Shown here one piece after another: positions 1 through 55,664 of a DNA stretch of 55,664 nucleotides. The notes beneath the pieces are model-generated. The model did no database searches. It worked only from the letters and a program-made list of their open reading frames with translations, and was not told where the DNA came from. Every line of letters begins with the position of its first letter. Positions within the stretch are counted from its first letter, which is position 1. Made by a program: the position numbers and the translations under genes. Origin of the DNA: a virus. The stretch covers positions 1 to 55,664 of the IMG/VR virus record IMGVR_UViG_3300048908_000262. One strand, written 5' to 3'.

Positions 1-1
1 G

Positions 2-490
2 TCGCCCGGCCGCATCACCAGCTGCGGCCGCATTCGCTACCGCATGCGCGGGCCGTTCCTGTACATGCAACTGCCGAGCGGCCGCTGCCTCTGCTACCCT
101 TATGCCAAAGTGATGCAGTTGCCGACGCCGTGGGGCGAGAAGAAACCAATGCTAACCTACAAGACCACGATCAACCCCAGCAACGCCAAGCGCGTGATCA
201 AGGAGGAAACCCACTCGTCGCATTGGGGCCGGATCTCGGCATATGGCGGCTTGCTCGTTGAAAATTCTGTGCAGGGGCTGGCGCGCGACGTCATGGCCGA
301 AGCGATGCTGCGGGTGAATGCCGCCGGATATCCGGTGGTGTTGACCGTGCACGACGAGGTGGTCGCCGAGGCACCGGCTACACGCAGTGCCAAGGAGTTC
401 AGGACCATCATGGAGATGGTGCCGCATTGGGCCAAAGGTTTTCCCATCGCGGCCAAGGCGTGGCAGGGCGACCGCTACAAAAAGGACTGA
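2..490 (+). CDS. DNA polymerase family A, C-terminal fragment
   Basis: This is the C-terminal end of a family A (Pol I-like) DNA polymerase, the phage replicative enzyme. The left edge of the window cuts it: the frame is open from base 2 and no start is visible. The polymerase signatures are a GGLLVENSVQGLARD stretch and, about 25 residues later, the motif C sequence LTVHDEVV, whose Asp and Glu bind the catalytic metals. The N-terminal exonuclease and palm regions are missing. The sigma-like gene follows after 3 bases, so the two are probably co-transcribed. Confidence 0.88.
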   Translation, partial: SPGRITSCGRIRYRMRGPFLYMQLPSGRCLCYPYAKVMQLPTPWGEKKPMLTYKTTINPSNAKRVIKEETHSSHWGRISAYGGLLVENSVQGLARDVMAEAMLRVNAAGYPVVLTVHDEVVAEAPATRSAKEFRTIMEMVPHWAKGFPIAAKAWQGDRYKKD

Positions 491-493
491 GCG

Positions 494-1030
494 GTGGACC
501 CGGAGCTTGCCTATCAAGAAAAAGAACGGCGAGAGAAACTAAGCATCTGGCTGTGCCGCATGCTTCCGGCGCGCGAGCATCGGGTATTGGCGCTGCATTA
601 CGGGCTGACCTGTCCAGCACATTCATTTGATGAGATTGGCAAGATGTATGGTGTTGGCCGCGAGCGCATCCGCCAGATCGAAGGCAAAGCGATTCGCAGG
701 TTGCATCATCCTCGTCGCCGGAGAAAGCTGGCAGGCATCGCGCCGTTCGATGTCGAGAAATACTATCCTGAGAATCCCAGGTTTTATGTTCCTGAATGGA
801 AGAAAGTAAGAACGCCGCGTCAGCGGAAGCCCAAGCCGGTGCCTGAGACCCTGGCAGTGCCATCATTGCCATCAGTGCAATCACCTCTGCCTGTCGTCGA
901 GCGCACGCCTACACCGGCGATGCGGCCGGTGCGCGGGCCGATGCCGCCGCGACCGATGCTGCCGCACTGCGATGCCGTGGCGCTGCAACAAATGAATCGC
1001 ATGCACTACTGGAGGACATTGAAACTGTGA
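494..1030 (+). CDS. Sigma-70 region 4-like DNA-binding protein
   Basis: This 178-residue protein starts at a GTG three bases after the polymerase stop. Residues ~25-75 match sigma-70 region 4, with LPAREHRVLALHYGL followed by SFDEIGKMYGVGRERIRQIE, the recognition helix-turn-helix that reads -35 elements and contacts the RNA polymerase beta flap. No region 2 or 3 is present. The rest is basic and then Pro-rich (residues ~105-155), probably disordered. It is not a complete sigma factor. It may redirect or block host RNA polymerase, or it may be a simple HTH protein that kept the fold; the phage role is inferred. Confidence 0.7.
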   Translation: MDPELAYQEKERREKLSIWLCRMLPAREHRVLALHYGLTCPAHSFDEIGKMYGVGRERIRQIEGKAIRRLHHPRRRRKLAGIAPFDVEKYYPENPRFYVPEWKKVRTPRQRKPKPVPETLAVPSLPSVQSPLPVVERTPTPAMRPVRGPMPPRPMLPHCDAVALQQMNRMHYWRTLKL

Positions 1031-1224
1031 CCGAAGCTGAGAATATCGCCGAATCGATTCGCAAGGTGGCGCTGCGCATGAACGCTAGCGATATGGGAGA
1101 AAGCCGGTATCGTGCGGTCGCCGACGTGTTGGAGATGGTAGCCAATCAGATTATCAATGACGAGGTCGAGCGCCGTGAAGCTGGACGAGGAGTTCAAGTT
1201 CAGGAAGAGACACCCTTCTCCTGA
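1027..1224 (+). CDS. Hypothetical protein
   Basis: This 65-residue acidic, mostly helical protein has a GTG start that overlaps the upstream stop in a GTGA arrangement, which indicates translational coupling. It has no recognisable domain, membrane segment or cysteine motif. Its last 50 bases overlap the nuclease gene in another frame. Its position between a sigma-like gene and a nuclease suggests an early function, but nothing in the sequence defines it. Confidence 0.6.
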   Translation: MTEAENIAESIRKVALRMNASDMGESRYRAVADVLEMVANQIINDEVERREAGRGVQVQEETPFS

Positions 1225-1606
1225 CGCTGGGCTGCGCCCGCTGCTGCGCAAGCATCTGCCGCGATTCCACTGGACCACCATCGAGACCGGTGCTGCCACC
1301 ATGGGCGTGCCCGATAGCAACTATTGTCTCGACGGCGTCGAGGGCTGGGTGGAGTGCAAGCAGTGTGAGCACTGGCGGGTCGAGCTGCGCCCGGCCCAGG
1401 TCGGCTGGATCGAGCAGCACACCGCCGCCGGGGGCCGGGTCTTCATCGCGGTGCGCCGGGCCAAGGACGAGCTGTGGCTGTTCGCAGGCTGCATCGTCAA
1501 GCGGTTGACCGCCGAGCGCCTCGATCAGGTGACCTGCCTCAACCATTGGGCTGGCGGCCCCAGCCGCTGGGATTGGAGCCAAGTCCAGCATCTGCTGCTG
1601 TCGTAA
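1175..1606 (+). CDS. VRR-NUC-like PD-(D/E)XK endonuclease
   Basis: This 143-residue protein resembles the phage VRR-NUC and resolvase-like nucleases. The core reads GVPDSNYCLDGVEGWVECKQ: the PD and the E-x-K lie on adjacent strands and form the metal-binding PD-(D/E)XK site, with an upstream acidic residue in TTIETG. Members cut branched DNA or process replication and packaging intermediates. The GTG at 1175 is preferred because GAGG lies 9 bases upstream; an in-frame ATG at 1157 has no ribosome-binding site. The exact substrate is unknown. Confidence 0.7.
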   Translation: MKLDEEFKFRKRHPSPDAGLRPLLRKHLPRFHWTTIETGAATMGVPDSNYCLDGVEGWVECKQCEHWRVELRPAQVGWIEQHTAAGGRVFIAVRRAKDELWLFAGCIVKRLTAERLDQVTCLNHWAGGPSRWDWSQVQHLLLS

Positions 1607-1646
1607 CCTGCTGGATTCGTTGATCTAAAATTCTTCAAAATAGTTG

Positions 1647-1675
1647 TTGACAATAATAGACTATATGTCTATTTA
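1647..1675 (+). promoter_or_regulatory. Operator-promoter a (GACANNNTGTC family)
   Basis: The sequence shows TTGACA (1647-1652), a 17-bp spacer and TATTTA (1670-1675). The spacer holds the near-palindrome TAGACTATATGTCTA (1657-1671). It lies 33 bases upstream of the gene at 1708 in an AT-rich gap and belongs to a family of eight similar sites in the window. A protein bound to the palindrome would occlude the promoter. Confidence 0.75.
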
Positions 1676-1707
1676 TCCTTTCGACGCCAACGAAAGGACC
1701 AAGTGTC

Positions 1708-2220
1708 ATGCCTGAACTCGACCGACTGTTCGACAACGACGCCGCGCTCGACGAGCCGGAGATCGCCACCGACAAGGGCCATAAATTACCCACCGAGAAC
1801 GCGCTCAAGTTCATGATCGCGGGCAAGGCCATCTTTACCATCAAGTCGCTGCGCACCGGCACTCACTTCACCTTCAAGGTGGATCGCTGCGCGGAGAAGG
1901 GCAAGGAGCACATGCACTTCGTGTCGGTGCTGACCGGCCCCGACAACACCGATTGGCGGCTGTACAAAAACTTCGCGCTGATCTTCACCGATCACGCCCA
2001 GCCCAAGCTGGTGTTCACCCGCGCGCCGAAGATCGCGCTCGATTCGCCCAGCGTGAAGGCATTCGCCTGGACCTGGGAGAAGCTGCAGTTCGGCTTCGGT
2101 CACCGCGACCTGGAGATCTGGCACGCCGGTGCCTGCGGCCGCTGCGGCAGGATGTTGACACATCCCACCAGCATCGCCTCTGGATTTGGACCAGAATGCA
2201 TTGGCAAGGTGGGGCTCTAA
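1708..2220 (+). CDS. DUF6011-type zinc-binding phage protein
   Basis: This 170-residue protein is expressed from operator-promoter a, with an AAAGGA ribosome site near 1692. The central part is an uncharacterised alpha/beta region. The last ~30 residues, CGRCGRMLTHPTSIASGFGPEC, are the small zinc-ribbon-like DUF6011 module common at the end of phage and actinobacterial proteins (two CxxC-type knuckles). A nucleic-acid role is plausible. It heads the run of small genes that follows. Confidence 0.72.
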   Translation: MPELDRLFDNDAALDEPEIATDKGHKLPTENALKFMIAGKAIFTIKSLRTGTHFTFKVDRCAEKGKEHMHFVSVLTGPDNTDWRLYKNFALIFTDHAQPKLVFTRAPKIALDSPSVKAFAWTWEKLQFGFGHRDLEIWHAGACGRCGRMLTHPTSIASGFGPECIGKVGL

Positions 2221-2239
2221 GCCCCACCAGGAGGTTCAC

Positions 2240-2500
2240 ATGACCGAGCAGGGTGGCTACAAAAAGCTGAATCAGCTTACCGACTTTGAGTACATCCAGG
2301 ATGCGTTCTTCCGGGGTGAGGCTGTCGCCTCTGCCTATCAGCCCGGCGATCTATTCCTGGGGGCCTATGGCGAGCTGGAGCGCATCGACATCGCCGGTGC
2401 CGACGCTCGCGCCGCTTTCATCACCGGCTATCTGCAGGCGCTGCCACGCCCGATTGTTACCAATAACAAAGGCGAGATTCTCAGCGTCGGGAAAAAATAG
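2240..2500 (+). CDS. Hypothetical protein
   Basis: This 86-residue soluble protein has no recognised family. The ATG at 2240 is chosen because a perfect AGGAGG (2229-2234) precedes it; a longer in-frame start at 2186 would overlap the previous gene without a ribosome site. It has an acidic N-terminal half and no cysteines or membrane segments. It is probably co-transcribed with the upstream zinc-binding protein. Confidence 0.7.
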   Translation: MTEQGGYKKLNQLTDFEYIQDAFFRGEAVASAYQPGDLFLGAYGELERIDIAGADARAAFITGYLQALPRPIVTNNKGEILSVGKK

Positions 2501-2503
2501 TTC

Positions 2504-2532
2504 TTGCGTTATTCGACACCGTGTCTTATGTA
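2504..2532 (+). promoter_or_regulatory. Operator-promoter b
   Basis: The sequence shows TTGCGT (2504-2509), a 17-bp spacer and TATGTA (2527-2532). The spacer carries the perfect 11-bp palindrome GACACCGTGTC (2515-2525). The identical palindrome sits in operator-promoter g at 55405. It precedes the gene at 2558. Confidence 0.72.
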
Positions 2533-2557
2533 CGTGTTCTGGAAAGGAACCAAACCC

Positions 2558-2851
2558 ATGACCAACACTAAACCCTTCACCGACATCGAACTGATCGCTG
2601 CCATCGCCGAGCGCGCTGCGGCTTTGTATGCCAAGCACACCAAGGTCGAACCCGATGAAGTTCATGAGTTTGCCACAACAATCGCCCTGGAGGTGGATTG
2701 CGTGCATCGCAAGGTGCGGCCGTTGCGGTTGCAGCAACTGCTCGAAGCCGACGACAGCAACTTTGCCCACGACATCGGCGGCATCCGCCGACACTTGGAC
2801 TTTTTTGCCTGCAAGTTGAACGACTGCTTCGTGCCGCGCTTTGCGGCGTAA
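2558..2851 (+). CDS. Hypothetical helical protein
   Basis: This 97-residue, mostly alpha-helical protein is expressed from operator-promoter b. The start at 2558 has AAAGGA ten bases upstream; the in-frame start at 2504 lies inside the promoter and is rejected. No family is recognised. The sequence has two Cys near the end and a regular helical pattern. Having its own controlled promoter suggests an early or regulatory function. Confidence 0.68.
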   Translation: MTNTKPFTDIELIAAIAERAAALYAKHTKVEPDEVHEFATTIALEVDCVHRKVRPLRLQQLLEADDSNFAHDIGGIRRHLDFFACKLNDCFVPRFAA

Positions 2852-2867
2852 CCAAGGAACCTAGACC

Positions 2868-3179
2868 ATGAACAACCTGAAGAAACTAATCGACGATTTC
2901 GGCGTGCTGAAAGCTCAGATCGCCGAACTGGAGACCCAGGAGAAGGCCATGAAGGCCATGCTCAACGAACTAGGCCCGGGTGCCTACGAGGGCGAGCTGT
3001 TCCGGCTTACCATCTCCGATGCTGAACGCGACACTCGCGACAAGGCTTTCAAGGCCAAGATCGAGGAGTTGGTCGAGGAGCACACTTCGGTCCAGTACCG
3101 CACCGCGCACACCTCCACGAACGTCGTGCGCAGTTTCCGTTCCACTGCTCGCAACGGCAAAGTGTTGGTGGCGGCATGA
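2868..3179 (+). CDS. Hypothetical coiled-coil protein
   Basis: This 103-residue protein has an N-terminal coiled coil (residues ~1-35, with heptads around LKKLIDDFGVLKAQIAELE) followed by a charged alpha/beta part. A strong AAGGAA site lies upstream. It resembles small phage proteins that accompany single-strand annealing or replication genes, but no family could be fixed. Its stop overlaps the next start (ATGA). Confidence 0.68.
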   Translation: MNNLKKLIDDFGVLKAQIAELETQEKAMKAMLNELGPGAYEGELFRLTISDAERDTRDKAFKAKIEELVEEHTSVQYRTAHTSTNVVRSFRSTARNGKVLVAA

Positions 3180-3388
3180 AACTGATCCTTCAAATCGCCA
3201 CCGGCATTGTGCTGGCGACCGGCGTGCTGCGTGGCGCGGAATACGGCTATCACGAGTACGAGGTCGCGCGCGACAGCGCCGAGTACTTATCAACCAGCAA
3301 GTGGATCTGTGAATCCAAAGCATTAAGCGAGCAATACGATCCATACAAGCGACGTTGTGGACCCGATAACCATCCAATCAAGCCATGA
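3176..3388 (+). CDS. Small membrane or exported protein
   Basis: This 70-residue protein has one N-terminal hydrophobic segment (residues ~3-20), either a signal peptide or a single anchor, followed by a hydrophilic part with two cysteines. It is coupled to the upstream gene by an ATGA overlap. The family is not recognised, and the export fate is inferred only from hydropathy. Confidence 0.6.
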   Translation: MKLILQIATGIVLATGVLRGAEYGYHEYEVARDSAEYLSTSKWICESKALSEQYDPYKRRCGPDNHPIKP

Positions 3389-3401
3389 GGGAAATTTGAA
3401 C

Positions 3402-3599
3402 ATGGACTTTCAGTTGGTTGACGAGGACACTGTGCTGATCATTCGTGACAGCAACATCCTTGTTGGGTCAATCAAGCGCGTCAGAGATATCTGGCGGGTC
3501 GAGATGCCACGTCTGGATGGCAGCGACGTGTTGCATGAAGCGCCATCCTTGGCTGCTGCCAAGCTGTTCGTTAGGTCAATAACCGAGAGCACCACATGA
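3402..3599 (+). CDS. Hypothetical protein
   Basis: This 65-residue protein has alternating strands and one helix. The ATG at 3402 follows a GAGGGAA ribosome site; the longer GTG form starting at 3357 overlaps the preceding gene and is less likely. Its stop overlaps the next start. No function is suggested by the sequence. Confidence 0.6.
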   Translation: MDFQLVDEDTVLIIRDSNILVGSIKRVRDIWRVEMPRLDGSDVLHEAPSLAAAKLFVRSITESTT

Positions 3600-3820
3600 C
3601 CGACAAACCGCGCTACTGGATGGGGGATGTCCCCACCCACGACGACTTCGGCGTGCCGATCTTCGATGAGTTCGTGGACGGCAAGCTGCATGGCCACACC
3701 GCTTGGGCCACCATGTCGATGGTTAGTTGGCGCATCTACGGCATCGGCGTTCTCGGCACCGGCGCAGGGCAACATTACAAGCAGCAACCCGACGGCCGCT
3801 GGCTAAAGATAGGAGGTTGA
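3596..3820 (+). CDS. Hypothetical protein
   Basis: This 74-residue soluble protein starts in an ATGA overlap with the previous gene. It is rich in Trp, Tyr and Gly, with no known motif. The AGGAGG at its 3' end serves as the ribosome site for the next gene at 3822, which supports the local gene order. Confidence 0.6.
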   Translation: MTDKPRYWMGDVPTHDDFGVPIFDEFVDGKLHGHTAWATMSMVSWRIYGIGVLGTGAGQHYKQQPDGRWLKIGG

Positions 3821-3821
3821 G

Positions 3822-4043
3822 GTGGGACTTAAACTAAACGAGTTTCGTCTCAAAACTTATGCTGAACGCACAGTGCTTAGCACGGCGTTGCAACTGTATC
3901 AGGCTCGCTACGCCCCCCATGGTAGTGAAAGGACAACGCTGAAAACGTTGCTGCAACGCCTGTCCCGCACCGAATGCCAACCGGGCGGCTGCCCGTACTG
4001 CAACGCCGACCGGGCTCGTGAACAAAACGCGAGGGTCGATTGA
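3822..4043 (+). CDS. Hypothetical protein with C-terminal Cys pair
   Basis: This 73-residue basic protein has a GTG start six bases after AGGAGG. The C-terminal half carries three cysteines, the last two as CPYC, which may form a small metal-binding or redox site. The family is not known. One base separates its stop from the next start. Confidence 0.6.
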   Translation: MGLKLNEFRLKTYAERTVLSTALQLYQARYAPHGSERTTLKTLLQRLSRTECQPGGCPYCNADRAREQNARVD

Positions 4044-4044
4044 C

Positions 4045-4248
4045 ATGGTTGATTTGTTACGACGAACCACGAACTTGATCTGCGTTCGTTGCGGTGTCCC
4101 TGCCAAGAATTGGCAGGGCGGCTGGAAACACTGCAATAGCTGGAAGAGCAAAACCCCCTCGTGCGGGGAAGAGCCGGTGGTGGTCACCATTGCCGAGTGG
4201 GAAGCCCATCCCGATTTCGAATACTGGCGCAGGAAGTTAGAGCTATGA
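4045..4248 (+). CDS. Small Cys-containing protein
   Basis: This 67-residue protein has CVRC early and two more cysteines about 20 and 30 residues later, a pattern compatible with a zinc ribbon. The ATG at 4045 comes directly after the upstream stop; a GTG start at 4018 inside the previous gene is possible. It is coupled to the next gene by an ATGA overlap. Confidence 0.6.
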   Translation: MVDLLRRTTNLICVRCGVPAKNWQGGWKHCNSWKSKTPSCGEEPVVVTIAEWEAHPDFEYWRRKLEL

Positions 4249-4532
4249 GCCGACGAATCAAACACGACTACGCGATGCCGACTGTGCACCTCAACGGTAC
4301 CAGCCGGGATGAACTGCTGTCGCAGTACACCTGCGCGCACCGGCGGCTGCGCGAAGCCTACGAAACCATGTGCCTCGCCGCCCCGCACGGTCGCGATTAT
4401 TACACCCAAGGCCACGGCGCTTACAGTTGCGCTGCGGCCGACCATACCAAGCGGCTGCGCAAGATTACCCAGGTCACCAACGAGATCGAGGCGATCATCC
4501 AACACCTTCTTGAACAGGAGCCACGACGATGA
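4245..4532 (+). CDS. Hypothetical helical protein
   Basis: This 95-residue, mainly alpha-helical protein is enriched in His, Arg and Tyr and has no known domain. The ATG overlaps the upstream stop (ATGA), and its own stop overlaps the next start in the same way, so the row 4045-6435 is probably one translationally coupled unit. Confidence 0.6.
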   Translation: MSRRIKHDYAMPTVHLNGTSRDELLSQYTCAHRRLREAYETMCLAAPHGRDYYTQGHGAYSCAAADHTKRLRKITQVTNEIEAIIQHLLEQEPRR

Positions 4533-5323
4533 ACCGCTTTGCACGCCGACGTCAGAAGTCCATCGACCGCAAGATCGACAGCCTGCCGCCAGCCGCCCGC
4601 GAGCTGGCGATCTCCACCGGCATGGAGATGTTCGACGCTTCGGCCCAGAAGGAATGGGAACGCATGAAGGCCCGTGCCAACGCCTTTGTCGATCAGCGTT
4701 TCGATGAAATCTACAAGGCGGCTTATGAAGATGCCCAGAAGTACGTGTGGGAACACATGCCAACCGATTTGAAGAAACAATCGGAGGCGGTCGAGAAGGA
4801 GGCCCAACGTTGGCGACGTGCCTATCTCGGCGTCTATGTCGATGCCATCCACAAAGGCGTCGAGTTAACAACCATGCCTGACTACAAGATGACCGCCGAC
4901 GAAGCTTTGCTGAGCGCACGGCTGGATTTCCACGGGGCGATCACCATCCTCGACAACCGGGTGACCAAGGAGGCCAAACGGTTCGAGCACGGCGAGGAGC
5001 TGTATCTGGCAATGCTCTGGCTGGCCAGCACCTACCGCGATGCCAAGCTGGGCACCGAACGCTGCGCCGATCTCGACGCCAGTTGCCGTGGCCATTGCGG
5101 TTTCTCCTATGCGCCGCATCAGTCAGAAGTAACAATGGGGTTTTATAAATCTGACTACGAAGTGAAATATCGCGGCGAGACCGTGCTGCTGCGTGAGCAT
5201 CTAGCCTACGGCGGCAACCGTGACGCCCGTCACACTATTCGCATTGCGTTCTTCTTTGACGAAGTCAAGAAGCAGGTCGTGATCGGCTACATCGGCCAGC
5301 ACCAGCAGACGAGGCTGTCATGA
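4529..5323 (+). CDS. Hypothetical two-part protein
   Basis: This 264-residue protein begins with a highly charged helical region (residues ~1-110). A second helical segment and a compact C-terminal alpha/beta part follow (residues ~205-260, with RGETVLLREHLAYGG and RHTIRIAFFF). Three cysteines cluster at residues ~178-191. The two halves look like separate domains, but neither is assigned. It is coupled to both neighbours. Confidence 0.6.
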   Translation: MNRFARRRQKSIDRKIDSLPPAARELAISTGMEMFDASAQKEWERMKARANAFVDQRFDEIYKAAYEDAQKYVWEHMPTDLKKQSEAVEKEAQRWRRAYLGVYVDAIHKGVELTTMPDYKMTADEALLSARLDFHGAITILDNRVTKEAKRFEHGEELYLAMLWLASTYRDAKLGTERCADLDASCRGHCGFSYAPHQSEVTMGFYKSDYEVKYRGETVLLREHLAYGGNRDARHTIRIAFFFDEVKKQVVIGYIGQHQQTRLS

Positions 5324-6435
5324 CGCAGGCACCCAACCTGATCGGCATGCTGTACCGCGAGACGTTTCGCAACGACACCAAAACCGCTTGGATCGACAAT
5401 CTCACGCTCCGACAAAAATTCATGAAAGCGAAACGTTTTATCCTCGACGAATCGATGTCGGAATTTCTCGGCGAGTTGGCGACCCGCGCTTTCGTGTTCA
5501 AGAACATGGTGCCAGAGCAGCAGCCGCTGCTGCCTGCCCCGGCTACGGCTGCACAGCAGCAACTGCGGCTCAAGCGGCTGGAGGCGCTGCGGGTCAGCGC
5601 ATGTGCGCCGCACGAGATCACCTGGATCGAATACGATCTGCGCCGCGCCATGAGCCGCAGCAATGAATTGCTGGGCCGCTACACACCGCCGGAGCAGATG
5701 CCAAAGACCGAAGGCTGGCTGATCGAGCAGCGCGGCAATGCTCTGTGTATGAGCGTGTTCACTCACAGCCCGGAGCCAGATGCACGTGGGTTTCAAATCT
5801 GGACTTTCCCGGTGATGTACTGCTGGACCATTAACGACGAAGTGCCGCCGTGGCGTTCGCTGGTCAGCAACAGCGGTGCCTCTGCCACCGGGATCTATAA
5901 CTACGACGACAGTCACATCAGCATCACCAATTCACCGTGGGTGCCGACACAGGTGTTTCGCGAGGAGAACAAGGAAACCATCATCAACCTAATCAAGGAG
6001 TGGGTTGGCGTGATGCGCCGAGCTTGGGCCTTCCTCGCCTGCATCGATGACATCCCGGTGCGCACCACGCCGGTGCTCACCACCGGCAGTTTCCTGGGCA
6101 AGGGGCGCGTTCGCAGCTACCTCGACTACCACACCATCACCATCAACGTGCCGCGCAAGTCGCAGCCTGCGCTGGCGGCGCGAACCTTAGGCTCGATGGT
6201 GAAGCGCGCTGGCGGTCCCGTACGGGCTCACTGGCGGCGGGATTGGCGCAACCCTGTCTCACCTACCTGCCCGGCGTTTCTCGCCACCGGCGTCCATCTG
6301 TGGACCCAGGAGCAGGCTTGTAGTGAATGCGGAGGCAGGCGCATCCTGGTGCACGAGCATGTGCGGGGCGACACCGGCGTCGGCTTCAACATCACCGACT
6401 ACGTTGTCAAACATGTTGACAATGCCCAGCCCTGA
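5320..6435 (+). CDS. Conserved-type phage hypothetical protein
   Basis: This 371-residue soluble protein is the largest uncharacterised gene of the left arm. The C-terminal third is basic (KRAGGPVRAHWRRDWRN) and ends with a CSECGG knuckle and HEHVRGD, suggesting nucleic-acid contact or metal binding. It has no enzyme motif. Its last codons contain the inverted repeat GTCAA-ACATG-TTGAC (6406-6420), which may serve the next gene. Confidence 0.65.
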   Translation: MTQAPNLIGMLYRETFRNDTKTAWIDNLTLRQKFMKAKRFILDESMSEFLGELATRAFVFKNMVPEQQPLLPAPATAAQQQLRLKRLEALRVSACAPHEITWIEYDLRRAMSRSNELLGRYTPPEQMPKTEGWLIEQRGNALCMSVFTHSPEPDARGFQIWTFPVMYCWTINDEVPPWRSLVSNSGASATGIYNYDDSHISITNSPWVPTQVFREENKETIINLIKEWVGVMRRAWAFLACIDDIPVRTTPVLTTGSFLGKGRVRSYLDYHTITINVPRKSQPALAARTLGSMVKRAGGPVRAHWRRDWRNPVSPTCPAFLATGVHLWTQEQACSECGGRRILVHEHVRGDTGVGFNITDYVVKHVDNAQP

Positions 6436-6475
6436 AGCGAATATGACAGATTGACAAAACCAAGGAGTACCGCGT

Positions 6476-6751
6476 ATGCCGATGCCAGTCGCGTTTGCTC
6501 AGCCTCCCGCGCCGAAGAAGTTCACCGCCCAGGAAGTTATCGAAGCGGGCAATTGGGCGACCTGCCGTCTGTGCGCAGATGCCTTCCGCCGCCGGGTCGA
6601 GACTGCACGCTACTGCAAGCACTGTGGCAACGGTTTCTGCGAAGGCTACCACGGCAGCTTCGCGTTCGGCCATGGCTGCTGCGTGGTCTGCGGCGCGGGC
6701 AAGACCTATCCCCACGCGGCGATTTACAAGAATCTGCAGGGGGATGAGTGA
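6476..6751 (+). CDS. Multi-CxxC zinc-finger-like protein
   Basis: This 91-residue protein has four cysteine knuckles in 60 residues (CRLC, CKHCGNGFC, CCVVC), spaced like two treble-clef or RING-like zinc sites. An AAGGAG ribosome site lies upstream. It may bind nucleic acid or protein. Possible -35 (TTGACA at 6416-6421) and -10-like (GAATAT) sequences precede it, but they are weak. Confidence 0.65.
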   Translation: MPMPVAFAQPPAPKKFTAQEVIEAGNWATCRLCADAFRRRVETARYCKHCGNGFCEGYHGSFAFGHGCCVVCGAGKTYPHAAIYKNLQGDE

Positions 6752-6977
6752 GAAAAGGCCCGGCGCGGGTGACAGCCGACGCCGGGCAAGAAGGAGTGTT
6801 GAAAGAGTACAAGTCTCCTCAATACCCCAATCGCTATCTTTTGGACAAGCCGAAAACAAAACAATCAACAAGAAACTCGCCTGCCAGACTTGTGTTAAAA
6901 ACCCGGAATAGCTTCTACCACGCTGGAGGAAGCTAGCATCGCGGACAATCCCGTCCGTAAATAGGAGTAACGACATA
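6752..6977 (+). promoter_or_regulatory. Hairpin-containing leader of the first exported-protein gene
   Basis: This 226-base stretch has no convincing gene; a 62-codon GTG frame at 6748-6936 lacks a ribosome site. It contains three inverted repeats: GCCCGGCG/CGCCGGGC (6758-6765 and 6780-6787), TAGCTTC/GAAGCTA around 6910-6936 (which takes in a GGAGG), and a GGAC/GTCC pair just before the true ribosome site. It could hold a terminator for the upstream unit and a structured 5' UTR. Confidence 0.4.
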
Positions 6978-7640
6978 ATGAAACGCGCATTGCTCCTGGC
7001 GTCAGCCGCTTTGCTGATGGCAGCACTTCCGGCGAAAGCCGACGTTATCATCAATGACAGTTTGTCGGGCACCGGCGACAACGTGGTGTTTCAATCCTCG
7101 TCGTCCACGCAAGTCGTCGGCACTTTCAACGGCCAGCATTCAGGCCTCGTTGACTTCAACTGCCTGGGTGGCTGCACCAACTTCGTTGGCGCGCAAAGCG
7201 GCAACGATCTCAAGATCACGGCCGACGGTCTGACCAACCTGTCGGTCCAGGTCTTCAACACTGCTGGCACGACCGTGCTGCCGACGCAGACCGATGTGTT
7301 CTCGATCACCGGCACCGGTGACGTGACCGTGGGCGTGACGGCCAACGAAGCCAACGGCACCACCAAGCTGTTCACCTTCGACCTGCTCTCCCTCTTTGGC
7401 CCACTCGGTCCTGGCCAGAATGGCTTCACGTTGACTGCGATCAACGGTGAGACCATCAACAAGTTCACGCTCCTTGATGTCGGCGGCACCATCACCGACT
7501 TCGAACACTACCGCGTCGATGTGGCCTCTCCCCTGGCGGTGCCGGGGCCGGTGGCAGGTGCGGGGCTTCCCAGCCTGATCGCGGCCGGTTTGGGATTGTG
7601 GGGTTTCCACAAACGGCGTAGGAACCGCCGCTTCGCGTAG
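6978..7640 (+). CDS. Exported protein with PEP-CTERM-like sorting tail (1)
   Basis: This 220-residue protein has an N-terminal signal peptide (residues 1-21, with the cut probably after AKA), a Thr-, Gly- and Val-rich beta-type body, and a C-terminal tripartite tail (residues 188-220). The tail has a VPGPVAGAGLPSL motif, a short hydrophobic helix and an Arg cluster. This is the layout of PEP-CTERM-type sorting signals, processed by a host exosortase or related transpeptidase and used for surface proteins. AGGAG precedes the ATG. A strong hairpin follows the gene. A phage carrying such a gene is unusual. Confidence 0.75.
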   Translation: MKRALLLASAALLMAALPAKADVIINDSLSGTGDNVVFQSSSSTQVVGTFNGQHSGLVDFNCLGGCTNFVGAQSGNDLKITADGLTNLSVQVFNTAGTTVLPTQTDVFSITGTGDVTVGVTANEANGTTKLFTFDLLSLFGPLGPGQNGFTLTAINGETINKFTLLDVGGTITDFEHYRVDVASPLAVPGPVAGAGLPSLIAAGLGLWGFHKRRRNRRFA

Positions 7641-7656
7641 GTCCAGGCTGTCCCGT

Positions 7657-7696
7657 CACGGTCATCTGTTCGGCTTCCACCTCTCAGGTGACCGTG
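7657..7696 (+). terminator. Hairpin after exported-protein gene 1
   Basis: CACGGTCATCTG (7657-7668) pairs with CAGGTGACCGTG (7685-7696), giving 12 pairs with one G-U, and a 16-base loop. It lies 17 bases after the stop. No clear U-run follows, so termination may be partial, or the stem may protect the mRNA end. Confidence 0.5.
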
Positions 7697-7721
7697 CCAG
7701 CAATGTAGTTCCAACGGCGGG

Positions 7722-8036
7722 ATGAGAAGGAGCTACTTCAAGTGGGATGTGACAGTGATGCGGCAACCGGGAAGCCAGAAGCCCACGAGGCCCGGCACTA
7801 CCGTTGACGTTCCCGGCGCGCGTTGCACCAACTGCCGCCGCATGGTGCGCGCCGCACACAACCCGTTCGACGCTTCGGCCCCCACGGCAGGCGATGCCAC
7901 CGTTTGTTTCTATTGCGGGCACATCATGGTCTTTACCAAAGCGTTGCAACTGCGTGATCCCACCGATGCCGAACGGCTGCAAATCGCTGGCGACCCGCGC
8001 ATTGTTGCTATTAACAATGTTAGGACAAAGAACTGA
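7722..8036 (+). CDS. Zinc-ribbon protein
   Basis: This 104-residue protein has two knuckles, CTNC and CFYC, about 35 residues apart, consistent with a zinc ribbon. The start is uncertain: the ATG at 7722, GTG at 7749 and ATG at 7758 are all in frame, and AAGGAG at 7731 would favour 7749. It lies between the two exported-protein genes, but nothing in the sequence indicates export. The function is unknown. Confidence 0.58.
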   Translation: MRRSYFKWDVTVMRQPGSQKPTRPGTTVDVPGARCTNCRRMVRAAHNPFDASAPTAGDATVCFYCGHIMVFTKALQLRDPTDAERLQIAGDPRIVAINNVRTKN

Positions 8037-8050
8037 ACAAGGAGCTTAAG

Positions 8051-8362
8051 ATGCGAACTCTACTTCTGTTACTAATTCTGACTACCGCTGCGTCAGCGCA
8101 GCAAGATCCCGCCAAGCCGCTGCAAATCCCGCAAGTCGTGCCACTGCCGTCGTCGGGGCCGAAGACGGTGCCGATGGTCAATCTCAACAATGAGAAGATC
8201 GGCACCGCGACGATGACCGGCAACACCGTCTACTTTCGCGATACCGACGGCACGCTGCTGGCGTCGATGGTGGTCGATAAAGACGGCGCGCGTACGCTGT
8301 ATGACGCCAGCGGCCACGAGCTGCGCCACATGGACGGCAACGACCCCCGGCTGAAGCAATGA
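8051..8362 (+). CDS. Exported hypothetical protein
   Basis: This 103-residue protein has a clear signal peptide (residues 1-17, cut near SAQ) followed by a Pro-rich linker and a small beta-rich domain ending in a polar tail. It has no lipobox. AAGGAG precedes the ATG. It lies between two PEP-CTERM-like genes, so this segment seems devoted to envelope or surface functions. The family is not recognised. Confidence 0.68.
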   Translation: MRTLLLLLILTTAASAQQDPAKPLQIPQVVPLPSSGPKTVPMVNLNNEKIGTATMTGNTVYFRDTDGTLLASMVVDKDGARTLYDASGHELRHMDGNDPRLKQ

Positions 8363-8363
8363 C

Positions 8364-8444
8364 ATGTCAGGGAACGGCTGGCTGATTTGGATGCTGGTGC
8401 TGGCCGTTGTCGTGATGGTTGGCGTGACGTTGAGGGGCCTATGA
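8364..8444 (+). CDS. 26-residue membrane mini-protein
   Basis: A short frame (MSGNGWLIWMLVLAVVVMVG, then TLRGL) starts one base after the upstream stop and consists of a single transmembrane helix with a short basic end. The tight spacing and clean hydrophobic profile support it as a real gene, but it is short and has no independent ribosome site. It could be an anchor or a modulator of the neighbouring exported proteins. Confidence 0.42.
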   Translation: MSGNGWLIWMLVLAVVVMVGVTLRGL

Positions 8445-8483
8445 AAAACCGGAATCGGTTAGGGGCGACCCTGACTGATAGTT

Positions 8484-8499
8484 CGGCACGGCCGTGCCG
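8484..8499. repeat. 16-bp perfect palindrome upstream of exported-protein gene 2
   Basis: CGGCACGGCCGTGCCG is self-complementary and lies 24 bases upstream of the ATG at 8523, next to the hairpin AACCG-GAAT-CGGTT near 8447-8460. It could be an operator or part of a structured leader. No promoter hexamers are obvious. Confidence 0.4.
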
Positions 8500-8522
8500 G
8501 GCTCGATCAGAGGAGTGCATGC

Positions 8523-9218
8523 ATGCATAAAAAACTGTTGCTCACCGCTGTCGCCGTTGCGGCAGTGGTGGGAACGATTGCCACCGCGAGGGCGGCGTCA
8601 ATCACCTTCACCGCGTCGGAAGACGGCGGTGCTACTCAGACTATCGCTACCGGGCAGTCGTCGGCCACGTTGGGGCCGGTGGTGTTCGGCGACTTCACCA
8701 TCCTGGCTACCGGGGCGACCCAGGGCACGCTGCCTGCTCCTGGGATTCTTCAGGGCCAGACTATCGACATCCAGTCGCAGAGCACGACCTCGCATACCCT
8801 GGACCTCCAGGTGCTGGGTATCGGCGTGACCGGCTCTGGGCTGTCGGCTCTGCTCAGTGGCTTCGACGCCACCGGGTTGTCGAGCGGCTGGACCGCAACG
8901 ATTTCGACCGATATCAACAATCAGATCATCGCGTCGTCAACGTTCACCGGGCCGGTCAGCGGCGGCCACGATTCCAGCTTGAACGCCTTCAATTTGCCGG
9001 GGACGTTCAACGCCAGTGTCGATTTCCACATCGTCACCACCGGTGCCGGTGCGGCCAATCTCGGTGGCGCGCTGTCGGCGTCGGCAGCGGCGGTGCCTGG
9101 ACCCCTTGCCGGTGCTGGCTTGCCCGGGTTGATCTTCGGCGGGCTCGCGCTCTGGGGTGCGTGGAAACAGAAACGCCGTGCGGGTGGTTCTGTCCCCGCT
9201 AACGCTATCGGTGCCTAA
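8523..9218 (+). CDS. Exported protein with PEP-CTERM-like sorting tail (2)
   Basis: This 231-residue protein is built like the first exported protein: a signal peptide (residues ~1-24, cut near ARA), a low-charge beta-type body rich in Ser, Thr and Gly, and a C-terminal tail from residue 191 with VPGPLAGAGLPGL, a hydrophobic helix, then KQKRR. Unlike the first, about ten residues follow the basic cluster. The body is not closely similar to the first, so they share the sorting module rather than being a simple duplication. AGGAG precedes the start, and a strong hairpin follows the stop. Confidence 0.75.
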   Translation: MHKKLLLTAVAVAAVVGTIATARAASITFTASEDGGATQTIATGQSSATLGPVVFGDFTILATGATQGTLPAPGILQGQTIDIQSQSTTSHTLDLQVLGIGVTGSGLSALLSGFDATGLSSGWTATISTDINNQIIASSTFTGPVSGGHDSSLNAFNLPGTFNASVDFHIVTTGAGAANLGGALSASAAAVPGPLAGAGLPGLIFGGLALWGAWKQKRRAGGSVPANAIGA

Positions 9219-9233
9219 CCGGCGCTGATCGAC

Positions 9234-9274
9234 GGGAGCGTCCCTGAAACGAGCCCCGTAGCAGGGGCGCTCCC
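9234..9274 (+). terminator. Hairpin after exported-protein gene 2
   Basis: GGGAGCGTCCCTG (9234-9246) pairs with CAGGGGCGCTCCC (9262-9274), 13 pairs with one G-U. It closes the exported-protein segment. No U-run follows. Confidence 0.5.
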
Positions 9275-9293
9275 ACGATGAAGATATAGGCGT

Positions 9294-9479
9294 ATGGGGC
9301 CACGTGCTGAAGAAGAGCTGACCGAAAAACAATTGGCGCGGGTCGTCAAAATGCACCGCGCTGGGTATTCGCTGCGAGTTATCGGCGAACGCTTCGGGCT
9401 TAACTACAGCGCGATCTCACGTATCCTGCGTAAGTTGAAAGCATACGATGCCAAGAAAACCGGGAACCCTTGGAAATGA
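9294..9479 (+). CDS. Small helix-turn-helix protein
   Basis: This 61-residue protein is mostly one helix-turn-helix of the resolvase or Hin C-terminal type: KMHRAGYSLRVIGERFGLNYS, then SRILRK, with basic tails. It may be a small DNA-binding regulator or the left-over DNA-binding part of a recombinase. No catalytic domain is present. It is coupled to the next gene (ATGA). Confidence 0.65.
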   Translation: MGPRAEEELTEKQLARVVKMHRAGYSLRVIGERFGLNYSAISRILRKLKAYDAKKTGNPWK

Positions 9480-9736
9480 TCAGACGATTTTTCGTTTGGC
9501 TCGATGAGCAACCGTGGTTCTGGGACTATCTCATCGCTTACGGTGCCGTCTTTGGCATGATCGCCACCACTGCCTACTACGCCTATTACGCAGGCTGGCA
9601 GGGTTTTTTAATTTGCGTCGGCTTCGGAGCCTTGAGCCTTTTGATCATGAGCAGCGACATGGCCTACCTGATCCCGGGTGTCGGCACCTGTTTGCGGTAT
9701 TGGGACCGCAAGAACAAAGAGAAGAAAGTTCAATGA
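9476..9736 (+). CDS. Membrane protein
   Basis: This 86-residue protein has two hydrophobic helices (residues ~18-40 and ~44-62), an aromatic-rich N-terminus and a basic C-terminal tail. The ATG overlaps the HTH gene's stop. It could act at the inner membrane, for example in superinfection exclusion or as a holin-like protein, but it sits in the early arm and no family is recognised. Confidence 0.6.
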   Translation: MIRRFFVWLDEQPWFWDYLIAYGAVFGMIATTAYYAYYAGWQGFLICVGFGALSLLIMSSDMAYLIPGVGTCLRYWDRKNKEKKVQ

Positions 9737-9921
9737 CTGCAGCACTGTGGTTCACTGTTATTTACCTGGGGATATTTCTGATTATCTACACCCAAGCCGT
9801 TGGCCGTACGGTTGCGAAACCGATGCAGCAGACACCTGTCGATAACCCTGTGCAAAACCCCTACGATTACCTGTTCGATGACAGGTATAACCCTGTTGAT
9901 AATAAGCGAGTGAACCCGTGA
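9733..9921 (+). CDS. Single-span membrane protein
   Basis: This 62-residue protein has one N-terminal transmembrane helix (residues ~4-22) and a polar, Asn- and Pro-rich tail. The ATG overlaps the previous stop and its stop overlaps the next GTG. With the preceding gene it forms a membrane pair of unknown role. Confidence 0.58.
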   Translation: MTAALWFTVIYLGIFLIIYTQAVGRTVAKPMQQTPVDNPVQNPYDYLFDDRYNPVDNKRVNP

Positions 9922-10118
9922 AGTATCGCGTTCTCTTCCCCTGCGGAGATGGCATTTGCCACGAAGATTTCGAGACCCGCGAACTGGCCGACACTCGCGC
10001 CATGCTGCGGCAGCAGCAACTGCAAGAGGACGCCAAGCGCGGGTTGGTCAAGGCCGACGCTTGGATGAACGTGCACATCCGCGAACTGACGGCGAAGGAA
10101 AAGGCGCAGTACCTGTGA
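9918..10118 (+). CDS. Hypothetical protein
   Basis: This 66-residue charged, helical protein starts at a GTG that overlaps the upstream stop. It has two cysteines near the N-terminus and no recognised domain. It precedes the methyltransferase by 10 bases. Confidence 0.58.
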   Translation: MKYRVLFPCGDGICHEDFETRELADTRAMLRQQQLQEDAKRGLVKADAWMNVHIRELTAKEKAQYL

Positions 10119-10128
10119 AGAGGATGAA

Positions 10129-10677
10129 GTGACCAAGCGCGGTGCCGACTACCCACGCAAGCCTAATGACTTCTACGCCACGCCACCGGAAGCCACTCAA
10201 GCACTGCTCGATCACGTCGGCTTTCAGCACCGGGTCTGCGACCCGGCCTGCGGCGACGGCGCGATCCTCAACGTGCTGATTGCCAACGGTTACCACGCTG
10301 TCGGTGACGACATCACCAACCAATATAATTTCCTGACCGACAGGTTTCGCTGGCCTAACTGCAATATCGTCACCAACCCGCCATTTGGTATCGGCGGTCG
10401 CGATGCGCTGCTGTTCATCAGACGCGCCCTGCAGGTTTGCAACCTCAGAATCGCCATGCTGCTGCCGGTCGATTACGACAGCGGCAAGACCCGGCGCGCG
10501 GTGTTTGCCGACTGCCCGCACTTTGCCATCAAGCTGACCCTGCTCAACCGCATTCGCTGGTTCAACGGCGTCAGCGGCAGCCTCAACCACGCATGGTTCA
10601 TCTGGGATAAAAAGCACAGCGGCGGCCCGCGCCTGCGCTACGCCGAGCAGAAGTACCCCAGCAAGCTGTTCTCTTGA
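10129..10677 (+). CDS. Orphan DNA adenine methyltransferase
   Basis: This 182-residue protein has the SAM-binding motif I DPACGDG (residues ~37-43) and the catalytic motif IV NPPF (residues ~84-87), typical of N6-adenine methyltransferases. YDSGKT and a C-terminal DHAWFIW-like NHAWFIW stretch complete the small phage-type fold. No restriction enzyme is adjacent, so it may protect phage DNA from host restriction or mark it for regulation. It starts at GTG 10129 after GAGGA. The target sequence cannot be read from the protein. Confidence 0.78.
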   Translation: MTKRGADYPRKPNDFYATPPEATQALLDHVGFQHRVCDPACGDGAILNVLIANGYHAVGDDITNQYNFLTDRFRWPNCNIVTNPPFGIGGRDALLFIRRALQVCNLRIAMLLPVDYDSGKTRRAVFADCPHFAIKLTLLNRIRWFNGVSGSLNHAWFIWDKKHSGGPRLRYAEQKYPSKLFS

Positions 10678-10702
10678 CAAAATAGACAGCATGTCTTAAG
10701 TT
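10674..10702 (+). promoter_or_regulatory. Operator-promoter c
   Basis: TTGACA (10674-10679) is followed by a 17-bp spacer and TAAGTT (10697-10702). The spacer contains GACAGCATGTC (10685-10695). It overlaps the methyltransferase stop and lies 21 bases upstream of the HTH gene at 10724, which suggests autoregulation. Confidence 0.72.
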
Positions 10703-10723
10703 AAAGGCGAGGAGTATTGCGCC

Positions 10724-11044
10724 ATGTACAAAACTGAGGAAGCTGGACGGCCGCGCTTCAAGAAGCCGCCGGTCCTGAAGATGCAAGTTCGCGAGGACAT
10801 CGCGCGTCAGCTTGAGCCGATGACCCGCAGCGAACTGACGTGGTTCGACGGCAAGATGAATTCGGCCGAGTTCGCCCTGGCCATCGAAAAGCTGGGGTTA
10901 ACCCCGTCGGATGTCGGACAGTGGCTTGGCATGAGCCAGCGCACCGGGCATCGTCTGGTGGCGGGAGACGTGCCGATCTCCACTGCCATCGGCAAGCTGG
11001 TGACGCTGATGGTGCGGCTGAAGCTCAAGCCCGATCAAGTCTGA
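10724..11044 (+). CDS. HTH regulator, candidate repressor of the operator family
   Basis: This 106-residue protein has a basic N-terminus and a helix-turn-helix at residues ~52-85 (IEKLGLTPSDVGQWLGMSQR, then TGHRLVAG), close to the XRE and Cro type. It is expressed from operator-promoter c with GGCGAGGAG as ribosome site. Because its own promoter carries the shared palindrome, it is the best internal candidate for the protein that binds GACANNNTGTC; this is inference. It has no cleavable repressor domain. Confidence 0.68.
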   Translation: MYKTEEAGRPRFKKPPVLKMQVREDIARQLEPMTRSELTWFDGKMNSAEFALAIEKLGLTPSDVGQWLGMSQRTGHRLVAGDVPISTAIGKLVTLMVRLKLKPDQV

Positions 11045-11271
11045 TGACCGAGCCCGTGCTTCACATGTGGACGATCTACCACAACCCGGTAGACCATCCC
11101 GGCCAATTCGTGGCACGCCGGTTCGAGGTCGGCACCCACAGCGTGACCCCGACTCACGATATGTACACCGCCGACACTCTGGCCGAAGTGCGAGCCCTGC
11201 TGCCGTTTGGCTTGATCTACACCCCGCGCCAAGTCGGAGACGACGCTACTATCGTGGAGGTCTGGATATGA
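11044..11271 (+). CDS. Hypothetical protein
   Basis: This 75-residue alpha/beta protein is coupled to the HTH gene (TGATGA) and to the next gene (ATGA). It contains strands around FVARRFEVG and a helix (ADTLAEVRALLP). It resembles small phage proteins of unknown function that sit beside regulators. It has no cysteine or membrane segment. Confidence 0.58.
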   Translation: MTEPVLHMWTIYHNPVDHPGQFVARRFEVGTHSVTPTHDMYTADTLAEVRALLPFGLIYTPRQVGDDATIVEVWI

Positions 11272-11654
11272 GCCAGCAAGCCATTCTCAGCAGTTATTAT
11301 CTGGTCACGCCGGATAATATCGGCCGGTTCGACGACGCTGCCCGGCGCGGCAACCGCAACGCCAAGTGCGTGATGCAGGCGGTGGTGGCTTGGGCGGCCT
11401 ACATCGACCAGGGCGATCACGACTGCCACTGCCTGAACCCGCGCTGTCCCAATCGCAGCATAAAGTTCGACCCGCATGTGTTCGAGCCGCTGGGCATGAT
11501 CGTGCTGACGCCGGAGCTAGACGACCCCAACACCCGCATGGTGGTGGGTATCTGCCGCGATTGCATCAAAGTCGCCGACTTCGATGACATGATCAAAGAG
11601 TCGCTGCAGTTCCTGCTGGACACCGACGACGCACCTTCGAAGATGAAGCATTGA
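11268..11654 (+). CDS. Hypothetical Cys-containing protein
   Basis: This 128-residue protein has a CHCLNPRCPNR knuckle in the middle and a CRDC knuckle ~60 residues later, which together could bind one zinc. The rest is alpha/beta with an acidic C-terminus. It starts inside an ATGA overlap. The family is not known; the paired knuckles suggest a structural zinc rather than a catalytic site. Confidence 0.6.
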   Translation: MSQQAILSSYYLVTPDNIGRFDDAARRGNRNAKCVMQAVVAWAAYIDQGDHDCHCLNPRCPNRSIKFDPHVFEPLGMIVLTPELDDPNTRMVVGICRDCIKVADFDDMIKESLQFLLDTDDAPSKMKH

Positions 11655-11676
11655 CAGCGCCCGTGTCCTGCACTAT

Positions 11677-11691
11677 GTCAACATTGTTGAC
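11677..11691. promoter_or_regulatory. Inverted repeat GTCAA-N5-TTGAC
   Basis: GTCAACATTGTTGAC is a perfect palindrome around one base. It lies in the 62-base gap before the helicase region. A related copy, GTCAA-ACATG-TTGAC, is at 6406-6420. It is a candidate binding site for a second regulator. Confidence 0.4.
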
Positions 11692-11716
11692 AAAAAGGAT
11701 GTTGGAGTCATGAGCT

Positions 11717-12043
11717 ATGGAACTGAGCACCGAACCGCTGCGCAAGTACAATCAACTGGAGCGCAAGCTGTTCGCCGCCATCCCGCAGGACGGTGGCCGC
11801 GTCAACCTCAAACAACTGATTTTCGTGCGGTTGAAGCACAATCCCGAATGGGACGTGAAGCACCCGCGCAATATCCTGTCCACAATCATGATCAGGCTGG
11901 CGCAGAAGATCGCGGACAACGACGAGCCGTTCAAGCTGTGCCGGGAGGGCGTGCGCCGGGAGCAGGTCTGGTACTGGCTGGAGCCAAAGGGTACACGCCG
12001 AAGCTCCCCCGCTGGAAACATCAAGAGTCTGCTCTTCAGCTAG
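11717..12043 (+). CDS. Helicase-leader protein, possible frameshift partner
   Basis: This 108-residue basic protein of winged-helix-like composition ends 105 bases inside the helicase frame. Up to residue ~92 (VWYWLEPKG) it reads as normal coding; the last 16 residues look like out-of-frame sequence. At 11986-11992 the heptamer A-AAG-GGT fits the -1 slippery pattern X-XXY-YYZ. A slip there would join WLEPK directly to the helicase GYTPKLP. So this may be the N-terminal domain of the helicase, or a separate overlapping gene. Confidence 0.6.
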   Translation: MELSTEPLRKYNQLERKLFAAIPQDGGRVNLKQLIFVRLKHNPEWDVKHPRNILSTIMIRLAQKIADNDEPFKLCREGVRREQVWYWLEPKGTRRSSPAGNIKSLLFS

Positions 12044-13431
12044 GCCGCGAGCGCACCGCCATCGCCTATTTCATGGAGATGCGCACCGGCAAGACCAAGA
12101 CCATTTTGGACGAATTCGGCGAGCTGGAGGCCAAAGGCGAGATCCAGCATCTTCTCGTCGTCGCCCCGGCAGGTGTCTACCGCACCTGGAAGGTCGATGC
12201 CGAGAAGCATCTCAGCGACGAGCTGGCGAAGCGCGTCAAGCTCTTACTGTGGGATTCCAAGGATGGCCCGGCGGCGCGCGAGAAGCTCGCCAGCATCCCG
12301 CAGCAGGGCGGCCCCAAGATCCTGCTGATGAACATCGAGGCGCTGTCCACGGTCGAGTTCGCCCAGGCGCTGTGCGCGCGGTTCATCAAGGCCGCGCCGA
12401 CCATGATGGTGATCGACGAATCCACCGTGATCAAGAGCGGCAAAGCCAACCGCACTAAGTTCTGTCTGGCAGCGGCCCCGCACTGCAAGCGCCGCCGCAT
12501 TCTCTCGGGACTGCCGACGCCGCAGTCGCCGCTCGACATCTACACCCAGTTCAATTTTCTCGATAAGCGCATCTTTGCCGAATTCAAAGACCTCAAGGCG
12601 TTCCAGGATCGCTACGCCATCACCCGGCAGATCAAGACCGGCAACGGCCGTATCATCGAGATCGTGTCGGGCTTCCAGCGGCTCGACGAGCTGCAGGCCA
12701 CCATCGCCAAGCATTCGTATCGGGTGCTGCTGAAGGATTGCACTGACCTGCCGGAGAAGCAGTACATGGTGCGCCACGTCGAGCTGACGCCCAAGCAGAA
12801 ACAAAACTATCTGGAGATGAAGGAATACGCGCGCACCAAGCTGGGCAACCAGGAATACGTCACCTCGCAGAACGTGCTGACGCATCTGCTGCGGCTGCAG
12901 CAAATCGTTGCCGGTCACACCACCAGCGACGGTGACGTCACGGTCGATATTCCCGAGAACAAGACCACCGAAATGCTGGCCATTCTGGAGCAATGGGTGG
13001 GCAAGAAGGCGGTGATCTGGGCGACGTTCGACCACGACGTAAAGAAGATCGCGGCGGTGCTGGAGAAGACCTACGGCCCCGGCTGCTGCGCCCGGTTCTG
13101 GGGCGGCAACCGCAACACCCGCGAGGCCGATGAAGCGCGCTTCAAGAATGACCCAAAGTGTCGCTTCATGATTGCCACTCCGGCATCGGGCGGACGCGGC
13201 CGTACCTGGGACAGCGCCGATCTGGTGATCTACTACACCAACTCATTCAACTACGAGCACCGCGCCCAGAGCGAAGAGCGCGCCCAGGCGGTCGGCAAGA
13301 AGACCAGCGTGCTGTATTACGATCTGGTCTGCCTCGACACCGTCGAAGAGAAAGTGCTTGGCGCGCTGCGCAACAAGATGTCGCTGAGCGATGCCATCAC
13401 CGGCGACGACTATAAGAAATGGGTTGTTTAA
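11938..13431 (+). CDS. SNF2/DEAD-type DNA helicase
   Basis: This superfamily 2 helicase of ~497 residues is counted from the GTG at 11938. It shows motif Q-like PRWKHQ, Walker A EMRTGKTKT, motif Ia VVAPAGVYRTW, Walker B VIDEST, motif III SGLPTPQ and a motif V/VI region from TPASGGRGRTWDSAD to AQSEERAQAVG, like the short phage SNF2 helicases. It probably acts in phage DNA replication or recombination. The GTG has a poor ribosome site and the next ATG (12073) would fall at Walker A, so expression may depend on -1 frameshifting from the 11717 gene. Residues upstream of GYTPKLP in this frame look non-native. Confidence 0.82.
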   Translation: MPGGRAPGAGLVLAGAKGYTPKLPRWKHQESALQLGRERTAIAYFMEMRTGKTKTILDEFGELEAKGEIQHLLVVAPAGVYRTWKVDAEKHLSDELAKRVKLLLWDSKDGPAAREKLASIPQQGGPKILLMNIEALSTVEFAQALCARFIKAAPTMMVIDESTVIKSGKANRTKFCLAAAPHCKRRRILSGLPTPQSPLDIYTQFNFLDKRIFAEFKDLKAFQDRYAITRQIKTGNGRIIEIVSGFQRLDELQATIAKHSYRVLLKDCTDLPEKQYMVRHVELTPKQKQNYLEMKEYARTKLGNQEYVTSQNVLTHLLRLQQIVAGHTTSDGDVTVDIPENKTTEMLAILEQWVGKKAVIWATFDHDVKKIAAVLEKTYGPGCCARFWGGNRNTREADEARFKNDPKCRFMIATPASGGRGRTWDSADLVIYYTNSFNYEHRAQSEERAQAVGKKTSVLYYDLVCLDTVEEKVLGALRNKMSLSDAITGDDYKKWVV

Positions 13432-13943
13432 TGCCCTACAAAGATAAGAGATTTGATGCTTTTCGTCGGCAACGAATGGAGAGCCGTAAACGTGGCATTG
13501 CTTTTCATTTTACATTTGAAGATTGGGTCGCTTGGTGGGAGGAACATCTTGGTTTGGAATGGCTTACTAAACGCGGCAGCAAGCGTCATCAATTCGTGAT
13601 GGCACGGAAAGGTGACATGGGAGATTACCATCGCTCCAATGTTGAGTGTATAACTGCTTCGCAAAACGCCACAGATAATAACTACAACAACCCTGATGGA
13701 CACAACCATGGCAACGGCGGCGCATGTCGAGGACGCAAGCAGCCACTCGAACTGAAAGTAAAACTGAGTCGAATGCGTATGGGTGCCGATAACCCGTTCT
13801 ACGGGAAAAAACACTCGGAAGTTTCGCGACAGAAGATGCGCGACAGCAGTAAACACTTTAAAAAAGCTGTGTCAATTGCTGCCAGAAAACGTATGAGCAA
13901 AGCGCAACAGCTTCGTTGGCTTAAAGAATGTCGCCCGTCATGA
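13431..13943 (+). CDS. Homing-endonuclease-like protein with NUMOD3 motif
   Basis: This 170-residue basic protein starts in a TAATG overlap with the helicase stop. The N-terminal half carries the phage pattern RGIAFHFTFEDWVAWWEEHLG, then FVMARKGDMGDYH and NVECITASQN, seen in free-standing endonuclease-like genes. The C-terminal half has the NUMOD3 DNA-binding motif NPFYGKKHSEVSRQKM. The DNA is clearly more AT-rich than its neighbours, a sign of recent insertion. No intron is evident. It is likely a selfish gene that cuts alleles lacking it. Confidence 0.68.
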   Translation: MPYKDKRFDAFRRQRMESRKRGIAFHFTFEDWVAWWEEHLGLEWLTKRGSKRHQFVMARKGDMGDYHRSNVECITASQNATDNNYNNPDGHNHGNGGACRGRKQPLELKVKLSRMRMGADNPFYGKKHSEVSRQKMRDSSKHFKKAVSIAARKRMSKAQQLRWLKECRPS

Positions 13944-14272
13944 CCGACCGTTTGACCCTGCCGCAGCGCCGACCGAATGAAACTTTCGAGCTGCATTTCG
14001 GCAATCACCGTAGTGCTTACAGCGTCACCATCGGTTACGCCCATGTTGACAGACGCAGGCAAATTCAGGAAGTGTTCATCAGCGGAGCCCAGGTCGGCAC
14101 CGAAATGGACGCCATCACCCGCGACGGCGCGATCCTGCTATCGTTGGCGCTGCAGCATGGCACTCCGTTGGAGACCATTGCCAATGCCATCACCCGCAAT
14201 TGTCGTGGCGAAGCCGACAGCATTATCGGAGCTGTTGTAGACAGGATACTGAAGCACTATGAAAAAACGTAA
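13940..14272 (+). CDS. TSCPD-domain protein
   Basis: This 110-residue protein matches the TSCPD domain found at the end of class II ribonucleotide reductases and as free phage proteins. It has FISGAQVGTEMDAITRDGAI, then a SLALQHG helix, a TPLETIANAI helix, and a final helix IIGAVVDRIL. It may assist nucleotide reduction or bind nucleic acid. No reductase gene lies in the window. The ATG overlaps the upstream stop (ATGA). Confidence 0.68.
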   Translation: MTDRLTLPQRRPNETFELHFGNHRSAYSVTIGYAHVDRRRQIQEVFISGAQVGTEMDAITRDGAILLSLALQHGTPLETIANAITRNCRGEADSIIGAVVDRILKHYEKT

Positions 14273-14525
14273 ATGGGTAGCCATCGCGAAAAAGAAGAAA
14301 AAAGTTTCGACATCGCGACGAAAGAAAACACCGAAGCCGTGGGCGGCGGCGCGACCGGCCAAGCGCATCATGCCGACCGGCCAGTGGATCGTCACTGAGA
14401 GAGTGCTGGGCTTCTACGTCAAGAACGGTAAGGAAGAATCAGGACCTTACCGCAATCGCAAGGAGGCCAGCAACATGGCCAAGACCTTGAATTCGGCAGT
14501 GCCAACCACGTCGTTGTTCTCATGA
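14259..14525 (+). CDS. Lys-rich basic protein
   Basis: This 88-residue, strongly basic protein has lysine runs in residues 2-25 and a small folded part afterwards. The N-terminus looks like a nucleic-acid-binding tail. It overlaps the TSCPD gene by 14 bases and is coupled to the next gene (ATGA). No known family is recognised. Confidence 0.58.
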   Translation: MKKRKWVAIAKKKKKVSTSRRKKTPKPWAAARPAKRIMPTGQWIVTERVLGFYVKNGKEESGPYRNRKEASNMAKTLNSAVPTTSLFS

Positions 14526-14872
14526 AGATGTTCGCAATCCAGGCTATGTGCCCCGAGAAGCATCTGTGGGATGTGATGCGCCGCTTGGAGCAAGCGGGCT
14601 GCATCGGCATGCAATCCCGGCCGCTGCTCAATGGCCACGATGACAGCCCCAATGGCAAACACGAGCCGGGGACGACTATTCGCGATCTGGTGCTGAAGCT
14701 GTTTCGCGAAAGCAAAGGCTCAGTCACGTCAAAAGACGTGAAAATCGCTATGCGGGCAGCAGGCTTTGTCACGCAGCCGTACGGCGTGTTGTTTAATTTG
14801 AAGAAAGAAAAACTGATTAGGCGCGTCAGTGCTGGGACATATGCGCTTACAACAAGAGGCGAGGCAACCTGA
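14522..14872 (+). CDS. Winged-helix DNA-binding protein
   Basis: This 116-residue protein has a C-terminal winged helix at residues ~50-112: a TTIRDLVLKLFRES helix, SVTSKDVKIAMRAAGF as turn and recognition helix, then strands ending in GTYALTTRG. It may be a regulator or a replication-initiation accessory. It is coupled to the neighbours on both sides (ATGA at the start, base-sharing stop at 14872). Confidence 0.62.
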   Translation: MKMFAIQAMCPEKHLWDVMRRLEQAGCIGMQSRPLLNGHDDSPNGKHEPGTTIRDLVLKLFRESKGSVTSKDVKIAMRAAGFVTQPYGVLFNLKKEKLIRRVSAGTYALTTRGEAT

Positions 14873-15159
14873 TGGCAAGGACGATGAGTCAGTACTTAAG
14901 CTATTCGTTCAAAGACCATGATCCCGTCATCGACAAGATGCGTACGATCATCAGCGACGAGAACGTCAGCTACAAAGATGTTCATGTCAAAAGCGGCGTC
15001 AGCGCCAACACTTTGCGGCAATGGTTCTCCGGCAAGACCAAGCGGCCGCAGCACTGCACGATCATGGCGGTGACGCGCTCGCTTGGCTACGAGATGACCT
15101 TCACCAAGGACAGCAAGGTGCTGAACTTCAAACGGGTGGTTCGCCGCAAGGCAGCCTGA
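14872..15159 (+). CDS. HTH DNA-binding protein
   Basis: This 95-residue protein has a Cro-like helix-turn-helix at residues ~33-60 (VSYKDVHVKSGVSANTLRQW, followed by FSGKTKRPQ) and a basic C-terminus. It is a second candidate regulator for the operator families in the window. The ATG overlaps the stop of the winged-helix gene. Confidence 0.66.
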   Translation: MARTMSQYLSYSFKDHDPVIDKMRTIISDENVSYKDVHVKSGVSANTLRQWFSGKTKRPQHCTIMAVTRSLGYEMTFTKDSKVLNFKRVVRRKAA

Positions 15160-15179
15160 AACCCTGGAGGCTGAACCAC

Positions 15180-15659
15180 ATGACTGACCGACACAGCCCG
15201 ATCACGGCGGCGCTCGACGCGCACCAGAACCTGTTGGAAGAGCACGCCGTGCTGCGCAAGGAATTGCAGCATGCGCAAGAGCAATTGGCCAAGGCGCACG
15301 AGGAGATCACCCTGGCGGTCCACGAGACTGACCGGCTGCGCATCCAGGTTCACGACCTGACCGACCGGGCGATGAAGGCCGAGATCGAAGCCCGCAATGC
15401 GGCGCGGCTGGTCGGCCGCTGGCAGGAGAAGATCGACCGCTATGCCAGGATGCTGGTGGCGGACGCCCAGGAGATCGCCGCCACGGCCTCACCGGAGCCC
15501 CAGGATGAGCCAAAACCAAACGGGGGTGGGGTAGCCAGGGTCGATGCCGAAAAGCGGCTCAGCGAGCTTGGCAGAACCGGCAAGATCCACGAGGTCGACC
15601 GGGAAACCCGGTTGCGGCGGTTGTTCGAAAAAGCAGAGGAAGAAACCAGTGGCGTATAA
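15180..15659 (+). CDS. Coiled-coil protein
   Basis: This 159-residue protein is dominated by a long coiled coil (residues ~10-95, rich in Glu, Leu and Ala), followed by a Pro- and Gly-rich linker and a short charged helix. The ribosome site is TGGAGG before the ATG at 15180. It could be a scaffold or oligomerisation factor. It has no cysteines and no enzyme motif. Confidence 0.62.
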   Translation: MTDRHSPITAALDAHQNLLEEHAVLRKELQHAQEQLAKAHEEITLAVHETDRLRIQVHDLTDRAMKAEIEARNAARLVGRWQEKIDRYARMLVADAQEIAATASPEPQDEPKPNGGGVARVDAEKRLSELGRTGKIHEVDRETRLRRLFEKAEEETSGV

Positions 15660-15855
15660 GGCCGAAGTCATCGCCGACAACAGCGGTAAGTGGGTCAGCA
15701 ACCAGCTATCGTTCGCCACGGCAGAGGAAGCGGCGGCGTACGTGGACGACCTCGCGCGCCGCTGGACCCTGGTGCGGCAGACCCGGGTGGTGCTGGCCGA
15801 CGGCAGCCCCACCCACAAATGGGAGCACGGCGGCGTGAGCCCCGTACATGCCTGA
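15649..15855 (+). CDS. Hypothetical protein
   Basis: This 68-residue protein starts at GTG 15649, overlapping the previous gene by 11 bases, with an AGAGGAAG ribosome site. Its sequence (strands around AEVIADNSGKW and RVVLADG, a helix ATAEEAAAYVDDLA) looks like the small DUF-type folds of phages that carry an AAA-Y helix. It shares the A of its stop with the next ATG. Confidence 0.58.
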   Translation: MAYKAEVIADNSGKWVSNQLSFATAEEAAAYVDDLARRWTLVRQTRVVLADGSPTHKWEHGGVSPVHA

Positions 15856-16223
15856 TGACCAACGTGATTTCGGCAGTGGTGGGGGTGATCGCAGCGATGC
15901 TGATCCTGCTGTCGCTGCTTTACTTGTTCGGGTCGCCACCGCCACCCGTGTCGGTGTGGGTGACCAAAGGCGACAAGCTCGCCGTCGCCGCTCCGGCGAA
16001 GATCGAGCAGCGTTGGAGCGCGCCGCCGGAAGCGCCGGTGGTGCCGCTGACCGTCACCGCGCCGCCGGAACTGGAGCCGATGCCGGTGCAGGTAGCGGCA
16101 CCGGCTCGAGAATATACAGAAACCAAACGTAAATTTAGGCGTTCCTATGCCTACGACATCTGTCGAGGCAAGGGTCGCTACTACACCAATGGAGGCCGGT
16201 CGTGGCGCTGCCGGAGAAGCTGA
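15855..16223 (+). CDS. Single-span membrane protein with Pro-rich stalk
   Basis: This 122-residue protein has one N-terminal transmembrane helix (residues ~6-26), a Pro- and Val-rich stalk (residues ~30-85) and a small basic C-terminal part with two cysteines (CRGKGRYYTNGG, then WRC). The topology suggests a short cytoplasmic end and a periplasmic C-terminus. An Rz-like spanin is conceivable, but it is far from the endolysin and no spanin pattern is clear. Confidence 0.58.
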   Translation: MTNVISAVVGVIAAMLILLSLLYLFGSPPPPVSVWVTKGDKLAVAAPAKIEQRWSAPPEAPVVPLTVTAPPELEPMPVQVAAPAREYTETKRKFRRSYAYDICRGKGRYYTNGGRSWRCRRS

Positions 16224-16477
16224 TGACCGACTTGTCTGATCTCTGCCCGCATTGCGTGATCGGCGATCTAATCGAGGCCAACATCCCGCAAGGAACGTAC
16301 AAGGATGCTGTTCTGATACGGGCACTCCTTGAGTTGGCACTCGACATGATTAATTCGGCACCGCCGGAAGACCAGAAACGGCTTGGTAAGGAAGCTACAG
16401 GTCAGCTCATTGGTGCGCTGATTGAAATCGAGAAACACACCTATAAAACCGGCGATAAATCCAGAAGCGTACACTGA
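16202..16477 (+). CDS. Hypothetical helical protein
   Basis: This 91-residue protein consists mostly of helices with a CPHC pair near residue 15. The GTG at 16202 has a GGAGG six bases upstream and is preferred; an ATG at 16223 is also in frame and would overlap the upstream stop. The function is unknown. It ends just before the hairpin-rich stretch at 16500. Confidence 0.6.
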   Translation: MALPEKLMTDLSDLCPHCVIGDLIEANIPQGTYKDAVLIRALLELALDMINSAPPEDQKRLGKEATGQLIGALIEIEKHTYKTGDKSRSVH

Positions 16478-16499
16478 AAAACTTGTAAGCCTTTGTCAA

Positions 16500-16764
16500 C
16501 AATGCGACGATATCAACGAAAAGCCGCTACTGCGATCAACAGTAGCGGCCTCCGTCTTGGCAGGGACAACCCCTGTGTGGACTGCGCGTGGTTCGCCACC
16601 GAAAGACGACCTGCGGCCCTGTCAAATAGCACGTACCCGTTCAAGGTCGTCAGCACGCGCCGGTAGACCGCCGTCGAAGGTTATGAGTGGCGACGGTCCA
16701 ACACCCCTCGTGGTTCTAGACCAACCACGAGGGGCACCGCTTCCATAGAGAACAGGAGCTTAGC
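16500..16764. ncRNA. Hairpin-rich segment, candidate structured RNA or terminator cluster
   Basis: These ~265 bases hold no convincing gene but five inverted repeats in series. They are GCCGCTACTG/CAGTAGCGGC (16523-16532, 16540-16549), CAGGG/CCCTG (16561-16575), GTGG-TTCG-CCAC (16588-16599), GACGACCT/AGGTCGTC (16605-16612, 16644-16651) and CCCCTCGTGGTT/AACCACGAGGGG (16704-16715, 16723-16734). The first and last stems are perfect over 10 and 12 bp. No U-runs follow, so simple intrinsic termination is not the obvious explanation. Confidence 0.45.
16704..16734. terminator. 12-bp perfect hairpin
   Basis: CCCCTCGTGGTT (16704-16715) and AACCACGAGGGG (16723-16734) pair perfectly around the loop CTAGACC. 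It is the strongest stem of the 16500-16764 cluster and lies 20 bases before the next ribosome site. It may end transcription of the main left arm. Confidence 0.5.
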
Positions 16765-16941
16765 TTGCTTGCCAACCGTGATGAAGTGAAAAGCCTCGCC
16801 GACGACATCAACGTCGCCATCGGCAAAGGCCATCGTGGATATACCATACGCGGCCCGCAGATGTCGCTGGTCGTTAAGGCGCTGCAACAGATGCTCGACG
16901 GTGCAGAAAAACCAGTGGAACTGCGTGTGAACGCGGCGTGA
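16765..16941 (+). CDS. Hypothetical small protein (TTG start)
   Basis: This 58-residue protein starts at TTG 16765, with CAGGAG six bases upstream. The translation is coding-like (helix DEVKSLADDINVAIGKG, then GPQMSLVVKALQQML) and ends in a TGA shared with the next GTG start. It is short with a rare start, so support comes from the ribosome site, amino-acid composition and coupling. Confidence 0.5.
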   Translation: MLANRDEVKSLADDINVAIGKGHRGYTIRGPQMSLVVKALQQMLDGAEKPVELRVNAA

Positions 16942-17231
16942 ACCGGGATCGAATCAGGTACAAGGGAGCCTGCCCCGACGGTCGTCGGTGCTATGGTTTT
17001 TGTGCCGACGAAGGCTACTGCCCCGCTGAGATGGGACGGTTACGCGCGCAAGCGATTCTACACAAAGCGACGTGGCAACAGCAGCCACGCCGCATGCCAG
17101 CCGCTGAAAATCCCGCGTGTCGGAACCACACCGGCGATCCAGCTCACCACCAGAATCAAGACCAGCAGCGCCAGAATGACTTGGCACAGCTTCAAGACCC
17201 ACGGGTCGAGCGGGATACCCATCCACTTTAG
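16938..17231 (+). CDS. Cys-rich small protein running into the leftward block
   Basis: This 97-residue frame starts at a GTG in a GTGA overlap. The first ~40 residues look genuine, with five cysteines (ACPDGRRCYGFCADEGYC). The second half overlaps the opposite-strand membrane gene at 17058-17312 and looks less like protein. The convergent overlap is unusual; the true product may be real with a degenerate tail. Confidence 0.42.
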   Translation: MNRDRIRYKGACPDGRRCYGFCADEGYCPAEMGRLRAQAILHKATWQQQPRRMPAAENPACRNHTGDPAHHQNQDQQRQNDLAQLQDPRVERDTHPL

Positions 17232-17312
17232 AAACCACCAAATGATGGCGGCAACCAACAGCAGGACCGCGATATTCAGCAGCAGATAAAGAACGCTGAC
17301 GACGAGACCCAT
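17058..17312 (-). CDS. Two-span membrane protein, candidate holin
   Basis: This 84-residue protein has two long hydrophobic helices (residues ~4-27 and ~38-62) separated by a short turn and ending in a basic tail. GCAGGAGAAAG precedes the ATG at 17312. It lies in the same leftward unit as the amidase, with one gene between, so a holin role is plausible. Its fold also resembles small bacterial membrane proteins of unknown function, so the call rests on context. Confidence 0.55.
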   Translation of the reverse strand: MGLVVSVLYLLLNIAVLLLVAAIIWWFLKWMGIPLDPWVLKLCQVILALLVLILVVSWIAGVVPTRGIFSGWHAAWLLLPRRFV

Positions 17313-17326
17313 GGCGCTTTCTCCTG

Positions 17327-17929
17327 CTAGGTGAAGCTGAAGTACTCGACGCCGGTGGTGCCGCCTGCATCCTGGACCCGCACGAGGTGGGTGCCGGGGA
17401 CGGTGCCGGTGACGGTGCCACGCACCTGACCGTTGCTGACGAAAGCCGTCGTGATCGGTGCGCCGTCGAAGAGCACCACTGCTGCACTGGTGAAATTGGT
17501 GCCGTTGACCGAGAACGTTATCGCGCCGACCGGCGCGCTGCTGGGAGCCACGCCGGTGATCGTCGGCACCTCGACATAGGTGAAGGTCTTGGTGCCGCTG
17601 GATGCGCCGTCGGTGACGACCGTGACGGTGTGCGCGCCCGCCGCCAGTGCCGGAGCGCGTGCCTGCAGCATCCTGTCGCTCATGAACATCGACGGCACCA
17701 CGGTGCCGTCGATCTCGACCACCGAGTTCGAGGTGAAGTTGGCCCCGCTGACGTAGAGCGTCACCGGCGCGGTGGTGAGTTGCGCCGCCGTCGGCGAGAT
17801 CGCGCTCAGCACTGGCGGGGGCGGCGTCGGGTTGGTGCCGCCGGTCGGCGGCGAATAGGCAGGCGGCGGCAGCGGCAACGGCAGTTGGACGGGGGCAGCG
17901 CAAGGGCCGATGCAGTGGGTTTCGATCAT
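17327..17929 (-). CDS. IPT/TIG-domain (Ig-like) phage structural protein
   Basis: This 200-residue protein has a Pro-rich N-terminal linker (residues ~12-40) and two consecutive IPT/TIG domains (residues ~40-120 and ~122-200), each with the typical SPTAA or SSAPVGAITFSVNGTNF pattern. Such Ig-like domains decorate virions and bind carbohydrate weakly. It overlaps the amidase stop by 4 bases. It is probably a virion-surface or fibre-associated protein. Confidence 0.72.
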   Translation of the reverse strand: MIETHCIGPCAAPVQLPLPLPPPAYSPPTGGTNPTPPPPVLSAISPTAAQLTTAPVTLYVSGANFTSNSVVEIDGTVVPSMFMSDRMLQARAPALAAGAHTVTVVTDGASSGTKTFTYVEVPTITGVAPSSAPVGAITFSVNGTNFTSAAVVLFDGAPITTAFVSNGQVRGTVTGTVPGTHLVRVQDAGGTTGVEYFSFT

Positions 17930-18609
17930 CTTACGAACTCCGTTGTCAGTTCATGTTCGGGACTGTGGACGATCTCGCCGTTGATGGTGACCATGACATT
18001 GCCGGAAATCTCGATGTCCATGCGCCCCAAGCGTGGCGGCGAGACCGGCGGCCGCTCTGGCCGCACTGGCATATCGATCTGCTCGATGGGGCCGCCGATC
18101 ACGTCGGCGATGGCGCAGCAGATGGCGTCGAACCTGTTGTCGTATTCGCGGCAGTCAACTTCGCTATCGACGAAGCAGACCTCCAGCAGCACGCTGGGCA
18201 TCTCGGTGGAGTTCAAAAACTTCAAATCGGTGCGCTGCTTGGCTCCGCGATTCACCAGATTTCCCGCTACCGCCATGGCGTTGGACAAGGCATCGGCCAG
18301 ATCGAATTCCGAATAATATAGCACCTCGACGCCACGCGGCTGGTCGGTTTGCTCATAGCAATTGAAGTGGACCGAGACATCCAGCTCGCGCTGCTGCGCG
18401 TTGTGAAACGAGACGATCTCGTCCAGGTTCTGGCTTTGCGATTGCGAGGTGTTGTCGTGAAACGGAAACACCTGTACGCCGCGCGAGACCAGCTCTCCCG
18501 CCACGCGCTCGACCACCCGTCGGGCTTGGTCCACCTCGTCGATGATGCCCGCAGCGCCGCGCACGTAGAACCCGTGACCGCTGCTGATGGCGACTGATTT
18601 GTAGGCCAT
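17926..18609 (-). CDS. N-acetylmuramoyl-L-alanine amidase (endolysin)
   Basis: This 227-residue protein belongs to the Amidase_3 family and cuts the amide bond between muramic acid and the peptide stem. The zinc ligands are visible: SSGHG (His12), DEVDQ (Glu25) and SVHFN (His81), with the catalytic Glu in LLEVCFVDS. A C-terminal extension after residue ~190 may bind the wall. The ATG at 18609 has AAGGA upstream; a longer start is less likely. No signal peptide is present, so release needs a holin. Confidence 0.85.
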   Translation of the reverse strand: MAYKSVAISSGHGFYVRGAAGIIDEVDQARRVVERVAGELVSRGVQVFPFHDNTSQSQSQNLDEIVSFHNAQQRELDVSVHFNCYEQTDQPRGVEVLYYSEFDLADALSNAMAVAGNLVNRGAKQRTDLKFLNSTEMPSVLLEVCFVDSEVDCREYDNRFDAICCAIADVIGGPIEQIDMPVRPERPPVSPPRLGRMDIEISGNVMVTINGEIVHSPEHELTTEFVR

Positions 18610-18611
18610 GG

Positions 18612-18830
18612 CTATTCCTTCCCCCTGATCAGCCGACGCACGTCGTCGCAAGTCTCGATGGTGGTGACGAATTTGCCGTCGGCGAGATTGATCAAACAGG
18701 TTGCGTCGTGATGGACGTTTCGGTTCTGCCCTTGCCGCGCCGTCATGCTGGTGATCTGTGGCACGTTGAGCACGATCTCGCGCTTATCGACGCTGTGCAC
18801 GATGATCCACTGCGCGAACAGCTCGATCAT
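18612..18830 (-). CDS. Hypothetical protein
   Basis: This 72-residue soluble alpha/beta protein lies immediately before the amidase in the late operon and overlaps the upstream small gene by 4 bases. It has no known domain. Its position suggests a lysis or tail-fibre accessory role, which the sequence does not confirm. Confidence 0.58.
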   Translation of the reverse strand: MIELFAQWIIVHSVDKREIVLNVPQITSMTARQGQNRNVHHDATCLINLADGKFVTTIETCDDVRRLIRGKE

Positions 18831-19015
18831 GTCGCTGGCTTGGTGACCACCGGCGTGATGCTGGGGCCGGTGCGCATCATCGTTGTCAGCGGCGATGGCG
18901 GCAGCGGCTTGTTGTCGTGCTGATCGACCACCGCCGCCGTCTGTGCTTTGAAATTGTTGAACTCAGCCTGCAGCGCGTCGAGATCGGCGCGCAGCGTTTC
19001 GACCGTGTCAGCCAT
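18827..19015 (-). CDS. Small coiled-coil protein
   Basis: This 62-residue protein has an N-terminal coiled coil (residues ~4-35; VETLRADLDALQAEFNNFKA) and a Pro-rich tail. AGGAG lies before the ATG. It might trimerise with the fibre proteins encoded next to it, as small phage fibre accessories do. Confidence 0.58.
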   Translation of the reverse strand: MADTVETLRADLDALQAEFNNFKAQTAAVVDQHDNKPLPPSPLTTMMRTGPSITPVVTKPAT

Positions 19016-19025
19016 TGACTAGCTC

Positions 19026-20381
19026 CTATGGGATGAACAGCCCGCCGTTGCTCTGAGAGCCCGCCACCGTGCCCGGACACGGGTTGCCGTGCATGGTGAT
19101 GATCGAGTTTTCGGTGACCATGTATTGCGGCCCGGTGACGTTGTTCGACCTGAGCACCGCCGTGGTGTCCCATTTGATCTCGCTGAGACCGCCCGCTGCC
19201 ATCGATGAGCCGACGGAAGTAATCGGGCAATCGATGAAGTCGAAGTAAACGGGACCGGGGAAGCCGCCACCGGCCCACAGCCCGCCGTAATTGGTGATGA
19301 GCAGCGCCGAGATCGGCAGGCCACGGCCATAGAACGTGGTGTCGCTGCTGCAACCGGCAGAGCCGCCGCCGATATTGAGGAAGGCGCTGCTGGGATTGGC
19401 TTGCCGAGTATCAAAGATGCAGTGATCAAACAACGTGCGGCCGCCGCCACCGCCAACCCAGGCAGCGTAGGCGGAATAAGGCGGCGGCGCATCGCGGTTC
19501 AACGTCACCCCGCTGACTCGCATTTCCGAGATGTAGGTGGCAGCGAGCGAGGCCCAGTTATTATTGCCGATATCGCGGCCGGTCAGGATATACTGCGAGG
19601 GGGCGTTGATATCGCCGGTCAGCGACACGTTGCCGCCGAATGGCCCCATCGCGCCGCCGCGATAGGTGCCGGGAATGCCGAGCCGAAAGTTCATGGTGAA
19701 CAGCGGCGTCGAAGCGTAGCGGCCACCGGCCTTGGCCCAGGCTCCATCGATGGTGGCGAAGGCTTTGTCGGGCGTGTTGGCGCTGCCGTCGCCGGTGCTG
19801 TCATTGCCGTCGGTTCTGATCCAAAGATCGACCGACCCGGCGATGATCGGCACCTGCGATTGCGCCAGCCCGCACAGATACCAAGCCCCGGCGAAGTAAG
19901 CGATGATGAACGGCTTGCCGCCGACGATGTCGCCGTATAGCAGCGGCTGGCCGTCATTACGCAGGATCGGCCGCACGCCCAGGCCATCGACGTTGAGCGT
20001 GGGGTAGTTGCCGCACGTCATCAGCGAGATCGCCGTCAACGTCATGAAGTCGTTGTAGCCGGTGGCGGTCGGGTCGAGCGAGGTGGTGAAATTCACCGGG
20101 CCGCTGCCGAACCCTGCCGCGCGCGGCAATCCACGCTGAATCAGATAGCGGGCCGCGTGCTCGACCTGATCGAGCCGCGAGCAGTCGTAGGTCATCGCGG
20201 CCTTGTTGATCAGGTTGATCAGTTCGGCCTCGACGGCATTGGCTGCCGCAGGATCGAATCGCGGAGTGCAGCGCGAGGTGCTGTACCACAGCCCGTTGCA
20301 GTTTGGGCTGATGATCGGGGTGCAGAGCGAATTCCTGGCGTCGGTGCAAGGGACGCCGCTGTCAGGCATGATGCCGGTCAT
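19026..20381 (-). CDS. Tail fibre/tailspike-like protein
   Basis: This 451-residue protein has an N-terminal part rich in Cys and helices (residues ~1-75) and a long Gly-, Asn- and Thr-rich beta region (residues ~180-450) that looks like a right-handed beta-helix of tailspikes, with runs such as VSLTGDINAPSQYIL. It probably binds host surface glycans. No lyase catalytic residues can be assigned. Its N-terminus shares the RFDPAAANAVEAELI-type helix with the upstream fibre, suggesting a common attachment module. Confidence 0.65.
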   Translation of the reverse strand: MTGIMPDSGVPCTDARNSLCTPIISPNCNGLWYSTSRCTPRFDPAAANAVEAELINLINKAAMTYDCSRLDQVEHAARYLIQRGLPRAAGFGSGPVNFTTSLDPTATGYNDFMTLTAISLMTCGNYPTLNVDGLGVRPILRNDGQPLLYGDIVGGKPFIIAYFAGAWYLCGLAQSQVPIIAGSVDLWIRTDGNDSTGDGSANTPDKAFATIDGAWAKAGGRYASTPLFTMNFRLGIPGTYRGGAMGPFGGNVSLTGDINAPSQYILTGRDIGNNNWASLAATYISEMRVSGVTLNRDAPPPYSAYAAWVGGGGGRTLFDHCIFDTRQANPSSAFLNIGGGSAGCSSDTTFYGRGLPISALLITNYGGLWAGGGFPGPVYFDFIDCPITSVGSSMAAGGLSEIKWDTTAVLRSNNVTGPQYMVTENSIITMHGNPCPGTVAGSQSNGGLFIP

Positions 20382-20386
20382 CGAGG

Positions 20387-22615
20387 TTACTCCTTCAGCA
20401 ATGCGGCGACTTGCGCTTCAAGATCGCGGATACGTTGTTCCTGTCGGCTGTAGTTGCCGACAAATGCAGCAGCCAACAGTTCGACCGACAGCCACAGCCG
20501 GTTGTGGATCTCGCCCAGGCTTTGCCCGTTCTGTTTCCACTCGGCTTCGTTCGGCATTCCCGGCAGCGCCCGATCCTGCATCAGCCTGTCGATGTAGCTC
20601 GCCGGGTCGTCGGGTTGGTACCCGGCATCGAGCATGTCCTTAAACCGATGCACCAGATCGCTGCGGCCGGTCGAGCTGCGCTGGTCCCACTTCTCGACAT
20701 CGAGCTTGCCGTCAATCAGTTGCTCGACGCCGAAGCAGGTCAACTGCACGCTGTCGTCAAACACGGCCTGGGCGTTGATGACGCCGGGAGCACTGGCACC
20801 GGGCGTGGGATTGCCCCAGGTCAGCGTGCCGTTGGGGCTGATAACCCCGGCCAGATTGTTACCGGCGACCAAGCCGACAGCGACGTTGGTCGAACCGATA
20901 TTAACGGTGCCGGAACCGGCGAGCTGAGTGAAATTGTTGCTGCCTGCGCAGATAAACCCCATTGCCGTGTCGGCACCCATGACGCAGACGGCAGCGGCGT
21001 CATACTGGCCTTTATTCATGTTGGTCGCGAGCATGCCGCCGAAGCCGGTGGCGTTGGTCTTGACACAGAGTGCCGCATCGCCGCCACCGGCACCGCTGAT
21101 GGCGCGGGTGGCGAAATCGATCACCGCAACCTGGGTGCAATGGAAACTACCGTTGACATCCAGAGAATAAACTGGGTTCTGCAGGTTGTTGATACCGATA
21201 GCGCCGTTAGGAGCGATGATGAATGGGGCTGAGCCCGACTGCGTATCGACAATGTAAAAATTCTGAGCATTGCCGCCGCCGAGAGAACGGCCGATCTGGT
21301 ATTTAACGGTGCCGTTCGCATCGAGCAGTTGCAGTTGCGACGAGGTCGGGTGCTGGATCTGAATGGTGTCGCGAGCGCGAATGTCGCCATTCACGTCCAA
21401 CTGCACCACCGGGTTGCTGGTGTCGATGCCGATAAAACCGGCGTTGTTGATGAAAACAGGTGTGTTACCGGCAACGGCATTGTAGATGTAGAAATCGTTG
21501 GAGTTGGTACCGGACAACGACCGGCCGATCTGAAACCCGGTATTATTGACACCACCGCTGGCATTGAATTGAATTTGCGCCGCACCGCCGGAGATCATCA
21601 CGCCATTGGCGTTGATGTGCAGATCGCCGGTCATGGTGTCGCCGGTCCTGTTCACATAGGCACCGCCGGAGCCGCCGGTCGAGACATTGTCCACGTATTG
21701 CTTGGTCGCCACTTCCAGCGGCGCTGCCGGGTCGCGCGCCACCGACATGGTTTCCGACAGCGTCACATGCGCATCGGTGCGCCTGATCTGCAGCGCCCCG
21801 CTTTTGACTGCACCGTTGTCGGAACAGTTGTAGATGGCGAAATTGGACCCGGCATCGCCGCCGGTTTCCGCCGTGCCTTCACCGAGCTGCATCGCCCAGC
21901 GGTGCCCGGTGCTGAGATTGCCGCCCCAGATCGTGACCGCTTGGCCGGGGCTGTTGGTTCGCAGGTCCAGCGTCACCGGCCCGTAGTAGTTGCCGTCGAT
22001 GTTGACCACCTGCCCGTAAAAATTGGCGCTGCCGGTGGCGCGGTCAAATTCAAGCGCACTGCCGAGCAGCGAGCCGTCATCGGCAAAACGGTTAATCTCG
22101 AAATTCGAGCCAGTATTACCGCCCTGTTCTGCGGTGCCATCGCCAAGCACGACCGACCAGCGATAGTTTCCATAAGTACCCTGGTTGCCGACAATCGCCG
22201 CGCCGCCGCTGCTGACCGTCCTGACCAATTGCAACGTCGGGCCGTTCTTCTGAATGGTCAGATCGCCGGTCATGGTGTCGCCAGCGCGATCCACCTTGTT
22301 GCCGATCTGATTGATCTGGGTGCTGTTCACCCACGAATTGAACGAGGTGCAGAGATTGTGCGGAGTGCCGCAATCCCAGGCCCCATCGGCATCCCAGCAC
22401 TCAGCCAGCGACAGCATCTCCGAGACGATGGCGTTGGCCTGCCGGGGCTCCCACCGCGCCGTGCAGTCGCTGGGCAGCGCCGTGAACTGACAGGTCGAGA
22501 TGTAACCCGCCGCCGGTGCGTAGGCGTTCTCGACCCCCTGCGGGTACAGCGGGTTGCCGCTGGCGTCACGAATGAAGACGCCGCCAGCCATGGTTTCGGG
22601 GAAGATGCTAGGCAT
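20387..22615 (-). CDS. Large tail fibre protein
   Basis: This 742-residue protein has an N-terminal attachment part (residues ~1-90) followed by beta-rich repeats, each opened by the tail-fibre motif GDTMTGDL (at ~112 and ~325). Repeated modules contain IGRSL...NDFYI. The C-terminal ~120 residues are helical and end in a coiled coil (SRQEQRIRDLEAQVAALL), probably a trimerisation or chaperone part; the classic S74 residues are not evident here. It is likely a receptor-binding fibre attached to the gp48-like protein. Confidence 0.72.
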   Translation of the reverse strand: MPSIFPETMAGGVFIRDASGNPLYPQGVENAYAPAAGYISTCQFTALPSDCTARWEPRQANAIVSEMLSLAECWDADGAWDCGTPHNLCTSFNSWVNSTQINQIGNKVDRAGDTMTGDLTIQKNGPTLQLVRTVSSGGAAIVGNQGTYGNYRWSVVLGDGTAEQGGNTGSNFEINRFADDGSLLGSALEFDRATGSANFYGQVVNIDGNYYGPVTLDLRTNSPGQAVTIWGGNLSTGHRWAMQLGEGTAETGGDAGSNFAIYNCSDNGAVKSGALQIRRTDAHVTLSETMSVARDPAAPLEVATKQYVDNVSTGGSGGAYVNRTGDTMTGDLHINANGVMISGGAAQIQFNASGGVNNTGFQIGRSLSGTNSNDFYIYNAVAGNTPVFINNAGFIGIDTSNPVVQLDVNGDIRARDTIQIQHPTSSQLQLLDANGTVKYQIGRSLGGGNAQNFYIVDTQSGSAPFIIAPNGAIGINNLQNPVYSLDVNGSFHCTQVAVIDFATRAISGAGGGDAALCVKTNATGFGGMLATNMNKGQYDAAAVCVMGADTAMGFICAGSNNFTQLAGSGTVNIGSTNVAVGLVAGNNLAGVISPNGTLTWGNPTPGASAPGVINAQAVFDDSVQLTCFGVEQLIDGKLDVEKWDQRSSTGRSDLVHRFKDMLDAGYQPDDPASYIDRLMQDRALPGMPNEAEWKQNGQSLGEIHNRLWLSVELLAAAFVGNYSRQEQRIRDLEAQVAALLKE

Positions 22616-23909
22616 CGTCTTCTCTCACTACAGGAAGGGTGACACTGGCTTGAGCGTTGGCGTTCTCGACAATCGAAACGGTGTAGATGCCGCCACCGCC
22701 GTAACTCACGGTGTCTCGGGCTTTGGCTTTCTCTTCAATCAGGACGACATAGCTGCTGCCGCTGGCGATGCTGACGCTGTCGGCGGCGTGCGCCTGCTCC
22801 CTGATCGAGCCGGTGGCCATGGATGCATCGACGGTGTCGGTCGCCGCTGCTTTTTCGACCACGGCGTAGTTGAAACTGACGACGAAGGCATCGACGGCGG
22901 CCATGGCGTTGGCGCGCTCCTGAATTAATGCCGTGAGATTGAACTTATCGCAGTCGTGCCGGATGATGTTGGTGGGGCAGGTCACCGGCATCAGCGACCG
23001 CACGATGCATTCGGCTGCCAGCACGCCCGGCCAGATCTGGTAGGGCAGACCCATCGGCAAGTCGGTCATGCAGCCCCAATCGTAGTAGGCCGGGATTTGC
23101 TCCGGCGGCATCTGGGTCTCGCACAGTTCGCCGTTGCCGACGGCGTCGAGCTTGTCGCTGATCGGCTGCACCACGAAGCTGATCGGCTCCGCGCAGTAGC
23201 CTTGGCATTGGTTGAGATCGGGCTCCGGCGGTAGCGGCGGGTTCGGCGATTGCGGCTGCTTGACGACGATCTCGGTATTGAGTGGGGCGATGACCCAATT
23301 CAGCCCGCACAGGTTCTTGATCACCCCCATCTGCAAACGCGACAGCGCCTTCAGCACGCCATGCTTGACCGCATCGAGCAGCTTAGGGTCGATGTCGGCC
23401 GGGCAGAACAGCGGCCCGCAATCGCTGTTGATCTCGTAGGGCGTCAAGGTGCCGAGCAGCAGCGAGCGGCAATGCTGCGCGTAGCAGTCCTCCCACTGTA
23501 ACTGCGTGACCCAGTAGTCGAGCGTGGTCACCGCCGTCGCCGGGTTGCTCTCACGCAACGCGGGCCACAGCGCGTCGTGCACCACCGCCTTGAGCTTGAG
23601 CACGCAGTAGATCGCGTGCAGCACCAGCGACGGGCAGTCAGGGTCATTGATCAGCGGGCACTGCATCGGGTCGGGGTTGGGGTTGTGCTGGAAGTACGAA
23701 ATCGCTTTCGCCTTCCAGAAGTCCCACAAGGGCCCCGACGGCAGCAGATTGAAGAAGGCAACGAAGGTGCAGCACAGGTCGTTGCCGCACAGCGGCGGCG
23801 GGCAGCACGCCGGGTCGTCGATCACTGCGACCGGCTGGCAGCCGTCGGCAGTGAGCGCGTAACCGGGGGGAATGGGAAACGTGTAGCTCGATTGAGACGG
23901 GGTCAGCAC
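22608..23909 (-). CDS. Cys-rich tail protein I/gp48-like baseplate protein
   Basis: This 433-residue protein follows the baseplate J gene, as Mu gp48 follows gp47, and has the family-like FFNLLPSGPLWDFWK near residue 53. It holds about 21 cysteines, several as CC pairs (PACCPPPLCGNDLCC). The C-terminal ~110 residues are an Ala-rich repetitive part (four segments ending in ARDTV- or AADSV-type sequence), probably a fibre-attachment stalk. It starts at GTG 23909, overlapping the J gene's stop. Confidence 0.66.
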   Translation of the reverse strand: MLTPSQSSYTFPIPPGYALTADGCQPVAVIDDPACCPPPLCGNDLCCTFVAFFNLLPSGPLWDFWKAKAISYFQHNPNPDPMQCPLINDPDCPSLVLHAIYCVLKLKAVVHDALWPALRESNPATAVTTLDYWVTQLQWEDCYAQHCRSLLLGTLTPYEINSDCGPLFCPADIDPKLLDAVKHGVLKALSRLQMGVIKNLCGLNWVIAPLNTEIVVKQPQSPNPPLPPEPDLNQCQGYCAEPISFVVQPISDKLDAVGNGELCETQMPPEQIPAYYDWGCMTDLPMGLPYQIWPGVLAAECIVRSLMPVTCPTNIIRHDCDKFNLTALIQERANAMAAVDAFVVSFNYAVVEKAAATDTVDASMATGSIREQAHAADSVSIASGSSYVVLIEEKAKARDTVSYGGGGIYTVSIVENANAQASVTLPVVREDDA

Positions 23910-25108
23910 GGCGGCTTCAAGCTGTCTGGGCCGGTGTAAGTGATGTTACGCAGACACGGCAGCACGTCGCATTCGACTTCCAGATCGCCACAGACATTGA
24001 CGAGGACCGCGCTGCGGTTTTCGCCATCGACCAGGACAAATCGCGCCGAAGCGTTGACGTCAGCCCCGATCACCGACGCGATCAGCAGCTCGATTTGCTT
24101 GACCCGCAGCGGGATGCTGGGGCAGATGCGGCGGAACAACGCAACAATAAGGTCATTGATAACCTGCTTCTGCGTCGATGTCGGGCAGCCCTCGATGTCG
24201 ATCACTACGTCTACAAGTAAAGGAATGGGCGTATGAATCAGCCCGCAGACCCCGATTTCAACCTGCCCCTCGCCGTACCCCTGGTGCTCGCCGAAGAACC
24301 ACGTGTTGATGTCATCCACGACGTTCTGCGGGGGAATGCCGCAGGAAAAACTGTCGTCGAACAATACGTAGAACTCCAGACGGTTGCCGCAGTTAACGCA
24401 GCCGCATTCGGAGCATTGCGCGTTGCATTTGCAGCAGGCACCCTCCCGCACGCACACCCGCGTAGCGCAGGGAAATTCCAGAAGCTTTGCCTTCGCCCAA
24501 GCCTGGGTGGCGTGGGGCTGATAGGTGAGGCGGCTTAGATAGCGTTTGCGGAAAGTCTCGCAGTCTTCCGCGACTGCGCCGTTACAGAACAGCCCGCCGC
24601 AGACGATGACGGTGTCGTCGATATTGGGTGCAGGCGTCGTCAGCGTGCCTTCGGTGACCGTGCCTGCCGAATTGAAATCAGGCCCCGGCAGCAGCGCCTG
24701 CACCCGCACCACAACCGTGCCGGTGGCGGGAATGGTCATGGGAACGGTGCCAACGGAAACGTAGGTGCCCTGGGATGTTGACACTTCGAACTCCGGCGGC
24801 ACCGCCGCGCCAGCGGTGCCCGTCAATCTCACATAGCCTTGCGCCGTCGTCGCCGGTCGCGGAAACACCCCATTCGCCGCTGCCATCTTGTAGAGGTTGT
24901 CGCAGCATGCCGTCGCCGGGTTGTTCTCACGCCACATCTGGTCGGCGATGGCGAAGAATTGTTCGGCAGCGGCGTAGTCGTTGGAGACGACATACCACTC
25001 GTTGCTTTCCGGGATCACCAGCCCGCCGCCGAGCACGGTCGAGGCGAACTGATTCTTGATTTGGTCGAACAGTGCCTGGGGGTCAGGCCGCAGGATGACA
25101 CAGGTCAT
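23903..25108 (-). CDS. Baseplate assembly protein J-like (Mu gp47-like)
   Basis: This 401-residue protein matches the baseplate J wedge family: GYVRLTGTAGAAVPPEFEVS and the PNIDDTV and FRKRYLSR regions are typical. It should form the wedge of the contractile-tail baseplate. About 23 cysteines are present, and nine lie between residues 214 and 240 (ACCKCNAQCSECGC). This cluster is not typical of the family and looks like a metal site. The ATG at 25108 overlaps the upstream stop (ATGA). Confidence 0.78.
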   Translation of the reverse strand: MTCVILRPDPQALFDQIKNQFASTVLGGGLVIPESNEWYVVSNDYAAAEQFFAIADQMWRENNPATACCDNLYKMAAANGVFPRPATTAQGYVRLTGTAGAAVPPEFEVSTSQGTYVSVGTVPMTIPATGTVVVRVQALLPGPDFNSAGTVTEGTLTTPAPNIDDTVIVCGGLFCNGAVAEDCETFRKRYLSRLTYQPHATQAWAKAKLLEFPCATRVCVREGACCKCNAQCSECGCVNCGNRLEFYVLFDDSFSCGIPPQNVVDDINTWFFGEHQGYGEGQVEIGVCGLIHTPIPLLVDVVIDIEGCPTSTQKQVINDLIVALFRRICPSIPLRVKQIELLIASVIGADVNASARFVLVDGENRSAVLVNVCGDLEVECDVLPCLRNITYTGPDSLKPPC

Positions 25109-25656
25109 GTGGGATACTGCCAAACCCAAGCGCCGGAAACGAACGAACCGGCTAAGTTGAGAACATGCTTGTTCTGCGCCACCACGGCCTCGACCATGAT
25201 CGCGACCTGACTGCGACCGATATACTCGGCAGCGACGTTGACGCTGGATGCGAGTTCGAGCGCGACCAACTTGGCCATGTCGGCCTTAACCGCTGCCTCG
25301 ATGGCGCGAACGCTGTCGGCGATGCGAATGTATTTCTTCTCAGCGGCGTTCCAGAGCGTCGAGCCGATATAGAGCCCGTCCTTGCGATAGCTCTCAGACC
25401 AATGGCCATAGATCGCCATCGGCGTCGGACACTGCAGATCGCTGCGCGCCCGGGTGTTGAGGATATTGAGTATCAGCGACACCAGCCATTCGTCGTTGAC
25501 GATGGTGCGGCCTTCGGCCGTGTTCTCGTATTGCAGCCCCGGCAGCGCGCAGGTGGCACCGCACTGATTGTATTCACCGCAAGCGATTCGCTGCGTGGTC
25601 CAGAAGACCCGGCGTCTGCCTTTGGTTTGTTCTAAGCAGGGATCTAATATGGCCAT
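25105..25656 (-). CDS. Baseplate wedge protein, gp46-like
   Basis: This 183-residue protein occupies the Mu gp46 position directly before baseplate J. The pattern ENTAEGRTIVNDEWLVSLIL, then NTRARSD, fits the GP46/GpW-like wedge family (T4 gp25 relatives). Cysteines are concentrated in residues ~26-38. It is separated from the spike gene by three inserted genes, unlike Mu. Confidence 0.62.
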   Translation of the reverse strand: MAILDPCLEQTKGRRRVFWTTQRIACGEYNQCGATCALPGLQYENTAEGRTIVNDEWLVSLILNILNTRARSDLQCPTPMAIYGHWSESYRKDGLYIGSTLWNAAEKKYIRIADSVRAIEAAVKADMAKLVALELASSVNVAAEYIGRSQVAIMVEAVVAQNKHVLNLAGSFVSGAWVWQYPT

Positions 25657-25722
25657 TCACTGAAAGGGGGGTTGCGGGGCGCTCTCCCAAGCGTGGCACG
25701 CAACCCAATCAGACCGAAGGAA

Positions 25723-25752
25723 CCTGCATCAGCCGGGGAGGACAGATGCAGG
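25723..25752 (-). terminator. Hairpin in the gap between the Pro-rich gene and gp46-like gene
   Basis: CCTGCATC (25723-25730) and GATGCAGG (25745-25752) form a perfect stem with a 14-base purine-rich loop. A second pair, GGTTGCG/CGCAACC, lies between ~25671 and 25704. The 123-base gap has no gene. It may attenuate transcription between fibre and wedge genes. Confidence 0.4.
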
Positions 25753-25779
25753 CCCCACACGGAGGAGGAACGCCGTTTA

Positions 25780-26358
25780 TTATTTCTTCGGCTCGGGCAT
25801 CGGAACTGGCTTATGTTCCGGCCGCTCAGTCTTGTAAGTAAACCACTTAGCGCCGCCCGCAGTGATCACCAGTGCGAGAGCTTCGCCCTCCGGCACCGGC
25901 GGCGGGGGCGGCACGTCGAATCCAGGCGGGAAGTAAATCGGCGGCGACACGACGCCACCACCGCCACCGCCGCCCCAGCCACCACCGGGCAGCGAATTGT
26001 CAGGATACGACGGAGCCCCGCCCCAGATACCGGGCGGTTGACCGCCGGGCGCAATCGGGTGAGCCGGGTGACCCGGCAGCGGCGCGCCGCCCCAAATCCC
26101 CGGAGGTTGTCCAGGCCCAGGCCAGACGCCGGTCGGCGGCAACGGCGCGCCGCCCCAAATCCCCGGAGGTTGCCCAGGCCCAGGCCAGACGCCGGTCGGC
26201 GGCAACGGCGCACCGCCCCAGATACCGGGCGGTTGACCGCCGGGCGCAATCGGGTGAGCCGGGTGACCCGGCGACGGCCAGATACCCGGTGGCGATCCCG
26301 GCAACGAATTGTCAGGAGCGCCGCCACTGATAGGGATAATCAAAGCAAGCATCGGCAT
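25780..26358 (-). CDS. Pro/Gly-rich repeat protein
   Basis: This 192-residue, low-complexity protein has repeats of PPGIWGGAP and PPTGVWPGPGQ, flanked by copies of PGHPAHPIAPGGQ, then a Gly run and a Pro run, and ends in a small folded part (residues ~155-190). AAGGAGG lies seven bases before the ATG at 26358. Similar Pro- and Gly-rich proteins occur in phages near baseplate and fibre genes, but no function is established. The DNA shows matching 60-bp direct repeats. Confidence 0.62.
   Translation of the reverse strand: MPMLALIIPISGGAPDNSLPGSPPGIWPSPGHPAHPIAPGGQPPGIWGGAPLPPTGVWPGPGQPPGIWGGAPLPPTGVWPGPGQPPGIWGGAPLPGHPAHPIAPGGQPPGIWGGAPSYPDNSLPGGGWGGGGGGGVVSPPIYFPPGFDVPPPPPVPEGEALALVITAGGAKWFTYKTERPEHKPVPMPEPKK
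26021..26280. repeat. Nested direct repeats inside the Pro/Gly-rich gene
   Basis: A ~60-bp unit (starting around 26089 and again around 26149) is nearly identical in two copies. It is flanked by two ~55-bp outer copies (about 26021-26078 and 26216-26273) of another unit. Both pairs are direct repeats in the codon frame of the repeat protein, so unequal recombination could change its length. Confidence 0.7.
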
Positions 26359-26384
26359 GCATATTCCTCCTTGTGATAAAAACG

Positions 26385-26795
26385 TCACGATCCCGTGACG
26401 GGGGCAGGGTATATCACTTCTACTTCATCGTCGGTCTCGACTTGCAACGCGGCCATCAGCCCGGGGGATAAGTCGGCAACCCGCCCGGTATCTTTGTGCG
26501 GCCCCCAATCGGCAGGCGTGGCGAGGAACTCGCGCCCGGTCTCGCGCGAGCGCACCAGTGCCATGTGATCGAGCAGCGTGTCTTTCGGGAACTCGTCGTA
26601 GTCCCAGCGGCAGGCGATGTAGTACACCGCCGGGTTCAAGCGCCGAGCTAATCCACTGCTGCCGTAGGGCTGCTCCAGCAGAAACAAATACGGCGCGGTG
26701 TCATAATCGTAGATGAAGGCCAGACCTTCGTCTTCGCTGACGCCTTCGTCATCGGGGCCGCCAAAGCTCGAACACTTGCCTCTAAGATGCATCAT
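26385..26795 (-). CDS. Double-psi beta-barrel (RlpA-like) phage protein
   Basis: This 136-residue protein looks like the phage double-psi beta-barrel family: [20 protein letters not shown] near the start, then [18 protein letters not shown], and [19 protein letters not shown] with the conserved Asp and His of the barrel. These proteins are often found beside fibre or lysis genes and may act on or bind peptidoglycan. It overlaps the fibre gene by 4 bases. A catalytic role is unproven. Confidence 0.6.
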
Positions 26796-29311
26796 CGTGC
26801 TGCCTCCAACGCTTCGACGCGCGCACTCAATTCCTTGACGGCATTGATCAGCGCGTAAATCAATGGCGTGCTGTCGATGCTGCGCAGATCGTCAACCGGC
26901 TCGCCGTCGATAAAACCATCGCGCTTTTCCACCAGCTCAGACATGGCGTGTTCAGCTTCTTGCGCCACCAGCCCGATGAACACTTTGTTGCTCTCGGCAA
27001 CCTGCTTATGCGGAGAATCTTGATCAGCAAAAATATGATCGTTGCCTTTGTATTTGAACAACCGTGGTTTGAGTTTCAGAATTTCATCAAGTCCGCTGAC
27101 GTAGTCGCCTAGCACGGTCTTGATGCGAATATCGCTGGAATCAGCCCAGGTGCCGCCGCCGGGCTTGTAGCCCTGACCGCCGACCAGGATGTTAACACCC
27201 AGGTTCATGCTGCCGGAAAGAGCAGCATCGCCATTACCTTTGACATAGAACATCGCCACGGTCTGCGCCGCATTGCTGACCTGAAATGCGGTATCGCTGC
27301 TGCTGGTGCCGCCGATGACGAGCAAACCATAGCCCGGCGCTTGGAAAATGCTGCCCCAATCCCCCGCGTTGTTGCCGCGATGCCAGACTTTGCCGGTGAT
27401 GTCGGCACCGCCGCCACCGATAGTAATGGCGTTCGCCGTATAAAGCCCACCCGTGGTTTTCAGGTCGCTAGTGAAGTAAAACTGACCGTTCACATTAATT
27501 TGGGACTGATTTGTTCCTGCCCAGGTCCAGGTCCATCCCTGACTTGATCCGTTGTAGATCGAAAGAATGTTCCCGGCAGTGCCGGTTGATGGCGTGCTGA
27601 TTTCGATGCCACCGCGAGCGCTACTGTCGTAGCGAATATTGAACACTGAGGCACTGCCCTGACCGAAGCCACCGATATTCAGCTTGCTGGCCATATCTGG
27701 CATGTAGACACGACCGGCACCGTCTATCTGCAAGAAGTTCAGGGATTGCGCTTGATTGCGAACCAGCAACGGCATGTCAGAGGTGTTGGTGCCTGCATCG
27801 AGAAGCAGGCCAAACGACTGACCGGTACCGGTCGTACCTCTTACGTTAACCGTCCAGGCAGCGTTTGAACCGCCTTGGAAACTAACCTGACCAGTACTAC
27901 GGTTGATCGTAATCGGCGTCGAAAGAAACGCCCCCGCATCGCTCATCCGATTGATGTCAAAATTCGAACCGACGTTGCTGCCGCTCTCGGCAGCACTATT
28001 GGCGCAGTTAATTTGCCACCGATTAGCGCCAGCGGTTTGCCCAAGAATGTTAGCTTCTTGGCCGGACGCGCCTTTGTTCAGGACTAACGTCGGGTTTGTT
28101 GTTGCTATGATGGCATTAGCGCCAAATGTAGAAACACCGGTGGCGCGGGTGATCTTGAATGGCGTGCCAAGGACCGCGCCGTTGTCCTGCATGCTCCAGA
28201 TCGAGAAATCAGAACCGACATTGCTTCCTGGCTCGGTGGTGTTATCGCCAAGGTTTAGTTGCCAGCGTGGATTGGCCCCGGTAAAGCCGCAGATGGCGTT
28301 GGCGTAGGTCGTTCCTGCAGACGGCTTAACAATCGATATGGCTACATTGCTTGACGGCTGGTTGACCTTAAGCGGAGCACCAGACGCATAACTAAGCTGC
28401 AACTGGCCGGTCATGGTGTCGCCGGTCTTGGCGACATAGGCACCGCCACCACCGGCGACGGCTGCTGTGACGAATGCCGTGGTCGCAAGCTGCGTGGTGT
28501 TGGTCCCTGCGGTCGCAGTCGGTGCCGTCGGCACCCCGGTCAGCGCCGGGGATGCGAGGAGAGCATAGGCCGACAGATCGATGGACAGGTTACCGCTCGA
28601 CAACGCCAGCGGTGGCGATGTCGTCACCACCCCGGCCGGGCCCTGTGGACCAGGAGGGCCCTGCGTTCCCTGCGGGCCTTGCGGTCCTTGGGCTCCAGGA
28701 GGGCCCTGGATTGAGCCGCCGCTGACCCAAGCTGTCCCATCCCAGATCCACAGCGAATCGTCTGCCTGGACAAGGTAGGCATCGCCTTGGGTATTGCCGC
28801 TGACGGGAAGATCGCCCGACGTCGGCACCGAGCCCTTCATGGTGATGCCGGTGCCGGTCGCTCCCGTCGGTCCCTGAACGCCCTGCGGCCCCTGCGGGCC
28901 CTGCGCGCCGGTGTCGCCTTTGGGGCCCTGCGCGCCGGTGGCACCGGCCGGTCCCTGCGATCCCGTTGCGCCAGTCGGACCCGGAGGGCCAGCGGGCCCG
29001 GTCGTGCCAGCGGGGCCTTGCGGGCCGATGGGGCCGCGCGCGCCATCGGAGCCGGTCGGCCCCTGCGGTCCCTGCGGCCCGGCCGGTCCCTGCGGCCCGG
29101 CCGGTCCCGGCGGCCCCTGCTCGCCACCGCCCGAGCCGCCACCGCCGATCTGGATGATCTGGGCCGCAACGCCGTCGCCACGGTCGCCGCGCCCGTACCA
29201 CATCGTGTTATCGACTTCGTTGAAGCAGATCTCGGCATTGAACAGCACCGGCGGCGGCCCCGGCGGGCCGCTCAGCCGACGCTTGATGCTGAGTACGTTA
29301 GGGTCGCTCAT
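26792..29311 (-). CDS. Collagen-like tail fibre with C-terminal S74 chaperone
   Basis: This 839-residue protein has a short N-terminal domain, collagen-like Gly-X-Y repeats (residues ~65-150 and again ~200-225), beta modules with GDTMTGQL motifs, and a C-terminal intramolecular chaperone of the S74 family. In that chaperone DSSDIRIKT holds the Ser-Lys pair for self-cleavage, followed by helical [14 protein letters not shown]. The trimeric fibre probably contacts the host. It sits between the gp45-like spike gene and the gp46-like gene, an unusual place for a fibre. Confidence 0.82.
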
Positions 29312-29313
29312 TT

Positions 29314-30012
29314 TCAGAAGTACCCGAAGTCCAAATGATAGCCTTCCATCGAGCCCATGCTTGCCAGCGCAGTGGGTGCGGGCACCGGCTCGTTGCTGAC
29401 GACGAGGCTGTTATTGACGACCAGCAGCAAATGCTGACCGCCCTGACCTTGCTGCTTGACCGGCTCCTCTTTGCTGCCTTCGAAGTTCGGCGGCTTCTCG
29501 GTGCCGTTGACGATCTTCGGCGTCTTGACCTGCTTGTTGACGATCAGCTCGCCGACGCCCGGCTGCTTGCCGACAATGACCTTGTCAGTGCGAAAATAGC
29601 CTTCGCTGTTCTTGATCTCGAACTCGCCATTCTCGCCGACACCGAATTTCGCCTTGGTCAGGTGCGCCATGTTGTCGGAGAAATCGAGCGCGAACGAGCC
29701 GTCGGTCGGGTGTTGGATGCCGCCATGGCCTTCCGACCAGCGGCGCTGCTTGTCGCGCGGCGGCGTCAGCAGCGCATGCTTGAGCGTGGTGTCGCTCGAC
29801 GAACCGACCAGAAACACTTCAGTGTTGAAATCTTTCTTGAGTTTAAACCCGGTACCGGCGACGTTCATCACCGGCGCTTCCTCGTCTTTGGTGTCGGTGC
29901 CGCTGACTTTGGCGATAGCGCCCTGGCCGTTGTACTCGATGTCGCCATAGATGTGCCGCTCCCAGCCGTCCTGGACATCGCGCGAGCGTTCGCGAAAACC
30001 TGCAGATGGCAT
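29314..30012 (-). CDS. Baseplate spike protein, gp45-like
   Basis: This 232-residue protein fits the Mu gp45/baseplate V family: the phage spike with an OB-like N-terminal part ([19 protein letters not shown]), then a beta-helical needle. The middle part [20 protein letters not shown] and the C-terminal beta strands are consistent with it. The ATG at 30012 follows GGGAGG and overlaps the upstream stop (TGATG). It pierces the host envelope together with the gp44-like hub. Confidence 0.66.
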
Positions 30013-31415
30013 CAGCCTGCCTCCCCAAACCAATCGGGCAACGTCAACGGTGGCGTACGCTCCGGTGTCAATTCTTCAGGTTGCTGCTTCGCAGCCGCTT
30101 CGACCAAAGTCTCCACCGGCAATTCCGACAGCATCGGCGCAGTCCAGGGAGCGGGGTATGAGCCTGCCGCCATCGCAAACCCTGCCTGACCGGCGCGGGC
30201 CATACCAAGCGTCTGTGAGATACTGCTCAAGCCGAAGCCACCGGCAGCGCCGCCAGCACCGCCGGATGGCGGGGGTGAGAGCGTAAGCTTGGTTTTGACC
30301 GTCTTCTCGTGATCGACGTAGTAGACCAACTCGGTCACCTCGAACACGTCGAAGATGCCCTCGACCGGGATTTCGCAATAGTGCGTATCGCCAATGTCCC
30401 ATGGTTGCCCCGATGGCGTTTGGACATGAAACACTTCGATAGTCAGCTTCTTGCAGGTCGAGCTGCGCTTGTTCATCTCGAACCGCGCCCGCCGCTCCAG
30501 CGTCTTCTCGTCGCCGTCGCCATAGTGCTGCACCGTTTCCGGGGCGAAGCTTTTGACCCAGCCGTCCTGCACTTCCTTGAATGTCTTGAGCACCGCGTCC
30601 TTGCCCCATTTATCCTTGGGAGTGCGCTGGCCTTTGACCTTCACTTTGCTGCGGCCCTGGTCTTCCGACTGCTCAGCTTCGAAAGTGAGAATATTCTGCC
30701 CGAGAATAAGCGGGTCGCCGCTGCCCGATTGGCTGCCAACGCCGTCGGTGACTTTGAGCTTGCCGTCCCTGGTCTCGTACATGAAGTAGGCGTTCTCCAT
30801 GCCGATGCGGTGTAGCTCGTCGATCACCCGCGCGCCGTCGCGGAAACGCACTTTATCGAGCTTGATCACCTCGCCCAAGAATTGAACCGGCACCTTCCAG
30901 GGCTCGACCAGCTTCTCGACCACTTCCTTGGTCGTCGGCTGCATCATGTTGGTGGTGGGATGCTGATGCGATGAATCGATCAGGCGTTTGCACTTACCGC
31001 GCGCTTGCACCTTGATCAGGTATTGGTTGGGGCCGAGATTGAGACCGGGATGGCTGGCTGCGCCCTGGCCGCTCGCGCCTTTGTGGTGGCCGCCGCCGTG
31101 ATGCAGCGTCCCGTGGCTCGATTGCACGTGCGCGCTGCCGCTGCCTTTGTGATGCCGATTGCCGTGCTTATCGCTACTGTTATGACCGTTGCCGCTGCGC
31201 CGGTCCACGGTGCCGGTGAATGCGAGCTGCCCGGCGACGTAGACCTCGATGGGGCTCGACGCCAGAATCTCGCGCAAAATCGGCATCGACGGCATCGAGC
31301 CGCCGAACAAGGTGAGATCGAGTTCGCCGGTCAAGTTTTCTTTCTTGCGGGTCAGCGTCATCTCAGTCCACTGCGTGACTTCGCTGCCGCCGATAGTGAT
31401 AACCACAGGCTTCAT
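30012..31415 (-). CDS. Baseplate hub protein gp44/gpD-like with His-rich insert
   Basis: This 467-residue protein corresponds to Mu gp44 (late control D family): the N-terminal VITIGGSEVTQWTEMTLTRK and the central part, where RDGARVIDELHRIG and EQSEDQGRSKVKVKGQR are typical of the hub. Between residues ~78 and 122 it carries a Gly-, Ser- and His-rich insert with 11 histidines, absent from classic members. The insert may bind metal or act as a flexible loop. The last ~80 residues are Gly- and Ala-rich. Confidence 0.72.
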   Translation of the reverse strand: MKPVVITIGGSEVTQWTEMTLTRKKENLTGELDLTLFGGSMPSMPILREILASSPIEVYVAGQLAFTGTVDRRSGNGHNSSDKHGNRHHKGSGSAHVQSSHGTLHHGGGHHKGASGQGAASHPGLNLGPNQYLIKVQARGKCKRLIDSSHQHPTTNMMQPTTKEVVEKLVEPWKVPVQFLGEVIKLDKVRFRDGARVIDELHRIGMENAYFMYETRDGKLKVTDGVGSQSGSGDPLILGQNILTFEAEQSEDQGRSKVKVKGQRTPKDKWGKDAVLKTFKEVQDGWVKSFAPETVQHYGDGDEKTLERRARFEMNKRSSTCKKLTIEVFHVQTPSGQPWDIGDTHYCEIPVEGIFDVFEVTELVYYVDHEKTVKTKLTLSPPPSGGAGGAAGGFGLSSISQTLGMARAGQAGFAMAAGSYPAPWTAPMLSELPVETLVEAAAKQQPEELTPERTPPLTLPDWFGEAG

Positions 31416-32608
31416 GCCGGTGCAATTCCGGTAACCAGCGGGCCGAAGCGACCGTTGGCGTCGATCACGTTGCGCGGTTCTAATTCACGATGTCTTTTGG
31501 CGTCTTTGTAAATGACATAGGCGGCGACCAGCGGATGCACGCCGCCACCGAAATTGACAGTGATCACCGGCGGCAGCCGATAGGCAAGCTGGTTCATCGT
31601 GGTGCGAAACTGGGTGACGTACTTTTCCAATTCGAGGTACAGCACGTTGTCGCATTCGTCGTAAGCTTTTTGCGCTTCGTCGTCGAACACCGCAGCGACC
31701 TGATCCATGGTGTTGAGCGCGTCATCGACCGTGGCGTACCGCATCGCCATTGCCGCTTCGGCCATGCCGACGGCAGCGAGGAGGCGATGTCGCTGCAACA
31801 CCGCCTCCTCGCTCTCTTGCGCAGCCCCCGCTGGTAGCGTCGACGTAAACGCCGCGATGTTGGCCAATTTGCGCATCGTGGTATAGCGCGTCGGTGCGTC
31901 TTGGATATTCACCGCCACGGCGTTGAACCCGTAGGCCAGCGCGGCATCGACCTTCTGCGGCATCGCCGCGAGCCCGGCATCGGTGGCGACTTCCTGCATC
32001 TTTGCCACGTTGCGCCAATCCTGCGCCGGAGCGTCGGCAGGCAGCGCCAACGCAACTGTCGTCGCCACGGTACTGATCAACATTTGTGTGGTGGCGATCA
32101 CGTCCTGCTGCCACGGCTGCGACACAAAGAACGTGCGGTAGCCCGCAAAGAACGATGCCTGCGATGCCCCGGCGAGCCCGGTGGAAATGATGCCGAACAG
32201 CGCATTGCCCAGGCTGCCGAGCCCGCCCGCGACATTGGCTTCGACGAAGTCGAGCGAGACACGAGTCTCGCCGGGCTCCTCCGGCGTGTCTTTGACGGTG
32301 ACGCTGCGACAGGCCACCATAACGGTGCCCGCCGTGGGATGCACCAGCATCCCCGGTCCCGGCGATTGACAAGCCTGAAACAGAGCTTGAGACGCGGCGA
32401 CATGATCGTCATCGCGGAAAACAGCGTTGAGTTTGTACAGCCTGATCTTGCGGCCGAGATCGCAATATGCGGTGTCCTCGCCGAACGGAAATTCACCTTC
32501 GGCACCACGGCGGCCGCCTTCGGCATCGGCATCGATGCAGTCGAACAACACACCTTTGAACGACGCCGGGACGTAACCGCGACCGATGGCACAGTTGGAT
32601 CTAGACAT
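31412..32608 (-). CDS. DNA circularisation N-terminal domain protein, gp43-like
   Basis: This 398-residue protein matches Mu gp43/gpN, whose N-terminal domain is labelled DNA circularisation protein and which is part of the tail tip. ASFKGVLFDCIDADAEGGRR, then GRKIRLYKLNAVF and an SPGPGMLVHPTAG stretch are diagnostic. The remainder is helical. It follows the tape-measure gene as in Mu but is separated from it by 140 bases with two hairpins. Confidence 0.78.
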   Translation of the reverse strand: MSRSNCAIGRGYVPASFKGVLFDCIDADAEGGRRGAEGEFPFGEDTAYCDLGRKIRLYKLNAVFRDDDHVAASQALFQACQSPGPGMLVHPTAGTVMVACRSVTVKDTPEEPGETRVSLDFVEANVAGGLGSLGNALFGIISTGLAGASQASFFAGYRTFFVSQPWQQDVIATTQMLISTVATTVALALPADAPAQDWRNVAKMQEVATDAGLAAMPQKVDAALAYGFNAVAVNIQDAPTRYTTMRKLANIAAFTSTLPAGAAQESEEAVLQRHRLLAAVGMAEAAMAMRYATVDDALNTMDQVAAVFDDEAQKAYDECDNVLYLELEKYVTQFRTTMNQLAYRLPPVITVNFGGGVHPLVAAYVIYKDAKRHRELEPRNVIDANGRFGPLVTGIAPA

Positions 32609-32628
32609 TTTTGTTTAGTTCGCTTTTT

Positions 32629-32702
32629 CAACTTTATGACCGTGGTCATAAAGTTGATTTTCATCAGTCGGGCGAAGCCGGGTGGATCAACCCGGCTTCG
32701 CC
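32629..32702. terminator. Two hairpins between tape measure and gp43-like genes
   Basis: Two strong inverted repeats lie in the 140-base gap. CAACTTTATGAC (32629-32640) pairs with GTCATAAAGTTG (32645-32656), and GGCGAAGCCGGGT (32671-32683) pairs perfectly with ACCCGGCTTCGCC (32690-32702). They may reduce read-through, mark an RNA-processing site or act on either strand. Confidence 0.5.
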
Positions 32703-32748
32703 GCTGATTCAGCACCCAGGCAAGGCTGCTGGAGTGGGTGCCAAATTC

Positions 32749-35664
32749 CTACTCAGTTTTCTGCGCGCCCGCGTCGGGCTTGCCGCCGCTTTGGCTGACA
32801 TTGATGTGAACATTCGCGGCGGCAGCCGAAATCGCGGCGGCTGCGGCGGCACCATAGGCCGCGCCCGCAGCAAGAGCGCCCGAAGCAATGATCGATGCAG
32901 CCTGACTGCCGCCTTCCGCTAGCGACGAAGCAGCGGCCTGGATTTGCCCGGCACCCGTACTCAGCCCAGTTTGCAGTGTAGTTGCTGCCTCGCTCACCTT
33001 GGTCGCATCCTCGCTCCAGGGAGTTGCTGGCGGCGGCTCGACCGTTGGCACTGCCGGAACTTCGGTGCCCGGCACCCACGGCAGCGCCGGTGGCGGTCCA
33101 GCAGTGGTGACCGGCACGCCTTCGGGGCGGCCGTCCTCGATGACGCGAACCCCCTTCTCGTTCGCCTTCTCGGTGCCATCTCTAACGCCCTGTTCGATCT
33201 CAGCGGCGGGTGTCGGTTCAGGCGGTTTTTCTTCCGGCGGCTTTGGCTTCTGGTCCAGACCCAACTTCGTCCTAAGCTCGTCGATCTCGCGTAGATTCCT
33301 ACCGATTTCTACTTGCAGCTTTGTTCGCTCAGCCTCGATCTTTGTCTTCAAAGATTCAGGCATCTCACCTTTGTGACGCCGCATGTAATTTAGTTCACTA
33401 GGCGTGGCCAAGCCTTCGGGGATCTTGTGTTCCTCGGCTATCGCCGCTAGCCGTTTGAAATCCTCGGCAAGTTTGGCCTGTTTGAAATCAAGATCAGATC
33501 GAGCTTTCGCCGCCACTTGGGCTTCCGGCGAAAGTGGAGTCATAAACCTTCTGAACACGCCCCAAGCAAGCTCAGCAGCTTCAACAGGGAGCCTGATTTG
33601 GGGTGGAGCCGCTTTTATAAGATCATCGACGACCTTACTTGCCGCGTTCTCCTTCTTGGCATCGCCTTCTTTTTTATCCTTATCCAAATTCGGCAGCTCA
33701 ATGCCGAACAGTTTAGCAAGTCCTGCTGCGGCACTGCTCAACAAACCGCCTGCCTTCAACAGCTCTGGCCCCGCCGCGATCATTGCGCCAGCTCCTGCCG
33801 TCGCTATCGCCCCGGGAACGTTACCTTCAGCCAATTGTTTGGCGGCATATAATTCAGTAATTCCTCCCAACCCGGCAAAGATAGTTCGATAATCGTCTGG
33901 CCCCAGCGTTCCCTTCCGGCTTTTCTCTTCGATGTCAGCCGCCTGGGTGGCAAGACCTTTGCGAATCGATTCAGTCATGGGTATCGCCGCTTTCAACAGC
34001 GGCTTGACGAACTCGGCAGTGGTGGACTGCAACTGACTTTCCAGCGTGGCGAACTGAACACGCGGGCTGTCCGCCGTGAGCCGACGAATATCCTCTGGTT
34101 TACCGGAGCGCAGGTCGGCTTGATCGAGCTTCTGCTTGATTTCTTTGTAGTTATATAAAAACGCAGCGATGGCGTCGACCGCAGTGCGATCACCCGCCAC
34201 TTTGGCTGCCGCCTCATACGCCCCTTCCGCCGTGGTGGTGTCGAGCCCCCACTTACGCTTGGCGATGTCGGCAAAACTTTCAACTATTGGCCGTTCTCTG
34301 CCTTTCTTGTCTTTTCCCATGATGTACTGGCCGGTCGCGGGATCACGCAGACCCTCGCCCAACCATTTTGGCAGATCGTGCAGCAGCAAATTCTTACTGG
34401 CTTCGGTCTGTGCCCGGCCGAGCCCGGCCGCCATCTGGTTGGCATTGATCGCCTTGGTGATGCCACGGCCAGAGAGTTGCTTGACGGCTTGGTTGTAGCC
34501 GACGGCGGCGCGAGTGCCGATATCTTCACCGAGCAGCAAAGTCGCGCCGATGGCGCGCCAATCGGCAGCGTATTTCGAGCCCGACATGTATTTCGAGATC
34601 TGCCGGAAGAAGCCGCCGGTCATTTCCTTGCCGATTTCCGGCGCGATCTTCTGCAAATACTCGACAGATTCCGCCAGTCGTCCTTCTGAGAACGGGGCGT
34701 TTGGAAAATCTTTTACCTTAGTTCCGGGCGCAAATTCTCCGCGAGCAATCGCTTGGTCCATCTGCTCTTGATTGTGGATGTTGATGCGGCCCATCGCATC
34801 AAGACCCTTGATGTAGTTGTAAGCGTTGTCGGTCGCCTGCTCCATCGAGCCGCCGAGCAGGAAGTTGGTACGCGCCAGCTCTTCGACTTGGCTGACCATT
34901 TTCGCGGTTTTTTCGGGATCGGCGGTGATACCGAACGCTTCGGACGCGACCTGTTTGCGTTGAGCCAGATTGAAAAACGCACCGCCAGCACCTTTAACAG
35001 CGATTCCCTCCGGGCCGTACAGCTTCTCCTTCTCCTCACCAATACGTTTTATATCTTCCCGGAAAGCCGCCTCTGCTCCTGGCGTCTTCGTCACAGTATC
35101 GATCTGCTTCATCCGCAACGCCTGTTCGGCGATGTCAGACTCTTCGATGCCTTTCTTGGTTTCGCGGCCTAGATGATGAGCAATGGCGGCTGCGGTGACA
35201 CCAGCGAAACCGCCAAGACCGGCGGCAAAGCCGTAGCCGATATGGGGAGGAAGGCCGATACCGCCGCCACGCTGCCGTGCCGGTGCTGCAGCGGCCCGCT
35301 GTGCCGCAGCAGCGCGCTGTGCTGCTTGTACTGGTTGACGCGCTGCCAAAGCCGCCTGCTGATTGGCGCGCGTCATGTAGGTCGCCATCCGCTGCGCTTG
35401 GTTGGCAGCTTGCTGCAACCCACTCACCTGAGTGCCGATGCTGAAACCGCTGGATGCCGACTTAGCACGCAGCAGTTCCCGGTTCAGGCTGCGGAGATTA
35501 CGAATTGCGTTCTGGATGCCCTTATCCTGAACGCTGATACTGACACTGACGCTCTTTAACGACCTTGCAGTCGCTTGCAACTTGCGGAGTTCAGCGTTGA
35601 TCTTGTTGATCGCGCCGCTGGACTCATCAATTACTTTGAGCGTTGCACTTTCGATGAAGGACAT
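32749..35664 (-). CDS. Tape measure protein
   Basis: This 971-residue protein is the longest in the window. It has an N-terminal helical region rich in Ala and Gln (residues ~1-135), a long central helical body, short hydrophobic stretches near residues ~150-165 and ~610-650, and a Pro- and Ala-rich C-terminal region. It sets the tail length and passes into the host membrane. Its ATG follows directly after the stop of the frameshifted chaperone, which is the classic tail gene order. Confidence 0.88.
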   Translation of the reverse strand: MSFIESATLKVIDESSGAINKINAELRKLQATARSLKSVSVSISVQDKGIQNAIRNLRSLNRELLRAKSASSGFSIGTQVSGLQQAANQAQRMATYMTRANQQAALAARQPVQAAQRAAAAQRAAAAPARQRGGGIGLPPHIGYGFAAGLGGFAGVTAAAIAHHLGRETKKGIEESDIAEQALRMKQIDTVTKTPGAEAAFREDIKRIGEEKEKLYGPEGIAVKGAGGAFFNLAQRKQVASEAFGITADPEKTAKMVSQVEELARTNFLLGGSMEQATDNAYNYIKGLDAMGRINIHNQEQMDQAIARGEFAPGTKVKDFPNAPFSEGRLAESVEYLQKIAPEIGKEMTGGFFRQISKYMSGSKYAADWRAIGATLLLGEDIGTRAAVGYNQAVKQLSGRGITKAINANQMAAGLGRAQTEASKNLLLHDLPKWLGEGLRDPATGQYIMGKDKKGRERPIVESFADIAKRKWGLDTTTAEGAYEAAAKVAGDRTAVDAIAAFLYNYKEIKQKLDQADLRSGKPEDIRRLTADSPRVQFATLESQLQSTTAEFVKPLLKAAIPMTESIRKGLATQAADIEEKSRKGTLGPDDYRTIFAGLGGITELYAAKQLAEGNVPGAIATAGAGAMIAAGPELLKAGGLLSSAAAGLAKLFGIELPNLDKDKKEGDAKKENAASKVVDDLIKAAPPQIRLPVEAAELAWGVFRRFMTPLSPEAQVAAKARSDLDFKQAKLAEDFKRLAAIAEEHKIPEGLATPSELNYMRRHKGEMPESLKTKIEAERTKLQVEIGRNLREIDELRTKLGLDQKPKPPEEKPPEPTPAAEIEQGVRDGTEKANEKGVRVIEDGRPEGVPVTTAGPPPALPWVPGTEVPAVPTVEPPPATPWSEDATKVSEAATTLQTGLSTGAGQIQAAASSLAEGGSQAASIIASGALAAGAAYGAAAAAAISAAAANVHINVSQSGGKPDAGAQKTE

Positions 35665-36437
35665 TTAGTGCGGCTTGCCTCCAGCCAGCGTGACCCGAAA
35701 TCTCATTTCTTGACGATGAACTTTGTTGAACGCATTGATGCGCAGCGTCAGAAGCTTGAATGGCAACGAACTTACATCACCAGCCGACGCCGAGTAGTAA
35801 CGATACTCTTCTACTCGGTCGATAACTCGACTGGCGGCTCGAGAAAAAGCGGCAGAATGTCTCGCATAATGGCCCAACCATCGGCGACCGTGATTTGAGC
35901 CACCGCCCACGACGGCAAGCGAGTCAGCGAAGTCCCGAGCGGCTTGGCGACGGTCGAGATCAGCGTCAGTGTCTGCTGCGCTGCATTCGGTGCCACCATC
36001 ACGTCTTCGATGTCACCATAAGTTTGCGCCGCAAACTCCAGCTCTTTAATCGGGTCTTTGTTCTGAATTGCAATCGGCGTACCCAGCTCGTAGATGATTC
36101 CAGTGTCTACGCCGTCGCCTTTCTTGATAATTTTACCTGGGTTGCCCTGCGACTCGTCGATCTGCGCCGCCAGCGTGCGCGCCGATGGAATCGTCATCTT
36201 CAACAGGTCTTGCATTCTGACCGGAGCCACGGTGCCGTTGACGTAGAACGTCACCTGTTTCAACAGGCGCAGACGACGCAACCGGGCCTCGTAGCTCTTA
36301 GGTTCGGTCAGCCGATTGGCTTCGTTGATGCACTCGGTGTAGGTCGAGAACAACAACGGCTTGACGACAGCGCCATCGACAACTGTCGTGTCGTCAAGCT
36401 GAAGGACAATCGGGATCTTTTCACCGTTCAACGCCAT
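35665..36437 (-). CDS. Frameshifted tail assembly chaperone (-1 product)
   Basis: This is the predicted long form of the tail chaperone (about 257 residues). The ribosome would slip -1 near 35841-35850, where the coding strand reads G-CTT-TTT-CTC, so that the P-site TTT can re-pair with TTT. Translation would then continue in an open frame whose TAA lies immediately before the tape-measure ATG. The frame has no independent ribosome site. The product would recruit the tape measure during tail assembly. The slip site is weaker than a classic heptamer. Confidence 0.62.
35811..36437 (-). CDS. Tail assembly chaperone (short form), gp41-like
   Basis: This 208-residue protein lies between the tube and tape-measure genes. 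Its early part (LLFSTYTECINEANRL, then EARLRRLRLLKQ) resembles Mu-like tail assembly proteins of the gp41 class. It ends at TAG 35811-35813; the longer frameshifted form shares its first ~198 residues. The ratio of both forms is usually controlled by frameshifting. Confidence 0.72.
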   Translation of the reverse strand: MALNGEKIPIVLQLDDTTVVDGAVVKPLLFSTYTECINEANRLTEPKSYEARLRRLRLLKQVTFYVNGTVAPVRMQDLLKMTIPSARTLAAQIDESQGNPGKIIKKGDGVDTGIIYELGTPIAIQNKDPIKELEFAAQTYGDIEDVMVAPNAAQQTLTLISTVAKPLGTSLTRLPSWAVAQITVADGWAIMRDILPLFLEPPVELSTE

Positions 36438-36439
36438 GA

Positions 36440-36895
36440 CTAGACCGTGCTAGGGGCTGGAGCGAAGGTAGGTTGCACCAATTCCGGCGTCGGCTGCAAC
36501 GTCCCCTGCGGCAGCATTTCGTCGATTTCGATGAAGGTGATCTTCATCGACACTTCGTGGGTGTCGCTCTTGTCGTCGCCGGTGCCGGTGCCCTTAGCCG
36601 CCGAATAGACCAGCCCGTTGTAATACTCAACCTGCAGGTTCACATCGGAACAGCCTTGGTACATCGCCAGCGGAATGCGGAGATCGCGAATCACCTTGAT
36701 CTCGACCTCCGGGTTGGTCGGCTTGCGTTTGACATAGCCATGCGGCAGCGGGTCGTTGTTGTACGCGCACAACCGCCACGTCGGCAGATCCTCCGACGAC
36801 AGCACATGCGAGATCGGGCCGTACACGACATCGGTGTCGCAGTCACGGAACGACATGATGATGTTTTTCACACCAACTTGGTTGTCGCACGTCAA
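36440..36895 (-). CDS. Tail tube protein, gpM-like
   Basis: This 151-residue protein is in the gpM position after the sheath, with the tube-family features VGVKNIIMSFRDCDTDVVYG at the start and HEVSMKITFIEIDEM strands. It should polymerise into the inner tube. The start is a TTG at 36895, five bases after a perfect AGGAGG, which is unusual for an abundant protein but well supported. Classic tube proteins begin at about this point. Confidence 0.72.
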   Translation of the reverse strand: MTCDNQVGVKNIIMSFRDCDTDVVYGPISHVLSSEDLPTWRLCAYNNDPLPHGYVKRKPTNPEVEIKVIRDLRIPLAMYQGCSDVNLQVEYYNGLVYSAAKGTGTGDDKSDTHEVSMKITFIEIDEMLPQGTLQPTPELVQPTFAPAPSTV

Positions 36896-36904
36896 TTTTG
36901 CCTC

Positions 36905-37456
36905 CTATGGTTGTGTAGGGTAAGTTCGGCGCTTGCCTTGACGGATCATTGTGATCGTTGCTCCGCTCACGCCGTATTTCTTGGCTAATCGAGTGCGAAA
37001 ACCCCAAGAACCATCCGCCGCTCGAATTGCCGCTACCTGCTTTTCCGTGAGCTTGGTAGCGTGATTAGCATTTCCCCAACGAACTGATTCAGCAGGGTAC
37101 TTCCACTTTCTCTGCTTCCACCCTGTGCCCAACAAATCTTGGCGATTCTCTGCTCGCGTACCCCACACAATGTTCTCTGGATAGCGATTATCAGCAGGGT
37201 TTCCATTCAAATGCCGACACTCCTCGCCTTTGCGTCGAGGCCGATGCCACACCGTGAGAACAAGCACATGAACATGACGTATACGCCCGCACACTGTTAC
37301 TCTTGGATAACCGCAAGCATCAGGTTTGGTACTTCGCAGAGTAATCTTGCACACCGCTTGCTTGTTGATGAGTGCGCCCGGTAAAGCTCGAACACGACCT
37401 TTGTTAGAAACCTCGTGCAATAGACAGCCTGGAATCGCACGCCATTGTTCTCTCAC
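36905..37456 (-). CDS. HNH homing endonuclease
   Basis: This 183-residue protein has an N-terminal NUMOD4-like part (WRAIPGCLLHEVSNKGRVRA), an HNH nuclease core (VHVLVLTVWHRP, CRHLNGNPADNRYPENIVWG) and a C-terminal helix-turn-helix (LTEKQVAAIRAADGSWG, AKKYGVSGATI). It is a free-standing homing endonuclease inserted between the sheath and tube genes, which are adjacent in Mu-like phages, and its DNA is more AT-rich than its neighbours. It starts at GTG 37456. Its ribosome site AGGAG is in the 3' arm of a hairpin (37464-37485), which should repress translation. Confidence 0.85.
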   Translation of the reverse strand: MREQWRAIPGCLLHEVSNKGRVRALPGALINKQAVCKITLRSTKPDACGYPRVTVCGRIRHVHVLVLTVWHRPRRKGEECRHLNGNPADNRYPENIVWGTRAENRQDLLGTGWKQRKWKYPAESVRWGNANHATKLTEKQVAAIRAADGSWGFRTRLAKKYGVSGATITMIRQGKRRTYPTQP

Positions 37457-37463
37457 ATCTCAT

Positions 37464-37485
37464 CTCCTGTACTCGACTACAGGAG
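37464..37485 (-). promoter_or_regulatory. RBS-sequestering hairpin of the HNH gene
   Basis: CTCCTGTA (37464-37471) and TACAGGAG (37478-37485) pair perfectly around CTCGAC. In the leftward mRNA the AGGAG in the second arm lies about seven bases before the GTG start of the HNH gene, so the stem hides the ribosome site. Known phage homing endonucleases use the same strategy. Confidence 0.6.
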
Positions 37486-37518
37486 AATTTTAACACGAGG
37501 TTTCTCACAGGTCTACGC

Positions 37519-39042
37519 TTAGTGACAGTTGTCAAGCAGCGCAGGCTTGGCGTTGATGATGATGTTGCTGATGCGAACCGGCGGCCGGTAGATGAAATCC
37601 AACCACAGCTTGCCGGGAATGCCCTGACACTTCGGCGCGATCTCGAAATCGGTGCGCAGCACGATGTCGGTATCGATGTTGTCGAACTCCGAGAACAGGA
37701 TGCCGACCTGCGACTTCGCCCAGGCCCGAAACGCGCCCAGGATCAGCCGGGGGTTGGTGCCGCGAATGCCCGGGGGAATGGTGGTGTTCTTGGTGTAGAG
37801 CCCAAGCCCGAGCACCCGGCCAAGCTGAATCGCAGCGGCGTCGGCAGTAGCCGCCGCAAGACGCCGCGAACTGACATTCCACCACGTTGCGTTCAAGCGA
37901 CCGTTGGAATCGTACCTGTTATTAGTGATGTCGTTGACGACCATCGGCTGCGTCATCTCGCCGGTGCCGCCGTTGAGCGGGACCGTAACCACGAAGCCGG
38001 TCGCCTCCAACTGTTGCTGTTCGTCCCAAGTCCAGCATTGGAAGCAGCTCTCCGGCTGCCGCAAACACGTCAGCACGCCAAACTGCGGTCCCTGCACGTT
38101 GATCTCGGGATTGTCCACGGTCGAGCAGCAGGACAACGCCGCATAAGCCGCCGCTTTCAGCCAGCCGGGCTGCGGGTCGGTATCGCAGCAAGCCATGCGC
38201 GAGACTTCGGCGCTGTTAGTATCGGTCGCCAGCACCTGACCGAGCGTGCCGCTGTTGTAGGTGTACCCGTGGCCGAAACACTGCGGGTGATCACAAGACC
38301 ACGCATCGGCAATGTACGCAATCATCGCGTCCTGCCAAGCGGTGTCGTCATAGAGCATGGCGATGCAGCAATAGCAGCACTCACCCAGGATCGCCGAATA
38401 ATCGAGAATATTCGCGGCACCGCTGCTCAACCCCGTGGTGCTCTGCGCGATATCCACGGTGACGCCCGCAGGCGCGTAGTTAAGCCGTTGATGCCAGTTG
38501 AAGATCGGCATCATGCCGTTGCCGACGGTGCCCTTGTTCTTCGCCGTCAACGTCACCGTGCCGGTGGCGGCAGTCACCGTGAACGGCAGCGTCGGGTCAA
38601 CATTCAGCGCCGCCGCCACCGCCGTGGCGATGTCGAGCGGGACATCGTTCTCGTGCACCAGCGTCGAAGTATTCCAGCGGCCATCGGCGATGAAGATGTC
38701 GACCCGGCCGTCGGAGGTGGCGGTGCCGGTAAAGGTGATGGTGTACACCGCTGCCGCCGTGGCTCCGACATCGGCGTCCTGACGCGGCAGCGCGTAGAAT
38801 TCCATCGCCTGGGTCGGGCAGCAGCCGAACGCCGTCTTCAAGCCTTCGGAAATGACGCTGCCCGCGCCGAACAAAGTATCGACATCGCGCAACGCCGGAA
38901 TCTTGCGCAGCGTATCGGGGTCGGCATCGCCGGTGTCGAGCATCTGACCCTCGACCAGCACCCGGCACTTCGACGGGTAGGCATTCAGCGAGGGATCGAA
39001 GCAGATCCTGATTGCGCCGGAGCGCAGGGAGTCAATCGCCAT
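37519..39042 (-). CDS. Contractile tail sheath protein, gpL-like, Cys-rich
   Basis: This 507-residue protein is the sheath subunit by position (DUF2635 gene before, tube after) and family-like features (LPRQDADVGATAAAVYTITFTG, an inserted beta domain, and the C-terminal GIPGKLWLDFIYRPPVRISN). It contains about 19 cysteines, with four CC pairs including CCYCC near residue 225. This is far above the norm for a cytoplasmic sheath and suggests cross-linking or metal binding. Confidence 0.78.
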   Translation of the reverse strand: MAIDSLRSGAIRICFDPSLNAYPSKCRVLVEGQMLDTGDADPDTLRKIPALRDVDTLFGAGSVISEGLKTAFGCCPTQAMEFYALPRQDADVGATAAAVYTITFTGTATSDGRVDIFIADGRWNTSTLVHENDVPLDIATAVAAALNVDPTLPFTVTAATGTVTLTAKNKGTVGNGMMPIFNWHQRLNYAPAGVTVDIAQSTTGLSSGAANILDYSAILGECCYCCIAMLYDDTAWQDAMIAYIADAWSCDHPQCFGHGYTYNSGTLGQVLATDTNSAEVSRMACCDTDPQPGWLKAAAYAALSCCSTVDNPEINVQGPQFGVLTCLRQPESCFQCWTWDEQQQLEATGFVVTVPLNGGTGEMTQPMVVNDITNNRYDSNGRLNATWWNVSSRRLAAATADAAAIQLGRVLGLGLYTKNTTIPPGIRGTNPRLILGAFRAWAKSQVGILFSEFDNIDTDIVLRTDFEIAPKCQGIPGKLWLDFIYRPPVRISNIIINAKPALLDNCH

Positions 39043-39081
39043 GAAAGGTCACTCCTTTGCAACAGTGAACGGGATGGCTGC

Positions 39082-39273
39082 TTAGTCGGCAGCCGGTTTC
39101 TTGCGCTTGGTCTCGTACTGATCGCGATCACGCACTTCCAAATCATGATGGTGATCGATCAGCCGCCGAATGAACGGCACATCCGGCACCGGCACGAACT
39201 TATCTGTTGGGATAATTCGGCCTTCGTAGTAGGCCCTGCGGCCTTCCACGGTCTTCACGTAGATCATTGCCAC
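39082..39273 (-). CDS. DUF2635 protein, Mu gp38-like
   Basis: This 63-residue protein begins with the DUF2635 signature (MIYVKTVEGRRA) and is found directly before sheath genes in Mu-like phages. The GTG at 39273 is preferred because AGGAGG lies six bases upstream. A longer GTG form from 39315 overlaps the previous gene and adds a basic N-terminus not seen in the family. The role is unknown but likely in tail assembly. Confidence 0.7.
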   Translation of the reverse strand: MAMIYVKTVEGRRAYYEGRIIPTDKFVPVPDVPFIRRLIDHHHDLEVRDRDQYETKRKKPAAD

Positions 39274-39311
39274 ATTGGGCCTCCTCTTCTTGCCAAAACC
39301 GATGCTGATAC

Positions 39312-39890
39312 TCACATCGATGCCGAATAGTTGACGTTCAGCACGTCGTTAACTTGGATTGTTTTGTCGCCAGTAACAAAAGTACTAGCCGAATAAAGGA
39401 CGCCGGTAGTGCTGTCCTGAACATTGGTCGCACCGGCACCGAACACCAAGAATGCGCCTTTGAGCGCCCCCGCCGTGGTGAAGGTGAACTGCGCGTAGCT
39501 GCTCAGCGTCTTAGTAGCGTTAGCAGCGGCGGCGAACACCGTAGTAGGGCGCGTGTTGCTGTACTTCGGGTCGGTGCCGCCACCAGCCTCGAACCATCCC
39601 GGATGTGAGGCCATGGTGTCGGTGACCGCCACCTGACTGTATCCAGTAGCAGCAATCAGCCCGATGAAAGGCCCGACCACCGTATAAGGATTGCCAGCCA
39701 AGAAAGCGTCAAGCGCAGCGTTTCTGCCGACGGTGACAACGACATTGCGGATGCTTTCGCACCACTTCAACCGGCCCTGCTGGTCATAGCACTCGAACGT
39801 GTAAATACCGGAAGCATGAGCCTCTTCAGCAATGCTGGCACCACGAATAACCGACGCATCGGCCATCGCTACGGCGTGTGCTGCTTCCAT
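39312..39890 (-). CDS. Phage structural protein with beta-rich repeats
   Basis: This 192-residue protein has the pattern of a widespread phage structural family: RNVVVTVGRNAALDAFLAG, then GPFIGLIAATGYSQVAVTDT, HPGWFEAGG and a C-terminal stretch LYSASTFVTGDKTIQVNDVL. It is probably a decoration or tail-associated virion protein. It overlaps the tail terminator-like gene by 22 bases. Confidence 0.6.
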   Translation of the reverse strand: MEAAHAVAMADASVIRGASIAEEAHASGIYTFECYDQQGRLKWCESIRNVVVTVGRNAALDAFLAGNPYTVVGPFIGLIAATGYSQVAVTDTMASHPGWFEAGGGTDPKYSNTRPTTVFAAAANATKTLSSYAQFTFTTAGALKGAFLVFGAGATNVQDSTTGVLYSASTFVTGDKTIQVNDVLNVNYSASM

Positions 39891-40492
39891 CGTCTTAAAC
39901 TCCTCTCAGACGGATTTCCGTCGGCCGAAATGTTCACTTCGTCAGGCCAACAAATGCCCGGAGGTGGACAGAGATTAAAGCTGATCTTGAACGGGTCGCC
40001 TTGCGGCGGGTTGGACGCACACCACTGGAACGACGCGATGAACCCGAAAGTCAGCGTCACCGCGAATGGGTCGGCGGTGAGATGCATGGCGCGGTAAGCG
40101 ATGCGCTCGCCATTCGGCGTCGGCCAGCGCGTGATGTTGGTCAGCAGCGTGTCACGTATCTGTTCGTAGGGATAATACGACCAGAACGGGGTCTCGCCTT
40201 TGTCGTTCTTATATCGCACCGGCTTGAGCCAGAACTCGACAACGAACGTATCTTCGACATTGACGATGCCGTTGTAACTATTCGAAGGCGACTTCCCCAT
40301 GCTTTTAACAAACCCGCACATCACCAGCGGCAGCGTCGGGGTGTTTTCTTTGGTGATAGTTGCATCGGATACCGCCAGCGACCGGCCCTCTAATTCCGGG
40401 AACCACTCGGCGATGGCTTCGGCAAGCGCAGGCAGGAGCCGGATGTCGCTGGTAGGAGAAACTTGGAATGCGTCTTGATCGACGACGTTCAT
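39869..40492 (-). CDS. Tail completion/terminator-like protein
   Basis: This 207-residue protein lies in the order adaptor, gp10-like, this gene, sheath, where Mu-like phages encode tail terminator proteins (gp37-like). It has an N-terminal helix (LLPALAEAIAEWF) and strands that fit that small fold, plus a Cys- and Pro-rich C-terminal extension. The call rests mainly on position. Confidence 0.52.
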   Translation of the reverse strand: MNVVDQDAFQVSPTSDIRLLPALAEAIAEWFPELEGRSLAVSDATITKENTPTLPLVMCGFVKSMGKSPSNSYNGIVNVEDTFVVEFWLKPVRYKNDKGETPFWSYYPYEQIRDTLLTNITRWPTPNGERIAYRAMHLTADPFAVTLTFGFIASFQWCASNPPQGDPFKISFNLCPPPGICWPDEVNISADGNPSERSLRRWKQHTP

Positions 40493-40578
40493 CTAACCGC
40501 TGGAATGATGAAGAACATCAGCACTAGAGCTACAACGACCATCGCCAACATAATCAAAATGTATGGAGGCGGCCGCAT
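40489..40578 (-). CDS. 29-residue membrane mini-protein
   Basis: This frame begins MRPPPYILIMLAMVVV and ends FFIIPAVR; it is essentially one transmembrane helix. Its TGA overlaps the next start (TGATG), and it fills the gap exactly between the gp10-like and terminator-like genes. The coding strand reads TGAGATGCGG at the start. No family is known. It is a good candidate for a missed small gene in the late operon. Confidence 0.5.
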   Translation of the reverse strand: MRPPPYILIMLAMVVVALVLMFFIIPAVR

Positions 40579-40579
40579 C

Positions 40580-40954
40580 TCAACCGTGAACCCACTGTAC
40601 CCAACGGCCCAAAGCGCCCTGGCTTTTTGCAATGCCTTCCTTCAGCGCATCATCGCTCATCTTGCGCCGCGCCATCTTGCTGGTGCCTCCACGCAGATAG
40701 AACGAATAATGCATGCTGGTGCCGACTGTCACTTCGTCAACCGTGACTTCCGACCTGATCGTGCGCCTTAGATTGCCGGTGCGCGAATTCGGCCAAGCGC
40801 CGGGAGCCGACGGCCCCGGGTATTGGCCCATGCCGTTGCGGAAGGCTTCCTCGGAAGCGGTGCCAATAGCGTCGAGCCAACGATGGACCGCATTAGGGTC
40901 TTTGCGAGCGTGGAACGGAGCCCACGGCGTGAAGATGATCTGGATCCCTGCCAT
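40580..40954 (-). CDS. HK97 gp10-like/virion morphogenesis protein
   Basis: This 124-residue protein has the pattern of the gp10/virion morphogenesis family: a helix with WLDAIGTASEEAFRNGMG, then GPSAPGAWPNSRTGNLRRTI and YSFYLRGGTSKMARRKMSDDAL. These proteins help to join head and tail. It shares its ATG base with the upstream stop. Confidence 0.7.
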   Translation of the reverse strand: MAGIQIIFTPWAPFHARKDPNAVHRWLDAIGTASEEAFRNGMGQYPGPSAPGAWPNSRTGNLRRTIRSEVTVDEVTVGTSMHYSFYLRGGTSKMARRKMSDDALKEGIAKSQGALGRWVQWVHG

Positions 40955-41394
40955 CAGAGTCGCACGTTACTGGGTTGCGGCTGCAATATGTTGTTGATCG
41001 GCGGCAGCACATCCGGCGACCGCTCGATCAGGTGCGTGCTCAGCAAGATCCACTCGTCGGCATCATCGAAGCCGAGATACTTGTACCAGCGCGGTGAGGT
41101 CTTCAGCCGTTCTTCGTAAATCCACGCCATCGAGCTGAGTTCGAGCCACGTTCGTGAGCGAATGATGATGCGGTGCGTCTTCCAGGCGTTGTAGCTCTCT
41201 TTGAACGAATACCCAGCGGTCGATTGGAACGACGGCAGGTTCAACGCATCGTCGATGCGCGCCCATACCCAGGTCACCGGGTTGCGCGACAGCACCATCA
41301 TGCCGTTCTCGGTAACGACATCGTTCTGCGTGCACAACGCAATGCGCCGCTTCAAGTCGGCGATCTTGATTTGCGGTTTAGCGAGTTCGAACAA
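40954..41394 (-). CDS. Head-tail adaptor protein
   Basis: This 146-residue protein fits the head closure/adaptor fold (KIADLKRRIALC, then VTWVWARIDDALN, HRIIIRSRTWLELSSMAWIYEERLK). The start is taken as TTG 41394, one base after the previous stop and about seven bases from AAGGTGG; a longer frame from 41478 overlaps the Acb2-like gene and reads as non-native basic sequence. It follows the gp6-like connector, as expected. Confidence 0.62.
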   Translation of the reverse strand: MFELAKPQIKIADLKRRIALCTQNDVVTENGMMVLSRNPVTWVWARIDDALNLPSFQSTAGYSFKESYNAWKTHRIIIRSRTWLELSSMAWIYEERLKTSPRWYKYLGFDDADEWILLSTHLIERSPDVLPPINNILQPQPSNVRL

Positions 41395-41395
41395 C

Positions 41396-41620
41396 CTACA
41401 CCACCTTGTAAATCTTGGCGCGCACCGCGCAGTCCTTAGCCTCAAGCAGCTTACGCAATGCCGCAGTGCGTTCGGCATTGGCAGGCAAATTGTAGTACAT
41501 CTCTTCCGCCAATTCCTTGAACGCTTGGCTAACCGCCTGCAAGTCGGTGGGCAGATGTTCGTAACTGAAGAATTGCATAATCTCGGCGGACATCAGGTGT
41601 TCTTCTCCCAACTCGGTCAT
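41396..41620 (-). CDS. Acb2/Tad1-hairpin-like protein (anti-CBASS sponge candidate)
   Basis: This 74-residue helical protein resembles the Acb2/Tad1 hairpin domain: FFSYEHLPTDLQAVSQAF, a helix ending before NLPANAERTAALRKL, then LEAKDCAVRAKI. Acb2 proteins form compact hexamers that bind cyclic nucleotide signals of CBASS and Thoeris and so block host immunity. The ATG at 41620 overlaps the connector stop (ATGA). Like many relatives it sits among head-tail genes. The identification is by pattern only; the ligand cannot be predicted. Confidence 0.65.
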   Translation of the reverse strand: MTELGEEHLMSAEIMQFFSYEHLPTDLQAVSQAFKELAEEMYYNLPANAERTAALRKLLEAKDCAVRAKIYKVV

Positions 41621-42372
41621 AGGATGTCTGTATCTAAAATACGCCACGTCTCCAGCGCGCCGGAAGCGATGGCGATGTTGTTGGTGCCCATAGCCCCTTC
41701 AGAACGCGCGTCACGGCGATTGCGCACCGTCAAGATCTCATCACCAGGATGCTGCAGCACCCAGGCGATGTATTGCAGGCAGCCCAGCACGACGCCGTTC
41801 GGCACGTCGGCCGCCGACGCATAGCCCGCCCGGTAGGTCGCCAGCATCCCGGCATTGGGCCGATATTCAGAACACGGGTTGCAGCAATTGGTGAGATCGA
41901 GATAGCCGTAACGTATCGGCATCTGAAAACTGCGGGTGCCGGGCTTCACCCGTATCGGCATGTTGGTGCCGGGATGCTGGCCGCCGGAGATGTAGACGAT
42001 GCCGTCGGACACCGCGTACTGCAGCCGCACCCGATAATACGGCTTGACCGGCACCAGCCCAAACGACGGCTGCAGATGATAGCCGTAGGGGCTGGCATGG
42101 TGATGGTGCCGTGGAAAGGCAGGACCGTGAACCGGCTCCTGGATGACCTTCTGCGCCGACAGCAGCAAGCCGGTGTAGAACTCGGCAGCCTCGACCGCAG
42201 CGGCGCGGTACGTCGCCAGCAGCGCGTCAGTGGTGCCGGGAATGTCGTCGGTCTTGGTGTGCTGCCTGATCAAATCGAGCGACAACCGCCCGCTCCAATC
42301 GAGCGGCGTCTCGGTGCCGATGATAAGCGGGACCGGGTCGCCAGCGGGCTGAGTCGTCGTCGTGTTCAGCAC
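41617..42372 (-). CDS. Head-tail connector protein, gp6-like
   Basis: This 251-residue protein has the helical connector pattern LSLDLIRQHTKTDD, LATYRAAAVEAAEFYTG, with a C-terminal helix VVLGCLQYIAWVLQHPGDEI. It probably forms the ring below the portal. A His-rich loop (RHHHHASPYGYH) lies near residue 92 and a CCNPC knuckle near residue 168, both uncommon for the family. It overlaps the next two genes slightly. Confidence 0.68.
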   Translation of the reverse strand: MLNTTTTQPAGDPVPLIIGTETPLDWSGRLSLDLIRQHTKTDDIPGTTDALLATYRAAAVEAAEFYTGLLLSAQKVIQEPVHGPAFPRHHHHASPYGYHLQPSFGLVPVKPYYRVRLQYAVSDGIVYISGGQHPGTNMPIRVKPGTRSFQMPIRYGYLDLTNCCNPCSEYRPNAGMLATYRAGYASAADVPNGVVLGCLQYIAWVLQHPGDEILTVRNRRDARSEGAMGTNNIAIASGALETWRILDTDIL

Positions 42373-43082
42373 TTAGCTAGCCTGATGTCGTAGCAATCGA
42401 CGCGATTGTAGCAAACGTTCTCGCAGTCGATTGCGCCCTGATAGACATTGAGCCGCCAGACCTCGCACAACTGCGCTGCTGGCGTGACCTGCAACGGAAA
42501 CGACACGCGATTGTAGTTGTAGTTGATCTGCACGCCGTCCTGCAGCACCGACACGTGCGGGGTGTTGGCGACGTTGGTGATCGGCTGGCCGACGCCGACA
42601 ATCGCCTCGAAAACCACCGCTGCGTTGATGCCGTCGCTGACCGATGCATAGAAGCGGTCGATGCCCTGCGCGTTGGCCAGCGGCGTGTAGACGAAGGTGC
42701 CGCTGGGGTCGATGGCTACGCTGCCTTTCTGCAGGCCATAGGGCCAGTACACCAGCTTGAACGTCAGCGGGTCACCTTCGGGGTCGGTCACCAGGGTGCC
42801 GAGATCGCCGTTCAGCACGGTGTTGATCGCGGTGGTGAATGCCACCTGGGGTGCCGGTTGGGGCGGGAGGTTTGCTCCACCCGACACCCCGCAGGTCGCT
42901 TGTTGCTCAAGCTGAAACTGCGGGACGCAGTGCAGCCTGCCGACATTGGCGACCCACATCGTGTAGTCGATGGCGATCTTCTCGGTGGTGCCCGGCCGCA
43001 TCTGAATGACATCGCAGCAGCAGGTCTGACAGGTGTCAGGCGTCTGCACTGCCGGGGCCGCATCGATGGTGAACTGCAGCAT
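42366..43082 (-). CDS. Phage structural protein with cadherin-like domain
   Basis: This 238-residue protein contains a cadherin/VCBS-type Ig-like domain (residues ~70-155: LVTDPEGDPLTFKLV, GTFVYTPLANAQGIDRFY, VSDGIN) within a Cys-containing frame (CQTCCCD near the N-terminus). The ATG at 43082 has GGAGG upstream. It is likely a capsid-surface protein that helps adsorption. The Cys cluster may bind metal. Confidence 0.65.
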   Translation of the reverse strand: MLQFTIDAAPAVQTPDTCQTCCCDVIQMRPGTTEKIAIDYTMWVANVGRLHCVPQFQLEQQATCGVSGGANLPPQPAPQVAFTTAINTVLNGDLGTLVTDPEGDPLTFKLVYWPYGLQKGSVAIDPSGTFVYTPLANAQGIDRFYASVSDGINAAVVFEAIVGVGQPITNVANTPHVSVLQDGVQINYNYNRVSFPLQVTPAAQLCEVWRLNVYQGAIDCENVCYNRVDCYDIRLAKC

Positions 43083-43120
43083 AGCTCTACGCCTCCAATA
43101 AGACCTCGGCAGTGTGTCGA

Positions 43121-43273
43121 TCACTTAGTCGTGGTATTCTCGGTCTTCTGTTCCGGCACATTGGCCTGCCCGAACGCCAATGCCGTCGGCGGGCAAGCGA
43201 AGCAGGCTGGCACCGCCAGCGGCAGAGCGTTGGACCCGCCGCAAGGCGGCGTGCAAGTCGTTGGCAAAGTCAT
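43121..43273 (-). CDS. Cys/Pro-rich mini-protein
   Basis: This 50-residue frame has four cysteines in two groups (TCTPPC, CFAC), a Pro-rich character and a polar tail. A perfect AGGAGG lies seven bases before the ATG, and it fills the gap between two late genes exactly. It is probably a real virion or assembly component that small-gene filters miss. No family is recognised. Confidence 0.55.
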   Translation of the reverse strand: MTLPTTCTPPCGGSNALPLAVPACFACPPTALAFGQANVPEQKTENTTTK

Positions 43274-43564
43274 TTACTGGTCCTCCTTTAGAGACTCGTT
43301 GCATTCGGCGATTTCCGCCGCCGTCATCGCCCGCGCCCACTTCCGGTTGATCAGTGTGCGTGCGATTTCAGATTTGAGAACGACGTACATCCCCTGCTCG
43401 ACCGGCCATTCGACCTTGAAGTAATTGTCGTCGGAAGCCTTGAACCGAAACCAATTGGTGGTGCCTTTCTCGACGCCGTTAATGTGCAGCATGACAACGC
43501 CGGTCAAGCCCGACTTGTTGCTGCCGGTTACGGGATCGAGAGGCTCTTTGAATTCTTCAGCCAA
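43274..43564 (-). CDS. Hypothetical late protein
   Basis: This 96-residue beta-rich protein is counted from TTG 43564, overlapping the previous gene by 37 bases. FKEPLDPVTGSNKSGLTGVV and NWFRFKASDDNYFKVEWPV suggest a small domain. It lies in the head-structure cluster. The start codon is uncertain because no strong ribosome site is seen. Confidence 0.5.
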   Translation of the reverse strand: MAEEFKEPLDPVTGSNKSGLTGVVMLHINGVEKGTTNWFRFKASDDNYFKVEWPVEQGMYVVLKSEIARTLINRKWARAMTAAEIAECNESLKEDQ

Positions 43565-43932
43565 CGGCGCATCCAGTTTTTGACATAGCCAGGGCTGCTC
43601 TTCAGTCGCACCTGGGCACGCACATCGGTGGCGACATCGATCTCCTGCATCACCTGGATCTCGCCGTCGATGTCGGCGGTGAACTTCAGGGTCTTGGTGC
43701 GATGCTGATCGGTCAGCCGCATCTGCAGCGGCGTCAGCAACATCGGCTCGCTGGGGCCGATGGCGTTCAGCTTGTCGTTCAAACCCGGGATGAAGGGAAT
43801 GAAACAGTCGTTGCCTTCTTCCCGGGCAAACACGAACAGACGTGCGAGGTCGGCAGAGCGCACCAGCTTCGCGGTGAGTGTAACCTCATCACCGTGAGCC
43901 ACCGTCAGAGCCTTGCCGACCTCGACACGCAT
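43528..43932 (-). CDS. Hypothetical head-region protein
   Basis: This 134-residue beta-sandwich-like protein has many alternating Val, Leu and Thr strands and a basic C-terminus (YVKNWMRRWLKNSK). The ATG at 43932 shares bases with the upstream stop. It is probably a virion component or capsid stabiliser, on position only. Confidence 0.55.
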   Translation of the reverse strand: MRVEVGKALTVAHGDEVTLTAKLVRSADLARLFVFAREEGNDCFIPFIPGLNDKLNAIGPSEPMLLTPLQMRLTDQHRTKTLKFTADIDGEIQVMQEIDVATDVRAQVRLKSSPGYVKNWMRRWLKNSKSLSIP

Positions 43933-44336
43933 CAGTGCTGCGGCCCGTGCAGGGTCACGACACCGATCAGACTGGCCCCGCCAGCGGTCGGCACGGCCTG
44001 GACGAACGCACCCACCGGGCAGGGAATGCCTGCGGTGCAGCGCGCTCCCTTCTTGGTGCCCGAAGGAACGGTGATCGTGCTCTGCGGCCCCGGCACTGCG
44101 CCCCAATCGGCGACACAGGTCAGAACCTCCGGCACGTCGGCAAAGGTGCCGGGCACGCACGGGTCGGGGCTCCCGGCGGGAGCCGCCTGGATGTTGATCA
44201 CGGCGTCGGCCGCGAGATCGGCAGTGACCGTGAAGGTGAAGGCGTAGCCGTTATAGCCGCGCACATCGACCGGGTGCGACGCAGTGCCGTCCCAAGTCAG
44301 GACGCCCGCGTTCTGAATCGCGTAGTTGAACTGCAT
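43932..44336 (-). CDS. Putative capsid decoration protein
   Basis: This 134-residue protein directly follows the major capsid gene, the usual place for a decoration protein. It is Gly-, Ala-, Val- and Thr-rich with beta strands and four cysteines. It could cap capsid trimers. The family signature was not recognised, so the role is inferred from position. Confidence 0.5.
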   Translation of the reverse strand: MQFNYAIQNAGVLTWDGTASHPVDVRGYNGYAFTFTVTADLAADAVINIQAAPAGSPDPCVPGTFADVPEVLTCVADWGAVPGPQSTITVPSGTKKGARCTAGIPCPVGAFVQAVPTAGGASLIGVVTLHGPQH

Positions 44337-44363
44337 GGATGGGTTTCCTTCTGAATGAGGGGA

Positions 44364-45806
44364 TTACGGCCCGACGTTGAGGATGGTGGCGGCCCGGCAG
44401 CAGCCGATGAAGCCGCCATCCTCGGCCCCGAGCGCATAGGCCACGCACCACGCGCTCGACTTGCCTTCCCACTGCTCGATCCAGAGCGGCCGTTTGCTGA
44501 CGGCGTAGTACGCCATCTTCCAGTTGCCCACCGCGCAGAAGAAATCGCCGGAGATCAGCGGGCTGCCGCCAGAACCGACAGTGAGGTTGTGCGTCGGGTC
44601 GAACAGGCAGTTCGAGATACGGATGTTCTCGCTGACATTGGCAGGCGAGTACGCCATGATGCCGTCGCCGAACAAGAACCGGCCGATGCTGTCGGTCTGG
44701 GTCGCCAGATGGGTGAACGCATTCTGGTGCATCACCGCCGTGATCGGGCCGCCGTACTCCACCGGGATCGACGAGTAGATGGCGCGGAATTCGACGTGCG
44801 TCACCGCCGCCGACGCCGTGGTGCGCACCTGGAAGCAATTGTCGGCCTTCATCCAGCCCAGCGGCATGTTCTGGCCGTCGCCGATCATCAGTGCCTGATT
44901 GCGCGCGATGCGGTAGGCGCGCTGCGCCGCCCGGTACATGAAGCCAAGCAGATCGTAGTTGGCTTCGGCCAGCACTTTGCGCTGGAAGCAGAACACGCCG
45001 CGCCAATCGTAGGTCTTGCCGTTGAGATACTGAATGTTGCCCTCGGGGCCGAACTCAGCATCGCATTTGGCATCGCAGTCGTACTGACCAATCGCGCCGT
45101 AGTCGTTGACGCGAGGATACATGAACGACGACTTGCCGACGGTGACGCTGGAATACAGATCCAGCAACTCAGCGCAGGTCACGATACAATCGATCTCGAT
45201 GCCGAGCAGCTCCGGCGAGAAGAACGCCGAATCCAGCGACGACGCCTCGAACGCCTTGGTCTCCATCTCGGTGAACGAGCGAATGATCTTCTGGCGCGGC
45301 TCGATGCCGACCTTCATCAGCTTCCTGACCGCCGAGCGGTAGTGCTTGGCGACGATCAGGTTGTCTGTGTTGGGGACGAACTCGTCCTCGGTGCCGCCCT
45401 TGAACAGAAACGCCCGGCGCTGACACTCAATGGCGGCCCGGGTGTCCGAATCCTCCAGATCCTTGCCGCCTCTGATGATCGGGGCGTCGAGTTCCTTTTT
45501 GATCTGGTCGTACGCCTGGGTCAGCGTCTGCAGCTTGACGATCTGATCGGCGTACTCCTTGCCGTGCTGCTCGACCGTCTTCTTGAGGGTCTCGTTGTCG
45601 GCTTTGACGCCGGAGTAGTGGTTGTTAAGTTCAGTGTATTGCTTGTCGATGTCGGCCTTGGTCTTCTGCATCGCCGCAGTGACATCAGCCAACTCTTTCA
45701 GCAGCATTTCGGCGGCCGCTTCGCCGGTCTTGATATCGGAAGGGGCTTCCTTGGTGATCATCACCCCGCGATAGATTTGCGACTTGTCGAGAACAGCGGT
45801 CTGCAT
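44364..45806 (-). CDS. HK97-type major capsid protein
   Basis: This 480-residue protein has an N-terminal delta domain of ~110 residues forming a long coiled coil (AMQKTKADIDKQYTELNNHY) and a C-terminal HK97-type coat (FRAIYSSIPVEYGGPITAVMHQ, FGDGIMAY, MAYYAVSKRPLWIE). The prohead protease next to it should remove the delta domain, cutting near residue ~120. The ATG at 45806 follows AAGGGAA. It contains 12 cysteines, high for a capsid. Confidence 0.82.
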   Translation of the reverse strand: MQTAVLDKSQIYRGVMITKEAPSDIKTGEAAAEMLLKELADVTAAMQKTKADIDKQYTELNNHYSGVKADNETLKKTVEQHGKEYADQIVKLQTLTQAYDQIKKELDAPIIRGGKDLEDSDTRAAIECQRRAFLFKGGTEDEFVPNTDNLIVAKHYRSAVRKLMKVGIEPRQKIIRSFTEMETKAFEASSLDSAFFSPELLGIEIDCIVTCAELLDLYSSVTVGKSSFMYPRVNDYGAIGQYDCDAKCDAEFGPEGNIQYLNGKTYDWRGVFCFQRKVLAEANYDLLGFMYRAAQRAYRIARNQALMIGDGQNMPLGWMKADNCFQVRTTASAAVTHVEFRAIYSSIPVEYGGPITAVMHQNAFTHLATQTDSIGRFLFGDGIMAYSPANVSENIRISNCLFDPTHNLTVGSGGSPLISGDFFCAVGNWKMAYYAVSKRPLWIEQWEGKSSAWCVAYALGAEDGGFIGCCRAATILNVGP

Positions 45807-45822
45807 GATTGCAGATTCCCTT

Positions 45823-46617
45823 TTACTGGGGGGCGCTGCCAAACACGGCTCTGGCCTTCATGACCTGATCGCTGGCAGCTTTGAGGAATTGCGCGCCCAG
45901 CATGGGACGAGCGGTCGGAGGTTCGCGCCTGCCAGCAAGGGCATGCGGGAACAATTCGGGCGAGTTGCGCATCAACTCAAAGAGTTCGTGCGCCTTGTTG
46001 CGGCCGGGCACCACGCCCTTGGCGACCAGCCACTTCTCGAACTCGGCGGCAGTCTTCACCGAATCCAAAAACTCTTCCTGGGTTTTGTAAAAGTCCATGG
46101 TGGCGTCGAGATGCGCCGGGAAGGTCACAATCGACACTTCCATCAGATCGCCTTTCTCGACGACGAGGATGTCCTGCTTGGTGACTTCGTCCTCGGCAAA
46201 CTTGAAATCCTGCAGCCGGAAACCGACCGAGAACGACATGCCGCCGGTGTCTTTGATGATCTCGTAGAGATTCTGCGCAACCGGTGTTTTGTTGAGCTGC
46301 CCGCTCAAGCGCAGCTTGCTGTTGACGGTCTTCATCTCCTTGATGACGCCGACGATGTCCGCCCATTTGTGGTGCGCCAGCAGCCGGATGCCGTTCGGCC
46401 CGTAGAACCCTTTGGTCCTGATCGCCTCGTCGAACGCCCCGGGCAGCACCTTGTGGCCCATGGTATCGACCGACGGAGCCGACGCGGTGCCGGAGATGTA
46501 GCCGTCGGGCAACGTGGTGATGGCTGTCGCCTCGGCACCGGCGTTGATCTCCTTGGTCTCGATGCCGCAATCGGCCGGTGTCGCGGTGATCAACTGGCCA
46601 GCTTTGTAAACGGCCAT
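45823..46617 (-). CDS. HK97-type prohead protease (S78)
   Basis: This 264-residue protein is the capsid maturation protease. The conserved segments are GYISGTASAPSVDTMGHKVL, LLAHHKW (catalytic His), GGMSFSVGF and GDLMEVSIVTFPAH (Ser region). The ATG at 46617 has AGGAG. It lies between portal and capsid genes in the classic order. A charged C-terminal extension after residue ~185 may act as an internal scaffold. Confidence 0.86.
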   Translation of the reverse strand: MAVYKAGQLITATPADCGIETKEINAGAEATAITTLPDGYISGTASAPSVDTMGHKVLPGAFDEAIRTKGFYGPNGIRLLAHHKWADIVGVIKEMKTVNSKLRLSGQLNKTPVAQNLYEIIKDTGGMSFSVGFRLQDFKFAEDEVTKQDILVVEKGDLMEVSIVTFPAHLDATMDFYKTQEEFLDSVKTAAEFEKWLVAKGVVPGRNKAHELFELMRNSPELFPHALAGRREPPTARPMLGAQFLKAASDQVMKARAVFGSAPQ

Positions 46618-46628
46618 GCGCGTATCTC

Positions 46629-48032
46629 CTAAGAAGCGTGAAACTGAACGACGTTGGGCGGGATCTGCTGCTGCATCGGCATGGCTTCGCCGCCGGGCTC
46701 GACCTTGTCGCCCGGGGTTGCCCCAACTTCTTCCGCCGATGGCTTGGTGGTGTCGGTGCCGTCGGGAGCCGGGGCCATCGGCGTCACCGACGAGCGCGCA
46801 CCGGCGATCAGCTTGGGCAAGCTGTCGTCGGGCGGGAAGCCCAGGATGTCGCGCTTCTCGTTGGTGGTGAGAAACGTCACCAAGGAGAGGCTTTCGCCGA
46901 GCTTGGCCCGTCCCGTCCACATCGCCGGGATGGCGTCGTAGTCGAAACAGATATGACAGCCGGGCGGGCAGATGGCGGCAGTCATACCGGCGCTGATGGG
47001 AGCCAAGTACGACGGCATGACTGTGTCCTGCCAGAACGCGAGGCGGGACTCTTGGTAGTTGTTCGCGTACTTCGCAGCGTCGGCAGACCCTAGACCGAGC
47101 AGCGCGATAGGTACCCCGAACACTCCCGCTACTTGGCGGGTCATGTCATCAAGCGGGAGCTTGGTGTGGATGTCGGAGAGATCGTTGTCGAGGGTGTGGA
47201 CCTTAATGTCGGTGTTGTAGAGAAACAGGATGTTGCCGCTGTTCTCCTCGGCCGGTCCACTGTCCTGCAGATACTCGGTCAGCGCATCGCGTTGCGCCTT
47301 GGTGATGGTCTTCTCCGACGCGATCACATAGCGGACATTGGGATGGCCATTGGCGGTGTCGAGCGCCCGCTGCATCAAGGCCTGGATGATGGCCAATGGA
47401 ATCGCGATGCACTCGATAGCAGCCGGTGCTTTATTGTATTCGACGAGGCCGGTAAGGGTTGGGAAAGAAATTTCAGCAGCATAAGCCTGGAGCTTAGATG
47501 CATTGCGCCTTGTCGGCAGAGTGGATTTGTTTGCACCTTCACCGTATTCATAGGCATCGACCGTTCCACGGTTGTTCAATATCCCCTTGGTATACTGCGC
47601 CGCCAGCGGGTAGATCCCATTGGGCTGGCCGCCGGAGCCGACGCCGACCTTGAAGTGGGCGCGGGCATACAGCATTAAATTGAGCGCGATCCAGTACCGC
47701 AGCGAATGCGCGGTGAAGGTGTCATTTGGCGAACACAGAAGGCTGTTAATGTTCTTGCAGACCGTCGCCCCGGCGCGCTCGTTGGCGACGACATCGGGGT
47801 CGGGCTCGCAATACCACGGCACCGACTGCACCGCCGACGCAACAAAATTGGTGACGCGGTAAAGCTGCGGGTTGGTTCGCTGCGAAATGTCGGCCGTGGC
47901 AATGGCGGCGTGCGACAGGAAGCGAACGGGATAGCCCGAGATGTGATAGATCGGGCTCAGCGGCTCGTCCTTGACGGAACGATCTGGCCGCCGTTTGATT
48001 ATCCAGTCGCGCACGGTCTGCTGCAGGTTCAT
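46629..48032 (-). CDS. HK97-type portal protein
   Basis: This 467-residue protein forms the dodecameric DNA gate. Typical stretches are VTNFVASAVQSVPW, then ALNLMLYARAHFKVG, the clip and stem region YVIASEKTITKAQRDALTEYL and MTRQVAGVFGVPIALLGLG. The C-terminal ~60 residues are Pro-rich and disordered. It lies directly upstream of the protease. Confidence 0.86.
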   Translation of the reverse strand: MNLQQTVRDWIIKRRPDRSVKDEPLSPIYHISGYPVRFLSHAAIATADISQRTNPQLYRVTNFVASAVQSVPWYCEPDPDVVANERAGATVCKNINSLLCSPNDTFTAHSLRYWIALNLMLYARAHFKVGVGSGGQPNGIYPLAAQYTKGILNNRGTVDAYEYGEGANKSTLPTRRNASKLQAYAAEISFPTLTGLVEYNKAPAAIECIAIPLAIIQALMQRALDTANGHPNVRYVIASEKTITKAQRDALTEYLQDSGPAEENSGNILFLYNTDIKVHTLDNDLSDIHTKLPLDDMTRQVAGVFGVPIALLGLGSADAAKYANNYQESRLAFWQDTVMPSYLAPISAGMTAAICPPGCHICFDYDAIPAMWTGRAKLGESLSLVTFLTTNEKRDILGFPPDDSLPKLIAGARSSVTPMAPAPDGTDTTKPSAEEVGATPGDKVEPGGEAMPMQQQIPPNVVQFHAS

Positions 48033-48077
48033 GCTTGAAAGATGCCCCCCAGCCCCCCGGCCCCTGACGAGCGTGGG

Positions 48078-48281
48078 CTAAACAGACCGGCGCACATTTT
48101 GACGAAGCTTCAGTGTTTGTGACTGCACGACGTGCGCCGGGGCTTGCTCCGGCGCACGCATTGGGCTGGGCGGCCGCACATTGGCGCGCTGCTGCTGCAC
48201 GAATTGCACCGACGGCGACGGACGCCGCGTTCCAACCCCGGTCGAGCTAAACGAACGGCCGCCGCATCCACCACACGCCAT
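48078..48281 (-). CDS. Small protein with N-terminal CGGCG
   Basis: This 67-residue basic protein begins MACGGCGGR and continues with a Pro-, Arg- and Gln-rich disordered part. AGGAGCAAATA precedes the ATG. Small phage proteins with a Cys-Gly N-terminus are common near the portal gene, but their role is unknown. It lies next to the inserted endonuclease gene. Confidence 0.58.
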   Translation of the reverse strand: MACGGCGGRSFSSTGVGTRRPSPSVQFVQQQRANVRPPSPMRAPEQAPAHVVQSQTLKLRQNVRRSV

Positions 48282-48334
48282 TATTTGCTCCTAATCCTTA
48301 TTTACACGATGGAAACGGTGTGTGATAAACGACT

Positions 48335-48988
48335 ATGCACCGTATCGATATCACAGGTCAGCGTTTTGGCCGTTTAACAGCCTTGAGCTACGCATCTGGA
48401 CATTGGCGTTGTCGTTGCGACTGCGGTCGAACGACTACGGTCAGGAGCGATGCCCTGCGCTACGGCACCACCGTTTCCTGTGGGTGCTATCGCGAAGAAC
48501 GAAACGTGGGGAACAACTTCGGGAGAACTCACGGCGGCAGTGGTATGCGTGAATACGCATCGTGGAAAGATATGAAAGCTCGCTGCTCGAACCCTCGCGA
48601 CACAGCGTTTTCTAACTACGGTAAACGTGGAATTCGCATTTGCCGACACTGGCTTGGCCCAAATGGTTTTACCAATTTTCTGGCGGACATGGGCAAGTGC
48701 CCGCCCGGCTTGACACTGGATCGCATCGACAACGCCAAGGGTTATTTTCCAAGCAATTGCCGGTGGTCTACGCGGAAACAGCAACAACGTAACCGGCGAA
48801 CCACCTTGCGTGTAACGATAGCCGGAAAAACCAAAGCATTTGGCGATTGGGTCGATCACTTCAACATTGTCTCGTTTAAAACTGCACACAGCCGCTATTT
48901 GCGTGGTTGGACGCCTGAAGCGGCGTTGACGACACAGATCAGCGGCAGGAAGGCATCGACGGATATCTCCGGCACACCGCCGCCTTGA
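48335..48988 (+). CDS. Homing-endonuclease-like protein, opposite to the late operon
   Basis: This 217-residue protein has the architecture of a widespread phage nuclease-like family: ITGQRFGRLTAL, WRCRCDCGRTTTVRSDALRYG, VSCGC, YASWKDMKARCSNP, YGKRGIRICRHWL, GLTLDRIDNAKGYFPSNCRW. The CDCG and CGC cysteines bind zinc, and the LDRIDN...GY segment is the nuclease-like core. It is inserted on the plus strand between terminase and portal genes, and it is more AT-rich. No strong ribosome site is visible. Confidence 0.72.
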   Translation: MHRIDITGQRFGRLTALSYASGHWRCRCDCGRTTTVRSDALRYGTTVSCGCYREERNVGNNFGRTHGGSGMREYASWKDMKARCSNPRDTAFSNYGKRGIRICRHWLGPNGFTNFLADMGKCPPGLTLDRIDNAKGYFPSNCRWSTRKQQQRNRRTTLRVTIAGKTKAFGDWVDHFNIVSFKTAHSRYLRGWTPEAALTTQISGRKASTDISGTPPP

Positions 48989-49139
48989 CCTTGGCCCTGA
49001 CCGCCGGTGACTTGTTGGCCGCGCGCGACAGCGCGTTGGCCGCGTGTTTACGGTCGTGAATGGGATATTTGCGCTTGCCCGGCATCGCGAACGACGATTT
49101 CGGCAACGACTTGCGGCGGCGCGAGCTGAGTTTGGCCAT
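48939..49139 (-). CDS. Small basic late protein
   Basis: This 66-residue, strongly basic protein includes MPGKRKYPIHDRKHAANALS, a motif shared with small phage proteins of unknown role near terminase genes. AGGTTCTC with GGAGG precedes the ATG. It overlaps the 3' end of the rightward endonuclease gene by 50 bases on the opposite strand. Confidence 0.62.
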   Translation of the reverse strand: MAKLSSRRRKSLPKSSFAMPGKRKYPIHDRKHAANALSRAANKSPAVRAKVKAAVCRRYPSMPSCR

Positions 49140-49204
49140 GAGAACCTCCGGGAACGTTTTGTTCCATCACCGAGTTGTTTGTGTTCGAACAGGAGAACAC
49201 GACG

Positions 49205-49363
49205 ATGAACAACCCCCAGCCCAATCAACAGCAGTCCAACCAGCAGCAGTCCAACCAGCAGCTTCGCAGCAAGCTCGACCAGATTGCCCAGGCCAAAGAC
49301 AATCCTCAGCGAATTCAGCAACTCGTTGAGGAAGCCAAGCAGGCGCTCGATCAGCAGCGCTGA
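49205..49363 (+). CDS. Gln/Asn-rich small protein, rightward inside the late block
   Basis: This 52-residue protein has an N-terminal Gln/Asn repeat (NQQQSNQQQSNQQ) and a helical C-terminus (LVEEAKQALDQ). AGGAG lies eight bases before the ATG at 49205. It is on the plus strand, just past the 3' end of the leftward terminase gene, so it is not part of the late operon. A regulatory or prion-like assembly role is possible but unsupported. The cause of its orientation is unclear. Confidence 0.55.
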   Translation: MNNPQPNQQQSNQQQSNQQLRSKLDQIAQAKDNPQRIQQLVEEAKQALDQQR

Positions 49364-49366
49364 GCG

Positions 49367-50641
49367 TCACCACAGTTTGAGTTTCAGCACCCCAGAACCG
49401 ATGTCGTCGTCGGCCGACGGCTGCGTGACGTTGTCTTCGACGGCGTAACGCACCGCGTCCCATAAGTGATTGTTGGCATCGACCGGCGTGTTCAGGATCT
49501 TGCCGCTGAGCCGGTCGGTCATCCACGAATACAGCCGCGCCTCTTCGCGCATGTGCTCGCAGGCCGGGTCGATCCAGATGTCGTAGCCCTGCAGGAACAA
49601 GATCCCGCTCTTGAGCGAGCCCGGCCCTTTGCGCGCCTTCTGCGCATTGATGCCGCGCCCCTGCAGCATCTCAATCGCCTCCGGCCGCGAGCTGTCGCAG
49701 CGCACCAGATTGTCGTCGGAGTGAATAACGCTGCGCACCAAACTGGGAAGCCGCTCCAGCGAGACCGCGCCGACAGCCTCGCCGCAGATGTAAATCTGCC
49801 GGGTGGCCTCGATCACGTAGAGCTTGACCACAGCACTGGGATCTTTGGCGAAGCCGAAGTCCATGCCATAGAGCGGCGCGCAGTTCTTCGGCACGTCCAG
49901 GCGGCCAATCTTGGTGTTGGGAAAAACCTTGCTCTCGTGCCGGAGGTCGTACTCGCCCAGCCAGACGTGCCGATACCGCGCCGGGTTGCCCTTCTTGAGC
50001 AACTGCATCTCGTTCGGCATTTCAGTCTTCAAAAAATACGGGTTGTCGGTGTAATCGACTTTGGTGACGATGCTGTTAGGCGGCGGCGCGCCGTTGCGAA
50101 AATAAGCATCAACCGGGTCTTCCGGGTCCACCGGGTTCCAGGTCCAGATCAGTTGCGACCCGGCTTGGCGAATGGTGGGCAGCAGCACTTCCATCGACTT
50201 GGCGCTGATGGTTCGCGCTTCCTCGATCCAGACGATGTCTGCGCCTTCGAGCGAGCGAATGCTTTCGACATTGCGCTCCAAGCCCATGAACAGGAACTGG
50301 CTTTTGTTGGTGTTGTGAAAAATGTATCGGTCGGTGACCGAAAATTGATCGTTGAGCGACATGTCGTTGATGCGCTTCTCGATCAGCTCTTTGGAGCTAT
50401 CGCGTATCGAGTTCTGATACTGGCGGGCACAGACCACGCGCTTACGGCTCTGACTGGCGACCGTCGCCAAATAAGTTGCCACCGCCCAGCTCTTGCCGCT
50501 GCCGCGCCCACCGTACAGCGCCTTGTGGCGGGCTCTGGCGAACAGCGTATCGCGTAAACGCACGCCCATATTGGCCTCGATCACACCGCGCGACGGCGCT
50601 TCCGGCGGCATCTCTACCGCAACATTAGTACGACGAGGCAT
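49367..50641 (-). CDS. Terminase large subunit
   Basis: This 424-residue protein packages DNA. The ATPase has Walker A YGGRGSGKSWAVA, Walker B DIVWIEEA and a coupling motif TWNPVDPEDPVDAY. The RNase H-like nuclease has GMDFGFAKDPSAVV, RCDSSRPEAIEML and DANNHLWDAVRYA with the metal-binding aspartates. It fits the PBSX/Terminase_3 class. The ATG at 50641 overlaps the small membrane gene by 28 bases. Confidence 0.9.
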   Translation of the reverse strand: MPRRTNVAVEMPPEAPSRGVIEANMGVRLRDTLFARARHKALYGGRGSGKSWAVATYLATVASQSRKRVVCARQYQNSIRDSSKELIEKRINDMSLNDQFSVTDRYIFHNTNKSQFLFMGLERNVESIRSLEGADIVWIEEARTISAKSMEVLLPTIRQAGSQLIWTWNPVDPEDPVDAYFRNGAPPPNSIVTKVDYTDNPYFLKTEMPNEMQLLKKGNPARYRHVWLGEYDLRHESKVFPNTKIGRLDVPKNCAPLYGMDFGFAKDPSAVVKLYVIEATRQIYICGEAVGAVSLERLPSLVRSVIHSDDNLVRCDSSRPEAIEMLQGRGINAQKARKGPGSLKSGILFLQGYDIWIDPACEHMREEARLYSWMTDRLSGKILNTPVDANNHLWDAVRYAVEDNVTQPSADDDIGSGVLKLKLW

Positions 50642-50868
50642 GCGATGAGTGGGATACCCGTAACGAGTGTGCCCAGAATGATGCCGCGAAACAGCAGGCA
50701 GCACGGGCAGTCGGTGAACAGATATTGGGTTAGTTTAGCGGTCCAATGTTCTTCACTCTGGCACCAGAGCGGAGTGACATGCTTGGACGCCCAGGCCAGG
50801 AAGTTCGAAACACGGTTGTCCGCCCATTCGACCGGCGAATTGGGATGCGGGTCGTCGCTAAATTCCAT
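50614..50868 (-). CDS. Membrane protein between terminase subunits
   Basis: This 84-residue protein has a polar N-terminal half and a hydrophobic C-terminal helix (residues ~58-82, GIILGTLVTGIPLIACLVVLM) preceded by CPCC. It lies between the terminase subunit genes and overlaps the large-subunit start. Its role is unknown; the CPCC could be a site for redox or metal. Confidence 0.6.
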   Translation of the reverse strand: MEFSDDPHPNSPVEWADNRVSNFLAWASKHVTPLWCQSEEHWTAKLTQYLFTDCPCCLLFRGIILGTLVTGIPLIACLVVLMLR

Positions 50869-50870
50869 AA

Positions 50871-51380
50871 TCAGGAGAACAGATCGACGTGCTCGGCCTC
50901 TTCGGGCGTGAGCACCTCGTTGGTAACGTCGATCACCGGCGGCGCGTCGGGGTCGTCGATGTACGTCCCATTGGGAATGCCGACGACGTTGATGGTGTGA
51001 ACGTGGGTATGCCGGTGCTCGGCGGTCTCCGGCACCTCGCGGCCATAGCCGCGCTTACGGTGCACCGTGGTCAGGTAGTACATGATGCAGCGCACGTCGC
51101 CGCTGTCGATCAGGTCGAACAGCCGTCCTTCGGCGAGATCGCCCATGGCCTCGCGCGCTTCGGCATGCGCTGCCGCCACCAGGGCATTCTTGGCGACGTA
51201 GTTGCGCAACTGCTCGCGCGTCACCCCGAGCGCAAGCGCCGCCGGGTTTAAGAGACCGCGATTTTCGATCAGCGCGTTGACGACGTTCTCCTCATAGAGA
51301 ACGCTGTCGCGGTGCGCCTTAAGCGCACGTTTGCGACGAGCCCTGGTGCTGTTGCTTTTACTTCTGGGATGGGTGCTCAT
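50871..51380 (-). CDS. Putative terminase small subunit
   Basis: This 169-residue protein is counted from the ATG at 51380; longer in-frame starts at 51431 and 51539 exist. It has a basic N-terminus, then a helix-turn-helix-like part (LLNPAALALGVTREQLRNYV) as in small terminases that bind pac or cos DNA, a long helix, and a beta C-terminal tail with HRHTHVHTINVVG. The call rests on the HTH and its position before the large subunit. Confidence 0.62.
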   Translation of the reverse strand: MSTHPRSKSNSTRARRKRALKAHRDSVLYEENVVNALIENRGLLNPAALALGVTREQLRNYVAKNALVAAAHAEAREAMGDLAEGRLFDLIDSGDVRCIMYYLTTVHRKRGYGREVPETAEHRHTHVHTINVVGIPNGTYIDDPDAPPVIDVTNEVLTPEEAEHVDLFS

Positions 51381-51492
51381 GCGTGCGATGCACTCCGGCC
51401 TGAACAGCCGGTCGTGCCCCAGGGACAGCATCTTCGGGGACAGCACGGTCAACCCGAAACGCGATGCCGTAACCGATTGACGAATCGCAGTA

Positions 51493-51987
51493 TCACGCCC
51501 GTACAACCTTGGCAATGGTGGTGCGAATGCGCGCTCCACCCAACAATGGCATTAGCAGGGTGAGGCTTTTGTCCGACGATTGGGTCACAAAAGCCTCGAT
51601 ATTGCTGAGAATCTTGTCGTTGATCCTGACTTTTTCGCCGATTTTGTAGTTTTCGTTGAGAATTCCACTCTTTTCCGCGTCCATCAGCGCCTGGATGACC
51701 CGATTGGGAGCCCGCCACAGATTGCCGTTCTCGCCGCCCAGCACGACACGGTCGCTCCTGATGAACCCTTGGCATGCCCTGAGGATGGTCTTGTCGAGTT
51801 CCGAGAACGGCAGCAGCAGGTAACGCGAGAACAACGGGTACTTTCGCCACTGCGCCGTCCCCTCGACGACCTGCATACGCAGCACCTGAGGCAGGTATGG
51901 GTGCTTCTCGAAACGAATCAGTTCGTTGTAAGCAGTGTACTCGCGGCTCGCCTCGGTGACGAGCGCGACCCAATCGTTGCGCGCCAT
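51493..51987 (-). CDS. NusG/RfaH-like transcription antitermination factor
   Basis: This 164-residue protein has the NusG layout. The N-terminal NGN domain shows WVALVTEASREYTAYNELIR, then YLPQVLRM and the PLFSRYLLLPF loop; residues ~110-160 are the KOW domain (KIGEKVRINDKILSNIEAFV, ending LLMPLLGGARIRT). NusG paralogs bind the RNA polymerase clamp and reduce pausing and termination. It is the first gene of the ~35-kb late operon, which suggests it drives full-length late transcription. AGGGG lies eight bases before the ATG. Confidence 0.72.
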   Translation of the reverse strand: MARNDWVALVTEASREYTAYNELIRFEKHPYLPQVLRMQVVEGTAQWRKYPLFSRYLLLPFSELDKTILRACQGFIRSDRVVLGGENGNLWRAPNRVIQALMDAEKSGILNENYKIGEKVRINDKILSNIEAFVTQSSDKSLTLLMPLLGGARIRTTIAKVVRA

Positions 51988-52140
51988 AGTACCAACCCCT
52001 GGATAATGTTGTGGAAGGGGCTAGTTGTCGCTTAAATTAGTGGCGGCGTCGAGGCGTTGTGCGAGCCTTTTGTCCTGGTGGTACTGAGGATGTTGGTACT
52101 GAGGATGTTGGTACTGAGGATGTTGGTACTGAAAATGTTG
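51985..52140 (-). promoter_or_regulatory. Repeat-bearing 5' leader of the NusG-like gene
   Basis: Four copies of a 15-bp unit lie at 52081-52140; read on the plus strand each is GTACTGAGGATGTTG, with two changes in the last. The junctions give three exact copies of GTTGGTACT (52092, 52107, 52122). The inverse, AGTACCAAC, occurs at 51988-51996 directly before the ATG. In the leftward RNA each repeat could pair with the ribosome-binding region. It could also be an array of protein-binding sites. Confidence 0.5.
52081..52140. repeat. Four 15-bp direct repeats
   Basis: The unit GTACTGAGGATGTTG is repeated at 52081, 52096 and 52111. The fourth copy, at 52126, reads GTACTGAAAATGTTG. There are no spacers, so this is not a CRISPR array. 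The 15-bp period is about one and a half helical turns. Confidence 0.9.
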
Positions 52141-52327
52141 ACAATCAGAATTGAGTCCCGGGTGGGATGAGGGGGCCGCCCGGGAAGTGGAGGTGAGGGA
52201 GTGAGTTGTGAGGGGGAAAGCTTCGCCTTCCTATGCCTATTCCCCGATCATAGCTAAAGCCTAAGCTTCCGGCCTAGGCTTTCAACTTAGGTGACCAAGG
52301 CCTAGGCCTTGGTCACCGTGTGCCACA
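52141..52327. other. Gene-free control region with 28-bp palindrome
   Basis: These ~190 bases contain no gene. The left part has TCCCGGG...CCCGGGA arms (about 52157-52187), and a G-rich purine tract follows (about 52188-52220). The right part has AAAGCCTA/TAGGCTTT arms (about 52255-52283) and the perfect 28-bp palindrome (52290-52317). It separates late and early leftward genes, so it may combine a terminator, late promoter, packaging site or origin. Confidence 0.5.
52290..52317. repeat. 28-bp perfect palindrome
   Basis: The two arms GGTGACCAAGGCCT and AGGCCTTGGTCACC are fully self-complementary with no loop. It lies 10 bases past the stop of the 52328 gene. It could form a cruciform, a bidirectional terminator stem or a dimeric protein site. 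Confidence 0.8.
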
Positions 52328-52549
52328 CTAAAACAGAATGTCATCCCGGGAATAAAGCGGGGCGGGTGGACCGCCCCGTGCCTCCATGTCATCTTGCGCT
52401 TGAATGCAATCGTCCTCAAATTGACACTGTGATTCGTAACGCAGGGTTTCGACGCTGTCACCTAAATCGTGATACATTTCATGGATTGCGTCATATCGTG
52501 AATTCCACTCAATTTCAAGTTCCTCACGGGCTGCGTCATATCCGTACAT
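52328..52549 (-). CDS. Small acidic early protein
   Basis: This 73-residue, very acidic helical protein has Tyr-rich N-terminal sequence and no known family. The ATG at 52549 is chosen because AAAGGAA lies eight bases upstream and because a longer start (52597) falls inside operator-promoter h. Its promoter makes it part of the same regulon as the ArdC-like gene. An acidic small early phage protein could be a DNA mimic, but this is speculation. Confidence 0.62.
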   Translation of the reverse strand: MYGYDAAREELEIEWNSRYDAIHEMYHDLGDSVETLRYESQCQFEDDCIQAQDDMEARGGPPAPLYSRDDILF

Positions 52550-52586
52550 TTGTTTAGTTCCTTTGCTATCTGCGTTCCAACAATGC

Positions 52587-52616
52587 TTATATGACATAGT
52601 GTCTAATCCAATGCAA
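52587..52616 (-). promoter_or_regulatory. Operator-promoter h
   Basis: On the minus strand, TTGCAT (52616-52611), an 18-bp spacer and ATATAA (52592-52587) can be read, and the spacer contains GACACTATGTC (52603-52593). The same palindrome core is found in operator-promoter f. It serves the gene ending at 52328. Confidence 0.72.
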
Positions 52617-52752
52617 TAGGCTAGGCTGATTGTTTTTACAAATATTTTGGACGGTGCCTTTAATCGGCCGATAGGCTATCGACCGACAAAGCGTTAGTGT
52701 GAAGACTCCAATGCGCAAGAAATGGATTCCTCCTACCTTGCGATAGCTAATG
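52617..52752 (-). terminator. Gap with hairpin behind the GP88-like gene
   Basis: This gap contains the imperfect inverted repeat CGGCCGATAG/CTATCGACCG (52665-52685), which lies after the stop of the leftward GP88-like gene and before operator-promoter h. It may terminate that short transcript. No gene is seen in the rest. Confidence 0.4.
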
Positions 52753-53427
52753 TTAACCATGTTCATGGTATGACACCGTTTCAACTTCCGGGTTCCAACA
52801 TGCACGGCAATCGCCGCATGAATTGTCCTGGAACCGAGCGGGACAATCATGGACACCGTCCCGCACCGTATCGCCGGAATGGACTTCGCTAGCCCATTTC
52901 CATTTCGTAGTCGCGCGACCATCAATCATGGTCGCACTAACGCGCGGGATTAGATTGGGCGGGATAGTTCCGCCTTGCGTGATGTAATCCAAAAGCATTT
53001 TAAGCTCACGCAGAGGAAGCCAATGCTTAACCTTGGGCGTGCGGCGCGCCACTTCACAAATCATGCCGAGATGCTCTACGCTTTGAACATCCCCGCTATC
53101 GTGCCATCGATGATAGCCTTTGACGATAGGCTCGCCCCGTACCTTGCCCGTGGTTTGAGCGTGGTTAATCATCATAACCATGGCCGGAATCCAGTGCGGC
53201 GAATCCAAGGAGGCTAACCGCCTTTCTTGCGCGGTTTTAACGCTAGGGTACTGATAATTACCGTTCAAAGCGTAGCATTTGTTGCAAATGCTGCCTTTAA
53301 CTTTGTGGAGCTTGCTTCCCGTCTTGCAAGCTTGCGCGGGAATTCCGTAAGTTGTTCCCGGCATTTTGCTGGCTTTGCCGATAGTCCATGCATTTGCTCG
53401 TGCCTGTTTTAAGGTAGTGATTTCCAT
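52753..53427 (-). CDS. GP88-family phage protein
   Basis: This 224-residue protein resembles mycobacteriophage gp88-type proteins. It has SKMPGTTYGIPAQACKTG, then ICNKCYALNGNYQYPSV, WHDSGDVQSVEHL, and at the end CPARFQDNSCGDCRACW and VSYHEHG. The cysteines (CNKC, CGDCRAC) probably bind metal, perhaps an Fe-S or zinc site. The function is unknown. The start at 53427 follows GAAAGGAA, and operator-promoter d controls it. Confidence 0.72.
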   Translation of the reverse strand: MEITTLKQARANAWTIGKASKMPGTTYGIPAQACKTGSKLHKVKGSICNKCYALNGNYQYPSVKTAQERRLASLDSPHWIPAMVMMINHAQTTGKVRGEPIVKGYHRWHDSGDVQSVEHLGMICEVARRTPKVKHWLPLRELKMLLDYITQGGTIPPNLIPRVSATMIDGRATTKWKWASEVHSGDTVRDGVHDCPARFQDNSCGDCRACWNPEVETVSYHEHG

Positions 53428-53468
53428 TTGCCTATTCCTTTCGTTTGGTTTCGATAATGAATAGAATA

Positions 53469-53490
53469 GACATTATGTCTAATCATTCAA
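53469..53490 (-). promoter_or_regulatory. Operator-promoter d (divergent pair, leftward)
   Basis: On the minus strand TTGAAT (53490-53485) precedes the palindrome GACATAATGTC (53479-53469), which is directly followed by a TATTCT-like -10. The 15-bp core TAGACA-NNN-TGTCTA is perfect. It faces operator-promoter e about 60 bases away, so both may be bound together. Confidence 0.7.
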
Positions 53491-53538
53491 ATCACAAACC
53501 TGTGATCGAGAAAAATTCTTTTGTCCAAAAAATCGCAC

Positions 53539-53566
53539 TTGCAATTAGACACGATGTCTATATATT
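53539..53566 (+). promoter_or_regulatory. Operator-promoter e (divergent pair, rightward)
   Basis: TTGCAA (53539-53544), a spacer with the perfect TAGACA-CGA-TGTCTA core (GACACGATGTC, 53548-53558) and TATATT (53561-53566) form the promoter for the rightward early genes from 53593. The spacing is 16 bp. Confidence 0.7.
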
Positions 53567-53592
53567 CACGATTGTCAGAAAGGAAACGGGCA

Positions 53593-53736
53593 ATGCACAT
53601 CGCGGCCAAAACGGCAATCATCTCGGACAACCTTGGTCTTAATGACCCGGAAGTCGCGATGTGCGTTTGCATGTTCCCTTTTAACCTGCCGCGATATATC
53701 GATATCGCTTGCAAGCTTATTCACCTGTTCTTCTAA
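53593..53736 (+). CDS. Small early protein
   Basis: This 47-residue protein starts at an ATG eight bases after GAAAGGAAA, about 27 bases from the -10 of operator-promoter e. It ends in a hydrophobic segment (residues ~27-47; FPFNLPRYIDIACKLIHLFF) that may be amphipathic or membrane-associated. The longer frame beginning at 53521 includes the promoter and is rejected. Confidence 0.52.
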   Translation: MHIAAKTAIISDNLGLNDPEVAMCVCMFPFNLPRYIDIACKLIHLFF

Positions 53737-53754
53737 ACGAAAGGAGTCAAGACC

Positions 53755-53976
53755 ATGCAACGATTCAAATATAAAGACCCGTGGTGGCTTGTCGATGCAG
53801 ACCACAACATCAAGCGCAAGTTCGAAAGCTACGAAGCTGCTAAAGCCGCTGGCGTCCGTGCCTATTGGCGCAAACGCAATGCAGGCTACTACGCTGAGGA
53901 CTCGTTTCACCTGCTTAAGGCAGGCGAATACTACTCGGTCGCCAGCATGATCGAAGCTGACAAGGAACGAAGCTAA
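53755..53976 (+). CDS. Hypothetical early protein
   Basis: This 73-residue protein has an aromatic N-terminus (KDPWWLVD) and a helical rest (ESYEAAKAAGVRAYW, YYSVASMIEADK), with basic and acidic residues mixed. AAAGGAG precedes the ATG. No family is recognised. It is expressed in the unit that starts at operator-promoter e. Confidence 0.62.
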   Translation: MQRFKYKDPWWLVDADHNIKRKFESYEAAKAAGVRAYWRKRNAGYYAEDSFHLLKAGEYYSVASMIEADKERS

Positions 53977-53993
53977 CAAAAGGAGTCAAGACA

Positions 53994-54113
53994 ATGGACT
54001 TGGTTATGTTTCTAGTCGGGTGTTTCGCCATTGGCGCGCTGCTAGGTGAGCTTGGTTATGGCCTATGGTCCCTGTGCGTTGCCATTGCAGCATGCAAAAG
54101 GAATGGAGGCTAA
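53994..54113 (+). CDS. 39-residue membrane mini-protein
   Basis: A frame beginning MDLVMFLVGCFAIGALL and ending IAACKRNGG contains one or two tightly packed hydrophobic helices with two cysteines. AAAGGAG precedes the ATG, identical in position to that of the previous gene, which supports it as a real gene. A role in superinfection exclusion is possible but not supported by sequence. Confidence 0.52.
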   Translation: MDLVMFLVGCFAIGALLGELGYGLWSLCVAIAACKRNGG

Positions 54114-54132
54114 CATGCTTTGCGCTGGCCTA

Positions 54133-54162
54133 TTGCAATTGATTAGACACTATGTCTATATA
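54133..54162 (+). promoter_or_regulatory. Operator-promoter f
   Basis: TTGCAA (54133-54138), a spacer of 18 bp and TATATA (54157-54162) surround the perfect core TAGACA-CTA-TGTCTA (GACACTATGTC, 54146-54156). It is the best match to the family consensus and drives the ArdC-like gene. Confidence 0.78.
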
Positions 54163-54199
54163 GGCTTATAGCGAAACGCAAACGAAAGGAACCGAAACA

Positions 54200-55072
54200 A
54201 TGCGCGATCACTATCAGGAAGTAACCACGCGAATCTTGCAGCAACTGGAACTTGGAGTCGCGCCGTGGGTCAAACCATGGTCGACGACTCCCGGGCAAAA
54301 TATCCCGGGCAATGCCGTGACCGGCCGCAATTATAGCGGCGTAAACGTGATTTTACTTTGGCTTGCGCGGGAGCGCGGTTGGCCTACGCCCAAGTTCCTA
54401 ACCTTTAAGCAAGCGCAAGAATTGGGCGGACATGTGAGAAAAGGCGAGCACGGGATTCCCGTTTACTACGTGTCGAGCTTCGTTCCCAAGGCCGAACGCG
54501 ATTCAGAGAACCCGCGCCGCGCAACTATGATGAAAGTCTACACCGTATTCAATGTCGCGCAATGCGAAGGGCTGCCTGAAACGCTGCTAACTAAGTTTCA
54601 GCCGGTCGCACGGCATAGTGACGAACGTGATGCCACGGCCGATGAATTCATTGCAGCCACGGGTGCCACGGTAAACGAAGGCGGCGATTCGGCATACTAC
54701 AGTCCCGGCCGTGACAAGGTTAACTTGCCAGCGTTTGAGGCCTTCAAGAGCGCCGCGCACTATTACGGAACCGCGTTCCATGAATTGATCCACTGGACGG
54801 GACACAAATCGCGTTGTGACCGTGACCTACGCAATCGGTTCGGCGAAAAGGCCTATGCGGCAGAGGAACTAGTTGCTGAGCTTGGAGCGGCATTTCTCTG
54901 CGCAGAGTTCAATGTAAACGGGCAATTGCAACATGCCTCGTATATTGCCCATTGGATTGAACTACTAAAGAACGACTCCAAAGCGTTCTTTACCGCCGCT
55001 AGCAAAGCGTCAAAGGCGATTGAATTCTTGCGTGGCGTTATCTCGGCAGAGGAACTGCAGGAAGCAGCGTAA
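54200..55072 (+). CDS. ArdC-like antirestriction/ssDNA-binding metallopeptidase protein
   Basis: This 290-residue protein matches the ArdC family: an N-terminal single-strand DNA-binding domain (WVKPWSTTPG, YSGVNVILLWLA, TFKQAQELGGHVRKGEHG, VFNVAQCEGLP) and a C-terminal metallopeptidase-like domain with HELIHWTGH (residues ~197-205). It also has a downstream EELVAELGAAFLC acidic helix. ArdC proteins protect incoming DNA from restriction. It is expressed from operator-promoter f with AAACGAAAGGA as ribosome site. The zinc site is complete, so it is probably active. Confidence 0.85.
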   Translation: MRDHYQEVTTRILQQLELGVAPWVKPWSTTPGQNIPGNAVTGRNYSGVNVILLWLARERGWPTPKFLTFKQAQELGGHVRKGEHGIPVYYVSSFVPKAERDSENPRRATMMKVYTVFNVAQCEGLPETLLTKFQPVARHSDERDATADEFIAATGATVNEGGDSAYYSPGRDKVNLPAFEAFKSAAHYYGTAFHELIHWTGHKSRCDRDLRNRFGEKAYAAEELVAELGAAFLCAEFNVNGQLQHASYIAHWIELLKNDSKAFFTAASKASKAIEFLRGVISAEELQEAA

Positions 55073-55105
55073 GCTGCTTCCCTTTTTCCAAAAGGAACTA
55101 AGCCT

Positions 55106-55360
55106 ATGAAAGCTTTTCTAATCGCCGCCGCGTTGCTAGGTAGCGTGGCCATCATGACCGCCTCACCTGACAAACCCGCAACCGCAATGCCCGAGGTACT
55201 CGTGGAGCACACGCCCCTGATCAGCGAACGTGACGCCTTCACTGCTAAGCTTGTCGCCTTGGGCTTTACCGCGCAAGCGCACCCGGAACCAACGCCGCAT
55301 AGCAAGCATCATCGTTGGCCTAGACGCGGCCGCCACCATTTCAAGCGTCACCACCACTAG
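55106..55360 (+). CDS. Exported His-rich protein
   Basis: This 84-residue protein has an N-terminal signal peptide or anchor (residues 1-18) and a C-terminal His- and Arg-rich tail (residues ~62-84, including RRGRHHFKRHHH). The tail could bind metal or nucleic acid. AAAGGAA precedes the ATG. It probably shares the ArdC transcript. The family is not recognised. Confidence 0.6.
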   Translation: MKAFLIAAALLGSVAIMTASPDKPATAMPEVLVEHTPLISERDAFTAKLVALGFTAQAHPEPTPHSKHHRWPRRGRHHFKRHHH

Positions 55361-55391
55361 AAACTTTTTTCAAAAATTCTGCAAAAAAGAC

Positions 55392-55421
55392 TTGCAATCG
55401 ATTAGACACCGTGTCATATAT
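55392..55421 (+). promoter_or_regulatory. Operator-promoter g
   Basis: TTGCAA (55392-55397) and ATATAT (55416-55421) flank a spacer with the perfect palindrome GACACCGTGTC (55405-55415). It leads into the hairpin-rich segment, with a predicted start of transcription near 55428. Confidence 0.75.
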
Positions 55422-55427
55422 GGATAG

Positions 55428-55664
55428 TCAGAGGCGAGGGACTGCAGCCCTTGCCTCTGACGGACGCAAGGCCGGTTCCCGCAAGGGGAAGGGTCAAGAG
55501 AGCGGGAACCGGCAGGGAGCTTGGTTCCGGGTCAAGGGGAAGGGAAGGAAATCCCGGAACCAAGCGAAGCGGGGAGGTTGGCAATGGGGCCAGCCTCCGG
55601 CGGCCCGGGAGGGCCGTGCGGCAGCGAAGGCAGCGCGCGATGGCGCGGCGGCCGCCGCGCCATC
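55428..55664 (+). ncRNA. Candidate structured RNA with six consecutive hairpins
   Basis: Directly after operator-promoter g, six inverted repeats follow with short linkers. H1 is 55428-55440/55448-55460. H2 is 55471-55482/55502-55513, a perfect 12-bp stem. H3 is 55521-55531/55553-55563, a perfect 11-bp stem. H4 is 55573-55582/55589-55598, H5 is 55601-55616 with a GGGA tetraloop, and H6 is 55639-55664, a perfect palindrome. H2 and H3 are related, and both loops contain AAGGGGAAGGG. No long frame exists, though an ATG at 55584 after GGGGAGG opens to the window end, so this may instead be a structured leader. Confidence 0.55.

Follow-up and report, generated by a model that had tools for sequence, protein, structure and literature searches.

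What does the GC-rich row of hairpins at the right end of this viral record represent, and what might an RNA transcribed from it do? The stretch of DNA analysed (the window) is the entire record IMGVR_UViG_3300048908_000262, which comprises 55,664 bases and is classed as linear. It derives from an uncultivated myovirus, and the RNA considered here is defined from sequence alone.

Genomic setting and the operator-promoter

The record carries genes for the tail sheath, baseplate hub, portal and large terminase, and base 1 of the window falls within a DNA polymerase gene. A second contig, L053, belongs to the same virus (100% identity across the available overlap) and extends for 9,213 bases beyond the left end of the window, but has no overlap with the right end; the genome is, therefore, at least about 65 kb in size, and the sequence past 55664 is missing from the record. 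No other contig was found to bridge the right end via the primase gene. In the additional sequence provided by L053, a DNA polymerase frame of 973 aa (L053:6782-9703) reads through a stretch that, by eye, resembles an intein, starting with CLGADTRVLTNNG and ending with VHN before CGYQGG; within this stretch, but in another frame, lies a 255-aa frame (L053:8278-9045) with the look, again by eye, of an HNH-type endonuclease.

Among named phages, those most closely related are Synechococcus phage Yong-L2-223 and the Agrobacterium phages Milano, OLIVR4 and 7-7-1. In Yong-L2-223, the equivalent stretch consists of small early genes flanked by a NusG-like gene and the primase, and this synteny places the RNA stretch in what would be the early-gene block. 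Given the Agrobacterium phages among the relatives, and given that phages of Caulobacter and Brevundimonas encode relatives of ArdC, our guess is that the host is an alphaproteobacterium. The 15-mer TGGTACTGAGGATGT occurs four times in tandem at 52079-52140, immediately outside the NusG-like gene of the window (51493-51987) on its 5' side.

An 84-codon frame stops at 55360 and is followed by the promoter (Table 1), for which the first transcribed base is predicted at about 55427, namely base 1 of hairpin 1. The recognisable promoter of the preliminary description is borne out in the form of an operator-promoter that is shared with ardC: the same TTGCAAT-GATTAGACAC-TGTC arrangement is present upstream of that gene, at 54133. 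A generic sigma-70 scan of the window did not list the promoter of the RNA. Further copies of the operator-like dyad lie at 2510, 52593 (minus strand), 53464, 53543 and 54141; with up to three mismatches there are 11 sites in all, versus 2.9 expected, and none of 100 shuffles gave as many. In the form GATTAGACACNNTGTC, the dyad recurs at early promoters (52593, 53464-53484, 53543, 54141 and 55400), which suggests that a single regulator may serve the early block. A search of viral contigs with the operator 19-mer retrieved the sister contig only.

Table 1. Coordinates of the promoter elements and predicted hairpins at the right end of the window
Feature	Position	Strand	Description
Promoter	55392..55420	+	TTGCAA 55392-55397, 17-nt spacer, CATATA 55415-55420; read from sequence
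Operator-like dyad GATTAGACACCGTGTC	55400..55415	+	Arms GACAC/GTGTC, inside the promoter
Hairpin 1	55427..55461	+	14 bp, one G-U pair; begins at the predicted first base of the transcript
Hairpin 2	55471..55513	+	12-bp stem, 19-nt loop AAGGGGAAGGGTCAAGAGA
Hairpin 3	55519..55565	+	13-bp stem, 21-nt loop TCAAGGGGAAGGGAAGGAAAT
Hairpin 4	55573..55598	+	10 bp; buries GGAGG 55573-55577; AUG 55584-55586 in the loop
Hairpin 5	55600..55617	+	7 bp; GGGA (GNRA-type) tetraloop, C-G closing pair
Hairpin 6	55618-55638		Weak
Perfect 26-base palindrome GATGGCGCGGCGGCCGCCGCGCCATC	55639..55664		At the extreme end of the record; either a hairpin or a fold-back from assembly

Predicted fold, strand and assembly

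The stretch 55427-55664 folds into six stable stems, as previously described, plus one weak stem. Its minimum free energy is -147.2 kcal/mol (z -8.67), and none of 200 shuffles was as stable; hairpins 1-4 taken alone gave a z of -8.73. When folding is regressed on dinucleotide content over the whole window, the excess is only moderate, with residuals of about -2.3 to -3.1 for the plus strand and -3.9 for the minus strand, owing to the extreme composition of the stretch, which is also among the most GC-rich folds: its GC content is 71%, versus 51% in the 2 kb upstream. Stems of at least 10 bp cluster more densely here than anywhere else in the window, and a survey of 1.6 Mb of related loci gave only two other distinct clusters (at least four such stems per 300 nt), both of them in AT-rich loci. 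A smaller GC-rich hairpin cluster surrounds the start of the gene at 8523 (window 8373-8570); it is present in L053 too, and recurs in the survey, at about 8.4 kb, via the sister contig. Other well-folded sites in the window lie at 32.6 kb and 53.4 kb. At the former, two strong adjacent hairpins on the minus strand between tail genes (32608-32749; z -7.75 for 32601-32800) are possibly a terminator or a regulatory RNA.

All of the departures from perfect pairing (in hairpins 1, 4 and 5, and at the site in hairpin 1 that differs in a further contig, L046, discussed below) are G-U pairs when read on the plus strand, where none is A-C, and would read as A-C on the minus strand. Moreover, the plus strand presents five stems of at least 10 bp, and the minus strand three of those. 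The exclusive use of G-U for the imperfections, taken with a plus-strand promoter whose predicted start coincides with the first base of hairpin 1, favours an RNA of the plus strand as the likely product, albeit from a small number of events. The same observations bear on whether the palindromes might instead serve at the level of DNA, as a replication, packaging or recombination site, with the RNA folding as a by-product. The stems are near-perfect inverted repeats, such that both strands fold well (z -8.6 for the minus strand), as would be expected of such an element; nevertheless, imperfections that are all G-U on one strand, the duplication of large asymmetric purine loops, and a location at +1 of a promoter make this explanation an unlikely one.

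L046, which is another contig of this virus, agrees with the right part of the window over 6330 bases with two differences, both of which lie inside the RNA: A55460 is replaced by G in hairpin 1, converting a U-A pair to U-G, and the other is in a linker. Both are structure-neutral, although by our own estimate the chance of this is roughly a quarter, and contig ends are error-prone. A 3-bp outer stem in the minimum free energy structure was dropped, since its pairing is broken by a C-to-A difference in L046. This contig supplies confirmation of hairpin 1 and, before it breaks off within hairpin 2, of the greater part of that hairpin; hairpin 3 onwards is seen in one assembly. Could some or all of the row of hairpins have arisen at the contig end as a chimera or a fold-back? 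The perfect 26-bp palindrome may itself be an assembly fold-back, as it coincides exactly with the end of the record, and the break of L046 inside hairpin 2 and the abrupt jump in GC content would be in keeping with a wider artefact. However, the agreement of L046 through hairpin 1 and the bulk of hairpin 2, and the fact that the differences between hairpins 2 and 3 look evolved, rather than these being plain copies, render an artefact improbable, a little more so than an element acting as DNA.

Coding potential and a possible cis-acting leader

The stretch has a non-coding look as far as the contig end, there being no codon periodicity: the GC content by codon position for 55462-55664 is 0.72/0.71/0.73, versus values that in phage genes typically lie near 0.6/0.45/0.77, and each of the six frames has a negative codon score. 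The GGGGAGG that the preliminary description regarded as buried in the fourth stem is indeed so, insofar as its GGAGG lies within hairpin 4, and a 6-nt spacing separates this Shine-Dalgarno (SD) sequence from the AUG in the loop. A normal coding gene starting at 55584, with a 5' end that is unstructured in relatives, was named among the findings that would refute a structured RNA; the frame from 55584 does not have the look of a gene: in it the second codon position is the richest in GC, which is the opposite of phage genes, and a comparable SD-plus-AUG occurs in 6.5% of shuffles. The SD-AUG at 55573-55586, therefore, probably starts no gene, although with 27 codons available this is suggestive and not final.

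These results weigh on the main rival to the reading that we develop below, namely that the hairpins form a cis-acting structured leader of an early operon, working either on RNA polymerase, by put-like antitermination, or on downstream translation; in its simplest form, hairpin 4 would hide the GGAGG and the AUG at 55584. The put RNA of phage HK022 is about 70 nt long, consists of two stem-loops with indents and bulges, and is found in copies under two promoters, with putL just downstream of an early promoter (PMC9378689); it binds the β' zinc-binding domain of RNA polymerase and suppresses termination. As with putL and putR, the hairpins of the window would lie in a nascent early phage transcript, with a start predicted from sequence alone at 55427, beneath the operator-promoter, and the position at +1 of an early promoter is that of putL (PMC9378689). 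Additionally, a SD sequence is suitably spaced from an AUG in the loop of hairpin 4, the phage encodes a NusG-like protein, and the RNA 3' end lies beyond the record, so the hairpins may lead a downstream gene. Set against this are the unfavourable codon-position composition of the 55584 frame and the frequency of the SD-AUG arrangement among shuffles. Moreover, in contrast to the bulged pair of stems in put (PMC9378689), the window RNA has large purine loops, a single promoter and, across 174-238 nt, four to six stems that are free of bulges, and ardC, which is under the same promoter arrangement, has a short and plain leader. On balance, we consider a cis-acting leader doubtful, but the best of the alternatives.

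The duplicated purine loop and its possible partners

A further feature of the row is the relationship between hairpins 2 and 3, which the preliminary description took to be homologous and to present the same purine loop. Their loops share an identical 12-base purine core, CAAGGGGAAGGG. When the two are aligned in structural register, nine of 12 pairs are the same and the other three are changed on both sides; hairpin 3 has one extra pair, and there is no one-sided stem difference. The claim of homology is, thus, upheld, the stems differing by paired changes only. The sequence AAGGGGAAGGG occurs as two exact copies, which are its sole matches in the window even at one mismatch; given that 0.55 are expected at this stringency and that 15 of 100 shuffles contain two or more, the count by itself is not significant, and the weight lies in the placement of the copies within two duplicated hairpins. 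A loop that is kept on a stem that is exchangeable would show the pattern of a loop-recognised element, the basis for this being two internal copies, rather than covariation across species. Indeed, of the covariation that was sought, a part is seen, between the two internal copies and in the one pairing-preserving difference of L046, whereas the part that would come from relatives is lacking, none having been found.

The predicted structure, the duplication with compensatory stem changes, the promoter sequence and the non-coding character are what the sequence shows. The reading that we favour, with a probability of roughly 45%, is that of a stable early phage RNA in which the repeated purine loop is offered for binding to a partner from the host or the phage; its transcription, its stability, its action in trans and the partner are what we infer. 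According to this model, the stretch would form the 5' portion of an early RNA that is non-coding and 238 nt or more in length; its transcription would proceed rightwards, within the group of small early genes, from a promoter under operator control. A hairpin at the 5' end is expected to shield an RNA from 5'-end-dependent decay, and hairpin 1, at the extreme 5' end, may protect the transcript in this way. Hairpins 2 and 3 would then present CAAGGGGAAGGG on interchangeable stems: as the stems can be exchanged and the loop is identical, the loop sequence is what has been kept, and it is likely to be where a protein or RNA partner, from host or phage, makes contact. The presence of two loop copies could raise avidity or serve to titrate that partner.

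Known RNAs provide several points of comparison. The preliminary description proposed that the loops might sequester CsrA/RsmA. As in CsrB and RsmX/Y/Z, there are GGA-containing loops and linkers in serial hairpins, the ANGGA motif is mildly enriched (five in 238 nt, versus 1.7 expected; p 0.019 by shuffling), and by position four of the five are in loops or linkers. Nonetheless, ANGGA is absent from the repeated 12-nt core and its copies are few, no CsrB or RsmX/Y/Z match was obtained in Rfam even at an E-value of 10, and CsrA is encoded by only 16 of 96 sampled alphaproteobacteria, the class guessed for the host. We, therefore, regard a sponge of the CsrA/RsmA type as the least probable of the explanations weighed here, and the proposal is not supported.

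A different precedent is provided by the Rhizobiales sRNAs SmelA075 and SmelA099, which carry a pyrimidine, anti-SD loop, CCUCCUCCC, in three to four hairpins (PMC3927594). They resemble the window RNA in having serial hairpins that repeat one loop motif on diverged stems, but differ in that the CAAGGGGAAGGG loops are purine on the likely transcribed strand, and so of a roughly complementary kind; no sequence homology was shown. The RNA could conceivably mirror such host hairpin sRNAs, or target another loop-binding factor, and soak up its partner early in infection, and this would constitute a new class of phage RNA decoy; we hold this to be very unlikely, scarcely more probable than the CsrA sponge. 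Pairing of the loops with pyrimidine-rich RNA, the other suggestion in the preliminary description, is conceivable. The predicted pairing of the loops to the 16S anti-SD or to the SmelA CCUCCUCCC loops is no better in energy than that of shuffled loops, and pairing as an SD decoy or an anti-SD sponge was, on these grounds, rejected.

As to the putative early RNA itself, the preliminary description recognised no known class of RNA, and this stands: the structured plus-strand RNA matches none described. Rfam gave no match of any kind for the window at gathering thresholds and nothing for the RNA stretch at an E-value of 10; weak minus-strand matches to CC1840 and 6C were dismissed as being at chance level. 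The absence of Rfam matches in the window extends to retron and group II intron RNAs, for which an enclosing structure and an adjacent reverse transcriptase would be expected; the record stops at 55664. Several phage-encoded RNAs, including VpdS, PreS and c4, act on host or phage regulation (PMC12197685); the window RNA has a phage origin in common with these, their relation having been compared via Rfam only. With blastn there was no match in phages, and in plasmids only 28-nt promoter-side matches, to five rhizobial plasmids (E 0.3-0.9). Pattern scans, which require exact matches although the stems may vary freely, gave 16 matches in viral contigs for the single hairpin, with the hairpin itself present in the sister contig alone, and for the double loop 18 viral stretches and at least 118 in genomes, these being mostly purine repeats, with none like these hairpins among the matches listed. 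A covariance model (R1) found strong matches among the loci surveyed to the window and L046 only, and to none of 385 alphaproteobacterial genomes (the host class itself being a guess). In the parts of Yong-L2-223 and Milano that were read, there was no equivalent hairpin row or operator, and a weak full-length match in Yong-L2-223 (E 4.7) was discarded, as it folds no better than shuffles. A 20-mer of hairpin 4, with core GGTTGGCAATGGGGCCAGCC, has one exact occurrence elsewhere, in a phage contig that is AT-rich and unrelated (L136:2049-2072), and folds as a hairpin there too; this is probably due to chance, with about 0.1 expected by a rough estimate.

The predicted structure is probably real and likely to be that of a plus-strand non-coding RNA, an orphan of plausible design from one virus with a truncated end, to which we would attribute a function only by inference. 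Early phage transcripts other than mRNAs are known in small numbers, usually from model phages. The present example offers a testable handle, in the form of a 12-base loop carried by each of two stems that are interchangeable, under an operator that an antirestriction gene shares, and if the RNA does bind a host factor, it would provide a new example of RNA-based host takeover. A motif resembling that of the loops is seen in another ardC-bearing viral contig (L004; ArdC 59% identical), where CAAGGGGAA occurs repeatedly just upstream of start codons, serving as a ribosome-binding leader.
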